Shown here: piece after piece, positions 1-64,000 of the stretch
Numbering within the stretch: the stretch's first letter is position 1
How the letters are laid out: every line of letters begins with the position of its first letter
Source: Paramacrobiotus metropolitanus
Lineage: Eukaryota > Tardigrada > Eutardigrada > Parachela > Macrobiotidae
DNA length: 64,000 bases
Reading direction: 5' to 3'
NCBI RefSeq assembly: GCF_019649055.1
Contig: NW_026570304.1
Span: 496,001 to 560,000, forward strand
Program-made: the position numbers and the translations under genes
The notes under the pieces: model-generated
Seen by the model: the letters and a program-made list of their open reading frames with translations, nothing else
The model's database searches: none
Told to the model about the DNA's origin: nothing

Positions 1-120
1 ATTAAAAAACCCTTTGTGTGGTTTCCTGTACACAGAGTACAATTCAGAAATCGCTACTCAAAGTGACCGAAATACGCAAGATATCGTAGTATTGTTGGTA
101 TTTGCGATTTGTTATTGCAG

Positions 121-329
121 CGGATCTGATCAGGGAGCGCGTTAACCCCGGATGCGCGTACCTGAATGGGAAGCTGTACGTTATTGGAAGGGACCGATGG
201 GTAGAGGATGGATACTGCAGCATCGAAGTGTACGATCATGAGACGGACAGCTGGACGCTGCAGGAATGCCAAATACCGGAGAGCGAGTACGGCTTCGATT
301 GTGTGGTCATGAAAATGAAACCCGGCTGA
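121..329 (+). CDS. Terminal exon of a BTB-Kelch gene (copy A, rest off-window)
   Basis: The exon begins right after a 3' splice site (gttattgcag at 111-120) and runs in frame to a TGA at 327-329. It encodes the last Kelch blades of a substrate adaptor. Residues such as GCAYLNGKLYVIGRDRW and YDHETDSWTL show the Kelch pattern of a Gly-rich strand followed by spaced Tyr and Trp. It is a close paralogue of the last exon of the Kelch gene at 21615-24597; both end in a DCVVMKMK-type tail. The first 120 bases are intron. Since the window starts inside the gene, I cannot tell whether it is functional. Kelch proteins of this type usually present substrates to cullin-3 ligases; that role is inferred from the family. 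Confidence 0.85.
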
Positions 330-493
330 CGCACGATCCGACCAACGGCTAACCATGTGTGGTTTATTTTCCGGTTGTGTCTTAATTGCGTTTTGAATTG
401 TCAGATACGTTTTTTGCCGTATGTTTCAAGCCTTTTTAATGACGTTGTGATGTTTCTGCCGGAATTCCTAGGTCGACTGCGAAGCGATATTGG

Positions 494-498
494 GTTTC
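494..498. repeat. Target-site duplication, left (gtttc)
   Basis: The gtttc directly before the AG tip at 499 is repeated directly after the CT tip at 15063-15067. Five bases are shared; a sixth does not match (g at 493, t at 15068). Confidence 0.75.
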
Positions 499-702
499 AG
501 TAGAATGAGCAGCCACTGAGCGCCAAGAACACCCCAGGGGGCCGCGCAGTAACACCTGCCGGCCATTAACTATACAATTAAATTTAATTTAAATAAAACA
601 ATAGGTATACGTAATTTATACTAATTTAATTAGATTACGTAATTCATTAGTGGAAACAATGGCTAATTTACAGTTTTTTTAATTAGTGAAATAAAAATAC
701 TA
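499..702 (+). repeat. Left terminal inverted repeat of the Polinton
   Basis: The repeat starts AGTAGAATGAGCAGCC and matches the reverse complement of 14858-15062. The first ~155 bases are identical except for one C/A difference near 565 (ccggcc against ccggca). The inner ~50 bases are AT-rich and diverge through small changes. AG at the tip is typical of Polintons, where the integrase processes and joins the ends and a terminal protein may prime replication. Confidence 0.96.
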
Positions 703-1099
703 CAGTAGAGTAGCTTTAATGAAAAAATTTCCGCCGTTTTATCCCGGTCACCAAAAACCATGAAAGAATTCCCCGTACCACATTTGCAAAATATCACCTC
801 CGTACCACGCATACAACATTCAAAACAATTTTATCCCCTCGTTACCGCGCGCATAACTAAAAACAACAAATCATCCCCGGCACCACGCGTACACATAACA
901 AGAAAACAAATGACACTGCAACCACTCCGATGCATTTACGAAGCAAAACAAAACAACTACGCATCCACTCATTCCGAATTCCGCGTTCCGTCCACATCGC
1001 AGTTCCACTCAACGTCCTGCAAAAAGTACGAGTATTAATGTAAGTTGAATAGCGACAGCGTTTTTTCTTTAAATGATTAATCAGGCACACGCGTACAGC
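703..1099. other. Polinton subterminal region, no supported gene
   Basis: It lies between the left TIR and the last exon of the histone-fold gene. Its plus strand is unusually poor in G and rich in A and C from about 760 to 1020, with scattered tccgtaccacgc-like words. Open frames exist on both strands, but none has recognisable motifs. It probably holds the 3' flank of the minus-strand gene. Confidence 0.5.
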
Positions 1100-2985
1100 T
1101 CAGAACATGCGCAGTCGATTATGGAACTGCTTCGCAGTCATTTCCCCGGCAGGCACACGTGTAATGTTCCCATCCACTGCAACAACAACACCGTTTGGCT
1201 TCCGAACGCCACCCAGCAACTGCATACCCTCGACGGCAGCCTCCGCTTCACGTGGCTGGATAACATCGGTGCCGGCTAAAAGACATAATTGTTAAAATGA
1301 TTAAAATGGTAATAAAAAAACGATTAAAATTATTAAAAGAGTACCACTGCTTGGCTCAGCAGACGACGCCGAAGACGACGACGAAGAACGATCGCGCGCG
1401 GGGGCCACCCGCTGACCACCAAGTCCACGAGCCGTTGCCGGCAAACTGGGATTCACTCCATTAGGCCGACCAAGGCAGATACGCTTCGAGAGTGCAGGGG
1501 CTGGACTCGGTGAGCGCGCACGGACCGGCGCAGCTGTGCGTGTACCGCGGGACCCTTGCATTCCACGAGGCGCACGTCCGCGCGGTGCTCCCCGCGAACA
1601 CACGGCAGTTCCTGGGGCTTTCTTTGGGGATCGAGTGCGCTGCACTTCAGCCGTAGATGTACGGCCACGGGCCGACACAGCATTTCCACGCCCTCGAATG
1701 GCCCGTCCGGGCCGCATGCTACGTCCGCGTGTGCCTACAAAAACATTTTTGCACATAATTATGAACTTAATGCGTCAGAATACGTACGCGGAGTCGGACT
1801 GGTCGGAATCGGCGCGACTTCTGCATCTTCATCCGAAGATGACTCCAGCGCCAAAGGACGCTTCCATCCACCGTGCGCGATAGGTTGTGCGGCTACGGCC
1901 ACGGCCGGTGCAGAACGTTGTGGTGCGGCAGCCGGTACGTACAGGTTTTGGCGGCGCTGTTTCTGGTACTCCAGATATTTATCAAGGTCACCTTCCGGAC
2001 TGAACCGAGGATCGTTGCGCAAGTTCTGCTCCCATGCATACTGAACAAGGTCAAGATTGCGCGGCATCACGGTTACACGATTGGCATGATCAGCCGCTGC
2101 GGCTCCTTTCTCGCAAATCTTAATAAGGAGGAACTCTGCCTTCTCCTGTAAAGCAAATAAGGCAGCCGACTGGATCGTAAAGTCAGGCCGTATGCCCTCC
2201 ATGACCTCCCGCACAAGACGCTGAAATGCCATGCGACCGCAAATTAATTCAACAGAATTCATTCGTTCGCGAAGTTTCCGCATTGCTTCGCGTCCCATTC
2301 GGTGGGTCAAAATGCGGTCCGGATCCGGTGCGCGCGTCGATGAGCCAGCTACACTCACTGCACTCGTACCACTGTCAGCAGTCGTACCACTGGCACTACT
2401 ATGTGGTGCATCTTTGTCAGGTTCCGCGACATTGGACTGCACAGCGACGTCCATATCGGCCTCGGGCTCCTCTCCGACACCCATTTCCTCCAAATCCGCC
2501 CGATTGGCCGCCGCGTCCTCTTCATCTGCTCCTTCGTCACCGGCCAGCTCCACACTATCTGCCGGTGGAGCGCGAACTGAGCTTATCATACGATTCACGG
2601 CCGCCAGTGTGCTAAAAAAATCGAATTTGGTTAGCATTAGCTTGTTGTAATACATAACATTATGCACAATGACCACCAAAATCGAATAATTTTATAAAGC
2701 AAAGTTCAAAAAGTTAATACACCGCGTACTGTACCTCAGGGCCGATGCGTCTGGAGTCTGTGCGGGAGTGTCTTCCGCAGTGTGTCCGGATGTGCCGTCT
2801 TGGAGCGGCGGAGTGGCACGCCCCTCTTCGTCGGAGGAGTAGCTGTCCCCGATGTCCGTGGTCAGTGGTTTACCAGTCTTACGACAGAGCAGCTGCTCCG
2901 TAGACGTTCGGGGTGTGGTACGGGGTAGGCCGGATGAGACGGGTTGCTGCTCCGGGATCTCTATAGAATCATCCATCTTCAACAA
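1100..2985 (-). CDS. Histone H3-fold protein with acidic and RG-rich arms (4 exons)
   Basis: My model joins 2985-2735, 2611-1788, 1734-1345 and 1275-1100. Every junction is GT-AG, the phases agree, and the total is 547 codons including TGA at 1102-1100. A second start, MDDS, lies at 2976. Exon 1 and the start of exon 2 are acidic and Ser/Thr-rich. Exon 2 holds an H3 fold (bases ~2030-2290), alignable without a gap from the alpha-N helix (AMRKLRER) through alpha-1 (AFQRLVREV), alpha-2 (QSAALFALQE) and NRVTVMPRNLDL. Loop 1 has canonical H3 length, not the longer loop common in CenH3. The His of the H3-H3 four-helix bundle is kept (ADHANR), but the paired Asp is Asn. Exon 3 is Arg/Gly/Ser-rich with RGR and SPKK motifs. 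Exon 4 encodes a compact ~57-residue module I do not recognise. Packaging or chromatin engagement of element DNA is inference. Confidence 0.85.
2612..2734 (-). other. Intron 1 of the histone-fold gene, containing IR cassette 1
   Basis: On the minus strand it opens with gtacag after CCTGAG and closes with a T-rich tract and TAG. The outer arm of IR cassette 1 provides the polypyrimidine tract and acceptor. Splicing restores frame between a split Ser codon on each side. Confidence 0.75.
2614..2693. repeat. Inverted-repeat cassette 1
   Basis: Arms read aaatcgaatttggttagc and accaaaatcgaataattt, separated by ~40 AT-rich bases. It belongs to a six-member family confined to this Polinton. This copy lies inside intron 1 of the histone-fold gene. 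Confidence 0.9.
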
Positions 2986-3087
2986 AAAAGATATTATTAC
3001 TCCCTAACAAATAAAATGCACCGAATACTTGCTCTAAACCGTCCTATACCATAATTGCTGTATATGAGTACAGTATATGTGAAGAGT

Positions 3088-3176
3088 GTAAAATTTCGAA
3101 TTTGGTAAGCAACTTGATCTACGAATACCATAACTAGTATGAAATGCCAACCAAAATCGAACTTTTATTTTTTCAG
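3088..3176. repeat. Inverted-repeat cassette 2
   Basis: It reads gtaaaatttcgaatttgg, a ~45 base spacer, then accaaaatcgaac followed by a pyrimidine-rich tract ending in cag. On the plus strand the ends look like a donor and an acceptor, though no flanking exon is known here. Confidence 0.88.
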
Positions 3177-3295
3177 CAGAATCTGTACAATAACCATGTT
3201 TTTACACCTCAGAATACGTCGCTATCACAGTAAAACGCACCGAATACTGCATCCTACATTACAACCTATGTATAAGTACAGTACATATGAATAAC

Positions 3296-3380
3296 GTAAA
3301 ATTTCGAATTTGGTAAGCAACTTGATCTACGAATACCATACCAGAACGTGATGCCAACCAAAATCGAATTTTTATTATTT
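3296..3380. repeat. Inverted-repeat cassette 3
   Basis: It is nearly identical to cassette 2 over its left arm and spacer (gtaagcaacttgatctacg in both). The acceptor-like cag of cassette 2 is lost here. The pair arose by tandem duplication of the surrounding ~210 bp. Confidence 0.88.
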
Positions 3381-3562
3381 CGTAAAAATCTGTACAGTAA
3401 TTATTTTTTTTTTACACCGCAGAACGTAACATATCACAAAAACAGAAGATCACATTATCAAAATGGAAGCGCAGACATCAGAGATTCAAACTACAGAATC
3501 TGTACAGAAACAAGTATGTACAAAATCAGAACTAATTTGTACAAAAAGCATATGTACAGTAA

Positions 3563-4207
3563 TTAAAGGTCGGTATGCTCATTAACCACCGACATTTCGG
3601 TACTTTCGGTACTGATAGCGTGGGCTACAGGAGCGCAACGACGCTTAAGAAAAACCACTGCGCTTGATATGGCCGCAATCAGGGTAATTACGCCGATGAT
3701 GGCGTAAACGACGTTGGGCACATTGAACGCGCTGTCGGGCTCGTCGGTCGGCGGCTTGGTCATCGGTGCCGGATCATGGTTCGCGGTGGTGGTTGCCGCG
3801 GGTTTGCTCGGCGATATACTCGTGCCCGAATCAGTCGTGTTCAGCGGCACCGTCGTTGTGGCTGTGACGGGGAGCCGTCCACAGTCTGATAAGACCGTAA
3901 ACTTGACGGTCGCGGGCTCTCCACAATCCAGGATCGGATTACCACGGGCATCGAACAGGCGCAGCCGCGGGAAAAATCGGGCAAGAGCAGCGTACGGGAC
4001 ACTATACAGCCTGTTCTTCTGGAACAGGACGACCTGCACCCAGTGTTCTGCAGCGCGCAGTGTGGGCAGAGTAGTCAAGTCCCGCCCGCCGCAGTTCACA
4101 ACGCCCTCGATGCGCTCGCACTGACAGTGGCTGAAACAGCGCGTCCATACACCGCACGCGCTGCTGGCCACTGACAGCAAGACCAAGACCTGAAGCAGGC
4201 GGTGCAT
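3563..4207 (-). CDS. Type I membrane protein with Cys-capped leucine-rich repeat
   Basis: This 214-residue protein begins with a signal peptide (MHRLLQVLVLLSVASSACG). An N-terminal LRR cap follows, with the spacing C-x3-C-x-C-x8-C, then DLTTLP and roughly one or two leucine-rich repeats (FPRLRLFDARGNPILDCG), like the short LRR ectodomains of platelet glycoprotein Ib-beta type. A Thr/Pro/Ser-rich stalk at ~120-160 leads to a transmembrane helix (VVYAIIGVITLIAAISSAVV), a basic stop (KRRC) and a short tail. I chose the ATG at 4207; ttgcag directly before it suggests a 5'UTR intron. Such a protein is not part of the usual Polinton set. A surface adhesion role and host capture are inference. Confidence 0.82.
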   Translation of the reverse strand: MHRLLQVLVLLSVASSACGVWTRCFSHCQCERIEGVVNCGGRDLTTLPTLRAAEHWVQVVLFQKNRLYSVPYAALARFFPRLRLFDARGNPILDCGEPATVKFTVLSDCGRLPVTATTTVPLNTTDSGTSISPSKPAATTTANHDPAPMTKPPTDEPDSAFNVPNVVYAIIGVITLIAAISSAVVFLKRRCAPVAHAISTESTEMSVVNEHTDL

Positions 4208-4376
4208 CTGCAACAAAACGATGAGTTAACAGCATTCTGACTTTGAACGCATATTCAACCAGATACGCAGACACGCACACACACACACACAAACATACAG
4301 TAGTTCTGCCGAAACTTTTGCCGATGTACCGTGCCACTGAAGATATATTCGCCGTTATTTTCACACGAGTTTGAGA
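4208..4376. promoter_or_regulatory. Divergent promoter region with CA microsatellite
   Basis: It separates the minus-strand LRR gene from the plus-strand ATPase block. An (ac)n run lies at ~4271-4292. The short spacing implies a shared bidirectional promoter, and a possible 5'UTR intron of the LRR gene ends at 4208. No clear TATA box is visible. Confidence 0.5.
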
Positions 4377-5129
4377 ATGTCTTTAGAAAACGCCGCTAAC
4401 GCTCTGTTCCCGGTCGGAACTGGAGAACGTATGATGAAAAACGGTGTTGTATACTACAGCACCGTTCAGCAGGACGACGTTCATATGCTACAAGGAGTTT
4501 ATCGGGATCTTTTTGCCCGTTTTACAGACGCTCAGAAGTATTATCCTGATCTCACTATTGGTGTTAGAGCGCAGTTTGTTAAGGAAACTTGGTTCCATCA
4601 ACAGCCGCTTGGAGAAGTAGCGTTTGCACTGTATCCTAAAGAGGAAAAGGGGACTAATATCGCCTTCAGAGAGAATCCAACTAAGTGTACCGAGGAAAAT
4701 TGGAAAGAATGGCGCCCCATCGTTCGCGATTTGGCACACGGTCGTATGCGGAACTATTTGAAGTATCAAATCAAGAAATGGCGCAAAGCCTGCCCCAGCG
4801 TCGGCTATCGTATCCAGCAAGTTATTACGTTCGAGTGCCCTGACGGTAGTGGTGTCAAAGTTTGGAATGAGACATGCACTGGTATATGTGGTGACGACGA
4901 CGATATCGTTCCTCCCGTACCAAAATTCGATTATTTTTATCAACGCGTGGACAAGTTCGAAAAGCTGAAGAAACTGGAACAGGGACGAGTTCCGTTCACT
5001 CAACCAGACGATCTGGGAGACGGGAAACGAGACACAAAGGGCGGGTTCACACCACCGGTTCATCCATCTTGGGGTGACGAGTTTGACGGAAAGCCGGCTG
5101 ACTTACTCATTTTTGACGATGCCAACTGA
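4377..5129 (+). CDS. Polinton protein of unknown function, first gene of plus block
   Basis: This 250-residue protein starts MSLENAANALFP; an ATG two codons upstream at 4371 is also possible. It is soluble and mixed-charge, with aromatic-rich motifs (WKEWRPIVRDLAHGRMRNYL), a basic stretch (KKWRKACPS) and an acidic, Pro-rich C-terminal third (DDDDIVPPVP, DLLIFDDAN). I see no catalytic motif, signal peptide or membrane helix. It leads a same-strand run with the small membrane protein and the packaging ATPase, so a virion or assembly role is plausible from context only. Confidence 0.7.
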   Translation: MSLENAANALFPVGTGERMMKNGVVYYSTVQQDDVHMLQGVYRDLFARFTDAQKYYPDLTIGVRAQFVKETWFHQQPLGEVAFALYPKEEKGTNIAFRENPTKCTEENWKEWRPIVRDLAHGRMRNYLKYQIKKWRKACPSVGYRIQQVITFECPDGSGVKVWNETCTGICGDDDDIVPPVPKFDYFYQRVDKFEKLKKLEQGRVPFTQPDDLGDGKRDTKGGFTPPVHPSWGDEFDGKPADLLIFDDAN

Positions 5130-5228
5130 TCAACTACAACTGGTACGTTTTTGTTCTGCAAATTCAGTTTGAAATTTCCGGTTTGAAATCATATTTTTAA
5201 TTTTGAAATTTTTTGATCCATAGAAATC

Positions 5229-5474
5229 ATGGACCCTGAAACGCCACCACCGATTCCCGTAGAGGAAAAGAACTCGCGGGGAATACTCATCTGGGCTCTA
5301 TTCTACGCCATACCGTTTGTATTTTCTCAACTTTTTCGTTTGGGTGCAGTCATTGTATTAAGAGTTACTGATCGATTTCCTATCCACAACATCATTATGC
5401 CTCTGATTTCGTTCGTTTTAAATGAATCACGTCGTTTGCTACTCGGACGTAATAATGGAAGTACAGTTGAATGA
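5229..5474 (+). CDS. Small membrane protein of the Polinton
   Basis: This 81-residue protein starts MDPETPPPIPVEE and has a Pro-rich N terminus. A hydrophobic helix follows (GILIWALFYAIPFVFSQLF) and a second hydrophobic stretch lies near 50-68 (IHNIIMPLISFVL), then a basic end (RRLLLGR). The 3' end overlaps the ATPase start at 5455 by 20 bases in another frame. Overlapping frames are the norm in this block. Its function is unknown; a membrane-associated virion protein is a guess. Confidence 0.62.
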   Translation: MDPETPPPIPVEEKNSRGILIWALFYAIPFVFSQLFRLGAVIVLRVTDRFPIHNIIMPLISFVLNESRRLLLGRNNGSTVE

Positions 5475-6114
5475 TGTGTTTTATCACCCAACTTCTATGT
5501 TATTCAGTGGGAATTCTGGTTCTGGTAAAACCACGTTTGTGGCAAATATTCTCCGATTTAATAAACTCTCGCAAGTTCCGGAACGGGTTTATTGGTTTTA
5601 TAAACAGTATCAGTCCTTATACGATCAACTTGTAAAGGAAGGATTTCCAATTACTTTTATCGAAGGTTTGCCAGAAGAAATTTCAAAGCCGAATTTTTTT
5701 GATAAAAAACAAGTTAACGTTTGTGTGATTGACGACTTGCACCTTGAAGAAAAAACGAGCAAACACGTTGCCCAATTATTTTGCAACGGTGGACGCCACT
5801 CCAATACAACGGTCATCTATCTGACACAAAATCTGTTTTTTAAACAGAGTTTTGGTCGAGATATACGGCTAAACGCCAAAGTCATTGTTTGTTTTAAAAA
5901 TCCTCAGGACCGGCAGCAACTACAAATCTTAGGACGCCAACTTTTTCCTAATAAACTTAATTATTTCATGGAAGCCGTCACGGCCGCTTTTGAGAAGCCT
6001 TTTGGTTATATTGTAATTGATTTGCAACACAATATAAGCGATCGATATCGGCTGAAATCGTCGATTTTCGGAGAGAACTTTTCTGGCTATACTGAAGTTT
6101 ATCTACAGGCATAA
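5455..6114 (+). CDS. FtsK/HerA-type genome-packaging ATPase (A32-like)
   Basis: This 219-residue ATPase has a Walker A loop at ~20-27 (GNSGSGKTT) and a Walker B strand (VCVIDDLH) with tandem Asp. A conserved polar block follows (GGRHSNTTVIYLTQNLF), as in A32-like enzymes of Polintons, virophages and NCLDVs. In that family the enzyme translocates DNA into the preformed capsid. I prefer the ATG at 5455 over 5422 because it leaves the usual short lead before Walker A. The TAA overlaps the next ATG (TAATG at 6112-6116). The frame is intact. Confidence 0.92.
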   Translation: MEVQLNDVFYHPTSMLFSGNSGSGKTTFVANILRFNKLSQVPERVYWFYKQYQSLYDQLVKEGFPITFIEGLPEEISKPNFFDKKQVNVCVIDDLHLEEKTSKHVAQLFCNGGRHSNTTVIYLTQNLFFKQSFGRDIRLNAKVIVCFKNPQDRQQLQILGRQLFPNKLNYFMEAVTAAFEKPFGYIVIDLQHNISDRYRLKSSIFGENFSGYTEVYLQA

Positions 6115-6443
6115 TGGAACGAAGTAAAACCGTTTCCAATATTGATTTACTGTCGTCAATAGCTAAGAGCAAGCCAAAACTTGCGAAAGCGATTATTAAA
6201 AATTCGGAAGACACTTTGATTGATGCCATTTCCGAATGTGCGCTCCAGATTGTTGAAGGCACGGTTCCCGTTTCTGAATCGTCGAAAGCTCAACGAGTTC
6301 GACGTTTATTGCCTTATTTAAAGTTATTGTCTAAAAAGTCTGTCTCCCGAAAAACTAAACGAAGTTTTCTGTTAGCAAAAGGTTTTGCTTTATTGTCTTT
6401 AATACTGCCTCCTGTGCTTAATTTTGTTTTGGGAAACGCTTGA
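6114..6443 (+). CDS. Conserved small helical Polinton protein
   Basis: This 109-residue protein resembles a short protein found in many Polintons and adintovirus-like elements. Its signature is 'KPKLAKAIIKNS... L.DAISECALQIVEGTVPVS', followed by a basic segment (RVRRLLPYLKLL, KKSVSRKTKRS) and a hydrophobic C terminus (FALLSLILPPVLNFVLG). The ATG overlaps the ATPase stop, and the 3' end abuts the next gene. The function is not established; the placement points to virion assembly. Confidence 0.8.
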   Translation: MERSKTVSNIDLLSSIAKSKPKLAKAIIKNSEDTLIDAISECALQIVEGTVPVSESSKAQRVRRLLPYLKLLSKKSVSRKTKRSFLLAKGFALLSLILPPVLNFVLGNA

Positions 6444-6445
6444 AA

Positions 6446-7174
6446 ATGGCACCACGAAGGTTTTTGTTAAATGAAGAACAGCTACGTGCTATCAGGAAAT
6501 CGCGAAGCCTGTCTCCCGTGCCTGTACAGCCTACGCATGCTCATCTGGACTATTATGCAAGTCCATTGACCAAGTCATACCGAGATATGACAAACTCACT
6601 GCAGAATCCGACAATGACTAGCAGACAGCGTTTAAATGCCCATAACGACGCTATGGAACGGTACAACAATTATATAGGACAGGCTACACTGCCTATGCAG
6701 CAGCATCCAGCGCAGCATCCTTTCGACGAAACTGATGCTGCAACGCATGGTAGCGATAAGTCCACAGATAGAGTGGTTTTTCTACTACCAGAGAAGCAAC
6801 AGAACAACGCACGCCATTTGCTAACGCACTTACAAGAGTACGGTCATTTTTCAATTGGGAAAAACCTGGAACTTGCAGTAAACGGGATTTTGAAAAACGG
6901 TACGAACGTTGTGGATTTAATCCGTTGGCTAACTACACCTACAAATCCAGGACCGTCACAAACTCCTCCAAATGGAATAGAAGAAGTATTCGAGGCAATG
7001 AAAAGTTGCAATGCGCCGGCTACGTTATTGCCGAATATGCAGCGTCGTAGAGCATATTTAGATTTTGAACCTTCCGATTTTTCTTTTAATACGCCAGAAC
7101 GAAACAGCAGTGGCAAACGAAGAAGCAAAGCCACCCCAGTTACGGTTCGCAAAAACTGGAAACATTTTGGCTAA
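6446..7174 (+). CDS. Conserved Polinton protein downstream of ATPase
   Basis: This 242-residue protein starts MAPRRFLLNEEQL; an ATG at 6440 is also possible and overlaps the preceding stop. The N-terminal half is polar and Gln/His/Pro-rich. The middle has a pattern seen in other Polinton proteins: VVFLLPEKQQNNARHLLTHL, then NLELAVNGILKNGTNVVDLI, that is, a helical LL..L segment followed by 'G..I..GTN..DLI'. The C terminus is basic (SSGKRRSKATPVTVRKNW). It is the last gene of the plus block, and IR cassette 4 begins 6 bases after its stop. A minor structural role is inferred from context. Confidence 0.75.
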   Translation: MAPRRFLLNEEQLRAIRKSRSLSPVPVQPTHAHLDYYASPLTKSYRDMTNSLQNPTMTSRQRLNAHNDAMERYNNYIGQATLPMQQHPAQHPFDETDAATHGSDKSTDRVVFLLPEKQQNNARHLLTHLQEYGHFSIGKNLELAVNGILKNGTNVVDLIRWLTTPTNPGPSQTPPNGIEEVFEAMKSCNAPATLLPNMQRRRAYLDFEPSDFSFNTPERNSSGKRRSKATPVTVRKNWKHFG

Positions 7175-7498
7175 ATCATCAAAATTTCGATTTTGGTGTG
7201 CATCTATGTTAACAAACCAACTCTGTTGATTGTATTGCCTACCAAAATCGAATTTTTCCGAGATATGCAAACTGTCGTGTGTGTTCAAGTGTTTAAGAGT
7301 CAAATAAATTCCGGAACCAAACGACGTTCTTTTTCCGCATTTTAATAGATAACCTTATACATAGGCAGAGAATATTGCTGCTTTTTCGGCATATGCTTCA
7401 AACATTTTCGAGGGTTTTACACACATGCAATTTCCTCTTAGCAAAAGCATACAGCATTTTATCATTGAATTGCAGTCTTTTGGGGTATTCAAACTTAT
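7175..7498. other. Intergenic gap between convergent Polinton blocks
   Basis: It lies between the plus-block stop at 7174 and the minus-block protease stop at 7499. It contains IR cassette 4 at 7181-7258 and otherwise AT-rich sequence with AATAAA-like words (aaataaa near 7303). It probably carries the 3' processing signals of both transcripts. I see no gene. Confidence 0.6.
7181..7258. repeat. Inverted-repeat cassette 4
   Basis: Arms are aaaatttcgattttggt and accaaaatcgaattttt, about 17 bp with a ~44 base spacer. Here the cassette is intergenic, directly after the stop codon of the plus-strand block. It cannot be an intron of that gene as annotated. Confidence 0.92.
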
Positions 7499-7898
7499 TT
7501 ACAATTTCACGTAACGTAAGACCGCGACAAGAGTAATAAAGAAAAATACAGAGAAGAGACCACAAAGTTTAGACTGAGGATGTTGGAGTTGGATCCGATT
7601 TTCCTGATAATGTCCATTGGTAGCCGGAAAATTTTCCGAGATAAATTTGTCAAACTCCATGCCGTAAAATAAAGAAGACTTACCAAAAAATCAAAGAAAA
7701 CGACATTTTACTGTTCTTAGCAAATATAGCTAGCCAGTGCTGTCCGGGTTCCGCGTGCTTGTCCGAGTTCACAATCAGTGCGAGCGGAAATTTTGGACTG
7801 GACACGGTTGGTAGCGTGTCTCGTGAGAACACTCCGAGGAATATTCTCTGAAGACAGCTATCGTGCTGCACGATATCTAGAAGCTTGATATTATTCAT
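7499..7898 (-). pseudogene. Adenain-like cysteine protease, frame-disrupted
   Basis: It starts at ATG 7898 (MNNIKLLDIV), three bases past the capsid gene stop. The first ~70 residues match the maturation-protease fold: FLGVFSRDTLP, ALIVNSD and the catalytic His in PGQHWLAIF. Near 7680-7700 the frame is lost. The Asp-containing strand (FFDF) is in a second frame. The rest, with YGMEFDKF, IQLQHPQ and the probable nucleophile in KLCGLF, is in a third frame that runs to TAA at 7499-7501. In the family this enzyme cleaves capsid and core precursors. The break could be a true inactivation, assembly error at T-rich tracts, or an unusual intron; gtaagt occurs at the site, but no sensible acceptor follows. 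Confidence 0.78.
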
Positions 7899-7900
7899 GT

Positions 7901-9244
7901 TTAAGCACGTTTGTATGGGCAATAAACGTTCCGTCGTGCGTCAATTTCTACGAGGGCGTTCTTATTGAAATAGACCAATACGGAAAGAGTGGCAGTCGTT
8001 TGAGCCGAAAAAGATAAGGACAATCCTAGAACTCCTTTTTTCGTAGGATTTATGCACGTGTGGTCTCCAATATCAGGTTCAAGGTTAAAACCGAAAATTG
8101 CATAACCTTTGGCCCAATCTTTTTGATCAATCGCCAGTGTTGAGTTCTTGTAAATCATACCAGTTGTTTCCAAGAGACTCAGGTACCCGTCGCGTGTGTT
8201 TGTAGCTGAAACCTCTAAGGCTTTCCCAGGAAACGGTTCGGAATTGACATAAGTGATAATCTGGCTCAGTTCATAGGGCTGAAAATTATACGGGTTGCGA
8301 GTTAAGTTTCCTCCAACGGCCTCCGACAAAACTAGAGCAACGAAAAGTTGCTTAGGGATGACTCCCCGAAATAAGTCGTCGCGAGACCAATGACTGCTTC
8401 CAGATGGGATGGTCATCTCGAGAACATGTGATTCCACGTAAGGAATCATTACATTTCGTTTTTGAAGCATAATCTCATGAGCCAGCAAAAACTCAGGGTC
8501 CAGCTTGACTTTGCGCAGTTTAAGCGTTGCCCGTTTTATAACAATTTTCAAATCAAGTGGCGCTTGAGGACAAAGCAACGCAAACTTGTCTTTAGATCGT
8601 GCCAATAATAATTTCAAGTCCACTTTAGGTGGAATAAGACGTGATTGGTTCGCTAAGTCACTAGGAAATTTCATAAATAAATGCCATGAATTTCCGCCCT
8701 CGATCATGCCACGGCGCGTAAGGAACCCATCATTCAAAACTAGATTGTTTGGATTAGCTGCAGGCAGTGTAATATAATTCACGTCAAAGCTTCCGGCAGT
8801 GTTCAAAACAAAACCAGAGCTTAACAGCTGTGTTCGACCTTCAGAGCCAAAATTCAATAGGTTTTCGAAGTAGGATGAGTAATGTGATAAGGAAGGAACA
8901 TATGAAACAGTCTCACTGTTTAATAAAAGTTCATGTCCGCTAAATAGGCTACGTGTAAAGTTGTTAACGACGCCCCAGTTCAAATCAGCGGCAGGAGCGG
9001 CTCCTGCAGTGGTTAAAACAGTTACATCCAGTAAAATAGTGCTGTTTGCTAGATCTATCATTTCCTCTGGGGTTCCTGAATCCTCCCAAGCAATCGTATC
9101 CACGTTCAAAGTATTTCCTATTGGATTATAGGAAACATACTTCGCGGATCTGATTGCCGTTTGAGTAGGCGGCAAAGAAAAATGGTCCAATTCCGATTTT
9201 AAACACAAAGGTGTATTAGCATCCATTCTCGTGAGAGTTAGCAT
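7901..9244 (-). CDS. Major capsid protein (double jelly-roll hexon type)
   Basis: This protein of up to 447 residues begins MLTLTRMDAN; the internal ATG at 9226 would avoid overlap with the upstream gene. It matches the transposon-derived family typified by C. elegans F54H12.2, which is the Polinton capsid. Visible marks are LDHFSLPPTQTAIRSAKYV, DLANSTILLDV, VNNFTRSLFSGHELLLN and YSSYFENLLNFG near the N terminus, and NPYNFQPY, DGYLSLLETTG, GYAIFGFNL and SFSAQTTATLSVLVYF near the C terminus. Family members trimerise into pseudo-hexameric capsomers. The frame is intact. It sits between the core protein and the protease in a tightly packed minus-strand run. Confidence 0.92.
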   Translation of the reverse strand: MLTLTRMDANTPLCLKSELDHFSLPPTQTAIRSAKYVSYNPIGNTLNVDTIAWEDSGTPEEMIDLANSTILLDVTVLTTAGAAPAADLNWGVVNNFTRSLFSGHELLLNSETVSYVPSLSHYSSYFENLLNFGSEGRTQLLSSGFVLNTAGSFDVNYITLPAANPNNLVLNDGFLTRRGMIEGGNSWHLFMKFPSDLANQSRLIPPKVDLKLLLARSKDKFALLCPQAPLDLKIVIKRATLKLRKVKLDPEFLLAHEIMLQKRNVMIPYVESHVLEMTIPSGSSHWSRDDLFRGVIPKQLFVALVLSEAVGGNLTRNPYNFQPYELSQIITYVNSEPFPGKALEVSATNTRDGYLSLLETTGMIYKNSTLAIDQKDWAKGYAIFGFNLEPDIGDHTCINPTKKGVLGLSLSFSAQTTATLSVLVYFNKNALVEIDARRNVYCPYKRA

Positions 9245-9750
9245 AATAATCCCGAAAGCGGAACGCGCATACGCTTCTTCTTGCGCAAACGTTTATGAAC
9301 TCTTCGTTTTCGGCTACGTCTTTTATGAGAATGCTTCTTCGGTTTGGTAAAGGGAGCTGGCTTGGACTTGCGCGAGCGTCGTCTGCGCTTCTTTTTTACG
9401 ATTCCGTGTAGCTGTCCTTTGAGCTTTGATTTTGTGGTCCGGCGTTTCCGGCGCTTTTTGCCCCGCCCTTTTTGAATATCAGACATCATATTACCGACAG
9501 CTTCTCTCGTTCGATTTTGAGCTGAATCTAATAACGTTGTCTTGTTCTGTAGAACATCAGAAACAACGTTTCTACCCAGACGAACCAGATTAGGATAAAT
9601 AATATTTTTTGCTGTCCTAGCAAGGCTGCCAAAAAAATTTCCAAGCGAACCGTATCCGTGCTGCACATGTCCAACCGCGCTGCCATGTTGCGGTGAAAGA
9701 AGGTGCACGTAAACTTGCGCAGGAATCGCAAAACTTGAAATCTCATCCAT
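9238..9750 (-). CDS. Basic virion core protein
   Basis: This 170-residue protein has an N-terminal half with the Polinton pattern GYGSLGNFFGSLARTAKNI followed by an amphipathic helical stretch (GRNVVSDVL). The C-terminal half is extremely basic, with long Arg/Lys runs (KKRRRRSRKSK, RKRRVHKRLRKKKR). The layout resembles DNA-condensing core proteins such as adenoviral pX/mu-type proteins. Start and stop are shared with neighbours: TAATG with the upstream gene at 9750, and an overlap with the capsid ATG at 9244. Binding and neutralising packaged DNA is inferred from composition. Confidence 0.82.
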   Translation of the reverse strand: MDEISSFAIPAQVYVHLLSPQHGSAVGHVQHGYGSLGNFFGSLARTAKNIIYPNLVRLGRNVVSDVLQNKTTLLDSAQNRTREAVGNMMSDIQKGRGKKRRKRRTTKSKLKGQLHGIVKKKRRRRSRKSKPAPFTKPKKHSHKRRSRKRRVHKRLRKKKRMRVPLSGLLC

Positions 9751-10157
9751 TATTTACGGCGAAAATGTAATTGCAAAACTGAAACACCTTTCTCAAATTC
9801 AACAGACTCTCCATCTAAACTGGTGATCGAGACTGAAATGCGATCAAACTGAGTGTTCTCAACGCTGATATATTTCGAAGATGAAGGAACGAATGCGCTT
9901 CCGTCTGCAACACTTTTTCGAGATAAAACAGCCAATAGAGAAACGCGTGTTCTGTTAAACACTTGGCTGCGAACCAAGTCGCTAAACACGCACAAGGTGT
10001 CACGAGTTATCGATCGGGGTTTTGGACACTGTAAGTAGCACAGTGCTACTTCAAATTCTCGCAGTAGCTGAACATAACTCGGTAAAAGCACAACGAATTC
10101 CGACGCCGTGTTTCCAGTGCCACTATCAGATGTCAAGGTGATATAGCAATCATCCAT
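9750..10157 (-). CDS. Putative minor virion protein of Polintons
   Basis: This 135-residue protein starts at MDDCYITLTS. The opening matches a conserved Polinton/adintovirus protein: 'YITLTSDS... N.ASEFVVLLP... LLREFEVALCYLQCP'. In relatives this N-terminal beta-rich module begins a longer protein next to the capsid gene; here it is short. It is the first gene of the capsid block, and its ATG lies 5 bases from IR cassette 5, which therefore occupies its promoter or 5' region. A minor capsid or penton role is my inference, not an established assignment. Confidence 0.68.
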   Translation of the reverse strand: MDDCYITLTSDSGTGNTASEFVVLLPSYVQLLREFEVALCYLQCPKPRSITRDTLCVFSDLVRSQVFNRTRVSLLAVLSRKSVADGSAFVPSSSKYISVENTQFDRISVSITSLDGESVEFEKGVSVLQLHFRRK

Positions 10158-10161
10158 TCTT

Positions 10162-10240
10162 AAATATTCGAAATTGGTATGCAATATGATGCGCTATAGT
10201 CGTGTGAGTTTAGCAGTGTACACCAAAATCGAATTTTTCA
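10162..10240. repeat. Inverted-repeat cassette 5
   Basis: Arms are aaatattcgaaattggt and accaaaatcgaattttt with a ~45 base spacer. It fills the whole gap between the integrase stop (10238) and the start of the capsid block (10157). It may serve as both the 3' end of one transcript and the promoter of the next. Confidence 0.9.
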
Positions 10241-11334
10241 AATTAACTGAAGTCCATACCGCTTAAGTTGACTTAAAGTGATCCATTTGTCGAACTTTTT
10301 ATTCCAGCCAACAAAACGTATCAAAACTTTGTTGCCTTTCTTAGATAAAACAGCAATTTCAGCAGTCTCTGGTGTATTTTTTGGGACTTTCTGCAGTTCC
10401 CAAACGTAAAATCGTCCTTCTAACATTTCACGTTTCAAATCTTCCACTCGGAACATGGTTATGCCATCATGGGCTTCAACAGCTTTAACTTTGTAAATTT
10501 CTATTGACCACCCTGGAGTATATCCTTTTTCCATTGCCGTCTTCTTCAAAGACAGACGCACAAAATCTCCTAATTTTGGAATTTCCGTGCTTAGTTTCTT
10601 GTGTGCATTTTTGGTTTTGTCCTTGTAAATGATCTTGTGAAATTCTTCTGCATTTTCAGCCGTTATTTCTGATGGCTTATGGTATCCTAAACTTCTATGT
10701 GGGCTGTTGTTGTATGCGTCCACGAGTTTCTGAATTACATCAATCCATCTTTTCGTTCGATTATGCGTAAAATAACGGAACAATCTAGTCGATAAGGTGC
10801 GATTCAGACGTTCAACTTGGCCAGCTTTAATTTCTGCATTATTAGTAGAGAAATGAAGAATTTGTTGCTGATTTAACAAAGACTTGACATCAGTATTATA
10901 AAATTCGGTTCCCAGATCGGTTTGGAATTTTTTGGAAACGGTCCACAACGATTAAATATTACTTGTAAAGCATCACGTACTTCAGAGGCAGTCTTCCGCT
11001 TAATCGGTTCCACCCATGCATACCGAGTAAAACAATCTTCCACGACTAACAAAAAATTATACCCATCATTAACAGATACATACGCACTGTAGTCTATTAA
11101 GTCCGCTTGGAACTGTTCGTTAGGACCGGAAACAACAAAATTGAGACGAGGAAAGTGTTTGCGAACTGGTTTATGTAGCGTGTAGGCCGGCTGTTTGCGC
11201 AGGAACTCTTTCACGGTGTCCGTCGACAATTTTATATTGCTCTGCTTGCTGGCCTCTCGGTGCAATGCTTGTATTCCACCGTAACCACCCGGCGACGCCA
11301 CGTCAAAATAAATTCTTCTCAGCAAGTTTTCCAT
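10238..11334 (-). pseudogene. Retrovirus-like DDE integrase with chromo-like tail, one frameshift
   Basis: The N-terminal part (ATG 11334) has the Polinton lead IYFDVASPGGYGGIQALHRE and the first catalytic Asp in QADLIDYSAY. The second Asp (QTDLGTEFYN) and the Glu (AEIKAGQVERLNRTL) are in a -1 frame that starts at an A6 run (T6 on the plus strand, 10928-10933). The C terminus has an SH3-like segment and a chromodomain-like end (KVLIRFVGWNKKFDKWITL) running to TAA at 10238. Integrases of this group cut and join Polinton ends. A single-base deletion, assembly error or -1 ribosomal frameshifting would each explain the break. The start overlaps the upstream gene by 32 bases. Confidence 0.88.
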
Positions 11335-11812
11335 GAATAATCTTTAGCAGACGCTTATCAACCCCCTTGGGAATAGTGCCATCTAGAAACTGCTTTCGAA
11401 TTTGGGATCTCCAAACAGTTAATGACTTATAGAACATTATGCAGTCGCAGACTTGAACAGATTTCCCGGTATACTGTTCCACAACAAGAATAAACAACTC
11501 ACGCAGTAATCGCTTGTCAACGGAGTTTGCAATTTCATAGAAGTGAGCAGACTTATAGCAATGATCGTCGACACGATTGCCACAAGTATGCTGATCATCG
11601 ATACGATAACATCCGCGGCAACACATACGTTCGCTTTTCAAAAACTGACAATTGATGAGAAAGCTGAACAGATATTTAAACGCAGCAGTGCATCTCTTAA
11701 AAATGATTTGTTTATCGCAACAGACATCTAGACGCTGATCGCAAGCGACACACAACCCCGTAATCAACTCGTATTTTAATTTCCCATAATTGTTCGATTT
11801 CAGAGACGACAT
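11303..11812 (-). CDS. Cys-rich protein between polymerase and integrase
   Basis: This 169-residue protein starts MSSLKSNNYGKL. The first ~80 residues hold many Cys pairs (GLCVACDQRLDVCCDK, MCCRGCYRIDDQHTCG) that could form zinc-binding sites. The second half is helical and Leu-rich (VDKRLLRELFILVVEQY, VWRSQIRKQF). Part of its sequence repeats weakly (VDKRLLREL and VDKRLLKII). It overlaps the integrase ATG in a different frame, so it could also be a separated N-terminal Zn-binding module of the integrase. I do not recognise a family. Confidence 0.62.
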   Translation of the reverse strand: MSSLKSNNYGKLKYELITGLCVACDQRLDVCCDKQIIFKRCTAAFKYLFSFLINCQFLKSERMCCRGCYRIDDQHTCGNRVDDHCYKSAHFYEIANSVDKRLLRELFILVVEQYTGKSVQVCDCIMFYKSLTVWRSQIRKQFLDGTIPKGVDKRLLKIIHGKLAEKNLF

Positions 11813-11857
11813 GATTACAAGCGTACAGTGTTAGACAAGAACAATGAAATTTAGCAG

Positions 11858-14569
11858 CTATTCATGCACAAAATATTCTTCCCCATCAACGTCCTCAGTC
11901 AGCATTGCAGGATTGAAACGTTCAAGCAACTGATTTACAACTTCAAATTCAAGTGAGCCGATACTAGGAAAAGGGATACCATGATAACCAAGCGGATACG
12001 TCACAAAATCACGACCAATAGCACGACTGGTAAACGTACAGCCTATACGGCGAACAAGAGGCACTGTCTGTATTGTCAAGTTATCTGTATTCTTTCTGAA
12101 TGTTATACTTTCGCATGCAGTAACTTGGGACGGCCCTGTCCCGAACATCATAGACTTCAGAACACCAATGTTGACCCGTTCCTTCAACCCGTCAGACTTA
12201 GGAATCCCTTTACACTTTATACGCTGTTCTCCACTGCTGAGGAGCTGACAGTAGGTTTTCTTTGCCAGTGCAGCCCACTCCACGAAATGCTCACCGCCGA
12301 GGTCATCGGACAAATCGCCTAGTAGGTCGCCTGTAGGAGGATCTGGCTCGCCCGGGGTGCTCACGAACATCACGGAATCCGTGTCACAGTAGAGCAAACG
12401 ATCACCAACAAGCCGTAAAGCTTTAAGGAGTTTGAGTTGGCCGTACTCGGTGGTAAATTTACCAATGTACGGATTTGTTCGCTTGTTAGGCGCAACCTAT
12501 GCACGAATTTGTAATTGTTAACTCAAACGGGAATGCAATTAAAAACTTTCTGCACAATTCATACCCAAGCAGCTTTCTCTTCGTACGTCACATCGATGCA
12601 CTTTCCATCGTTGACCATTCGAATGTCGTTGGTAATATAACGACTGTTGAAAACGATGTCCTTCATTTCCTTGTACGTTCGACAGTACGTATTCTGGCGG
12701 TACACGGCTTTCATAACAAACCTATTAAGAAATATGAATTAAGAAATGTTAAACATTCCTAATTCACATTTCTTACCTTCCCCAAACTTGGTTGACAAAC
12801 GTTTTAGCTGCTGCGCGCATCCCGGGATTGTTGGTAACTTCGTCGGGGGTGAAAATAATTCCCAAAACTTCTTCATATTTCCTGCCGAACTCTTTCTTAT
12901 GTTCTTCGGTGATAACATGTGCAGGAAAGTCACTTGTAACTATCTTGGTGCGAATGAGATCCAAAATAAATTTGGCGAATACGCCGCCGGTTTTGCTTTC
13001 CGGGTTATATTTGCTGCTGTTAGGAAAATGGTGAATCTCAAAAACACGACGAATGATGTAGCCGTCTTCAACTGCCTGTTCCAGAAGTGGTGTAGTCCAA
13101 GCCCCTTCGAATGCACGTTGTCGATAGTCATGTGTGCACGGCTTTGCGATGTTCAGCTCTTCCGAGCACGTACGACATAAGGTGTACACCGTACGACCAT
13201 CAGCCAATCGGAGCGGGAGAGTAGGTATGAATAACTCATACGGCGGCCATACTTCGCAGTACACAACGCCAAACCAATCCTTAATGTTAAACGGTTCGCC
13301 AGGTTTGCTGAAGTTAGTGAATCGGATCTCAGGGTGGCCAACAGGATAGCGGTCGAAAACCATAAATGACGGATACAGTGAAATAAAATCCAGGACTTTC
13401 CCTTTGGACCCTTCTGGGATTTCTTTATACATACAGAATATGTCTGTCCGACCTCCAAAGAGGTAGTCACGCACATTTAAACGCGGCCGAAAATTCGGCT
13501 GTGCAACGATCTCCCCGGCTTTCAGTTTTTCATCATATTCGCACTCCCATATGGTTGTCAATAGTACAGGAACGTCCTCGTACGGATCCGTAACAGTGCG
13601 TGCAAAGTTATTGAGGTATGCTTCGGTCTGCGCGACTTCTTCACGAAGTGTGCCAAAGGTCTTCATTCTCACCGTGTTAACTTTGTTTGGGTTCGGAAAA
13701 CATTTCGGACATCCATGCCAGAAACAACCGTAGAACTGATAGGCTGTTCTAGTTGCAGCGCACCACCCGTCGACAGGTATTCTTCCGAAGTACTTCTCTC
13801 CTTCTGCAGACCTAACTGTTTGTATCGGTTCGTCGAGCCGACGGGCACGGTCGGAAATCCAAAGCAGTGCTTTTGTGCTCTGATTCTGAGTACCTCCGTA
13901 TCCGCTTGGTGGTGGTATGCCAATAGTGTCGGGTTGAAGGTAGTGCACTTGAAACGCCTTAATCACAGCTGATGGGCTTGTGGGTTCGTCAAATGGATCT
14001 AGACCCGGAAATTGCTTCTCAAATGAAGTTCGCGTAATCTTGCAGCATTCGCGCAGAACCAGAACATCATTGACGCAATACTTCTCGCACTCATCCATAA
14101 GTTTGTAGGTGGCACCATGAATTTCTCTTGCTTCCTCGTACCAGGCGTCAAACTCTTGTTTCTTTTTAGCAGACATGCGTTCTAAACCAAAATACTGCTT
14201 ATCTGCAAAATTCGATTTTGGTAAGCAGTACTGTACTGGATACCTACGAGAAAACTCTGTTGCAGACCAAATTCGAACTTTTTACCTGGTAGGCAGCCAA
14301 CGTAGTTTTCGTTCTGAGTGTTGAAAGTGTACGGAAAAAATCCTTTCAGCACTAGATGACTTATTCCCAGGTCCTTCGGGAGCTCAGCTAAAGACCGCGG
14401 CATGAATGATAACGTATCCACAAACCGTGCGTTGATTCCTGGAATTTTGATGAGTGTTAGGCTCGCACCATCTTGAATCTTTGTAACGTAATGTCCTTGA
14501 TTTTCCAGGGATTTTAGTATAAAATAATTGTCGTATTTCCTTCCGTTGTGCGATAAGAATGTACAATTT
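11858..14569 (-). CDS. Protein-primed family B DNA polymerase, N-terminally truncated
   Basis: Exons 14569-14286, 14202-12777, 12721-12565 and 12496-11858 join in frame across GT-AG introns of 83, 55 and 68 nt, giving ~830 residues. Exo II (SHNGRKYDNYFIL) and Exo III (YCVND) are present, as are the pPolB block GCFWHGCPKCF, motif A (FISLYPS), motif B (KTFVNQVWGRF) and motif C (YCDTDSV). GGRTDIF also fits the protein-primed group. Upstream of the acceptor at 14570 no frame supplies the Exo I Asp-x-Glu, and only ~290 bases remain before the TIR. Family enzymes are longer, so the N terminus (Exo I and beyond) is probably deleted. The role would be replication of the element from a terminal protein. 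Confidence 0.9.
14203..14285 (-). repeat. Inverted-repeat cassette 6, exactly a polymerase intron
   Basis: On the minus strand it opens gtaaaaagttcgaatttggt and closes accaaaatcgaattttgcag. Its boundaries are the donor and acceptor of the first polymerase intron. Removing it joins ...YVGCLP to DKQYFGLERM, a block expected to be continuous in pPolB proteins. Confidence 0.92.
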
Positions 14570-14857
14570 CTAATCGTTCAGTTCTAATCAATTTAGAATT
14601 TTTTCCAAGCCAAGAAATGGCGTTGTGAGATGGACGCCGTGTGCATAGCGTCTTCAAGACGCTAGCCGAGACAAGCGTCTTTGTGCACGCAGCGCCCATA
14701 TACCGTACACGCGCGCACAGGTAAGGTGGCGCTGCTAGCAGCGCGCTTTTTTCTATGTACATATGTACATATGTACATACGTAATAGTTACGTACTATTA
14801 GTTTTTTATATGTACAGTTAGTTTTTTTGTGTGTACATTATGTTTTTTAGTTTAATT
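14570..14857. other. Polinton right subterminal region with palindrome
   Basis: There is no supported gene. It holds a near-perfect palindrome agcgtcttcaagacgct at 14647-14663 (8-bp arms, one central base), flanking copies of aagcgtc, and a run of atgtacatatgtacat repeats at ~14755-14780. This is where the missing N-terminal polymerase exons would be expected. Confidence 0.6.
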
Positions 14858-15062
14858 TAGTATTTTTTTATTTCGTTAATTAAAAAACTATAAATTAGCT
14901 ATTGTTTACGCTAATGAATTACGTAATCTAATTAAATTAGTATAAATTACGTATACCTATTGTTTTATTTAAATTAAATTTAATTGTATAGTTAATTGCC
15001 GGCAGGTGTTACTGCGCGGCCCCCTGGGGTGTTCTTGGCGCTCAGTGGCTGCTCATTCTACT
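14858..15062 (-). repeat. Right terminal inverted repeat of the Polinton
   Basis: This is the mirror of 499-702 and ends in CATTCTACT. The host sequence resumes with gtttc at 15063. Confidence 0.96.
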
Positions 15063-15067
15063 GTTTC
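15063..15067. repeat. Target-site duplication, right (gtttc)
   Basis: This is the partner of 494-498 and marks the integration footprint of the Polinton. Confidence 0.75.
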
Positions 15068-15350
15068 TTCGAGAATTAACAGAATTACGGAAATAACCTA
15101 TTTCACCTATTAGTGCACCTCGCTGTATACTTTTTTAGCACGTTTTTAGTTTTATCACCGTTTAACGAACACAAGAAAAAACAAAAATCGGCAGAAATTC
15201 AAATGCATTGCCTTGAACAGATTGCGGTTTGGCTCGCCTGGTCTGAGTAACCACTAATAAATGCTGGCAGCTACGGTTTGCCTCTCTACTGAGTCATTGA
15301 CGTACTGTAACTTACGTACTGTAGTTGATGTCATTGACGTACCGCTTCAA
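15068..15350. other. Host flank right of the Polinton, no gene seen
   Basis: This is AT-rich host sequence between the Polinton and the homologous region of Kelch copy B. There is a short local repeat around 15300-15345 (cattgacgta twice). I see no coding sequence. Confidence 0.5.
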
Positions 15351-16120
15351 TTATTTGAAAGGTCTCAAAAATAAAAGAATTTGTTTTTTCAGCAGTTAGC
15401 ATTTTATAATTTTAATTGAAGAAACCATATATGTAAAATGCGGATTTAATAAAATGTTCTGTACTATAAATTTTAAAACTCTTTAAGGCAAAAATTTTGT
15501 TTTCTTTGGATTTCGAACACTTTCCATATTTCAACGGGCTTCCTTTTCGTATTACAGTATTTGATAACTGTTGTTGGAAGTTCAGCCTTACCCAGCGACT
15601 ATAACTATTTGAAGTAGCGAAAATCTTCATGTGACTACACTCTACTGTGTCTCTACATATAACATTCGGCATGCGCTTAGTGAATTCACCTGCAGTTGAC
15701 TGCGCTGATCGCATAGAATGCAGTGGAGGTGTTCATTGAGGACCAAGTGTGGGAGGCGGTGATGCGCTGGTTGGACCTCGACCGTGCCGGACGAATGGCG
15801 CACATGGCCGCTGTCCTGCAGAATGTCCGCGCAGGACCGCGCTGCCTTCCTCGGCGACCAGTATCGGGAGAAGTGGAAGTTTGCAATCTCCGCCTATGGA
15901 CTGCCTCTCGGGAATGGGCAGAGCACTGCACCACGCCATTCCTTCGTTAAGGACCTCGCAGTTGCTTTAATAACGTTGCACGACTTAAATTCATTACAAA
16001 ATAATTCATAACCCATTTTTGTCGTGTGATATGTAGGTCTTGTGTTTGCGTTCCACTTTGTTTTATTGGCTTGCTGGTTTCAGGGGTACAGGACGTGATC
16101 CTGTGCGTGGGCGATTGCGT
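15351..16120 (+). pseudogene. BTB-Kelch pseudogene fragment (copy B)
   Basis: This segment parallels 22600-23330 of the Kelch gene: the end of intron 2 (aagaatttgttttttcagca), exon 3 from 15696, intron 3, and the first bases of exon 4 from 16084. Exon 3 encodes part of the BACK domain (EVFIEDQVWEAVMRWLDLD). Three lesions are visible. A TAG at 15714-15716 stands where copy C has TCG. A 10-base insertion (caggaccgcg) near 15830 shifts the frame. The exon 3 donor is tt instead of gt (cgttaagg against cggtaagg). Sequence homology stops at ~16120, so no Kelch repeats follow. Confidence 0.88.
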
Positions 16121-16189
16121 GCGTAAATTGTTTAATAAAGGCCGTACAGGTAAAGCGTGGAGATGGTGCGGGTGGCGAGCGTGACGTCC

Positions 16190-16370
16190 TTGACGAAGGA
16201 AATATACGATAAGTAACTGCAACTCCTTGACAAGCTGCTTTGATCTAGGGATACTACAACATCTATGCACATTTCGGCCGACTTTCCACACATGAGAGGC
16301 GCGGCGGCAGTGCGGTCGATCCACGCACCGTTTCCAGGGAGAGGAAGGCCTCCTACCGCACTTCAAAAAG
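16190..16370 (-). pseudogene. F-box fragment of the tandem F-box family
   Basis: On the minus strand, FLSLETV and, in another frame, VDRPHCRRASHVWK recall the F-box core of copy 6 (SLDTVDRQRCRR at 35790) and copy 5 (LDTIQQKRVRPVCALWD). IDVVVSLDQSS then parallels TDIVVSLPES of copy 6. Frame changes and a TAG show decay. This is a low-length match, so the limits are approximate. Confidence 0.6.
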
Positions 16371-16466
16371 CCAACGCCAAACCGCTTTCACCGACACTCA
16401 ATGACCTTATAATCATATTCCGACTCTTCGGGCTTCTCCAGTAACTGACGGTAAAATCGGGGGTAC

Positions 16467-17230
16467 TGTTTGTGTCGCTCGAACGCCTATAGTTAGCAGA
16501 AGCAAAAGGTTACAGTTCAGCTATGTATTTCGAAAATAAAAAATCTTAAAATGCAATTGCTAACAGGGACTTACCATATCGTCACCCCCAAAGGCAGGAT
16601 CTGGAGGCGTTGCAGACAGTGCATCTCTCGACTGTGAATCTTGACAAACTGCAGCTCGAGCTCCAGTTCGACTTCGCGGATCAGCAGCGAGAAGAAGACA
16701 CAGACGGCATCGTCCAGTACCCGTTAGGCACGCTGCATGCCGCCATGACGAATGGAAATGGCATCCCGCGAAAACGCTGATTTCATCGTTCACGGAGCTG
16801 GATTTCTGTTCAGTGGCGTTGATGGAGGACGGAAATTGTCGTCGCGAACTGCTTCCCTACGACCACGTTCGCGATCCCGTGGGAAATCCACCCCAGCGCG
16901 TATCCCTAACATCGGACGAACGGTCGTTCGTTTTCCCAATCGACGATCAGGCGCGGCGGAGTGTTATCGTTGTCTGGTTTTTCTTCCAGGTTGAAAACGT
17001 GGCCGTGGGGTACCACACCGTCTAACTCTACATCTATTGCGTTCCATGCGTACACCGATCCTCCATGTTCTTCGTACAGGCCCTGAAAGCAGTTATCGGT
17101 CTAGAACAGCCCGGCCTTTCATCCTTGCAATTGATACGGCTTTTAATCTTTAAAGTTTTGATGCTTAGGTTAGTTAAAGTTTTGCATGTTATTAACGCAA
17201 GGTTTCGGTTGTTTCATGGCAGTAGTCTTG
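16467..17230. pseudogene. Scrambled F-box family pseudogene (copy 1)
   Basis: The segment is homologous to 25365-26230. Its outer parts keep the same orientation (minus-strand coding), but ~16750-16920 is inverted, so MEDGNCRRELLPYDHVRDP now reads on the plus strand. About 130 bases present at 25812-25945 in the other copy are missing at the inversion edge. The fragment belongs to the Tudor/SH3-like N-terminal part of the family. It cannot be expressed as one protein. Confidence 0.82.
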
Positions 17231-17253
17231 CGGGCGAAACGAAGAAATTACGG

Positions 17254-17430
17254 AGTGGCTATTTTGCCCCAGTGTGTGGGGGGAAAATAACTACTGGGCT
17301 ATTTTGCCCCAGTGGGGCCCGTCTAATAGCTAGTTGGCTATTTAGCCCCATACTGGGGTTTCATAGTCCTTGGCTATTTAGCCCAATTGTGGGCGCCAGG
17401 GTAGCCTTCTGGCTATTTAGCCCCATAACA
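17254..17430 (+). repeat. Degenerate tandem repeat, ~40 bp unit
   Basis: Five units carry the core ggctattt(t/a)gcccca followed by ~25 variable bases. In one frame the core reads as a repeated WLFSPI-like peptide, but nothing suggests translation. Confidence 0.8.
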
Positions 17431-19522
17431 CTTTTCGAAGGTAACGGAAAAAATGTTATAGGTTGGTACATTGCCGTGGCCGATCCTGGATTATTTCGGT
17501 ACTAGCTGACCCCGCGCGAATTGCGCGGAATAATTACTATGCGATGGACAAATCATAACGTAGTGCAAAAACTAAATTAAATTAAATTAAATTAGGGACT
17601 GCTGCATGCAGTTACCATATAGGTTTCATGGACGAAACGTTATATTCGACAATATACCAAAGTCCACAGATCTGATAATAAGCAGGTTGCGGTATCAACG
17701 AAGGGGTACGATTGACGATAGAATTAACGACGGGGTACGATTAACGAACGTTTAAACGGCATTACCCGTCGTTATTAACGAAACGAAGGGGGTATCGTTA
17801 CGTTAATAACGACGTTGAAATTCAGTAATGAACGACTGGGCTTGCATAGACCATTGAGCACGAAGACTGCATAGGCGAGACAGTCTACCCAGTGAATTTT
17901 TGCCTGGGCATTCAGTCCTGAGTTGCCCACTCGACTCGAATTATTCGAAAATCGTACCAGTCTCGACAGTTGCTCTGTTGTCAGTTAGCTTTTTGCCAGC
18001 TACTTTGAAAGCAGAATAATTTACGCTTTCATAAATGTGACAAAAAATTATTTCAAAAATCAAAACACAGTTGCACAAATACTTGTTTCAGGAGCTTATG
18101 TTCTACAGCAACTTTGTAACCATCTTTCAAGTGCAACTGCAAGTCACGCATTCTAGAATGGAAAACGACAGTTCTATAGAACGTCTGCGCGAAAACTTTA
18201 TCCTCATTTCTTTCTAACGTGTGTATACCATATAAAAAAGATCTACTTTGTTATTAATTTTTATGCTGGTAAACGAAATTATTTTGAAATTGTACAAAAT
18301 ATTGGACGGAGAATGTTTGATACCTACAGTAGTTCCTCACGTTAATATCAGGAGCAGTAAATTTTTTAGTTCATAACGCAACCTCCTATTCGAATCAACG
18401 GAACGTTAAATTAACAACGCCAAGATCGTCGTTAATTTGGCCGTTATTCGTACGGCCGTGCAAAACGCAACCTACTTAATGTCTACTCGAAAACTTGTCT
18501 GTCGCTTTAATTGACTGCAAGGAGGACCTTAAACCTGAAATGCAAAATTTTGTGCCCAAAGCGGAGAAAATTTTGCATTAGTTTCCCATCTACTAATTAA
18601 CATCCAGATCAGTTATCCAATCATTGAGAGTTAGGGACCGCATAGGAACTCAGAAATTTAGTAGAAGTCGCTCTCTTTTGCCTTTTTTTCATTCTGCGCG
18701 TTTTCAAGCTGTAGAGTAAGAAGAACAGAAGCCTTCCTTTTTTATCATTCTGCGCTTTTTCAAGGTTGAGGGTCGCTACTATCCGATAACAGTTTACCTG
18801 TACTTGGAACCCAGTTTGAGAATTACCTCAACTGGTGCCCTTTGTATCCCATTTTAACAATCGGACAGAGTAATTGCTCTATTTGCTATCGCTGCTCGTT
18901 TTTTACTATTGCTCTGACCAAAGAACACATCCACACAGCGTATATTAAAATGAACAGAAGCATTTCGTTATGTTTTCTTCCTCGCTTTTAACTCATTTTC
19001 GAAAGCGGGAACTGTTACGCGAAATTCTTACATACTTGATGCTCCGCGAGCGCCGCAGCTCGGCGTCGCCTGTGGCTCCGCCTTCCAGTATGCTATATAA
19101 CGAACTGGAAAATTCATTTGCCTTCTTTATTAACAACGCAGCGTTCCACCTTAAACAGAAGTACAATTCGCGCCGCGCCCAAGGCTCCAGTTACACCCCC
19201 GGTTCCCACACGTTTTTAAACCGAACATGATTTAGCTTGTACAGAAAGCAGGATTTGCGTAAACATGTACCACACGTTCTTTAATGATTAATCCAAGCGC
19301 TACATAACATGCAAAGCAAGCAGTTTGCTTTTCCTCGAAACAAATCCCCCGAAGTTGCCCGGTCTGCCTTTCTCGAACACCACCTTGCCTTATTTATTAA
19401 AAACGAACACGTATAGCACAAATTTGCCTTAGACCGCAGGCAGTTCTGGAAGAAAGGCAATCACGCCCGCCCGGGAGCGGCGGAAGGCACTTTACAGTAT
19501 GGTTAAGCGAAAACTAAGAAAA
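17431..19522. other. Gene-free repeat-rich stretch
   Basis: Around 17503 it contains actagctgaccccgcgcg, a motif resembling ends of dispersed repeats. At 17700-17830 there are AT-rich words built on taacgacg/cgttaata, and at 18650-18770 a repeated cattctgcg...ttttcaag. I see no supported gene. Confidence 0.5.
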
Positions 19523-20940
19523 CTAAGTAAATGACACCCCACTTGCCTTCTGGTCGTCGGGAACATCCACCTCGCAGTAATCATGGTTCATGGGGACAAA
19601 TGACGACAAGTGCGACGCGCCGACCACATACAGCGCCGTCAAGCGGATTCCGTGGTCAGTCAGGGCCACGTAGTGAATAATATCCAGCACCACGGAGAAG
19701 TTTATCCTGTCGATGCATAGGTCGCCATCGTGCAGAATAATGTGTTTGATGGACGAGCGCAGGCATTTGGGTGCCATGAGATTATATTGCAGATTATTCA
19801 AAGGGCCGCGTGCAGCGCTCGTGTCGATGACTACGTGGGCCTTAAAAGTAGGCAAGTCCAGAATAGCGTCCCATGCTGAGCACACTGCGCGCAGCTTGGT
19901 CTGTGTCATCGTGTCCAAGTAGGCGAACACCTCCAGCCACTCATCCACGCCCAGTGAAAGCAATTCATCCGTCGTCTCGCCGATATCCAAAGATTCGGAC
20001 GGCGCCTTCATCCCACGCAGGATCTTCAAAACACGACCAACCGGCGCCTTATGCAACGCCCGAACAATTTTCTGTAACAATGAACAACACCAATTCCACA
20101 AGACCGGAATAAAACAAACGGACACTAAAACCACAATGAAATGTAGATATCCGACTACAGGGAGACAGTGACGAATAAGCGTACCTGTGCCCTGTCTTCG
20201 GCCTGCCGCAGCGGAAAACAAACGTCACCGCGGAAAACAAACGTCATCGGCGATATCGACGCAGACCACCTGCCCTTTGGAAGTCCGCTGTTTATCCTGC
20301 AGCACTTGTGCTGGTGAAACCGCACGACACTCAGCGGGAAGCGGCATACTGCGCTTAACAAAGCGCCCCGGTGCAACTGGCAGCAGCTTCGTCACAAACA
20401 CCATCTCTGATCCCTTATCATCTTCCTTCGACCAGTCGTTTGGCACGGGGTGGCGAAGACGGTCCCTGGAGACAAAGTCCGTCCAGGTGACGCCGCAGTT
20501 ATCCCGTCCCTGGACGATGGCCACCGTGGCGTAATCTGGCCTCAACGATGAGTGAGCATGTGACGACGGGGATTCAGCATGTTCAGGGGCCACCAGCGCC
20601 ACGCTCCACAGTCCACTGGGATACTGACGGCGCAGCAAGTCCATGGGGATCGTCTCCCAAGCCTCGTCACTCCATAAGAAATCATATAAATTCGGAAAAA
20701 CGTCCGGAAATTCCCTGGGCTTAGATCGGAAGACTTGATTAAATGGAAAGAGCTCGCGTCGACGACCTGAGCACAGCAGCCCGATGTAAAGCCCGTTGTT
20801 CGAGGAAGGCGCGGTTAAAGGGGATGAGTTCGCGACGACGGTTGGGGCACAGCAGATCGATGTAGAGCCCGTTCTCCGCCACGTCCATTACGCGGCCGTG
20901 CAGGAGGACATTGGTCGCCCACTACGTTAATGTAGTTCAA
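19523..20940 (-). pseudogene. F-box family pseudogene (copy 2)
   Basis: The N-terminal exon (~20930-20185) encodes the SH3/Tudor-like module (GRVMDVAENGLYIDLLC) and the second module (MDLLRRQYP...PVPNDWSKED). The F-box exon (20071-19523) encodes WLEVFAYLDTMTQTKLRAVCSAWD and downstream LRR-like sequence. The intron 20072-20184 is GT-AG and in phase. Two defects are visible. Part of the first module is duplicated out of frame near 20750-20870 (RRRELIPF, then RRRELFPF). The F-box exon also stops at TGVSF-like sequence where copy 4 continues ~270 residues. The 3' truncation ends at 19523. Confidence 0.82.
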
Positions 20941-21614
20941 ACGTTCCGCAAACATGGCTGACAGCACTGATTTTTGATCGCAGCCTACAAGCAAAGCGAA
21001 ACAATGCGCTGGAAGGCACTTTACGGTTTACAGTATCCACGCGCAACGATTTTCAGCAAAGAATTTCCATACTCGTACCTGTTTGTGAGGGTGCTACAAT
21101 GCACAGCAAGGATGGTACAGACTATACTGCAATCTCGATGATTCACAAATCGGAACTAAATATCTGTCAAGGATCCACTGTGAACGTGTGTAAGAGCAAA
21201 TTAATCAGAAATTAGGAAAGAGAAGCCCAAGTGAATTTCAACTAAAACGCCATATTTTCTACCGCTTGCACGCTGCAGTGACCAAAGCCCACTGTCCCCG
21301 GCCGATGTAGTCGCCAAAACCGGTCGGCTCACCTGGTCCAATCCGACGTTCAGCCACTTTTGCAGTCCATTGTACGCCACCTCATTGGCACCCTATCATT
21401 TTGGCTTTTTTTCATTCAGCTTTCTTTCTTATTTCGGAATTTAATTATCTCACGGTGAATCTGTGCTAGAGACTCATCATTTTGATTAATTTGCGCACCA
21501 TCAAGTGTGCTTACTTACGATAACTGAATTACTTTCCTGACTGCCCGCTGTGCCATTCAATAGTTACTCGTACAGAACTTACAGTTCTCTGACTATCAGT
21601 TTCTAGCCGTTGTA
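20941..21614. promoter_or_regulatory. Intergenic region between divergent F-box copy 2 and Kelch copy C
   Basis: The two genes diverge here, so it likely held both promoters. A phrase near 21010 (ggaaggcactttacggttt) is also found at 19480 (ggaaggcactttacagta). No core promoter motif is clear. Confidence 0.4.
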
Positions 21615-24597
21615 ATGTATCCCTCCGTACTTTCCCTCTACAAGTCTAAGCCGAGCAGTTCTGCAGATCACCAACCTCCTCAAGATTGCCCCACTAACAG
21701 TGTGGAGTTCCTGCGTGGAATGCGTGATCTGCAAGCAACGGGCACCTTCTGCGATGTTGTCCTGAAAGGCAGTGACGCGTCTTCGCAGGGGATTCCTTGT
21801 CATCGCAGCGTGCTTTGCGTGCAGAGTCCCTATTTTCGCGCTGCCTTCACGCACAACTGGAAAGAATCCTCTGCACCAGTTTTCCGGCTGGCAAACATCG
21901 ACAACAGCACCTTGAAGGAGTAAGTCTCGTGACAGCGTAGCACAGTGGTAATTCAGCAAACCTACGTTTGCGATCAGTTGTAGCGCTCCGGCGAATGTAC
22001 AACCTGGCAGTGCTAATCATAAATGTTAAAATCTGCATGTTAACCGAAGAGCTGGAGATTTCACTTTTGCTCTTTCGCTGTTGCATGAATCAGCGTCACT
22101 GATAATTGTTTGTGAGTTTATGCAGCTGTGTTGTTATCAGCAATCCTTCAGTGATCAGACTTGGTTCCCTGCAGACTGGTGACGTATGCCTACACGATGC
22201 ATCTGCGCTTGAGCGATGACACCGTCGTGCCCGTCTTGATAGCGGCGCAGTTCCTGCAGATGACTCCGGTGGCCAGAATGTGCTGGAAGTACGTGAAGCA
22301 GCGCCTGTGTCTGTCCAGCTGTCTGGACGTCCACGATCTGGCTTCGCAGCATAACAACCCTCGTCTGGCCAGCGCAGCTCTGCAGTTGATCCATCTGCAC
22401 TTTCTCAGCTTGGCCCAAAGCCTGGAATTTTTGCGGATGGACGCCCAACAGGTACTCAGTTTACTTCTTTGATAAATGCATTTGAGACATTTCGTGCGCT
22501 ATATTTGAAAACAGAGTAACTGTACAACTGGAGGCAGGATTTAAAGCTCTAACTTCAGATGAAATTTAGCATTCCAAAATCAAACTGGACTTCGAATACT
22601 TTGAAGGTTTCCAAAATAAAAGAATTTGTTTTCTCAGCAATTAGCCTTTTAAAATTATAAATGAAGAAACCATATAAAATGCGGATTCTATCAAATAACT
22701 CCCTGTACTATAAAAATTAATAACTGTTTTTAGACCAAAATTTCGTTTTCTTTGGATTTCGACTTCGAATTATTTGATAATTGTTGTTGGAAGTTCAGCC
22801 TTACTCAAGACTGTAACTATCTGAAAATAATCAAAATATTTAATGATGACTACACCCTACATACATATCACAATCGCCATGCGCTTAGTGAATTCATTTG
22901 CAGTTGACGTCGCTGATCGCATCGAATGCAGTGGAGGTGTTTAGTGAGGACCAAGTGTGGGAGGCGGTGATGCGTTGGTTGGACCACGACCGTGCCGTAC
23001 GAATGGCGCACATGGCCGCCGTCCTGCAGAATGTCCGCGCTGCATTCCTCAGCGACCAGTATCGGGAGGAATGGCAGTCCGCAATGGCCGCCTATGGACT
23101 GGCTCTCGGGGAAGCGCAGAGCACTGCACCACGACATTCATACGGTAAGGACCTTGCAGCCGCTTTAATAACGCTGTACCATTCAAATTCATTGCAAAAT
23201 ACTTCATGAGCCAGTTGTGCCGTGGAATATGTGGGTCTTGTATTCGCATTCCACTTCGTTTTATTGCACTGCTGGTTTCAGATGCGCAGGACGTGATCCT
23301 CTGCGTGGGCGGTTGCGAGCATGACAGCGCCGACTTCACAGCTCCCGTTACAAGCTCCGTGTACGCCTTCAGTCCATCGATCCCGGCCGTGTGGCGCCTG
23401 AAGGATCTTCCCACTGACGGCGAAGGGTGCCGCAGCGTGTTGCTGGACGCCGCTTCGATTCTCGTTTCCCACCATCACGGCATGCACATCATCCGGCGGG
23501 GCAGCCGCTACGTGAGCCTCCGTGACGAGTGGCGCGTGGTGGAACCGACGCCGCGCCGGGGGGCGACGCTTGCCTCGCTTAATGGTAGCATTTTTACGTC
23601 GCCGGTTGCTATGATGACGGCCCACTGACGTCTTTGGAAGTCTTCCATCCGCAAAGCAATACCTGGAGCGATGCTGCTCCGCTGCCCATTGGCCTGTACG
23701 GCTTTGCCATGGTGGCATGTGACGGTCGACTGTTTGTGTTCGGCGGAGAAGGCGACGACAATTCTTGGCAATGTGTCTTTTCCTACGATCCTGATTCAGA
23801 TAAATGGACCCCGCTGGATAACATGCCGCTCGGACGCGCATACTTTACTGCCTGCGTGGGTCCAGGCGGGTTGATTTTCGTTTTCGGTATGCGTGTTATC
23901 ATTTACAAAAGACAGCATGGCATGGTGAAAATCGTTCAGTTTTCGAGGTAGTTCTTCTGATGTACCGTGTAGGTGGAGAAGAGGATGCGAAGGAGCTTGT
24001 GCGCGTGGAGGCGTATGACCCTGCCACCGGCCACTGGGTTAGAAAAGGTGGGTGCTAGTTCGTTCTTCGTTGCAGTTTAGATTCTGTATTAAACGGCGCT
24101 TTCGAAAATTATCCGTTGTTATGTATAAATAGTAAACAACTTTTCCTTACGAAATTCATTTCAACTCGTAAATAGTACGGAATACGGATCGCTAACATAT
24201 GTTCATATAAAAATTGAACTGAAATTTGTAAACTCGAGTGGGGAAGCATAACTTACGCGATCGGCCTTAACTCAAGTAGCGCGTCCTAATGGACTGTGAC
24301 AAAATTTATGAAATCATGTACGCAAAGTGACCGAAGTAAGGGAAACCTCGATCGTATTGGCATTATCGTTATGTGATTGCAGCGGATCTGGTCAGGGAGC
24401 GCATTAGCCCCGGATGCGCTTACCTGGATGGGAAGTTGTACGCCATTGGAAGTGATCGATGGCCGGAAAATGGTTATTCCACCATTGAGGTCTACGATCA
24501 CGAGACGGACAGCTGGACGCTGCTTCTACAGAATTGCCGACTCCCGGACTTCTCCTTTGATTGCGTGGTCATGAAGATGAAAATGAAATACCGCTGA
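21615..24597 (+). CDS. BTB-BACK-Kelch protein (copy C), six exons, one frameshift
   Basis: Exons are 21615-21919, 22175-22451, 22904-23144, 23282-23886, 23973-24047 and 24383-24597. All junctions are GT-AG and phase-consistent. Exons 1-2 encode the BTB domain (GTFCDVVLKG, PCHRSVLCVQSPYFRAAF, LKELVTYAYT), exon 3 the BACK domain (DQVWEAVMRWLDHD), and exons 4-6 the Kelch blades (VILCVGGCE, LEVFHPQSNTW, VFGGEGDD, YDPATGHWVRK). Such proteins dimerise and bring substrates to cullin-3 ubiquitin ligases. In exon 4, at a T5 run near 23590-23595, the frame shifts: upstream reads to TGA at 23626, while the expected YVAGCYDDGPLTSLEV lies in another frame. This is either a single inactivating indel or an assembly error. 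Confidence 0.88.
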
Positions 24598-25258
24598 GTC
24601 GTGCTCCGGGATGCAACTAACGAAAGCGTGGCGTTTAATTTATTCTCATGTTGCATTTCGGTTTGTTCGCTTTCTTTGGAGAGTTTTCAGATCCCCTTTC
24701 TGTCGTTTCTGATGCCTTTTTTTACCTTTATTCTTATTTTGTGAGCTTACTGTCGGATTTTCGATGTGAACGACGAATTCGTATTAGTTTTCTTCGGGAT
24801 GATCTCCTGTAGACAGGAATCGTTTTCTTACGACATGCTTTATGGTTTAAAATTACGGTACGTTTAACCGGATTTTGTGCGATGTGTAACTGAAACATGT
24901 CAAAAGGAGAAGATATAAGATCGTAACGATCAACGACAGAATAATATGCTTTGCTGTAAGTGGTAGTCATATCTCACAAGCGCTCATCTATTAGTTATCA
25001 GTGCATCGCTGATCTTTGTTAAAATCAAACGGTCCAGAAAGAGCGAAACTGATATCGATATCCCACAATAAACAAAACAGCTAAAAATCAAGAGCAGGTC
25101 ATCCATGTTCGATTGCACCCAAACGTACCAAGAGCACTGGCAGTATCGCCGGGCTGTATTTCTGAACTTCTTTTTTTCGGTGTTTTTTCTTCTTGGTGTT
25201 CTTAGTATTGAGTACGTACAAATTTTGTATTGAACTGTTTATGTGGCTTAGAAAAGGA
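24598..25258. other. Intergenic, no gene seen
   Basis: This is the 3' flank of Kelch copy C. T-rich sequence is prominent at ~24710-24740. No motif or coding frame is supported. Confidence 0.5.
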
Positions 25259-25316
25259 ACAACGTGTGTGTGAGTGGATGCTTATGATCATGCCACCGAT
25301 CAGTTGGTGAGGAAAG
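25259..25316 (+). pseudogene. Relic of Kelch exon 5 (copy D)
   Basis: A 49-base stretch ending gtgaggaaag aligns without gaps to the end of exon 5 of copy C and is followed by a donor-like gtacgt. In the Kelch frame it reads V-stop-VDAYDHATDQLVRK, with TGA where copy C has CGC. It is the only trace of a further Kelch copy and directly abuts F-box copy 3 sequence. Confidence 0.75.
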
Positions 25317-25364
25317 GTACGTCACCCATACCATACATGTAGAGTGTAGTCGGATCGCGGATAC

Positions 25365-26230
25365 TGTTTGTGTCGCTCGAACGCCTCCGCCTATAATAAG
25401 CAGAATCAATAACTTACAGTTCAGTTATGTACCTCTAAAATAAAAGTTCTTGAACTGCAATTGCTAACAGGGACTTACTACATCGTCATCCCCCAAAGGC
25501 AGGATCTGGAGGCGTCGCAGACAGTGCATCTCGACGACTGTGAATCTTGACAAACTGCATCTCGAGCTCCAGTTCGATTTCGCGGATCAGCAGCGAAGAA
25601 ACAGACGGCTTCGTCCAGTACCCGGTAGGCAAACTGCATGCCATCATGACGAAATTGTCCGATGTTAGGGATACGCGCTGGGGTGGATTTCCCAACGGAT
25701 CGCGAATCTGTTCGTAGGGAAGCAGTTCGCGACCACAATTTCCGTCCTCCATCAACGCCACTTAACAGAAATCCAGCTCCATGAACGATGAAATCAGCGT
25801 TTTCGCGGGATACCATTTCCACAGGAGATCCTTGGCGTCGTGTAGCAGCACCTCGACTTCCACATCGTCGACTCCCGTGCTCGCGCTGCTGGATCAGTCC
25901 ACAGAGCAGTAGATCTTCCCGTATTCCACCAGCACCGCCGGCTGTGTCGTTTTCCCAAAATTGACGATCAGGCGCGGCGGAGTATTGTCGTTCTCTGGCT
26001 TCTCTTCCAGGCCGAAAACGTGGCCGTGCGGTAGCACATGGTCCACCTCCACATCTACTGCGTTCCATGCGTACCGCCGTACACCTATCGTCCACGTTTT
26101 TCGTACAAGTCCTGAAAGCGGTTATCGGTCTAGAACTGTCCGGCTTTTGATCCTTGCAGTTGATACGGCTAAAAATCTTAAAAAGTTTTGATCCTTAGGT
26201 TAGTTAAAGCTCTGCATGTTACTAGCGCAA
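25365..26230 (-). pseudogene. F-box family pseudogene (copy 3), N-terminal modules only
   Basis: The first SH3/Tudor-like module reads WNAVDVEVDHVLPHGHVFGL...LVEYGKIYC. After a TGA, the second module reads VEVLLHDAKDLLWKWYPAK, and after a TAA (TCA in copy 1) MEDGNCGRELLPYEQIRDPLGNP. It aligns with copy 5 (MEVLLRPQPQSPWTW...). A GT donor follows PAFGG at ~25483. There is no F-box exon downstream. Two in-frame stops make it non-coding, although the intervening frames are well preserved. Confidence 0.8.
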
Positions 26231-26736
26231 GAGTTCGGTGGTTTTATCGCAGCAATTATGCGTGTGAAACGAAGAAATGAACACATGTTATACAAACTGC
26301 AGCTTGTATTGTACATCGTACCACGCGTGCAAGTACGGTCAGGTTTCTTTTGCTTTCACGCTTTTTTTTCGTTGCTGTGAAGGCAAGAAATGATTTTTGG
26401 ATTTGAATAATTTGTATAAATTTGCGTACAAACCGTCGGTGCGCGCGACATCCAGATAGGAAGTTATGGTGAAAAACAATTCCGACAATTACAACGGAAA
26501 CGTTTATTTTTCAACAGCAACTGCACCCACCACCAAATGGAAACATGTCACCGGACAATTCGTAATTTCGCTGGTTGTTATCAGAATGTTTTCATAAAAG
26601 AAAGAACTGAAGTAGGAATTTGCAGAACGCCAAAGACCAGCGATGCCGCAACGTCCACAACCAACACAAAAAATGCGCTACAAGATAGTGACTGCACTGC
26701 ATGACATCGCTTCTGAAGAAGCTTAATCTGAATAAA
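26231..26736. other. Intergenic, no gene seen
   Basis: It separates F-box copies 3 and 4. I see no repeats or coding frames I can support. Confidence 0.5.
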
Positions 26737-28707
26737 CTAATCCGAGTCATCCGACCACTCACAGGAGCCTTCAAGGTCACCCAGGTTCATCAGAACGCTC
26801 AAGGCAATGCGAGACAGTTGCTCCCAGCGCAGATCCTTCAGTCCATCCGCGCACCACATCTTCCCGCGGTAATGCACAGACGAAACCGGATCCGCGGTCT
26901 GGGTCCGCATAACAGCTACCAAACATAATGCGCTTGAATCAATCAGTAATGATTTACGGTTAATTCTTTTCTGGTAACATTCATGAGATTCGCTTACTTT
27001 ACAAACTGCCATGCGCAGCAGCTCTTGGCTCTCGTCCACCGCGATCGCCGTCAACCACTCCGACAGAGCCCGCATCTCCTCGTCGTTGGGAGCCGGTAGC
27101 GCCATCTCCATCGCATTCCACACCGTCAGCGCCAGATCCCCGTTCACTGGCAGACGCGTCTTAACAATACCGAAGTGCAACTGCGGACCAGCGTTCGCAG
27201 AACCGTCCCAAGAAGGCAGTAGACCATCCATACAATAGCGCAAAGACAACCGGCAGCGTACCAGATAAATGGCAGTACACGGCAGATCGCGACACGATGC
27301 GATGAGGGCATCGAGGAGGCCCGGGAATGACACCCCAGGTGCATTCAGGTCGTCGGGAACGTGCACATCGCAGTAATCATGGTTCATGGAGACATATGAC
27401 CACAAGTGCGTCGCGCCGACAACAAACAGCGCCGTCAAGCGGATTCCGTGGTCAGTCCGCGCCATGTAGTGAATAATATCAAGCACCATGGAGAAGTTTA
27501 TCCTGTCGATGCATTGGTCGCGATCGTGCAAAATAGCGTGTTTGATGGACGAGCGCAGGCATTTGAAAAGGGGTGCCATGAGAATATATTGCAGATTATT
27601 CGAAGGGCCGCGTGCAGCGCTCGTGTCGATGATTATGTGGGCCGTCAACGTAGGCAAGTCCAGATCAGCGTCCCATGCTGAACACACCGCGCGCAGCTTG
27701 GTCTGGGTCATCGTGTCCAAGTGAGCGAACACTTCCAGCCACTCATACACGCCCAGTGAAAGCGATTCATCCGTCGTCTCGCAGATATCCAAAGATTCGG
27801 CCGGCGCCTTCATCCCACGCAGGATCTTCGGAACACGACCAACCAGCGCCTTATGAAACGCCCGAGCAATTTTTGTAACAATGAACAGCACCAATTCCAC
27901 AAACCGGACACTGGAAATGTAGATATCCGACTACAGGAGACAGAGACGAATTAGCGTACCTGTGCCCTGTCTTCGGGCTGCCGCAGCGGAAAACAAACGT
28001 CACCGTTCAGCTCCACAATGAAATGCACCTGCTTATCTGCGACTTCGGCGCAGACAACCTCCCCTTTGGAAGACCGCTGTTTAGCCTGCAGCTCCTTGAT
28101 CTCCTGCAGCACTTGTTCTGCTGACGCCGCACGACACTCGGTGGGCAGCGGCATACTGTGCTTAACAAAGCGCCCCGGTGCAACTGGCAGCAGCTTCGTC
28201 ACAAAAAGCATCTCTGGTCCCTCATTATCTTCCTTCGACCAGTCGTTTGGCAGGGGTGCGAAGACGGTTCTTGGGGACAAAGTCCGTCCAGGTGGCGCCG
28301 CGGTCGTCCCGTCCCTGGACGATAGCCACCGTTGCGTAATCCGGCCTAAACCCCGAGTTTGAATGAGACGACGGATTCAGCACAGTCCCGGGCCACCAGA
28401 TCCACGCTCCACCGGGATACTGACGGCGCAGCACGTCCATGGGGATCGCCTCCCATGCCTCCTCACTCCAGAAGAAATCGTGTAAAGCGCCCGTGAATTC
28501 CTTGAGTTTAGATCGGAAGACATGGCTGAATGGAAAGAGCTCGCGTCGACGACCGGAGCCCAGCAAATCGATGTAGAGCCCGTTGTTCGCCACGTCCACC
28601 ACGCGGCCGTGCAGCAGGACGTTACCGTCGCCCACTACGTTGATGTCACCGGTCCGTGCCACAAACATGGCTGCCGATGAGACTCCGCGCAAAGTCTGCC
28701 TAGGCAC
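26737..28707 (-). pseudogene. F-box family member (copy 4), full length but with two indels
   Basis: The N-terminal exon (28707-27960) has module 1 (GRVVDVANNGLYIDLLG, RRRELFPF) and module 2 (MDVLRRQYPGGAWIWWPG). Near 28252 one base is missing against copy 2, so ..LRTP loses frame before PNDWSKED. The second exon (open from 27900 to 26737) carries the F-box (WLEVFAHLDTMTQTKLRAVCSAWD) and ~330 residues of LRR-like sequence ending in an acidic tail (CEWSDDSD). Copy 2's acceptor ttacag|aaaa reads ttacaaaaa here, so the AG is lost. A further possible intron lies at ~26912-26992. F-box proteins recruit targets to SCF ubiquitin ligases; whether this one is expressed is uncertain. Confidence 0.78.
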
Positions 28708-29753
28708 AAAGATGCAGTTTAATGCAGGCGCTACAATGAAGCAGGCAGATACATTTTAGTTTTCTAACGTACTGATCCACAGGATATTGTAGAAATGTAC
28801 TACATCCACGATTACTGCAGACGGTTATGGCGCATACTGAATAGGAAAAGAGACAACAGCTCGTTTTAGAGTGGCAAAACAGAAGCATATCTACAACAGC
28901 ATTACGAGACAGCATTGAGAACTGCATTCAGTGGACAACGAGCACGCCAGCAGTGCAACAATTTAGCACAGTGCTTGCCCGATATTATCCACGCATCAGT
29001 AATCTTACCTCAGAAACCGGGAAATCTGGAAGCAGGAGATATACTGATAAACCTTCAGATCGCGAGATATTTGTTGTCTTTGGCCTTTGATGACAGTGGG
29101 TAGGTCGGATTCCTCGATTGACTCGCAGCAACAGTGATGTTCGCTACCAAAAGTGAATAATACACTATTACCGTAGAAAGTAAAGTTTTACCTTGTAGCG
29201 GATGTACTTGTATCAAAAGCCGCCCCAAAACTCAGCTACGCCAGGCGGGTAGCATGATGATGAGATGACGAGAGCTAGTAAGATGAGGTGATTTACACCA
29301 CTACGAACCCGAACAAGCGTATCAGCAACCGACTAACCGAGGGGCGGAGCCAGAATTACAGAGTGCGAGTGCGTGTGAGTTTAAACAGGAAACGTGCAAG
29401 TTGCGCTAAGATTCACGTTATTCGCTGACTTAGTACCTCAGTACAGCCAATCCCCATTGCCAAAGACTATCATTGGCAGATACATTGGTTTACGTCACAT
29501 TCCACCCACTGCTTATTGCAGTACCGCCAGTACGTACATGATAAAAAGTGTACTTAAGTAAAAGTAAGTAAGTAAAGGTATAAGTAGTGCGGCACTGTAG
29601 CCAGAGGAAAGTAAAGCCGACTGCGTTCAGCCAGTAGCCAGCAGTCCGCATGCAGCAGCAAGCTGTGTGAGTGAGCTGTGAACGCGGTCGTACAACGTAC
29701 GCGTGGCTGCACAGCTGAAACTTTCTCCGAGTGCAGGGTGTCAATACAGTGCT
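28708..29753. other. Intergenic, no gene seen
   Basis: This is the upstream region of F-box copy 4. Mild repeats of aagtaagta occur at ~29555-29585. Nothing coding is supported. Confidence 0.5.
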
Positions 29754-29968
29754 GTAGAGTAACCCTGCACTTGACAGCTTTTTTTACAGCCCAGAGAGAC
29801 GTACGTTGTACGAGCACATTCACCATTCACATGTGCTGCCTGCGACTAGGCAGGCAGCACATGTGAGAGCAGTGCAGTCGGCTCTGAGCCAGCTGAACGT
29901 TTGTCAGTACTACAGTGCCGTATACCTCATATCGTACGAAAAAGCTGTCAAGTGCAGGGTTACTCTAC
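29754..29968. repeat. Nested hairpin element with 30-bp perfect arms
   Basis: The outer arms at 29754-29783 and 29939-29968 are exact inverted repeats (gtagagtaaccctgcacttg...). Inside, 29827-29843 and 29850-29866 form a second perfect 17-bp inverted pair (tcacatgtgctgcctgc) with a 6-base loop. It resembles a MITE or foldback element and contains no coding frame. Confidence 0.9.
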
Positions 29969-30371
29969 AAGTATTTAAAAAGTAGCCTGATTGGGTGCTG
30001 CCATCTCGTCTCAACCGATTGCTCTGCACAAACCCCGAAAACACCTTCCGCGCATGTTAAAACGACACGCGTCTTACCAATCTCGATATGGTGGTCGGAT
30101 CGTAAGCTTAAAATAGATTCCCCTGTTGCTCGCCATTTTCGTCTTAGGCCAGCTCTCCTCAAACTCGCAGCCCATTATTGGCCGTCCAAACTAACCCGTC
30201 TGGCCATTTAAATTTTGATGTGGAAATTTTAGTTGTCCGTCATCATGTGAATTTTTGTATTGGTTGCTCGCTAGCAGTTTTCTGCTGTTTTCCTTTTTCA
30301 TTCTTAACGCGAGTATGCCAATCTCGACTACCGTGTTCTCGAAGCTGTCAGCATTGGGATTCCACTGGTAG

Positions 30372-33101
30372 ATGGATCTGAAACAGGTAAGCACAATGCA
30401 GCGCAGTTCGCGAACACGAAGTCGAGCATTCACTGGCAGTGTCGCAGTGTCGCCTGAATCCTCCTTCACGGTGCAGCTATTGTGCTTACTGTGTATGTAT
30501 GGAGATAACAAGGAGTACTAGTTATGTTGTTTTATAATGTAAATTCTTTCCTAATGTTGAATTTCTTGTCTCTCGGTTGTAGCGCCTCCGCCTGGCGTCC
30601 CTGGAGCTGGGCGAACTCTGCGACACCGTCGACGTCTGGGATGCGAGTGGGCGGCTGTTGTTCGGGCGTGTCGTGGACGTGGCGGAGAACGGCCTGTACA
30701 TCGATCTGCTCTGCGCGGGTCGGCGCCGGGAACTGATCCGCTTCGGACGCATCTTCCACCAGCCGTATGGTATTGGCTACTGTTTGGAACCGGATCTAAG
30801 ATGTACGATGGAGGTGCTGCTGCGTCCCCAGCCCCAATCTCCCTGGACGTGGGTCAGCGGCGAGCTGGCGCTGCACTCGCGCACGCGGCTGATCAACGGT
30901 TTAAGCGCCGCTCCGCTGCGGCTGCTCAACGCGGAGGGTGTGGCAGCCGGGCCGCTGATTGTCGTCCCGACCAACCGCATCCGCTACCCGCCCGTGGATC
31001 TGGACGTGGCGCGCTGGAACAGCATTCTGGCCGGAGCGAGCGGGCCACCCGGGAAGGCGGCGTTGCGAGGGTACTATGGGGAGGATTACGAGCGCGCCCT
31101 GGTGCGCCGTGGGGACTACGCTGCCGGCCGGGTTCAGTTGCCGGGGTCGTGCGCCGCCCAGCCGGAGCCAGTGCAGCGCTGTCTCCTGGAGGCCTGGCGG
31201 GACCGCTGCCGCAGCGAAGCCGTGGGGCCACTCGGCACAGTTGTCGAGCGGCGACCCGGGTTTGTGTTTGTGCGCCGGGTGGAGGATAATGAATCCGGTT
31301 GGTTCTTCGTGGAGCGCACGGACCTAGACTGGGATGAATGGCCCCACTGGGTAAGGATGGATGTTTTGATTTGTGTTGAAGTTCAAACGCTTTTTTGCCT
31401 GTTTTCGTCGAATCTTTTGATGTTGTTTCTGTTATTTGTTCACTAAAAGTTCTTAGGTCAATATTTTATATTATATCACATCTTGACCAAGCTGCATCAC
31501 AAGCAGCGAAGGGACAACATGCTACCGAAAAAAGTTAGTCAGTGAAGAAACGAGTGTGCGGCTTGGTCAAGATGTGATATATTTGAAAAAACATTGCTTC
31601 CAGAATAATTTTAAACTAGCGTAGGCCCGTATAATTCTGCGATTTTGAAGTTGTGATTGGAAATTGCAAGTACAAGACTAGCAGTTTAGTCAGGGCGCCA
31701 GTCTGCCTAGCCGGACATGGACGCGCTGATGTGGAGCGATTCCATTTAATTCAAAAGTTAAAATGCTGCTGTTACAGACTGGCTTTAAGGAGAATGCTGC
31801 TCGCCTTCAACTGGCGTTGCCGCGGATGCTGCGAATGCTGGACTTGTCCGTGGCCTCTTCCGGTGACGACGGATTGCGTCTGTCACTGCCGCTCCTGTCA
31901 GCAGTCTTCGCCCACCTCGACACGATCCAGCAGAAGCGAGTGCGCCCCGTCTGCGCCCTCTGGGATGGCGTGCTGCAGTCCGGCGTGCTAGCTAACACCC
32001 TCGTCATCGGGCCCAACATCTTCCCCTCCACCGATTACGTCCTCATGGCCACCATCCGCCACTGCCTCCGCACCACCACCCGTTGCATCATTCTCCGCGG
32101 AGGCGATCTGGACACGGTGTGTATGCTGGCCGCAATTGCCGCCCACTTCCCGGGGATCCGTGTGCCGGTGGTGCGACTCGTGCGCATGGAGTGGCAGCTG
32201 TCCGTTGACCCCTGTCCGCACAACGAGGTATACGACTCCTACCAGATCCGGGTAGCGGACGACTTTGTGGAGGCGCTGCGTTGGCTGCCGGGCGCGGAGG
32301 TGGTGCTGCTGCAGTGCCGGGTGCGCCTGCTCAGCGTCGCCCCCCGTGAGACCGTGCAGGACCTCCCAAACCGGCACACGGTGGGCTACATCATGGAAAT
32401 TCCCGTCCACATTCCGGTGGCCCGTTTGCAGCCAGCCAGCGCGGATTTAGCAGGGACGGTGTGGACGCTGATCGCGGAGAGCGTCGAGTGGCGCGTGACC
32501 GGGGAGGAGGAGCGGCGCGCGGCCGAATGGGTGGCCTGGATCAAGGCCAACCGCGCGCAACTGCATCTGACTAAGCAGAAACCGCGGTATTGGGAAGGGA
32601 CGATGCTGAACATGCTGTGCCAGGTACCGTAGGTGTAGCTTGCAGCTCTCTTTTAATCATAGCAATGATTACTTCAAGAATAACCCAGTTACTCCCCCCG
32701 GACGCCGTTTAGCAGAGTTAACTTACTGAGTGATGGTAGATGATCTTTGTTCAGTTTCAACGAATTTTTCCTCCGTTATTGAGTTAGATTAACGCGGATA
32801 TTGCGGGAAAAAACAGCAGACGATAGTGTCAAGCTACAGTGTTTTTGTCTTGCAGACGCTGTGTGCGCTGCAGACGCTGAACCAGGGGGCCGGTCCGCCG
32901 GGATTTGACGGCTGCCGGTGCGCGGATGCGGTCTTCCATCTGCCGCTGTCCCTCTCCCAGCTGTCGCCGCTGGCGCTGTGCTGCGTCGTGCAGTGCGCCG
33001 AGGAATGGGAGCTGCGCTGCGAGGGGCGCCTGTGGTATGGGAAAACGGCCGAGCGGTCAGGCCTCCGGGCCCTCGTGGAGACGCGCGCCTGGCGTCCCTG
33101 A
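30372..33101 (+). CDS. F-box family protein (copy 5), intact four-exon gene
   Basis: Exons are 30372-30386, 30583-31350, 31778-32623 and 32856-33101. All introns are GT-AG with phase 0, giving 624 residues. Exon 1 encodes only MDLKQ. Exon 2 has two SH3/Tudor-like modules (FGRVVDVAENGLYIDLLC with RRRELIRFGRIF, then MEVLLRPQPQSPWTW with VPTNRIRYP) and a further ~150 residues ending WDEWPHW. Exon 3 opens with a linker, then an F-box (LPLLSAVFAHLDTIQQKRVRPVCALWD) and ~230 residues of LRR-like sequence. Exon 4 closes the protein. It is GC-rich relative to its surroundings and the only undamaged member here. The likely role is substrate adaptor of an SCF ubiquitin ligase; the naming of the N-terminal modules is from pattern only. 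Confidence 0.86.
31472..31581. repeat. MITE-like element in intron 2 of F-box copy 5
   Basis: Perfect 21-bp inverted arms (tatatcacatcttgaccaag... ) at 31472-31492 and 31561-31581 enclose 68 bases. It is a short non-autonomous-looking insertion inside the intron. Confidence 0.85.
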
Positions 33102-33389
33102 ACGGGTTCCCGACGAACCAGACGACCGTTCAATGGCCGCTCCGGCCGCACACTAGTTTGCTCACTGATGAATGTTTTTTCAGTAATATTTAGTCCCGTT
33201 GCTTGTCGTCGTGTAGCTTTTTTTTCCTGCTGATGTTCGGTGTTGACTGCGAATTTGGGCGTTTGACTATCGGTTGTTTTATAGATTTTTATTAATTGTC
33301 GTTTTTTTCGCGATATTTGTCACGCTAGTTTCTCTCGGCCGGTTGGTGATAATAGCAATAATACAATAATAATAATAATAGTCATACCT
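33102..33389. other. 3' flank of F-box copy 5
   Basis: It includes a (taa)n run at ~33361-33381 that abuts a retroelement fragment. No gene is seen. Confidence 0.45.
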
Positions 33390-33720
33390 CAAAGGGACAG
33401 CCAAAGTAGCCGGTGCAGCAGCTAGGCAAGCAGAAAATCGGAAGCGACAAAAGTACAGCTCCCTCGGAGAACAGTATCTGCTCCACCCTTTCGCGGTGGA
33501 AACGCTGGGAGTGCTCGGAGAAGCCGCAAAGGACATGGTCAGCTTCATTGGACGCCTGATTCGAGGAAAGACTGGAGAAAGCCGATCGACCGCCTTCTTG
33601 AAACAACGCATTAGTTTAGCGATAATGAAGGAAATGCTGCCGCTGTGTTGGGCACTTTGCCGGGCAGAAGTAAATTTGAGGATTTTGGTTGTTTTTGGAA
33701 TTTGTAACCGTAGTATAATC
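33390..33720 (+). mobile_element. Retroelement C-terminal fragment
   Basis: The frame reads KYSSLGEQYLLHPFAVETLG, then FIGRLIRGKTGESRSTAFL and QRISLAI. This matches a tail pattern ('P.AVETLG... G..I...TG..R...FL.QR.S.A') seen downstream of reverse transcriptases in many invertebrate retroelements. A second, more decayed copy lies at 53880-54085. It ends near an AAATAAT-rich tail. The family assignment is from memory of the pattern. Confidence 0.55.
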
Positions 33721-34425
33721 GTTGTTGTTAAACATGAAGGAAACCAATTAAATACAATAAAAAAAAATAATAATAACAATAATAGGAGGGAGTGATGGTT
33801 AATGCTCTTGGTGTCGCCAGTTAATGCTCGTGATTGAAGGAATGAGAATGATTATTTTCGTTGCTTTTCCGCTTATTATTGAATATTTATCGAATTGAAG
33901 ATAAGTAAATTACAGCGCTGCATGTGAAAACGAAATGGTGCCCATTTCGTTTTCACATTATTTCATGATCGATTTCGCCGGTTTTTTCGCCTTTTGCATT
34001 ATTTGTCTTAAATTACCAGTAATTTGACTGCGGGTCATGCTTTATCGAATACTCATAGTAATATAATATTACTACTACTTATGTGGATCTGGAAGTTCAA
34101 AAACTATTTGATAGCTTTAAAAGTACCCAACATACAAAACTAACATTGTAAAGAGCATGAAAAGGTACCAGAAGGCAGTCTGCCCTGTACTGTACCGGTC
34201 ATCATTTTGTGATGATCACTGAACTGTAAGTAACGGAAAGTCTGCGCCGGTTTATACAGCACAAGTAAGTAAACTGAAAGGATATTACCCGGCGACCAGC
34301 TCCGGTTCCTAGCAGTCTTTCTCCAAGGTGCATCCTTTTCCCGAGCACCACCGTACTGTAATAGACCGAATGCTAGAATTTTAGGTTTAGGTTTTAATGC
34401 TTAATGTCTACAGATACAAGGAATC
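33721..34425. other. Intergenic, no gene seen
   Basis: It contains (aat)n at 33763-33785 and a local inverted phrase near 33930-33960 (gaaaacgaaatgg / ccatttcgttttc). No coding frame is supported. Confidence 0.5.
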
Positions 34426-34505
34426 ACTCCTCATCGAGATCTGTAGACATGTAAAAAAATTAAAAGTGTCACTCCTCATCGAGATCTGTAGACATGTAAA
34501 AAAAC
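34426..34505 (+). repeat. 45-bp tandem duplication
   Basis: Two copies of cactcctcatcgagatctgt continuing agacatgtaaaaaaa start at ~34426 and ~34471. Confidence 0.85.
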
Positions 34506-34689
34506 AACAGTGCAACGAAACCGGCGACATAACTGATGAATACATCGGTCTTAACAAAGGTCAAGCGTAGTGGATGATAGGTATTCCCGAACAGAATTTC
34601 ATGAAACGATTCCTCTCCTTCCATGAAACGATTTCCAGAGCTACCGTAATTATCGAATTTGTGGCCCTGGGGTGCAAATAGTTCGAATG

Positions 34690-35110
34690 CCATGGCGGAG
34701 GGGGGCTTATTTCGGGGGGTGGCATTATTTTTCAAACGGTACATTTTGAAGAGGGGCATTATTTTTCAAACAACTGCGCATCGTGTTCTAGCGAAACTGA
34801 ACGCAGTAGTTACCGGTATTATCGGCGGTATATGCAACTGCACTACCTTGGGAGCAACATTTTGGAGTGTATACCTCCTTATACAGCTGTTTGCCAACGA
34901 ACACCGCATTATATTGATGTACGTTAACTGTTTCTCAATAAATTACAACAACTTTTGCGGCTAAATTTTGCGGTATACCTATCATTTTGCGGCGCTCGAC
35001 ATTTATTAACGGCCCCCTGGGGCGTAATTTCGGGGGGTGGTCTTATTTTTCAAACAGGGTCGGGGAGGGGGGCTTATTACGGGGGGGGCTCTTATTGCGG
35101 GGGGCCCCAA
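34690..35110 (+). repeat. G-rich degenerate repeat block
   Basis: The phrases ggggcttattncgggggg and cttatttttcaaac recur at ~34695-34770 and ~35000-35110, with long G runs at 35064-35105. The middle is ordinary AT-rich sequence. Confidence 0.75.
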
Positions 35111-35743
35111 ATCCGATAATTACGGTATCTGCAAAAAGATGTGGATGATGCGTCCACATCGAGGTCATTCCAGATTTCGGCAATCCTCGATGAGGACAAG
35201 TCTTCACTGGCTGGCCCTTCGGTCCCGCAAAAAGCGGTATTAGCAGTAGCAGCTTGAATAGAGAATGGATGAAGCGACATCCGGTTTCCATTCCGCATGT
35301 TACGTGCAACAGTACTTGCCGCAGTAACTGACTCTTAACTACTCGTAGTGAAAGAAGTGTTAGCTGCTCTAAATGACATTCAGTTTTCTTCTTCTTCAGG
35401 GCAACTGAAAATGTCTAGTTCTTTGTTGAAAGCTTGCGGCACATCAATTGTCGCACCACTTGTCACATTGTTTAATGTATGTTCGTGTGGAATGCAATAC
35501 GTGTCCATCTCATTGGAAAACGTCTCGTCCCTCACTCTTTGTCCAAAAACATCGGTCGCCCAAACGGTAGTTAACAATTACCGCCCATCGCAACTTTTCA
35601 TCTCATTTCCAAAGTTTTTCAAAGGTGTATTGCAAATTATTTGAGATCTTTCTGGAAATCCTCCATTAATTAAGAAACCCAAAGAGTTGGGCGCCGATTG
35701 CAGGCCAAAATGAAAAAAGCCGTCGAGTGTTCGTGAATGCGGT

Positions 35744-36210
35744 TTGACGTTGCCTGTGGAAGTGCGGAAGGGAGTCTCCCTCTCCCTGGACACCGTGGAT
35801 CGACAGCGCTGCCGTCGTACCGGTCATCTGGCGGATGCCGTTCTCACATTGCTCGGTGTGTGCACAGATATTGTTGTATCGCTCCCAGAATCTGAAAGCA
35901 CAGGATCATCACTGGATCGAGGTAGAGGGTCAGTGAGTTGTCTTTACCTAGAGTAAGCTTGCATTTTCAAGCACGTTTCGTCCGCCACCCGCACCATTTG
36001 CCTCCGCTATAGTGCTACAGTCAACTTAAATCGCTTCTACCATATGGATGGGGATTGCCGCTCAGGGTGAAGGAGGTTTTGGAGGACGCCGGTATACGCG
36101 TTAGCCGTTTCGTCTTGTACCAGCGATTTTCGTCTTGCACCAGCGATCGACCCAGATCGAAACGACACCTCACTTTGCGGAATGGAAATTTGTTTCCGAT
36201 CGGTGAATGA
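35744..36210 (+). pseudogene. F-box family fragment (copy 6)
   Basis: LPVEVRKGVSLSLDTVDRQRCRRTGHLADAVL aligns with the F-box core of copy 5 (the VFAHLDTIQQKRVRPVCALWD region) and is followed by TDIVVSLPES. Further on, in other frames, TRTICLRY and EDAGIRVSRFVLYQ recall the LRR-like part (FPGIRVPVVRLVRM in copy 5). Frame changes without clean splice sites indicate decay. It is the outermost trace of the F-box array. Confidence 0.62.
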
Positions 36211-36536
36211 TGATTTGTGCGACAATGCGCGGTTGAGAACATTACGATAGTACCGTACCGTACGTACTCTCGCCGAATATGTAACGGATATGGATGCGCT
36301 CTGATAACCACTACATTACGTAGCGCAAAGGTCATGCACTGCGCTGTGGTATTTCATATCGTTATAATTTTGATCGATGTTGAAGGTACAGCCGCTGGTT
36401 TCAGTGGAAAGCCGGTACCAGATGTACTGATTATAAGCTGATCCATCACGATACCGGCAAGTAACCCAACATGTAGATAATATGTAGCCACATGACCGCC
36501 ACCACTCATACCGCAACTTGCACAATCAAATTTGCC

Positions 36537-37050
36537 GACGACATTTCGCCGCGGAACACTTCGATTTGGGACAACCTGCATTGAGACATTTTAACTTTGC
36601 GACATTCTGACGCAAGACGTCTGGTCGCGGAAACTTTGCCGCAAAACTATTGGACGCGCTTTGTTTTCACCGGTTTTTCGGGTTTCTTGTAAGGTTTTCT
36701 TAGGTTTATTAGTTTATTCTTAAGCTTTCTATGTAGGTTTCTTAGGTTATTCGTAGGTATCTTAGCCTTAGCAGGTTCTTCGTTTCCTCAGATTTTTCTT
36801 ATTTAGTTTCTTGAAAATTTTTAATAAGCCTAATAAAACATTTGTTTGTGGAAGGGAAGATCTCTGCATCGAAACAGTCTTGAGGTGAAATGTCTGGGCG
36901 TCGAAACGGCCTGCCGACGAAATATCCCGCGGCGACGTGATGTCCTGTCGACTAAATGTCCTGCAACGAAGCGTGGCGCGGCGAAATGACCTTGCGGCGA
37001 ATTGTCTGTGACCAAAAAGTCATACGGTCAGTTGTCCTAAGCGAAATGTC
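36537..37050. repeat. Inverted pair of degenerate minisatellites
   Basis: The phrase acatttcgccgcgg on the left (36540-36650) and its complement-type words gcgaaatgtcctg/gcgacg on the right (36880-37050) repeat at ~18-25 base intervals in opposite orientation, with a gttttcttaggtt-rich centre. Confidence 0.65.
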
Positions 37051-37216
37051 GCGGTGCCATGAAAATGAAAATATTGGAGATTCGAGCGCCGGTTACGTAT
37101 ATGTTGAAGGGGATATTTAAGCGTTCGTTGGTTATAAAGAGAGCCAGTATGCTGTCGTTGAGAAGAACAGCGCAGGGAGAACTGCTGTTGTTGATGTCAG
37201 TTGCAGTATGTTGATC

Positions 37217-37315
37217 TACCTTCGTGATTACCTTCGTGACCTAATTAATTACCTTCGTGACCTTCGTAACGTAATTACCTTCGTGGCCTTCGTAACGTAA
37301 TTACCTTCGTGACCT
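37217..37315 (+). repeat. Minisatellite, ~30 bp unit
   Basis: Three to four copies of taattaccttcgtgaccttc, some followed by gtaacg, lie head to tail. Confidence 0.85.
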
Positions 37316-40300
37316 GACGAAAGTACAACGATTTTTTTAACTTGTGGTTGATTGAGAGTAATGCTTTAACTCTTAGCTGGCAGTTGGCTGAATGAATTAA
37401 AGACGCGCCCCACCCGCACTTTCCCCTTTCTTTGATTGATTGGCGCCGCCAGTGGAGTGCTACTCGCCTTAAGCTACCGTTCGCAGATCGACCACTCGCT
37501 GGAAGGTAGTTTAGGTCTGCACTTAAAACAAGATCTCCACTGAACAACATAAGTTCACCGCAGGCTGTCAAACCGGGAGGAGCAGGATTTTGTCGCTGTG
37601 CACTGCTTATTACAACATCCCCGCAATGGAACGCACTCGACATTACGGCACACTACGGCACATTACGGCACAATTAAATTCACGGCGAAAATTCGCGATG
37701 AAATTGTGGTGGGAAACGGAGCATGATTTGGCCAATTTTCCAGCAACGGGAATTTTTATGGAATATAGCCGAATGGGTAGGGAAATGTACTGTAAATTAT
37801 GCATAGTTTGAGCAAAATTGTTTTCGTTAACCACTCAAGTATGGATTTCGGGAAGATCGATTTGACAAATGGCACAGCTTATCGCAAAGAGCGGTACTCG
37901 CTCTAGTCCAAGTAGTACAGGGTATCATTGACAGGCCCAGCTACCGTTGCCGGGTAGGGCAGCGCACGCATTGTTGTTTAGCATTTGAGCTGCGTCACGC
38001 CTGTGTGGAATTTTGGCATGGGACTCTGCGGAATAGTGCGAAGTTGGATAAAAACGTTCTGTCAATTGTTCTCCTTTCGTGGTCACCTGGAATGCTCTTT
38101 TTCAGAATATTTTCTTAATTATTTTTACGATTAGTGCGCATCGTCAATGTAAAGTACGAAATTGCAATACTGTATGTAAAGCATGTCATGTTTACGCTGT
38201 TTTGTATAAGGTGCGTTTTGAAAAAGCATCAGAGACACGATTTGAATAATTTTTGAACCAGCGGATAGTTAGCCCAGCGTTGTGTGCAGGAGCTGTTTCG
38301 CATTAACTGTTAGCTGCAAGTTTTCTTACGATCTATTACTTTTATGTTTAATAGTCTTGAATATTTGTCATCATATACTGTAATATAAATTATGGACATA
38401 ATATTTGCAGAAGCTGGTAAGTCCGATGCCAGTGTGCAATTCTGACCAAAGGACTGAGCGAGTCTTTCGGTAACATTACCCGGGAAGCCCCGGCGTCACG
38501 GTTCGAGTACGATTGGTTCGTGGTGACCTTTGTTTACATTCACGCCGGCTAAATTTGATAGGAGACCGGTTTTTGCACAAAGAAACGCTGTTGACATTTA
38601 AAAAAGAAAATGTTGCTTCATGTTCTCTTCATGTTCGTAAGAAAATCATGCTCTTCTTCTTCATGATAATAGAAAAAAGGCTTCGTATGTCAAAAAAACG
38701 CCTATTTGTGCCCATCGGGCCGAATGGTTATTTAAGGTTATTTAAGTAATTTAAAGCAGATTGGTTATTTAAGTACTTTTCCAACAAGTGATCGGTCTTC
38801 CTCCGTTCGAAAAATATACAAAAACCGGGATTCATGAGAATCGCCAAGCAACGCTAACCATATCCAGCCAGCTGATTGCTGCGTGGCGGTTATAAGAAGC
38901 AACCGAATTAAAGAAAATATGAGTAAGAAAACCAGAAATAAAAACTAAAAACTAGAAACCTGCAAATAGCAAACTAAAAAAACTCTCGCTGCTGAATTTG
39001 GGAAAAAAAACTTTACCTTCAATAAAGAAAATTATCGTATATATTGTGACGATTAGTCATTAAAGTACAGTGGACCGTTCAGATAGTTTAGCTGGAAAAA
39101 AATTATTTGGTGCAAAATCATCTCGTTTCAGCTGCACTGATAAATACAAATACAACAGGTTGGGTCATGCATATAAATTAATGCCGAATGAATATGGTGC
39201 CTGAACCACTGCACTACAAATACCACAACGTTAAGCTGCTCGTAACGGCGATGGCAATGTTGATTAAATAAAAGAAAACCACCTGCTATCGCATCCATTA
39301 TGCGTTCCCTTTGCTACTCCAGTTTCGCTCACCTTTTATAAATATATACATACAATTTGAAACAATTTTTGCGGAAAACTTTCCTTATTTTTATTTATCG
39401 AAAACTGCCGAAATGTATTTAATTCGCAAGATTTTCCCGTAGGGCTGCCGAATAATTTTTTCTTTCTTTCCGGAAAATCTTCCTATTTTTTAAATAGTTA
39501 AACTACGGTTGTTAACTTGTTGGTAGCAGTCCTCTGAGCATCATCCCACTGTGAACGGAAAGTTTATCAGGTTCTATATTCTGTAAGACCGGTTTGTAAC
39601 TGGTGAAACAACCGGTGATTAACCCTTTGCATACGGATTTACATACTTTTATGCAGGCAATCCCGCCTGGTAAAAAATTTGGATCCAGGTCAAACACGAT
39701 ACAAAAACCGCAAAATAATGCTTTGCATAAGCGGCTAAAGTAAAGTGATCAGATTCGGCACCAGAGTCTACAGTCTGACGCGAAGGTCAGTAATTTCCAG
39801 CATTCGTTCACATATGATGGTGATGCAAAGTGTAAATACGCAATAAGTTTTGCCGCAGCTTTCTTTCGAGTATTCGGTTGATTTTACGTGATGTGGCCTG
39901 TGAATGCGTTGCATGATGGCGGACGTAGCGTGTGGGCTATAGCAGACGAACTTCTTGCACCGTGCATACAAAAATGATGTCATATGAGTTAGCACAGGAT
40001 TTCGTTCAGCTAACAAGTTGTAGATTTCATTCTTATATTTTTGCATTTTTCTTGATTTTGCACTGGATGGAGTACTTGTCGCTTAAGGTTAAATTTTTTA
40101 AAATTAGTTTTCTTAATTATGAACAAATGATTTGCGTGATGTCACTGATGTGCATGTGCTTTCCATCCAGAATTTCAGTTATTGTAAAATTTCAAAAAAT
40201 AGCAACCTCAAATGGAATTTTGTGGGGAATGATTTTACGTTTTTTCGTTATTTTCGTTTTTTGTGGTACGAATTAGAATCAAATATTCAAGCAGGTTTTG

Positions 40301-42356
40301 CAGGCTTTTACATATTTAAATCGGTTTATTGCTGAAAAATGTGATTATTTACTCGATAAATGTAAACTGTAACCCGAATAAAAAAGTATAACATTTTACT
40401 AAACATATTTTGCTCGTCTTGGTTTGGCTTGATTTTTGTGGTAGAATAAGTACCAATTTTGTGAAGTTTTGCGAACTGGCAGTGGACTACAATGTTCACT
40501 AATCGTTATCACGCCTTACGCCGGTGTTAATAAGTACAACATTTAAATAGCGAATGGCTATGTGTCCTTGTGCCAGCAAACGCATTGCGTGAGCTTGAGG
40601 TCGCTCGCGATTGGCGAACAGCTTGTAGGACCTAGTTGACCTCGCTGTTCAGCTCCATCCGCTCCATTGCTGTTCTGTGTTTGTTGCTGATTCCCCTTAC
40701 CCTATTTTTTGCTTTGCTGGGCATATGCAGTTTTCTGGGAAAGTGCAAGAGGGGAAGCCGACCACCGGAGTAATCTCATCAGTTACTGATAAGCGTTGCT
40801 GCCGGTGTTTTCAGGTGATTATCCAACTTTCAATTGGTCATATTTTCTGAATTTAAGTTATTGTTATGCTTTTTAGTAATTTTGAAGTAACACGATTACT
40901 AATAGTATTACTTTAGTTTAGTATTTTTACTCGTACAACCGTACAAGTATCGATTGCGCTGCCGCGCGACCAGATGCTTGCTAGGTGTAAATATTTAAAG
41001 ATCCCTATTATTGCAATCTTTTGCACTATATGTCTGCAGGAAGTTGTTACACAGGTTGGGTCTATTGGTTCACCATCAGTTTTTTTAACCAAGTTTATTT
41101 TTTTTTAACCAGTTGCATTCAGTCTGTTATGTAATTTTTATAATTTTTATGAGTTCTGGTACGTGAAATAAATAAAAAAAATCGCAAAGTTTTCTCTCAC
41201 TTTTGCTCAAGGGAGACCCTAAAAATCGAAAAAATTTAAAGGTACTTCGAGTGAACGGAATGAATAGTACAGACGCCTGTGCGCGCAAAAGGTATTGCAC
41301 GGAGTGAAAAGTAGTGCAGCGGGTTGTGAACCAAGTGAAAGATTGCGCAATGTTGTGAACGGCGAGGTCGCCTTATGTAATTTTAGTAAGTATGTATTTC
41401 GTACACTCCACATGAAAAAATGTATTAAGCAGGTGGGAACATATTAGGACTTGCAGTACTTTGCTGTTTCGTACATGCACGTACAAAAGAGCAACTTGCA
41501 GAAATGAACTACAGTAACTAATTTGTCATGCTGATCGAGCAGTCCTGTCTTGCAGGAATTCAGGACGTATTTATATATACTTCTACCGGTTACTTGCTAC
41601 GCGCTGGCAATCGCATAATAAAAATGCGCGGATGTGGGTCGCATCGTTAAGTGTGCAATAAGTAAAATACTGTACTCGCCAAATCGCAAGCTCATGGTGT
41701 GTTCTTAACTTATCGTGTGTTCTCAAAATACTACATTTCCACTGTTTTCTTATATGCTCTTCTTCGCCCACCGTAGGAACTGCACATCTTCGGTCGCTCC
41801 CAGCAAAATTAATCGGAAATAAACAAATTCACAGAAAGCAGCAAAAACCACAGAAAGCTACAATATGCTTTTGAAAAACGGTAACGACTTGGCTGATACA
41901 CCTTATATAGCGCAAGAGATTGCAGACACTGTTGACGGCAGCGCCTGCATCAAATCATCGACCTTTTGCAGAATGATGGTGCCTTTGGTATTTAACAGCC
42001 GCGGAATACCGTCGACGCTTATTCGTACAAGCTCTGCAAGGAAGACGCTTAAGTAGGTACCGCCACGATTTTGGCATGGACTTATAACCATCACACGATC
42101 AAGAGATCGCTCGAGCAATTTAGGTTGTTTCAGAATAAATGACAAAAAATGCAAAAACGCAAATACTTGACAAATTACACCGCAAACAAAATGGAAAATT
42201 ATTCGAAATATTAAGCAGAATTTCTGGATAACATACAAAAATTCGCCAGAAGCATTTATACCCCCAGAACGCATGTATCACTAGAACTAAAAAATATCAT
42301 GCAAAGTTATATAATTATTACATTACAGCTTGGTTTAAATACGGCACGGAAGTATA
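37316..42356. other. Gene-poor stretch
   Basis: Only short AT-rich frames are present. A phrase gtacaagtatcgattgcg at ~40940 recurs at ~43835 (gtacaagtatcggttgcg), indicating a dispersed repeat. A minus-strand tRNA-like A-box word (tagtgcagtggtt) lies near 39205. I find no gene. Confidence 0.5.
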
Positions 42357-44723
42357 CCGAATTTCACGTTCTCCCCGAATTTGCCAGTACACCACGATGG
42401 TGCCACTTTTAGCAGACTACCAAGACTAGAATCATACTAACTGTACGCGCTAATCGTTCGTATAGGTATCAAGCATGTCCCGCCGTGGCGTCCAGCTTAT
42501 CGGCCTGTGCCTAACTCGTTTGGCGCCAGAAAGAACGGTCAACACATTAGCGTGACGAAGAAGAACTACCGCAGCGTGGAAACGCGCAACGTTTAACAAG
42601 TACGGTTGCTGCTTATGCTTGGGGTCACTCGAGTTGCCAGCGCAACGTGGTGTCGTGCAATATGGAAAAAGTAGAACGATACGCTTGTGTGCGAGGTGAA
42701 ATGCACTTCCCAGACCACGACCAGTCGGAGAATAGAGCGACTCTCATCTCAACTTCTTATGTATTTCATGGAGCGAAAGGTTAAAGATGATGATGTACAA
42801 GTATGAGATGATATGCGAGGATGAAGAAGAAGTCAGGAACCCGGAACCCTGCTGAAAGCACGAAAGGAAAACACAAGGGATGCGTGGAAGTTATACGTTA
42901 CCTGTCCGACGCTAGATGGCAGCCGAAGCGTATGAGTAGGAGAAATCCATCAACCTGGCGCTACAGGGCATGAAGATCGAAGGGACCGAAAGGTCAAGGG
43001 ATGCAAGTGGGATCAAGTGGGTAACCTATTACGCCACGAGAATCGAGATTATCCGAAGATGATAATGCACGTCGACGAGATAGAGGAATGACCCCTGACA
43101 ATAGGTGAAAGGTCACCCAGAGGTCAGTTTGAACAGCCTCACTTGGAAAGAGAAGACCAGAGCAAAAGCCTGAAGTTAATCAGATCGAGTACAAGACTCT
43201 ACTTTTGTTGGGATTACAACTCTTGACATTTGTGTGGGCGACGAGCGCCTTATATAGCCCTGGGCACTCGCAGGTGCTGGCTCTTCGTACGCCCAGGTAC
43301 GGATCTGAGAACAATAGGGATCTAAACGCTAGGCAATAAGAGACATCTAAGGACACGTGGACTAATCTAATGAGAGCATCTAGAAGGCATTCACACACGT
43401 GGACTAATGAGAACAAGAGGTCAGCTAGTACACTAGAACAATAGGTTGAGCTACGTCATCGAAGCGCGGTCACGTCGAAATGACAAGTCGCGGTCAAAGT
43501 TCTCTGCTGGAGATTTCTGAGAAGTCGAAATAAAGACTCGGGGTCAGGACTCGCGTAGAAGTTGCAGTAAAGCCTAAGCCGTAGTAGTAGGGGTAGAAGT
43601 AATAAAGTAGTACCGGTGTGTACTTAGGGACGCCAGTACACGTCAGTGGTGACCTTGCTGCCCAACGCCAGTCGGAATGTCGCCTTGTCGGTTTTTGCTC
43701 TTATTTCACGTTTGTGACATAACACATACCCGCATCGGACAAATTTCGACCGTTTATAGCACGCGCTGCTGACAGAGAACAAAATTTATAGCAAAATTAT
43801 CGTTGTATATCTTGAAGTGTGTACAACTGCACCCGTACAAGTATCGGTTGCGGTACCGCAAGTCCAGTTGTGTTTTTACAGTGTATGTGGCAAACACTGT
43901 TGATTTCCTAAATTTAAATTATTAAAGTTTTTCCACTATGCGGAAAGCCATTGCGAATGTGTGCTACGTTAGTATTTACTAACGATTTTCTACCGAGTTA
44001 AATGCAGCAGAGGCGAAAGACCGTAGAATAATGACTTCAGTCGTATCTCATACCCTCCGTTATACCAAATGCTTCGGTATATTATTAAGCTATAATTGCC
44101 AAATTTTCCAGGAAAAGTTTGAATTTTTTGCTCATCTTCTTAATGTTCTATTTCTACGGTGGAATTTGCATGAAGTGGTTTAGATGTGATCCACACACCA
44201 AGCATGAACGAAATCAGGTGTGTGGATTCTATCGGGATCCTGCACCCGTTGTTCTTCTTATACGTCTTTATTTGCGGGAACCGTAAGAATTACTTTGAAG
44301 AGCGTGATAAGGTGTTGATATTGTTATCTCACTTTGGAGTTAACATAAGGCGTCACAACTCAAAAGTAGCGAATTAGAAAGAACAGCGAAGCGAACAGAG
44401 AATCAGTTTTTGCGCAGTATCCGTGAAAACGAAACGTCCTTTTTCTCAACTTTTACATTGTAGAATTTGTAGTGTTGTAACCGAAAAAAGGCATATTACT
44501 TCATATTTCCACAATAAACTGTTACCTGAGCATCATTTCAGAAAACGTATGGAAATTAAGCAGCATTCTAGGTTTTTGTTTTGTTTCTTTGGAATGCTTG
44601 AGGCAAAAACAGCCAGAAAAAAAGAAAAGACTGTGGGCAGTTTTCGACAGTCAGCGTCATATTACGGGTAGTCTGCTAAAAGTGGCACCATCGTAGTGTA
44701 CTGGCAAATGCCAAGTGAAATAT
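42357..44723. repeat. Distant inverted repeat pair (~55 bp arms)
   Basis: ttgccagtacaccacgatgg with the following gtgccacttttagcagacta at 42381-42420 is matched in reverse complement at 44668-44708. The arms could be TIRs of an unrecognised ~2.4 kb element or two opposite insertions of one repeat. No transposase frame lies between them. Confidence 0.6.
44220..44285 (+). repeat. Direct repeat flanking the reverse transcriptase, left
   Basis: gattctatcgggatcctg followed by cacccgttg and a later atttgcgg is repeated at 46562-46630 with ~75-80% similarity in the same orientation. Confidence 0.75.
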
Positions 44724-44962
44724 GTTGATGATGTGCCTGCATTATACCAATGCTTCAGAAATCCTTATTTGCCAAACTATTAAGAAACCGATTAAATTTT
44801 TGTTCCTTTTCTTGTTTGTTTGTTTACTCAGCTTAACGTCTACAACGATCAGGAATATCCTGCACAAGGTAGTAGACTACCGTTAAAGAATATGCTGCCG
44901 CAGCGACAGCTCATAAAACACAAACAGAAAGAAAACAATTATTAAATATCCGGCAATAAGTG

Positions 44963-46447
44963 TCAGAGTAAGCGTATGAGATCTTTATGAATAAAACAAT
45001 CGGTCCAATTTAAATCCATCCATTTTACGGAGTCCAGACACGACTCGAATCGTCGGATAGAATCGTACGACTCATTTGGAAGCTTAATTTCATTCCATAA
45101 ACGGGCCATGAGGAAAGCGAAGCTTCGTTCACTGATGAAGATCCGTCCATCCGCCGCTCGGGTTCCCACGGGTTCCACTGCGTAAGGGTGCGAGTCCAAG
45201 GTTGTTACTTGAGGTGTCCTGCCTGCAATACAATCAGAGCCAGCAGCAATAGTTCCACGAAATTTAAAAAATTTGTCGGCATGAGGTATAAGGTCAAACA
45301 AGATCCTGTACATCATGACTAAAGATTTTTTAATGCGACAGAATAACAGCGATTTGTACCCGGTTTTGCTGAGAGTTTCGCAGTACTCAAAACTGTGTGG
45401 TCCAAGCCGAATCGTTTTCAAAAATCTGAACTGACATTTTTCCATAAGGTCAACTGACTGGTTTCTGTTGGTAAAAGGCAACTGTACTGCCATATTCAGC
45501 AATCGGTTTTACCAGTGCATCGTATAGCTTTGTTCGGGCGGCACTGAAGAGGAAATAGCGCATTCAGATAACGAATTCGCTTTTCATACGGCAAGCTAAG
45601 TTCTCACAGTGAATTTCCAACTAATCTTACGGTCGAGATAAATGCCCAGATATTTCGTGTTCTCAGTAACAGGGATTTTTTCAGAGTCTAATGTATATAT
45701 GCTTTCTTGCAGCTTCGCGCGTTTGTTGGTGAAACGGATGAGCCCAGATTTAGCTGGATTGAATTTCAGTTGGTGTCGAGTAGCATAGTCAGACACTTTG
45801 TCTAAAGCTGACTGGAGCTTTAGTTCATCTTGTTCCGATTCGATTTTGCAAAAAACACAAACATCGTCAGCAAAAATGAACACTTCGCAGTCTTCAGATA
45901 GATCTGCAATGTCGTTCATTATGCAAAGATACAACTTAGGACCTACAATCGATCCTTGAGGAACACCGCTCGTGACCTTTTTCATATGTGAAACTTTAGT
46001 ATTTACGATTACAGCTTGAGACCGGCCCTGTAGGTAATCGCTAAATAAATCAATTAACTGTTCATTTAAATTTAGGTTACGCAGTTTTTCCAACGCGTTA
46101 CTGCAATCAAGAAAAACACAGTCAACATCAACCCCATTATCAACGTAATTCATAACTTTCTGCACTAAAATTTGGCAAAGTAATTCAGGAAAATGCTTTT
46201 TTCGATACCCAAACTGATAGTTCCTAATCAGGTCATGTTTTACCAGATGCGAAGTCAATCGCTCATTTAGCAGTCTTTCGAATACCTTAGACAGCGGATG
46301 AAGGTTACTGACCGGTCGCCAGCTTTTAGGAATCGTAAGGTCACACGACTGCTTTGGCACCGGCATAATATACGATACTTTCCAAGTCTCTGGGAATTTG
46401 CGATCAGAAAGACAACAGTTGAATAAAATTTTCAACGGTGCTATCAA
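44963..46447 (-). mobile_element. Jockey/CR1-like non-LTR retrotransposon fragment
   Basis: The 46447-45596 frame encodes a reverse transcriptase palm: WRPVSNLHPLSKVFERLLNERL, FGYRKKH, FLDCSNAL in place of the usual motif A, SGVPQGSIVGP, the catalytic FADDVCVF, and NTKYLGIYLD. Motif A keeps its first Asp but is otherwise eroded. A later frame (45502-44963) carries the C-terminal tail (FRFLKTIRLG, RSFAFLMARLWNEIKLP). Between them the frame is broken at ~45500-45600. There is no endonuclease domain, so the copy is 5'-truncated and dead. Confidence 0.87.
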
Positions 46448-46561
46448 AGCAGAACCACAAATTTTAATTAACTCGTTGGTAAATTCAAATTCTTCTTTAT
46501 GTTCTTATTCTACGATGAAACTGGAAAAAAGTGGTTTAATAAGCTTTAACGCGGTTCGGGA

Positions 46562-46630
46562 TGGGGATTCTATCGGGATCCTGTACCCGTTGTCCTTCGC
46601 AGTTTTGCAAATTTATATTTGCGGCAATTA
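46562..46630 (+). repeat. Direct repeat flanking the reverse transcriptase, right
   Basis: This is the partner of 44220-44285 (gattctatcgggatcctg, then tacccgttg). Confidence 0.75.
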
Positions 46631-47249
46631 TATGGATTCTAATCACGAGCTTAAGAACGTGGTAAAAAGTAAAAGCGTTCCCGTAGATATTCACCTGTAT
46701 TTATGTATTTTTAGTAGACATTAACGTGAGCCGGAAGATCAGTCCCCGATTAATTATCCACTGCACTACGCTGTCTTATATTTTTTGACGCACACCTGCA
46801 CTTGACCGTTTTTTGTACAAGGCAGATGGCTGATCTCAGTGGTCAGATTGGTCTGGTGCAAATCATAAGACATTTTAGGAAAGGATACCGGCACTTCGTA
46901 CAAAGCACAGCACACGAGCGAGAACTGTGCAGTCGAATGATTTTTTGCGTGGGCGCGAAAACCGTTTATGAGTGCAAACATTCGCCTGGGAGCTTATGCA
47001 TGAGAGAAACAAAAAGCCAAAAGGTTAAAACGTAAGGAAGCGTAAAGAAATGTTGTTCAAGAAGTAAGGAGTGATACGAAGACGAAGGGCTGCTGCGACC
47101 ACCCCTTGCGCGATTAGGCTGCGATGATCAGCGAAATTTGTCCGTCCTCGTATTCTTCCCACTTTGCTGAAAAAGGAGAACTAATTACCAATATAAGGAT
47201 CGTTTTGAGGCGGAACCAGAATTTTAGTTTTAAAATTTAAAGATTTATT

Positions 47250-47341
47250 GTCTTATGCAACGGGACACGGTCCCCGCGAGCATTTGGCATATGAGGGGAC
47301 TGCCAAAATGTCTGAGGGGACCGTGTCCCGTTGCATAAGAC
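47250..47341. repeat. 92-bp hairpin with 26-bp perfect arms
   Basis: gtcttatgcaacgggacacg with the following gtcccc at 47250-47275 is exactly complementary to 47316-47341. The loop contains tttggcatatgaggggac... tgccaaa, which pairs further. The flanks are AT-rich. It could be a tiny foldback element or a transcribed hairpin. Confidence 0.9.
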
Positions 47342-50300
47342 ATTAAGTCCGTAATACTACCATTTGCATACTGAAAATGTTTTCAAATTTTAAAGTTATC
47401 TTACCAGAGTTGAAGTTATAGTAACTTTTCTTTTATTTGTTCATGTTTTTTCTTAATTTTTAGAATAAATACAAAATCTTTGATACGGAACGCAAATTAA
47501 AATGTAGATTTTGTTTATAATTACTTTTATTTCACCTTTTCATGCTTTCCAAATGCGGAACATATTTCCAAATATTAAAATCCTCTTTGAAAGTTTTGAG
47601 AGTTTCAAAAACATTTTAAAATCTTCGAAATTCCTCCTTTTTTGATTGTCTGATCGCACCTATGTTACTGTTAGAAACAGGAAAACCATAGCTTTACTTT
47701 GCGGCTTGACGCACCTGCACAACATTCAGGATAAACTAATGAGAAAAAAATAGATAAATTAATTTTAAATTAGAAATCTAGGCGTGTGATCGTTAATGCC
47801 GCAAGCCGCATCGTCAGAATCAAACAGAGCCACATGATTCAGCTTTCCAACGAGAACCATTACACTACATAATCGTCCACTGTGCTGGTTCATTCAGTTA
47901 CTGCGACACTCAATTTTTATGCACGCATTATACTGATTCATACATCATCATACTGATTCATACATTATTTGGACATGCATATTATCAAAAACTCATATTC
48001 TGAGAAACGCTGCAGAAATTCGGAAGTTTCTGGTGTTTTGTAGTGATGCCACGATCCTACGGTCTTCGGCTTCTATACGTGCTTCACGTAACTTCGCAAA
48101 TTATCGACGGTAAGAACGAAGTAGTGCTATACATTTTCATTCTAATTTCGTTGGCTTTTATATCGCTACTACTTAATCTCTGTATGAAGTGATTAACATA
48201 AAATAATAACAATATTTTAAAATAACGCACAAACTACAAGTGGTCCCGCGCTTGCGCAACTGATACTTGAACTGCTAAACTTGCATGATAATTACTTATG
48301 TAATTACCAAGAAACACGTCAATAATTTTGTTCCCAAAAATAGCCAGTTGAACATTTTGTCATCACCTGGAAAACTGTCAGCAGCGCTTGCCAGAACCTG
48401 CTCGGATTATTCTGATACGGTTCGGTTTCGACCTTCATCCCGAAACAACAGCAAGCAAATAAGCAAAGGATCGGGTGGATTAGAGCAGCGAGGTCACCAG
48501 GTTGCGCAGGCTATTCGTCGAACGCCGGTAACCTTATTCATCCCGCGAATGTGGCCGTAATTTTTTTCCCAACTCTTTGATTATTGATAGCGGGAACTGG
48601 ACAAAGGACACACTGTCACGAAAGCGAAAGGTACAAAATATAACGGCCGTCCAATTAAGATTATTACCCAGACTTCTTCTCGTCGGTCTGCGCGGCGGTC
48701 GATCCGGTGTTTACCGAAGTAAATCTGATGTGGGAAGCGGCGACGGTATCACCGCAACTTTACGCAAGTGACATCCCAAACCAAGCACACGGCGACTTCT
48801 GTAATGCAACGATTCAGATCACATGGTATCGATTTTTTGCTAACCAGTTTCCAACCTGTTGTGTTTAGTCACCAGTTGTAACACGATTATTATAATTTGG
48901 AGCTTTAGTGGTGATACTGGAATATCATCCCGAACTGAACGCATTGTGTCGTGAGGCGACTCTTAAGTCTTTCAATGGATGCCTGGATAACTGGCCGTTT
49001 CAGTTGTAGTTTTGGTAAACACCTAGGTTCCGATTTCTGCTATCTGCTGAAGTGCGCCGTTTAGGTAGCTCTGGATTCGGAAAAGGACCAAAAATTATCG
49101 CTTTACTGTAGTTAAAAGTCAAACTGGTTTTCTCCTACCTAGATAATCCTGAACGGCGCACTGCATTTTAAATCGTCGGAATACATAGTAAGCCGCGCAT
49201 TCGGCGCCGGAAAATCTTATCGTTCACTTTTTAGTCAAAGAATTTAGTCGGCTGCCGATCGTGCCGGACAACTGCGACAACAAACACAAAGCCGTTCGAT
49301 GCGTTTCAAATTGCGTGTTAGCGTAGTGTGATGGCTAATATGGCCCCGCAGTATGAGAGGAATTAGCCCTACAGTACTTAGTCTGGCGACCAGCCAAGTA
49401 AAAATCAAATGATCTCAGATTTAATTTTTCTGATTGGTTTTCACTCTCGTATTTTTATAAAATTTCGAAATGGTACCCGTGTTTATTACAAAATTGTTTT
49501 TGTACCAATAATACTACAGTACTCAAAAAAATAAAAACAATCGATGCCATCAAAATAAAATTAGGTGAAATAAAATAAAGGAAACAAATCTGATAAAATT
49601 AGGTTATTTCTGTATGTGCGCCCAGAAATTCGCCTCAGAACTTTTATTTGTTACAGCTAAAAGGCGATTGCATTTTGTTACTCTAGCGTAAATCATTTAA
49701 GCAAAACTCGGAATCTACAAAGCATTGCACCGGTGAACTGTTGTACTTGTACATCCACAAAACACACAAAGAAATTCGTATTCACGTAATTTTTAGAAGT
49801 AAAATGGTACGAATCATTGCGACCCATTAGTCGCGACCAAATCGACGTTGAATGAGCCACAAACAGAACAGCTGAACCAGATTTAGAAGAAGCAATGTAC
49901 TACAACTTAAACCACAAACAGGAGAATGACTTCTGAATTCAAAACGTGTTTAAAACTGAAGCAAATAAACGTTTAGACGTTGCATTCCCGGATGCGTAGC
50001 ACTTTCGCTAAAATTAAGCTAATTAAGCAAAATCAATATGTAAACCGAAAGACTAACGTGAAGTCGTGAATCATAGTGTTAAAATGCAAAAAATCAAGGT
50101 GGGATAAACAAACAACGCATACCTCGTACTTACGCGTATCGGCGTATGTACCAGCAACGGTAATACGATGCAGAGTTGACATTTGAAATGCTGTAACGCG
50201 AAAGCAGCAGAATCACTTTACTGACAAACTGTAGTGTGTACAGTGATGGTTCGTCAGCAAATTGTAAAAAGACAAATCTCAGTTGCAGGTCAAGGAAAGC

Positions 50301-51419
50301 TTTCGTACGATTCCGCTGAATTCTCTTTAAATTAAAAATTTGAACAACTAGAGCAAGATCGCTCTTTGAAATTTTTCTTATGTCGAGTGCTACCGCTAAG
50401 CGGTGTGGCGCAGATTGTGGGGAACATCGGGCATGCATGATCGAATTCTCGCAGGAATGCAACGACCTACCTCAGCTGAGAATTTCGTACTATAATGTAG
50501 TGTAATGGTAGTATAATGTAGTGTAATTTCGTAGTGTAATGGTTTTCGTCGGGTACGTGACTCTGCAGCTGTCAAGTTGACGATGGGCAAGTATCAACCA
50601 GTCGGGCTCAGTATCTAAATTTAAATTGGTGCATCGTTTTTTTTTAAAATTTGACTATCTTAAAACCCGTGTGTTGGCATCCGCCAGAAGAAATGTCGAA
50701 AGCTCTCCTGATTAACAAACGGTAAATTTTGCCGTGTGTTGGTGCCAGGTTTGGGTTGGGGCGGCGGGCGGATCAGCTAACGCGAGCCGAATATTAAAAA
50801 ATTAAAAATTCCTATTTAAAAATATTATCTATTATTTACATTACTTATATAAAAATTATCTATTTAAAAATTAGTATTTCTATGTCATTCTATAATTAAG
50901 AAAGCAAGAAAAAATAAAACAAAAATTCATTCGGTATGACAAAATTACAAAAATGGAAAAAGAATCTGGTTATGTGTCAGTGCAATTTTTCGGCATGTAC
51001 TCTGTGCATTCGTTTTTCTGCAATATTATCATAATGAATTAATTCGAAAATAACAGGCTAGTTCGATAATCATAAATCATTCCGATAACAATAATAAATT
51101 AAAATATAACAATCTTCTAGCACCAGTTAGCACCCTTTAGCATATTTTTTTATTGCCGAGTGAGGCGAGGTTGTCTGTACTACAGAAGGACAAATTCGGG
51201 CTTGTTGTTCTGCCACCATCTGTGTACGCATGTCATCACGATTCACAATTAAAGTGAAGAGTTTTCGGCCGGTGTACCTGAATTTATCGTGCTACCCCCG
51301 TATGCACTATACGACCACAAAATCGCTTGGTTGCGCTTTAATTAAAAGTAGGCTACCCGCAACGGAAAGAAAATACCGTCTGAAACATGAAACATTGCGT
51401 AACGGTAAAAAGATCAAAC
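47342..51419. other. Gene-poor stretch with tRNA-like words
   Basis: No gene is supported. Minus strand ~47770-47880 reads gtagtgtaatggttctcg, and plus strand 50490-50545 has tandem gtagtgtaat units ending tagtgtaatggttttcg. Both resemble RNA polymerase III A boxes of tRNA-derived SINEs. Confidence 0.45.
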
Positions 51420-52000
51420 TTAACAAGGGACACCGGCAGTAATTGTGCGATAAATGTTGCGTGGTACTGGGCAACCGCAAGTCATCGTACCGCGGCGCCA
51501 CGCGTAAATGATAGGTAACGGAACAATAATTAGCGCAACGTCGGTAAAAGCTACAACGCCGCCCGAACCAAGAATGCACCGATACTGAACATCCGAGAAT
51601 CCAGATAAGCATAAAGGCGACATATTAGTGGTTGCAATTCGAACATTGGTTACCATTCATTCATGCTCGAGGTGACACAGAAAGAAGGTGCACCTCCCAT
51701 AGACTTGTATGTTAAAAGGTGCTTCCGGAAGAATGTGGTTGCCTAGCACGCAGAGATACATAACTTCGAGATGATGTTTTTGAAGAATGAGAGATGCATT
51801 GAGGTAGGAGATTTTTGTATTCCATCTGTTTTCTACCAAGCATGCGATAAGATAGAGCAGGCAGAATGATCAAAGAAAAAACCGACAAAGCAGTGGCCAA
51901 ATAAATATTGCGCTGGTGCGAAAATGTGTAGAAACGGGATGCCGCTGGCCTTTTGGGCATAAACAAGAGCCTGAAGTGTTGCTCAGTGCTTAGTAACAGA
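51420..52000 (-). pseudogene. Multi-pass membrane protein fragment
   Basis: Minus-strand frames contain hydrophobic segments (ALSVFSLIILPALSYRML, VAFTDVALIIVPLPIIYAW) and MVTNVRIATTNMSPLCLSGF. The last part is a nucleotide paralogue of 59946-60085 (cgtggtactgggcaaccgca against ggcattggcaaccgca...). Several frames are needed, so this is either a decayed gene or small exons. A 7TM-receptor-like origin is only a guess. Confidence 0.35.
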
Positions 52001-52539
52001 GTTTTTTTACATAGTAGACACATCCGACCTTCCGCGATTTCTGTGCGAGCTTTCGAAGGTCACCGTCCACCATTCTGACAGTGCCTCCAGTAATATTACA
52101 AAGGTCATGTCCCTGTCATTGGAATAGAATAAAGTCAGCCGAATTTAGCAAGGGCTTTGAATGGCAAACAGCCCAGCGTAAACGTTTTTGGACTGTAGCA
52201 TTAGTGGAATTTCTTAACAAATTTTAAATGAGAGGGAGACTAGGATGGTCTTTGGGTCGAACCGCATTTTTATTCAGGTCTGCTTTAATTTAAATCTTGC
52301 TGTATTGCAAGCCGAGCCCTCAGCCTCGCGACCCATAGTGAAAAACATGCATAACGCATACGGTAATAATAAAAAAATTAAATAACTAACAATTTGTTAG
52401 TGGGGGGCTTAGACTGATTTTTAAGAGAAACTGTCCGGACTTGGCGCGGCACCCCTGTATCAAGAGCAGACAACCCGGTTAACGGGACTTCAACGTCTGG
52501 TCGGTAAAAAACAGCTAAAGGTTAACAACAAAAAAGAGA

Positions 52540-52990
52540 TTATTCGAGCAGATCGACCGTTATCAGAGCAAACTTAAAGAAGTCAACACCGCTAACATTG
52601 AGTATCCCCATATTAATTTTTTGAATCCGCTCAAACACGTTCATCAGACGCATTGCCAACTTACTTTCTCCAGTTTTCTTCTTTGCTCTGGCTTGGATTC
52701 GCTTTGGTTTCCGCCTTCCGGAGGTTATACTGGGACGACAAATCCTTGAAGTCGACCATTTCAACCAAGTAGGGCGGTGGCCGTGGGTTGTGCACTTCAT
52801 GGTTGTAGATCTTGTACAACCAGACGGCTTCGGACTGCTTCCAACGGTCGAACAACGGCAGGATGCGTAATCGCTGATAAAGCTCGGGGGATACCCGCTC
52901 CTTGTAATCACTAATGGCCTGCAGTGCTTTCCGTTGGGCTCTGGCTAGCTTGCCGCGTAAAGTCGAAGATGCTGGTGACCACATATCCGA
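52540..52990 (-). mobile_element. Non-LTR retrotransposon C-terminal fragment
   Basis: RGKLARAQRKALQAISDYKE, ELYQRLRILPLFDRWKQSEA and WLYKIYN match the post-RT tail of jockey/CR1-type ORF2 proteins (the 'Q..AL..I... Y..RL..L.L..L..R' pattern). It is short and not linked to an RT domain. Confidence 0.65.
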
Positions 52991-55900
52991 CCCATATAGT
53001 CAAGGTGTGGCTGCACCATATCTAAGGCGAGGTGGCCGTATGCAAGCGCTGTGTTGGCTACTAATTTTTCGGAGATATATTCTTTGATAATTCATGGTTA
53101 CCGTTTTTTATTCCTGTCTTTGCACCATACGTAAAGGAATGGTTGTGGCCTATTGGCCATGCCACACTACTTAAAAGAAAAAAAAGCGCATGTAGAAAAT
53201 ATTTTTGTATGTCGCCGGGAAAGTTACGCCCTCTGTTCGAATGTGATTGAAAAAAAACAAACCAGACTTGACGTTACCCGATTCGTGAAAGATGAATTTT
53301 TGAAACTGCAATAAATATTGTCCAGAAACAAGTCTGTAGCCGGTGATACCATGCATCCGCCGGCTAAGAAGGACGTCCGCCGTAACTGAAAAAGACAGTA
53401 TACTCCCCCTGTTCCCCAGGTAGGTTTTACAGATTATTTTTCAATATGGCCGGCAACAATGTATCGACAATTTTGAATTTAAATCCGGCATACCAGATTT
53501 GAGCCAAGTTCCGAGAACAGCGGAATGTTCATCAGCCTGCAACACCACCCCGGCTACAAGATTTTACTCTACATACAGTACTTCATCATCGCAGCAATCA
53601 TCCTACAAATTTTGCTACTAAGTACAGTAGATAAAAATATTTATCAATCTAGTGCTACGCTTGGGTCAAGCAGTGCCCGCCAGAAGCGAGTGCACTTTCC
53701 TAGTTACTGTAACTTTCAGCATCGTTTATGTACAATTCAAGACTTTATTAGAAAATTAAGTATACGAAAAATCGATTCAAATGCGGGCGAAATTTCGATT
53801 CACAGAACAGCCGTATACGTGCCAGTGCGTCTAGTATAAGTATAAGTAATCGCCTTGTATGGGCTATAGCAAATCAATTTCTTGCACCTGTTTTACGCCC
53901 TGGCAGTCGAAACTTTTGGCACATTCGGTTCGGATTTTATGGAGCTCATCCGTTTCGCTGGCAGAAAGATTCGCGACGTGACCGGGAACCTCGTTCTACT
54001 GCATTTTGAAGCAGAGATTAAGTCTGGCTGTAGTAAAAGGAAACGCTGCCGCTGTTTTGGGCACCTTGAATATGCGTCCTAGGATTTTTGACGGCGATAA
54101 CGATTTTGGTTGTTTTTTTAACGTTTAAACTTGTATCATTTTAAGTAGTATTACGCGTATGCACTTTTGTTACATGCACTGATGGCCTTTGCCCAATAAA
54201 GATTTCTTGCATCAAATAGCAAACCTTGCGAAGGAGTGCTTTTCGTTGTGAGTCAAAGCCCAATATTATATTTTTTATATTATAAAATAAGTTAAACATC
54301 ACATTTCTTATCAGAAAATATTTGAATGCCATGCACCAGCATGTGCTTCTCACTGGAATCAAATTAAAACTTGATTCAAAATTTAAAAAGATTTAAAGAT
54401 TATCCTAAGTAATTCTGTTAGCAATGATGTTGCGCTTTTTCAGCATAATAATTACTTCAACTGGCATTACTTGAGTTTATCCAAATTCTGCTAAGAGGCT
54501 ATCAATTTTGTAATAAATATTCCCTAGTTGCCAATGCAGTATTACGAGTACTTACATAAATATTATTGTACACAGTACAGTACATATTGCCAAGGGGGAC
54601 GATCGGGCGTCCGATCCGGCTGATTTTATACAGATTTTTATTCGACCTTGTTTTTCGACTGATTTAAAGGCCGATCAGCACCGTAGCACATACAGTGTTT
54701 TCGTAAATTTGTAGTACCAATTAGGATAAAATCTTGAGGTAACCTTTGCAAAATTTCACATAATTAAATTTGGCTAAAAAATTTGATTGCCCACTCGATA
54801 ATAGCATGTTATGCAAATCTGTAGTCGGGATAAATTTATTATATGAATAATAATAATAAAAAAAAGTTTTTGTGCGACTCTAGTTATTTGGATTTATTTT
54901 TTGACAAATGATCACCGTATCAGATTTCCTGGTCAAAAAGCAGCACTGGACTACAGTGATTAACAATTAGCTCTTACAGCCCCGTGATATTAATTTAAAT
55001 AATTTTAATAATTTTTTAATTTTAATAATTTTTATTCGCTGTTAACGGCCAATCAGTATACTGACATAGAATGGAATTAAATGAATTATCTCTTTGTGCA
55101 GGATTATCCGATGAAATGTGGAGGAGTGACACATTTGCACCTCACCTGCTAATTTGGTGTCCCATGTCTGAAATGGTGTATTGTTACCGATTTGGTGCAA
55201 TTTCGCGAACAAAAAATGGCGCGAACACATTTGGCTGCTGCAGCTGCAGCATTTTCCCACTGTGCAAATTATCGTCCGGTTGGTTTCTGATTTTTGCTCC
55301 TACCGGTTACCGTATTTCTATATGTTTCTTAATTCTTAGTAAAGGTCAGTGTATTAAAGGGCATTGGCTGTTTTTTTGAACCTGTATGACGTACTTTATC
55401 GGGTTAGAATGACAGCGACGAGCGACGCGTACGTACAATGGATAATGCCGTAAGTGGCAGATCGTGGCTTGTAGATTTTGAATTTCGGAAATTTTTTTTC
55501 ACTTAAGTTTCGGGATTTTTTCTCAGTTTTTCCAGAGTAATACAAAAAATTTGACAGATTTCATGATTCCCATCAACATGCAAAACCACGCATCAAGTGT
55601 CAACACTGGTGGTAATCCCCGTACTGCCGGACGCCGGCTGTTTTTACGTATGTTTTCAAAAAATGCATCGAAGAGTGTAAGAGAGACTCATGTGCAACGA
55701 GACGTCACCTTATTTTAATTATAAATGGGAGGCCAGTAAAATCTCTCATAACGTATACCCTTATATACAGTAGCATTCACCCCTTTATTAGGTGTATGCG
55801 GCCGAGAACTGAACTGTTTAGTGGACTATAACACAGGGTTCATCACACTCTATAAAGACGTTCATCACTCTACAAATATGAATAATGTACACTTATCCTG

Positions 55901-57952
55901 GAACAGTTGGCAATATTTAAGCATATTTTGATTTATTCCTGCGTTGCGTACTTCTGGCTGAGAAAGCGAAACAAGATTTCAAAGAAAGTTCCCTGTTCTG
56001 GTATAAATCTGTCCAGCGCCCTATTTGACAGGGCATAACAGCATAAAAAGTGCCATTTAGAAACTTTTTTTACGCGAGTTTTCGCACTCTTAAAAATAGC
56101 TTCGGAAACTATCACTCATTATTCAGTAACACTCGCCCTCGTCCATGTGCCTGAGAGGCACATTTATTTATCCAGAAATTTATGGAACGTTACTGTGGCA
56201 GTTGACTTCTTCCAACCTAACCTGAATTCCTCGGAAAATTTGTTTGCTTATCTTTTATTTAAACAGTCGGTAAGAAACAACTGAGCTGAATATTTTAAAA
56301 CAACGAAATCCAATCGCTTCCGGTTGGTGTACAAATGGCAGCCTCCCAGTGTGGCAGTGTGATTTGGCATTGCTGCGAATTTTTTTGCGAAGTTCTCGCT
56401 TCTTTTCAGTTTACTGATAGTTTACCGATTCAAAAGCAGTTCTAGTTGAGTGCTTAATGAAAAAGATGAACAAAGTGTAAAAAACCTTCTGCAAGAATTT
56501 CAGACCGTTCTACACCAGATTGGGACGAAACCAGGGGGTGCACCTGCGCGGCACACAAGAAAACTATGTGTAAATAAACCATAAACGAGTGCGAGTGCTA
56601 AGTAAGCAAGCGCGTTGCTCAAGACGGCCGGAAGGCAAATGGGGCTCCGGTTATCGAATGCCATAAATGACCTTCTGGTCATCCGTACATTTGAGAACAA
56701 AACACAGACGGTTCAAACTAACGCTCGATCTATGGCATTACAAGTTAAGCATCCACTATCTATTGTCGCAAAGGGCGTAGCTGAGAACGTCCTGCTACCC
56801 AGAGTACTGTTATTTAAATTGCAAAACTTCATTAATACTCAAATAAAATGGAGTTTTTGTTTGGCAATAACCACTACACATAACAAAATGCCTGCGCGCT
56901 GTACAGTGATTAAAATGATTAATTTAATAAAATGGATATTCACGGAGATGTTGCAGAATCGGACGTACCTGATTAACATAACGAAGAATACAGATAAGGA
57001 GAACCGTTTAAATAATTTTCTAATAATTTAAACGTCCAATTTTATCATAAGCAGGAATTAATCAGTCAAATTTTATCATAATCAAGAATTAATTAGTCAG
57101 ATTATATTTTTATCATAAGCAAAAAGATATAGGCAAATGAGAATGCTTGTTTATCCACAAGACTGTGCAACGTGTTCCGGCTGGAGAAATTTGTAGTCGA
57201 CAACCACCTCCAGCAGGAGCACATTACACAGGTGTGTGCCAACGCCTTTGTTCCAAGGAAAGGCTTACCGTGCAGTCGGCTGATTGTATTCACAAGCAGC
57301 TAGCCTCGGCACGCCAGGGAAAGTGCTTTTTACCGCCAGAAGGTGAACGGGGTGGTTGGTGGAATTGTGGATTGTGGAAGTTGATTCCATCCATCCTGTC
57401 TGCCAACAAAATTTTACGACCTGTCCATCAATATCCAGCACAAAAATCTGCAGAATTTCGAAAGTCTGGACTTTAATTATTACAAACCCGTTATACACAA
57501 AAAAAACATTATCTTTAACGTTGACATGAAAAAAGTTTTGCAATTGTACCAGGTTTTACATACAGATAAGTGACTTTTTTGCAATGTAACTAACAATATC
57601 AGCCACTGGACTACATTGCTTCCTCAGACCACACATTAAAAACGAACAGAAGAAAATTACAAGAAAGTACTTGCAGCTTAGGACGAAATGGTCACATACC
57701 CGAAATACAGTATCCACATTCAATACGCATGCTGCGCAGTGCACTGTACGACTGAGCTAGAATATCGAGTTCGTACAAGTGAACTGCGCCGCATGCGTAT
57801 CGTACAGAATTCAAGGATGGGGTTATGCGACCCTTTTGTCCTAAGCTGTAATTAATTCACCGAAGAGAACGAAGGTCTCTGTGTTCAAGAAAACACGACA
57901 TTTTGTCTGTTCTTTGACACTGTACTTAGTGAATTTCGTTATTATATAGATA
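52991..57952. other. Gene-poor stretch
   Basis: Apart from the retroelement scrap at 53880-54085, I see no supported coding sequence. AT-rich words (aataattttaat) repeat near 54995-55035. Confidence 0.45.
53880..54085 (+). mobile_element. Second, decayed retroelement C-terminal fragment
   Basis: LAVETFGTFG, FAGRKIRDVTGN and a later cgctgccgctgttttgggca phrase parallel 33500-33660 (AVETLGVLG, FIGRLIRGKTGE, tgctgccgctgtgttgggca). Confidence 0.55.
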
Positions 57953-58060
57953 TAGGGGGACAAATGTTTCTAGCCGAACCAATCCCTTGTACTTCTGATG
58001 TAAGCCAGCTGGTGGTTTACGTTGTGGCTGTACAGCGTTTTATGTAAAGCGCTGCTATTA
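57953..58060 (+). repeat. Left TIR of the Tc1/mariner element
   Basis: It ends around tttatgtaaagcgctg and matches the reverse complement of 59755-59854. Confidence 0.85.
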
Positions 58061-58265
58061 AGATACATGTACAAGTTAAATGCAGAAAACGCGCAGGTAG
58101 CACGCACCGTTCATCGCCGTATTTGTGCGCTAGCATCTTCTCGATAAAAATGCCTCATCCTGTTTTAATAATTTTGAGTTTACTCATTTATCGAGCACAC
58201 TGTGAACATTTATTGCGGTAATTCAGGAAGGATTTTTTTTATTATCAGGCTGTAGTTTCTACAAA

Positions 58266-59461
58266 ATGTACGAGTACCCAAATATCTATACGATCGACAA
58301 ATACACCGTACAACGCGTATTTTACCTGAAAAGCATCGGGAAGCGGTATGCAGATATCGCGGATGAGTTTGGGCATTACAAGTCTTTTGTTCATTATATT
58401 GTAACTCACTTTCTTCCCGACGGCAGCAGAAAGCCATCAGCACCGAAAAAGCCATGGCAAATCCGAAAAACATCAGCTGTGCATGATAAGAAAATTATCG
58501 ATCTTGTAACCAGAAACCGCACGATCACCCATTCTGATATCCAGAAAATCCTCCAGGAAGGTCCCCATCCAGTTTTTATCAGCAAGCAGACGATCGGTAA
58601 ACGAATACGTGCGGCTGGTTTTCACAAGACATCATGCATTCAGGACGAGCTCACCCCCGAAGCCAAAAATAAACGCCTGGAATATTGCCATAGGCATCGC
58701 GTTGCAGTGGGAAGAAACCCGAAGCACTATCACTACTGGCTGTTCTCCGATGAATCTACTTTTCGCTTAGTCGGGAATAAAGTGCAGGTAAAAATTAGGA
58801 AATAAGACAATCACAGAAGTAGTCTTTCAGAAACAAAAGAACGGAAACCAAATGAGCAACACAATGAATGAACGCTATGAATGAACCTTGATGTCTGCAG
58901 ATATGGCGGCGGAAAGGCGAGTCCAAATATCAGCATAATCTGCAAATTCCAGTCGGAAATAATCGAAAGATTGGCATTATGTATTGGGGTTGTATATCAC
59001 GAGTTGGGCCAATAAGTTTAGTCGAAATTCCTGGACGTTTCAACAAGGAGAAGTACGTAGAAATGTTACGAAAAGAGCTTTTGCCAGTGTTGGATGAGAT
59101 GCGCGAAGACGGCCCAGTAACGTTCATGCAGGACGGTGCGAGCTCTCACACTGCGCAATACACAATGGATTTTCTTCAGAAAGAAAAAATTTGCGTCCCT
59201 ATCTGGCCTCCTAAATCTCCTGATCTGAACCCAATCGAAAATATTTGGGGCATTATGAAGGACTACATTAACCACCGCTACTCCCCGAGAACCCCAGATG
59301 AGTTGCGAAAGTATATTGCAGAGGCATGGCAGTACATCACGGACAAAGTTAATTTCAAGAAACTTTACAACAGTCTTCCTGGCCGCATCGAGGCAGTAAT
59401 TAAAAACCGCGGTGCCAGAATCAGTACAAAATCCGGATCTTTTTTAAAACCAGTGAAATGA
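58266..59461 (+). CDS. Tc1-type DD34E transposase with one intron
   Basis: Exons 58266-58787 and 58901-59461 (phase 0, gtaaaa...tctgcag, 113 nt) give 360 residues. The N terminus is helix-turn-helix-like (YTVQRVFYLKSIGKRYADIA, then ITHSDIQKIL...SKQTIGKRIRAAG). The catalytic triad is visible: Asp in FSDESTFR, Asp in MQDGASSHTA, and Glu in SPDLNPIENIWG, with 34 residues between the last two. No stop or frameshift interrupts the spliced frame. It would cut and paste the element at TA sites. An intron in a Tc1 transposase is uncommon; the unspliced frame stops at 58803. Confidence 0.88.
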
Positions 59462-59754
59462 GATTTAGCAGAGATTTTATTTTTAGGCGTTGCAGTTTTA
59501 ACGGATTTTATTGTTATGTAGGTTCAGTATTAAAAAATATTATTTTAATTTTAAGGAGCACTAATCTGCTTTGATATCAGAATTGCATAAGTTTGTTTCA
59601 GCGTTGCGATGTTGCCTGATTATAAATGATTAATGGATGCAGTTTGATTAATTAATGTTGAATTTTATGGATTTTATTTTCATTTTTCATTGTACCTGAT
59701 TTTACTGTACATAAAAGCCTTGCGCAGTTAACAGCGCATGTACCGTCAATCTTA

Positions 59755-59854
59755 ATACCAGCGCTTTACATAAAACGCTGTACAGCCACAACGTAAACCA
59801 CCGGCCGGCTTACATCAGAAGTACAAGGCTAGGCTAGACACATTTTTCCCCCTA
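59755..59854 (-). repeat. Right TIR of the Tc1/mariner element
   Basis: It begins at cagcgctttacataaaacgc and ends ccccctA at the TA target. Confidence 0.85.
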
Positions 59855-59945
59855 TAGTTACATTTTTGTGTAGTCACCGGCAACGGCAAAACACCGGCAG
59901 AACTTTTGTGTAGTCAATACGGCCACAGAAAAAAATGCAAAATTA

Positions 59946-60152
59946 TTATACCAACCTGGGATTACCTGCTGAATAGTGTGCCAGTTGTTGCGTGGCCATC
60001 GGCATTGGCAACCGCAGTACACCATACAGCACCGCGCAACTTGTAAAAATGAGTGGTAACGGAAGAATGGATAGCGCAGCGTCGCCAGAAACACAAAAAG
60101 GATTCGAAAATGCGTCGATATGGTCGATCCCAAAAGAATCGTACCGGCGCAT
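59946..60152 (-). pseudogene. Paralogous membrane-protein fragment
   Basis: FSNPFCVSGDAALSILPLPLIF and the following bases are paralogous to 51430-51570. It is a single hydrophobic segment and too short to name. Confidence 0.35.
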
Positions 60153-62929
60153 TATGCGCTCAGATTTTCGAGGTTGCGGACCTGTGATTCGAAGAGAAGT
60201 AGAATAAGTTGTTATGTCAACTTGTCCACAGTCGTGGGGTCATTTGCCGGTAACAAAAGCTCCTTACATCTTCCGCCCTTTTGCAATCCGATCGGGTGAC
60301 CCTTTGATTAACAGCAAAACTGGATGCTTGTGATTGAAATTATAAGCTGGTTACCGTGAACCGGAAATATATATCTTGAAGGCACTGATCGGCACGTTCA
60401 GTTTAACCCATAGTGACACTTCAGCGTGCTCGGTTGGGAAAAAGGCAGACACTTAACTGAGTATCGCCGGTTCTTACGACGGTCAACTCTGCAATTCTTG
60501 GGCATAAAAAAAAGGGATGGATGTCGGTAGTATGTACAAGTTGGCTGAACAAAATGTCTGTCTAACGTTTTGATTTGTTTCTCGCGGGCCCGTTGCCGTA
60601 CCGTTAACTGTTTAGGCTCGTCAGATCAGGAATTTTGTTAGCTATAGAAATCAACAGAATTGTTTTGAAAACATTAAGCCGTGCCCGTTTGCAACGCTGC
60701 TAATTAAAACCGTGTAAGAAGCGTAAAAAAAGTCGTGTCCTAGGTTGCAAATACATAATCCCGTGCCGTTTCTTTCACGTATGAATGTTTTTAATATTTT
60801 GAACTGTTTGGCTTAGAAGAAACCACTTCTTTCAATAATCAAGCAGTTGCAGACATACTGCTTGGGCTAGGCAAATGCCGCAGGTTACACAGTTTGCGCA
60901 CTTTGTGGCTTTCCAAACAAATGCAGGTTTTTATTTCATTTTTGTGAGTATTTTTTGTTCGCGTAAGTACGCGAAACGGCCGCGGGGCAGTTTTTGGAAA
61001 AGGCCGCGCGTGAATGAGCATCAAATCGTCGGAGCAACGAAACGAACTAACACAAACGAGGGTTTCCTAGTGAAGTGGATACGTCTCGCGAATTTAGTTC
61101 TGCGATGCGGCATTGTTAAACATTGCCTCTAAATTCCTGATGTAAAAGTTAACGAGTTTTCCCTTTTTTTAAAGGTAAAACTTTAACGCGAAGGCAAAGC
61201 TTCAAGAAGTCTCGGTCGCCGACTGACAGTGCATCACTGTCATCAGAAACTGTTAGCTATTAGAAGCAACCATTAAAACATTTAAAGCAATCAGTAAACG
61301 CGTTTATGGCAATCCAGAGACTGACAGTGAAAGAAAGAAACCGGCCGCTATATCGTTCAGTGAAGGAACTTTCCAATCAAACTGACCTTTCACTGCAGTC
61401 CTGTGGCGGTCGCGGTTTATTAGTTCAAGGATTAGGAGCTCCTATATCTTACTAGATTAGTTTTTGCAAAGAGCGGGCAGTACACCGAGCCTACTTGACC
61501 GGAACTAAGAATAATAAAGAAAAGAGAGGGCAAGGGTACAGATAATTATACGATACAGTGGGTCTTGTGCTGCCACCCCCGATGTTCAGGGCTTTGCTAA
61601 ACATATTTTGAATACTGCTTCCGCGTGTCCATAACGCAATTAACGTTTTAAGCAATAAACATCCGCAGTTTAAGAGACGCCCATAGACAGCAGGAAAAGC
61701 GGAAGCGGTTTTTGTAGAATCATACGTCCATGTATTACATTGTACGTTGCAATGACCATTCATTAACGTATTCTGACGTTGCAGTAAGCAATTCTTTATT
61801 GGTACTTCAAGTTTCAAGTTCACTGGTTTTGAGCTTGTATAGTACATTAACATATTGCCCAAGTGTGAGCTTCAGTGCTTGTATAAAGTTTTATTATTTC
61901 TTGAAGTCATTAGTCGGTGCTACAGTATTACCGGTACAAAACCATTTAGTAAAATATGATTTCAAATTTTTAATACGCAGTATAGAATGAAAATTGAATA
62001 AAAAAATTGTAAATAATTATTAGATTTGCATGGTGTAACAGGCAAGCGCGGGGAGATCACGAGTGTGCTTTATTGTACAAATAAAGGGAACAATGCTGCG
62101 TGATAGCAGGGAAAGCAAGACAAAGCACTGATGGCTAAGCAAGCAAGTGAATGCTAAAAAGGGCTCTTGAGCGTCCGTCAAGGCGTGAAAGAAGCAACTG
62201 GCGGCAAGCACGTGCTGTGTGCCATCAGCTGCGTGATGATGCGCAGACTGGACTCAATCCAACGCGAGCGTATGAACGCTGAGTCATACTGCGAGAGAGG
62301 AACGAGAGAGCAAGTATGCTCAGTGTGTGCGCTGCGTATATCCGCTTCAGCGGATGTGAGTGCAGTGCAGCAGCACACGTACGTACAGCGAGAGAGGCGA
62401 TAACGGCAAGCAATGGTGCAAGTACGTCCAGTGTGGACCGTACGCACCAGGCGCAGTCGTACGCCTCTGACATGCCTCTGGGCGGGAATCCGAGCTCCTG
62501 CGAAGGATGCTCCGACTCGGTACCGCACCAGTACCGCACAACTCTCCAGTCGGACCCAATGTGGGGTCGCCGGTACGCGTCCTCTGGCAGTGGGAGTCCG
62601 GTGTCTGGTTGACCGTCCCTTCTTCACTTCCAGACCCATGAGTGGAAACCACTCACGGCCGAAAAAATCCGGAAGCCGCTCGGGCGTTTCGTTGGACCGG
62701 TGATGCTTCTGTTGGCTGGCTTCTCGCTTCTGTTGGCAGCGGAGAACAATGTGAAGAAAAATGTAATGAAAGTTTATGCAGCGCGAAAGAAAATATGAAA
62801 TAAAGTTTAATAACAATTCCAGTGAGCAAAAGGGGTTACAAAACAGATCTGTTAAAGAGATCAAACTAGAAAAATACAATTCCGTTTGTTAGGAGAAATG
62901 CTAAAAAATGCAAAAATCTGTCCGGGGGT
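60153..62929. other. Gene-poor stretch
   Basis: GC rises between 62160 and 62720 and long chance frames appear on both strands there, but none shows protein motifs or a convincing start. No RNA gene is recognised. Confidence 0.45.
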
Positions 62930-64000
62930 CCTATTCCGACTAGGATGACGTCCACGGGGTCTCCTGTCCACTTTCATCCGGCAAGTTGGGTCCGGGGCAT
63001 CGGTTCCCGGGTCACCCGTCGTAACCGGTTAAATTCACCGAGGTCGGATAAGCACGGTTAAACACTTACTTCCGACTCGTATCCGTCCGTTCGGGATAGA
63101 GAGGCACTGTTGCGATTGCAAATGCCGAAGCATCCTCTCTGAATGGGGAATAGGACCGAGGTCGGTTTGACCAAGGTCGGCCTACCGGTAGGGCGGCTGG
63201 GGAAATTCGGCTATGTTCCGAATTCTTAAAGTCCAGGTCGGAAAAGGCTGTATGTAAGTCATGCGGCCTGTGTGGTCGTCATGTACAGCAGTTCCGTTCA
63301 AGAGTGGTCGGTTACAACCGTTCAATCTGCTACCACGAGCCTGATTTGGAGCTATCCGAGTCGAACTGGCTCGAAGGTCCGCTCGGAATTCATAAGTTTC
63401 TTCGGCGGAAGTATCAAGTCGACTTCCCTCCGATTTGTTCCGTTGTTATCCGATCTTCTGCCGAGGTCGGTCGTCCTATCCGCCGGTGGTCGACCAGGAT
63501 TAACCTGCAATGACATGCCCATGTGGGGCTAAACAAGTTCCTTCAAGTCGAATTCGTCCACTGCCGATAGTTGTCGTTCTTCTTCCGTCATGTTGACTAA
63601 GTTGCCGACTTCCGACATGTAGTTGGTTATGGTCGACTTCGGGAGGTCGGGTGAACTATGTTTCCATCCGTCCGAAGGTCGGATTTTTCCGTTAGGAGGT
63701 CGGTTCTCGACTTCTGAATGCCTTTGCCGACTTGTTGTCGTACCCTCCCGACTTCTATGCGGTCGGTTCTGACCTCGGCTTGGGGTCGGATATCCGTATC
63801 CGAGTTCGGAGGTCGGTTATTTTCCGACTTCCCCAGGTCGGATAAACTTTGTGTCTATCCGCCGGGAATGTAAGTTCTTCCACTGAGAGGTCGATTTCGT
63901 ACTTCTAGTTGGTTTTCCGAGCTGTTGTCGCTTACTTCCGACCTCCATCTGGTGGTTGTCAACTTCATTTTAGGAGTTCTGTGCGTTCGGCTACAGTTGG
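62930..64000. repeat. GGTCGG-rich degenerate repeat block
   Basis: About a dozen aggtcgg words, mostly preceded by g or c and followed by (a/t)ta or ttt, occur between 63030 and 63900, interleaved with ttccgactt. Spacing is irregular and no clear period is seen. The block continues past the window edge. Confidence 0.7.

Follow-up and report, generated by a model that had tools for sequence, protein, structure and literature searches.

Why would a capsid-coding transposon carry a histone gene, does the gene belong to the element or to the host, and what could its product do there? The window, that is, the whole stretch of 64,000 nucleotides that was analyzed, corresponds to C84:496001-560000 in the genome of the tardigrade Paramacrobiotus metropolitanus (169.8 Mb in 533 contigs), all of which was searched; position 1 is the first letter of the window. 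As the original prediction had stated, a gene encoding an H3-type histone fold is located inside a Polinton, between terminal inverted repeats (TIRs) at 499-15062. The features are listed in the table below.

The inverted-repeat arms of the element (498-697 and 14864-15063) were 94% identical across 200 nt, the identity started exactly at 498/15063, and the 5' end of the TIR reads 5'-AGTAGAATGAGC.... By eye, the ends of the element start with AGTAGAATG, the left one at 499. The TIRs of Polintons/Mavericks typically start with AG, and so do those of this element. The target-site duplication of Polintons is typically 6 bp; no 6-bp duplication was found at the ends by a scripted search, and a 5-bp direct repeat (GTTTC) was seen by eye on both flanks. 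The larger ORF of the DNA polymerase B (12776-14176) matched DNA_pol_B_2 with 67 bits (E 1.9e-18), and the ORF at 11861-12397, which had no Pfam match, was assigned by its position. The integrase showed an rve match of 23.8 bits (E 5.5e-05), under the cut-off of 32.6. The major capsid protein (MCP) had no match by sequence in Pfam or PDB; its homologues were found in arthropods and amphioxus, among them spider proteins named 'F54H12.2', which we take to be a usual label of Polinton capsid genes. A public contig of 26611 bases (P0019) encodes a capsid protein 60% identical to this MCP. ORF4371 was without a Pfam match, and the LRR gene, which is also variable, encodes what looks by eye like a membrane protein. 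Upstream of the H3 gene, a 75-nt direct repeat (3058-3132 and 3266-3340, 89% identity) lies in the intergenic region.

Features of the Polinton in the window and of the H2A-like ORF of a second Polinton family
Feature	Position	Strand	Remarks
Polinton element	499..15062	.	TIRs; ends and flanks read by eye
H3 gene, exon 1: N-terminal part, low complexity	2735..2976	-	ATG start, donor GAG/GTACAG
H3 gene, exon 2: acidic segment, alpha-N, histone fold, linker	1788..2611	-	acceptor TTTTTTTAG, donor GTACGT
Histone H3 fold, alpha-N to alpha-3	2044..2307	-	PF00125, PDB H3 chains, AF2, Foldseek
H3 gene, exon 3: Arg/Gly-rich basic tail	1345..1734	-	27 Lys/Arg, 3 Asp/Glu
H3 gene, exon 4: C-terminal 58 residues and stop	1100..1275	-	GT-AG intron 3 in the window
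LRRNT/LRR-like protein gene	3566..4216	-	LRRNT 16.9 bits, below cut-off 25.8
Conserved Polinton ORF (ORF4371)	4371..5126	+	adjoins H3 in the same 15 loci as LRR
Packaging ATPase, A32 type	5422..6111	+	Pox_A32 30.3 bits, cut-off 22.8
Major capsid protein (MCP)	7904..9244	-	assigned by position and relatives
Strongly basic protein	9241..9750	-	net +41 over 170 residues
Integrase, two ORFs	10241..11334	-	rve and Tudor-knot matches below cut-off
DNA polymerase B, two ORFs	11861..14176	-	DNA_pol_B_2 in 12776-14176
H2A-like ORF	L029:1026-1373 = C158:28825-29172		plus six further copies

The H3 gene was reproduced as a four-exon model encoding 543 amino acid residues, with GT-AG introns. When the model was compared with two related elements (L009 and L011), introns 1 and 2 were found to have aligned splice sites, namely the donor of exon 1 and both the acceptor and the donor of exon 2, and the frame was open from exons 1 and 2 into exon 3. 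The ATG of exon 1 was found at the same distance in L011, and in L009 an ATG was placed by length. Exon 4 was without support in these two loci, where the frame, read with the homologue of intron 3, ends in a stop after residue 442. The predicted four-exon protein of about 540 residues thus stands for introns 1 and 2 and is unsupported in L009 and L011 for exon 4. In this model the N-terminus is acidic (12+/36-) and is followed by the H3 fold at residues 185-273, then by a linker, the RG-rich tail and a short end.

The histone identity was determined by sequence and by predicted structure. Residues 125-212 of the ORF at 1762-2679 (minus strand) matched the Pfam Histone profile (PF00125) with 60 bits (E 3.6e-16), above the cut-off of 26.4, so the profile search proposed along with the prediction gave a significant result. 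In the PDB, searched by sequence, H3.Y was the best match (67.7 bits, E 1e-17), and the best 60 of 175 matches were all named H3. The alignment from alpha-N, which had been claimed to run without gaps to the end of alpha-2/loop 2, was confirmed and even reached into alpha-3. Loop 1 has the canonical H3 length, as had been claimed, compared with three extra residues in the host CenH3-like gene. When a segment of 109 residues was modeled with AF2, four helices (13-26, 34-46, 54-84 and 89-105) were obtained in the order expected for alpha-N and alpha-1 to alpha-3, with moderate scores (mean pLDDT 69.3, pTM 0.38); the model of the entire 306-residue ORF was poor (pLDDT 47.5), with the helices in order. 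All of the 50 PDB matches listed by Foldseek were nucleosome or histone-octamer entries, four of them at E<=0.001. The top matches were histone entries with a probability of 1.00 and E about 1e-3, but with a TM of ~0.46 and an rmsd of ~14; of the 50 listed, 5ay8_A, 1aoi_A and 8kd3_O are H3 chains according to the PDB sequence search. A viral fold library yielded 14 matches when E values up to 10 were allowed, none of them at E<=0.001; the top one was the H3 of Clandestinovirus (E 0.69).

To locate relatives, public proteins were searched with the 306-residue ORF, which gave none among candidates limited to about 168-535 residues, and with an alignment of the element H3s, which gave 18 matches. 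One of these (P0001) was the copy of the gene at contig C16 of Paramacrobiotus itself, modeled by NCBI as gene LOC129585178. Of the other 17, seven were examined in full, and they included canonical H3s in long or fused models (P0002-P0004) and other H3-like proteins (P0008, P0010 and P0017). In IMG/VR, no relatives were found for the H3 alignment, the MCP or the ATPase, the latter two being single-protein queries that detect close relatives only.

Pfam histone matches numbered 64 genome-wide, and 19 of them start at most 7 kb from the start of a Polinton ATPase or MCP, as counted with marker lists covering the contigs of interest. Twenty histone loci were fetched by choice from the match lists. 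The H3-fold gene adjoins the LRR gene and ORF4371 in 15 of this non-random sample of 20, which together with the window makes 16 elements, and in 13 of the 15 the ATPase was also present, whole or in part. The remaining five loci comprised a host H3 pair, a host H3 variant, the CenH3-like gene and two other histone loci, and none of them had a match to the other Polinton ORFs of the window at E<=1e-3. The original prediction had allowed for a missing histone match, or for a host gene joined to this locus by an assembly chimera; the match is significant, and the latter is ruled out by the same Polinton neighbors in 15 of the 20 fetched loci. The gene, which was to be looked for in Polintons of related species according to the original prediction, occurs in further elements of this genome, and it is a resident gene of H3 type in a clade of tardigrade Polintons. 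It was probably captured from a host.

Three lineages of the element H3s were distinguished: A (the window and L009-L014), B (L015-L017 and L024) and C (L018 and L020-L023). By eye, lineages A and B look homologous outside the fold too, and one origin is suggested for them by the common site and the common flanking residues. The H3 tree gave no resolution (0 of 11 branches starred, seven open, long branches meeting), so that a single capture and repeated capture fit it alike. About 20 Polintons with MCPs 59-68% identical to that of the window had no histone match nearby, nor was one seen close to four partial MCPs with identities of 74-97% (C57:667781, C84:601269, C244:32158 and C266:32362). 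In the two relatives without H3 that were examined (L031 and L032), the LRR gene was present and no histone-like ORF was noticed at that end; the single large ORF of L031 at the H3 end was without a histone match. A further H3-like lineage, carrying RIVRIISQFINPELRWEVPALIALQES or a close sequence, was observed in L044, L045 and L046 (C103:318k, C251:26k and C103:290k), and near two of these no matches to the Polinton ORFs of the window were found within 4.9-5 kb on one side.

The element proteins were then compared with host H3 residue by residue. We take H113, R116 and D123 to be the positions of the H3-H3' bundle, and the contact residues are numbered on the same assumption. His113 and Arg116 were retained in six of six element sequences, and Asp123 in five; the claim of a kept bundle His with an Asp-to-Asn exchange in its partner is thus correct for the His and, as regards the Asn, holds for the window copy and not for the other five sequences compared. 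R69, R72 and T118 were also retained in 6/6. Lineages A, B and C1 have lost Arg63, A and C2 have lost Lys115, and C1 and C2 have lost Arg49 (retained in A), whereas Arg83 was replaced in A and retained in B and C. Core positions mostly stayed hydrophobic, although position 95 is Lys in A and positions 78 and 98 are Arg in B. Where host H3 has AAIG at the chaperone site, the window copy has AALF. Identity to the fold of host H3 amounted to 36-37 of 89 residues in A, 31 in B, and 46 and 48 in C. The conserved basic H3 tail ARTKQTARKSTGGK was absent, and with it K4, K9 and K27; an acidic stretch replaces it in all three lineages (6/6 proteins measured, the most acidic 40-residue window being -10 to -15).

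In having an H3 fold with a divergent tail and, in lineage C, a Trp directly after position 83, which we take to be a CENP-A feature, the element proteins resemble CenH3/CENP-A. They differ from it in that loop 1 is not longer, and the host owns a CenH3-like gene of its own. A CenH3 origin was rejected, since the aligned element sequences have a loop 1 of canonical length. In the host CenH3-like gene (L025:4383-4988, on C26), loop 1 is three residues longer than in H3.

Substitution rates were determined for the fold and the tails separately. For the window and L009, dN/dS was 0.12 in the fold (bootstrap 0.04-0.25) and 0.37 in the tails; for the window and L011, the values were 0.13 (0.06-0.28) and 0.29. 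Of 1000 bootstraps, 3 (L009) and 36 (L011) gave a value for the tails that was no higher than that of the fold. The fold is thus under purifying selection in the lineage of the window, to which this claim is limited. For the entire exon, L009 and L011 gave a dN/dS of 0.54 (with dN 0.030 and dS 0.214 in the fold); between L020 and L021 of lineage C it was near one (0.85, over about 24 changes), and for L018 and L020 dS was saturated.

The H3 end of the element was found to diverge far more than its core. From position 5200 onwards, over all of the sequence compared, L015 and L017 of lineage B shared 96-100% with the window. Their identity to it was 84-88% at 4300-5200, 70-78% within the LRR gene and, inside the H3 coding sequence at 1900-2200, about 55%; at 3100-3700, which is mostly intergenic, it was 89-90%. 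Per gene, the window and L015 shared 98% in the ATPase, 99% in ORF6440, 75% in the LRR gene and 52% in H3. L009 shared 96-100% with the window between 5200 and about 7450, 92-99% at 3100-5200 and 69-91% at 1000-2800. Near-identical cores with a divergent H3 end indicate that the H3-LRR end is a mosaic, with old alleles on young cores, which may have arisen by exchange between elements, by fast divergence, or by both. Homogenization of the repeats at 3058-3410 could be an alternative source of the stretch of 89-90% identity.

A second histone was found in a further Polinton family of this genome (C158/C41), the assignment to which rests on nearby capsid matches and not on TIRs. An ORF of 116 residues matched H2A in the PDB (E 2.7e-17) and the Pfam Histone profile with 27.8 bits (cut-off 26.4). 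Seven copies were found at 94-100% identity, compared with 39-51% for host-type H2A genes. Each of the seven follows a sequence that matches the C158 capsid protein, 3.8-5.2 kb downstream of it and on its strand; the capsid matches are 70-100% identical, several being partial or containing stops. The H2A match itself was free of stops in C158, C90 and C31, contained one or two in C50, C41 and C10, and was split in C21; it was absent in four elements (C103, C142, C57 and C32) with full-length MCPs of 91-97% identity. Loop 1 of the protein is three residues shorter than in H2A, and one loop-2 Arg is replaced by Asp. A decayed H2A-like fragment was also observed at L041 (C36:52.9k), some 4 kb away from the ATPase gene of a Polinton.

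As to the function, we prefer, at a probability of about 40%, the reading in which host H4 is the partner of the protein and the resulting chromatin lacks a markable tail. Produced in the nucleus of the host, the protein would bind H4 and build tetramers via the retained His113/Arg116 bundle, and the DNA of the element or the adjacent host chromatin would acquire an H3 without the K4/K9/K27 tail and could so escape the H3K9/K27 silencing marks. The acidic and RG-rich parts may recruit or repel other factors, and the rapid change at the H3-LRR end would reflect a race against the chromatin defenses of the host. An H4 borne by the element was looked for and rejected, which fits host H4 as the partner: PF15511, which is not specific for H4, includes host histone clusters among its matches and would miss a very divergent H4, gave eight matches, none of them near the listed Polinton markers. 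The reading is favored by the H3 identity, the fixed neighbors, the selection on the fold, the retained H113/R116, the acidic stretch, the divergent H3 ends on 96-100% identical cores and the second histone. It is weakened by the replaced contact and core residues (R63, R83, K115 and the charged core positions), through which nucleosomes or H4 pairing would lose strength, by the AALF site, by the relatives without a histone, and by a selection signal confined to the lineage of the window. Precedent counts on both sides: single viral H4s and H3s were judged likely to join host nucleosomes in the part of PMC9145170 cited here, and the divergence of the element H3s from host H3 is far above that of the viral H3s thought to do so.

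The same replacements can be read in another way, which we consider somewhat unlikely. Acting as a decoy, the protein would titrate host H4 or the H3-H4 chaperones and starve nucleosome assembly on the element DNA; its acidic N-terminus would act like a chaperone, and the protein itself would stay out of nucleosomes. The acidic stretch in all six proteins, the rapid diversification of the H3 end and the loss of the R63, R83 and K115 DNA contacts in the window lineage while H113/R116 are kept are consistent with this. However, Arg83 is kept in B and C, and Arg49, Arg69, Arg72 and Thr118 are kept in A, so that the loss of DNA contacts is not general; an H3 that sits in chromatin and cannot be marked is preferred over the decoy.

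It is unlikely that the H3 protein helps to fold the 14.5-kb element DNA in the capsid, as in marseilleviruses and medusavirus. The RG-rich basic tail would suit such a role, and some giant-virus histones occur in virions, according to the part of PMC9145170 consulted. Nevertheless, the separate +41 protein adjoins the capsid gene and is itself a candidate core or DNA-condensing protein, which makes packaging by H3 less likely; moreover, the PF15511 search showed no partner histone in the element, the roughly 20 relatives do without any histone match, and H3 clusters with the variable LRR gene, away from the capsid gene. Among the mechanisms originally put forward, condensation of the element DNA is therefore the weaker one, given this basic protein and the acidic N-terminus of H3.

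That the H3 protein guides the integrase, or the DNA of the element, to the chromatin of the host is quite improbable: H3 is a nuclear fold and the integrase C-terminus showed a chromodomain-like match (Tudor-knot, 18.4 bits, below the cut-off), yet adintoviruses have chromodomain integrases and no H3 gene is mentioned for them in the cited portion of PMC11071296. That the gene is a host H3 retrocopy or a captured passenger drifting with the element is very improbable, for although some copies contain stops and L020-L021 evolve at a dN/dS near one, the fold is under purifying selection in the window lineage, open frames of 288-330 codons exist in A, B and C, one copy was modeled by NCBI, and the neighbors are the same in 16 elements.

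The known viral histones provide the closest comparisons. The carriers described, in the literature as partly covered here, are giant viruses, bracoviruses, a nudivirus and a few small circular viruses. Marseilleviruses and iridoviruses (H4-H3 and H2B-H2A doublets) and medusavirus (four histones) also have divergent H3 folds; these giant viruses carry full or paired sets, unlike the lone H3 found here and the lone H2A of the other family (PMC9145170 and PMC11222145, cited in part). For single viral H3s, the cited part of PMC9145170 gives identities to eukaryotic H3 of mostly 73-89%, against 31-48 of 89 residues for the element H3s. From the same source, the H3 of the Manila clam xenomavirus is likewise a lone H3 with an altered N-terminal tail in a small animal DNA virus. 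It differs in being 77% identical to the host fold and in having a lysine-rich tail, compared with 35-54% and an acidic N-terminus in the elements, and the RG tail, the length of ~540 residues and the Polinton with PolB and integrase set the element gene further apart. The bracovirus CvBV-H4, also treated there, is a single captured histone whose tail extension acts on host chromatin; it is an H4, ~87% identical to that of the host, in a wasp polydnavirus. In the 'Histoid' genes of Xeno-class adomaviruses and of a Tegillarca adomavirus with adintovirus-like capsid genes, a histone-like gene adjoins virion genes of Polinton/adintovirus type; in the section of PMC11071296 on which this is based, these genes of adomaviruses and of a tailtomavirus show remote HHpred similarity only and carry no H3 assignment.

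Among the matches listed from the openly licensed literature, no paper was recognized that describes tardigrade Polintons or a Polinton with both an integrase and a histone. The novelty originally claimed has to be narrowed with respect to the clam xenomavirus H3 and the adomavirus 'Histoid' genes, which were already published. The finding extends the theme of viral histones to an unexpected kind of element.

Here a histone is kept, within the chromosomes of an animal, by a transposon that codes for capsid proteins and integrates itself, and the capture thus sits where chromatin silencing is a main defense. The H3 and H2A genes together suggest that these elements interfere with the packaging of host DNA, and the H2A of the second family suggests that histone capture is a recurring strategy. 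More tentatively, histones may have been captured at least twice, H3 and H2A in separate clades, and used on element DNA as fast-evolving, exchangeable counter-chromatin proteins. If so, there would be an arms race at the level of histones between a eukaryotic transposon or virus and its host, in which variants that lack a markable tail, with host partners, evade heterochromatin. The natural pairs of elements with 96-100% identical cores and different H3 ends would make the effects of the H3 alleles comparable.

Outside this genome, a metagenome contig of 4264 bases (P0012) was observed to encode a protein of 355 residues in which an H3 domain follows a part of ~230 residues; this part had no Pfam match and looks protease-like by eye, and the contig is possibly viral.
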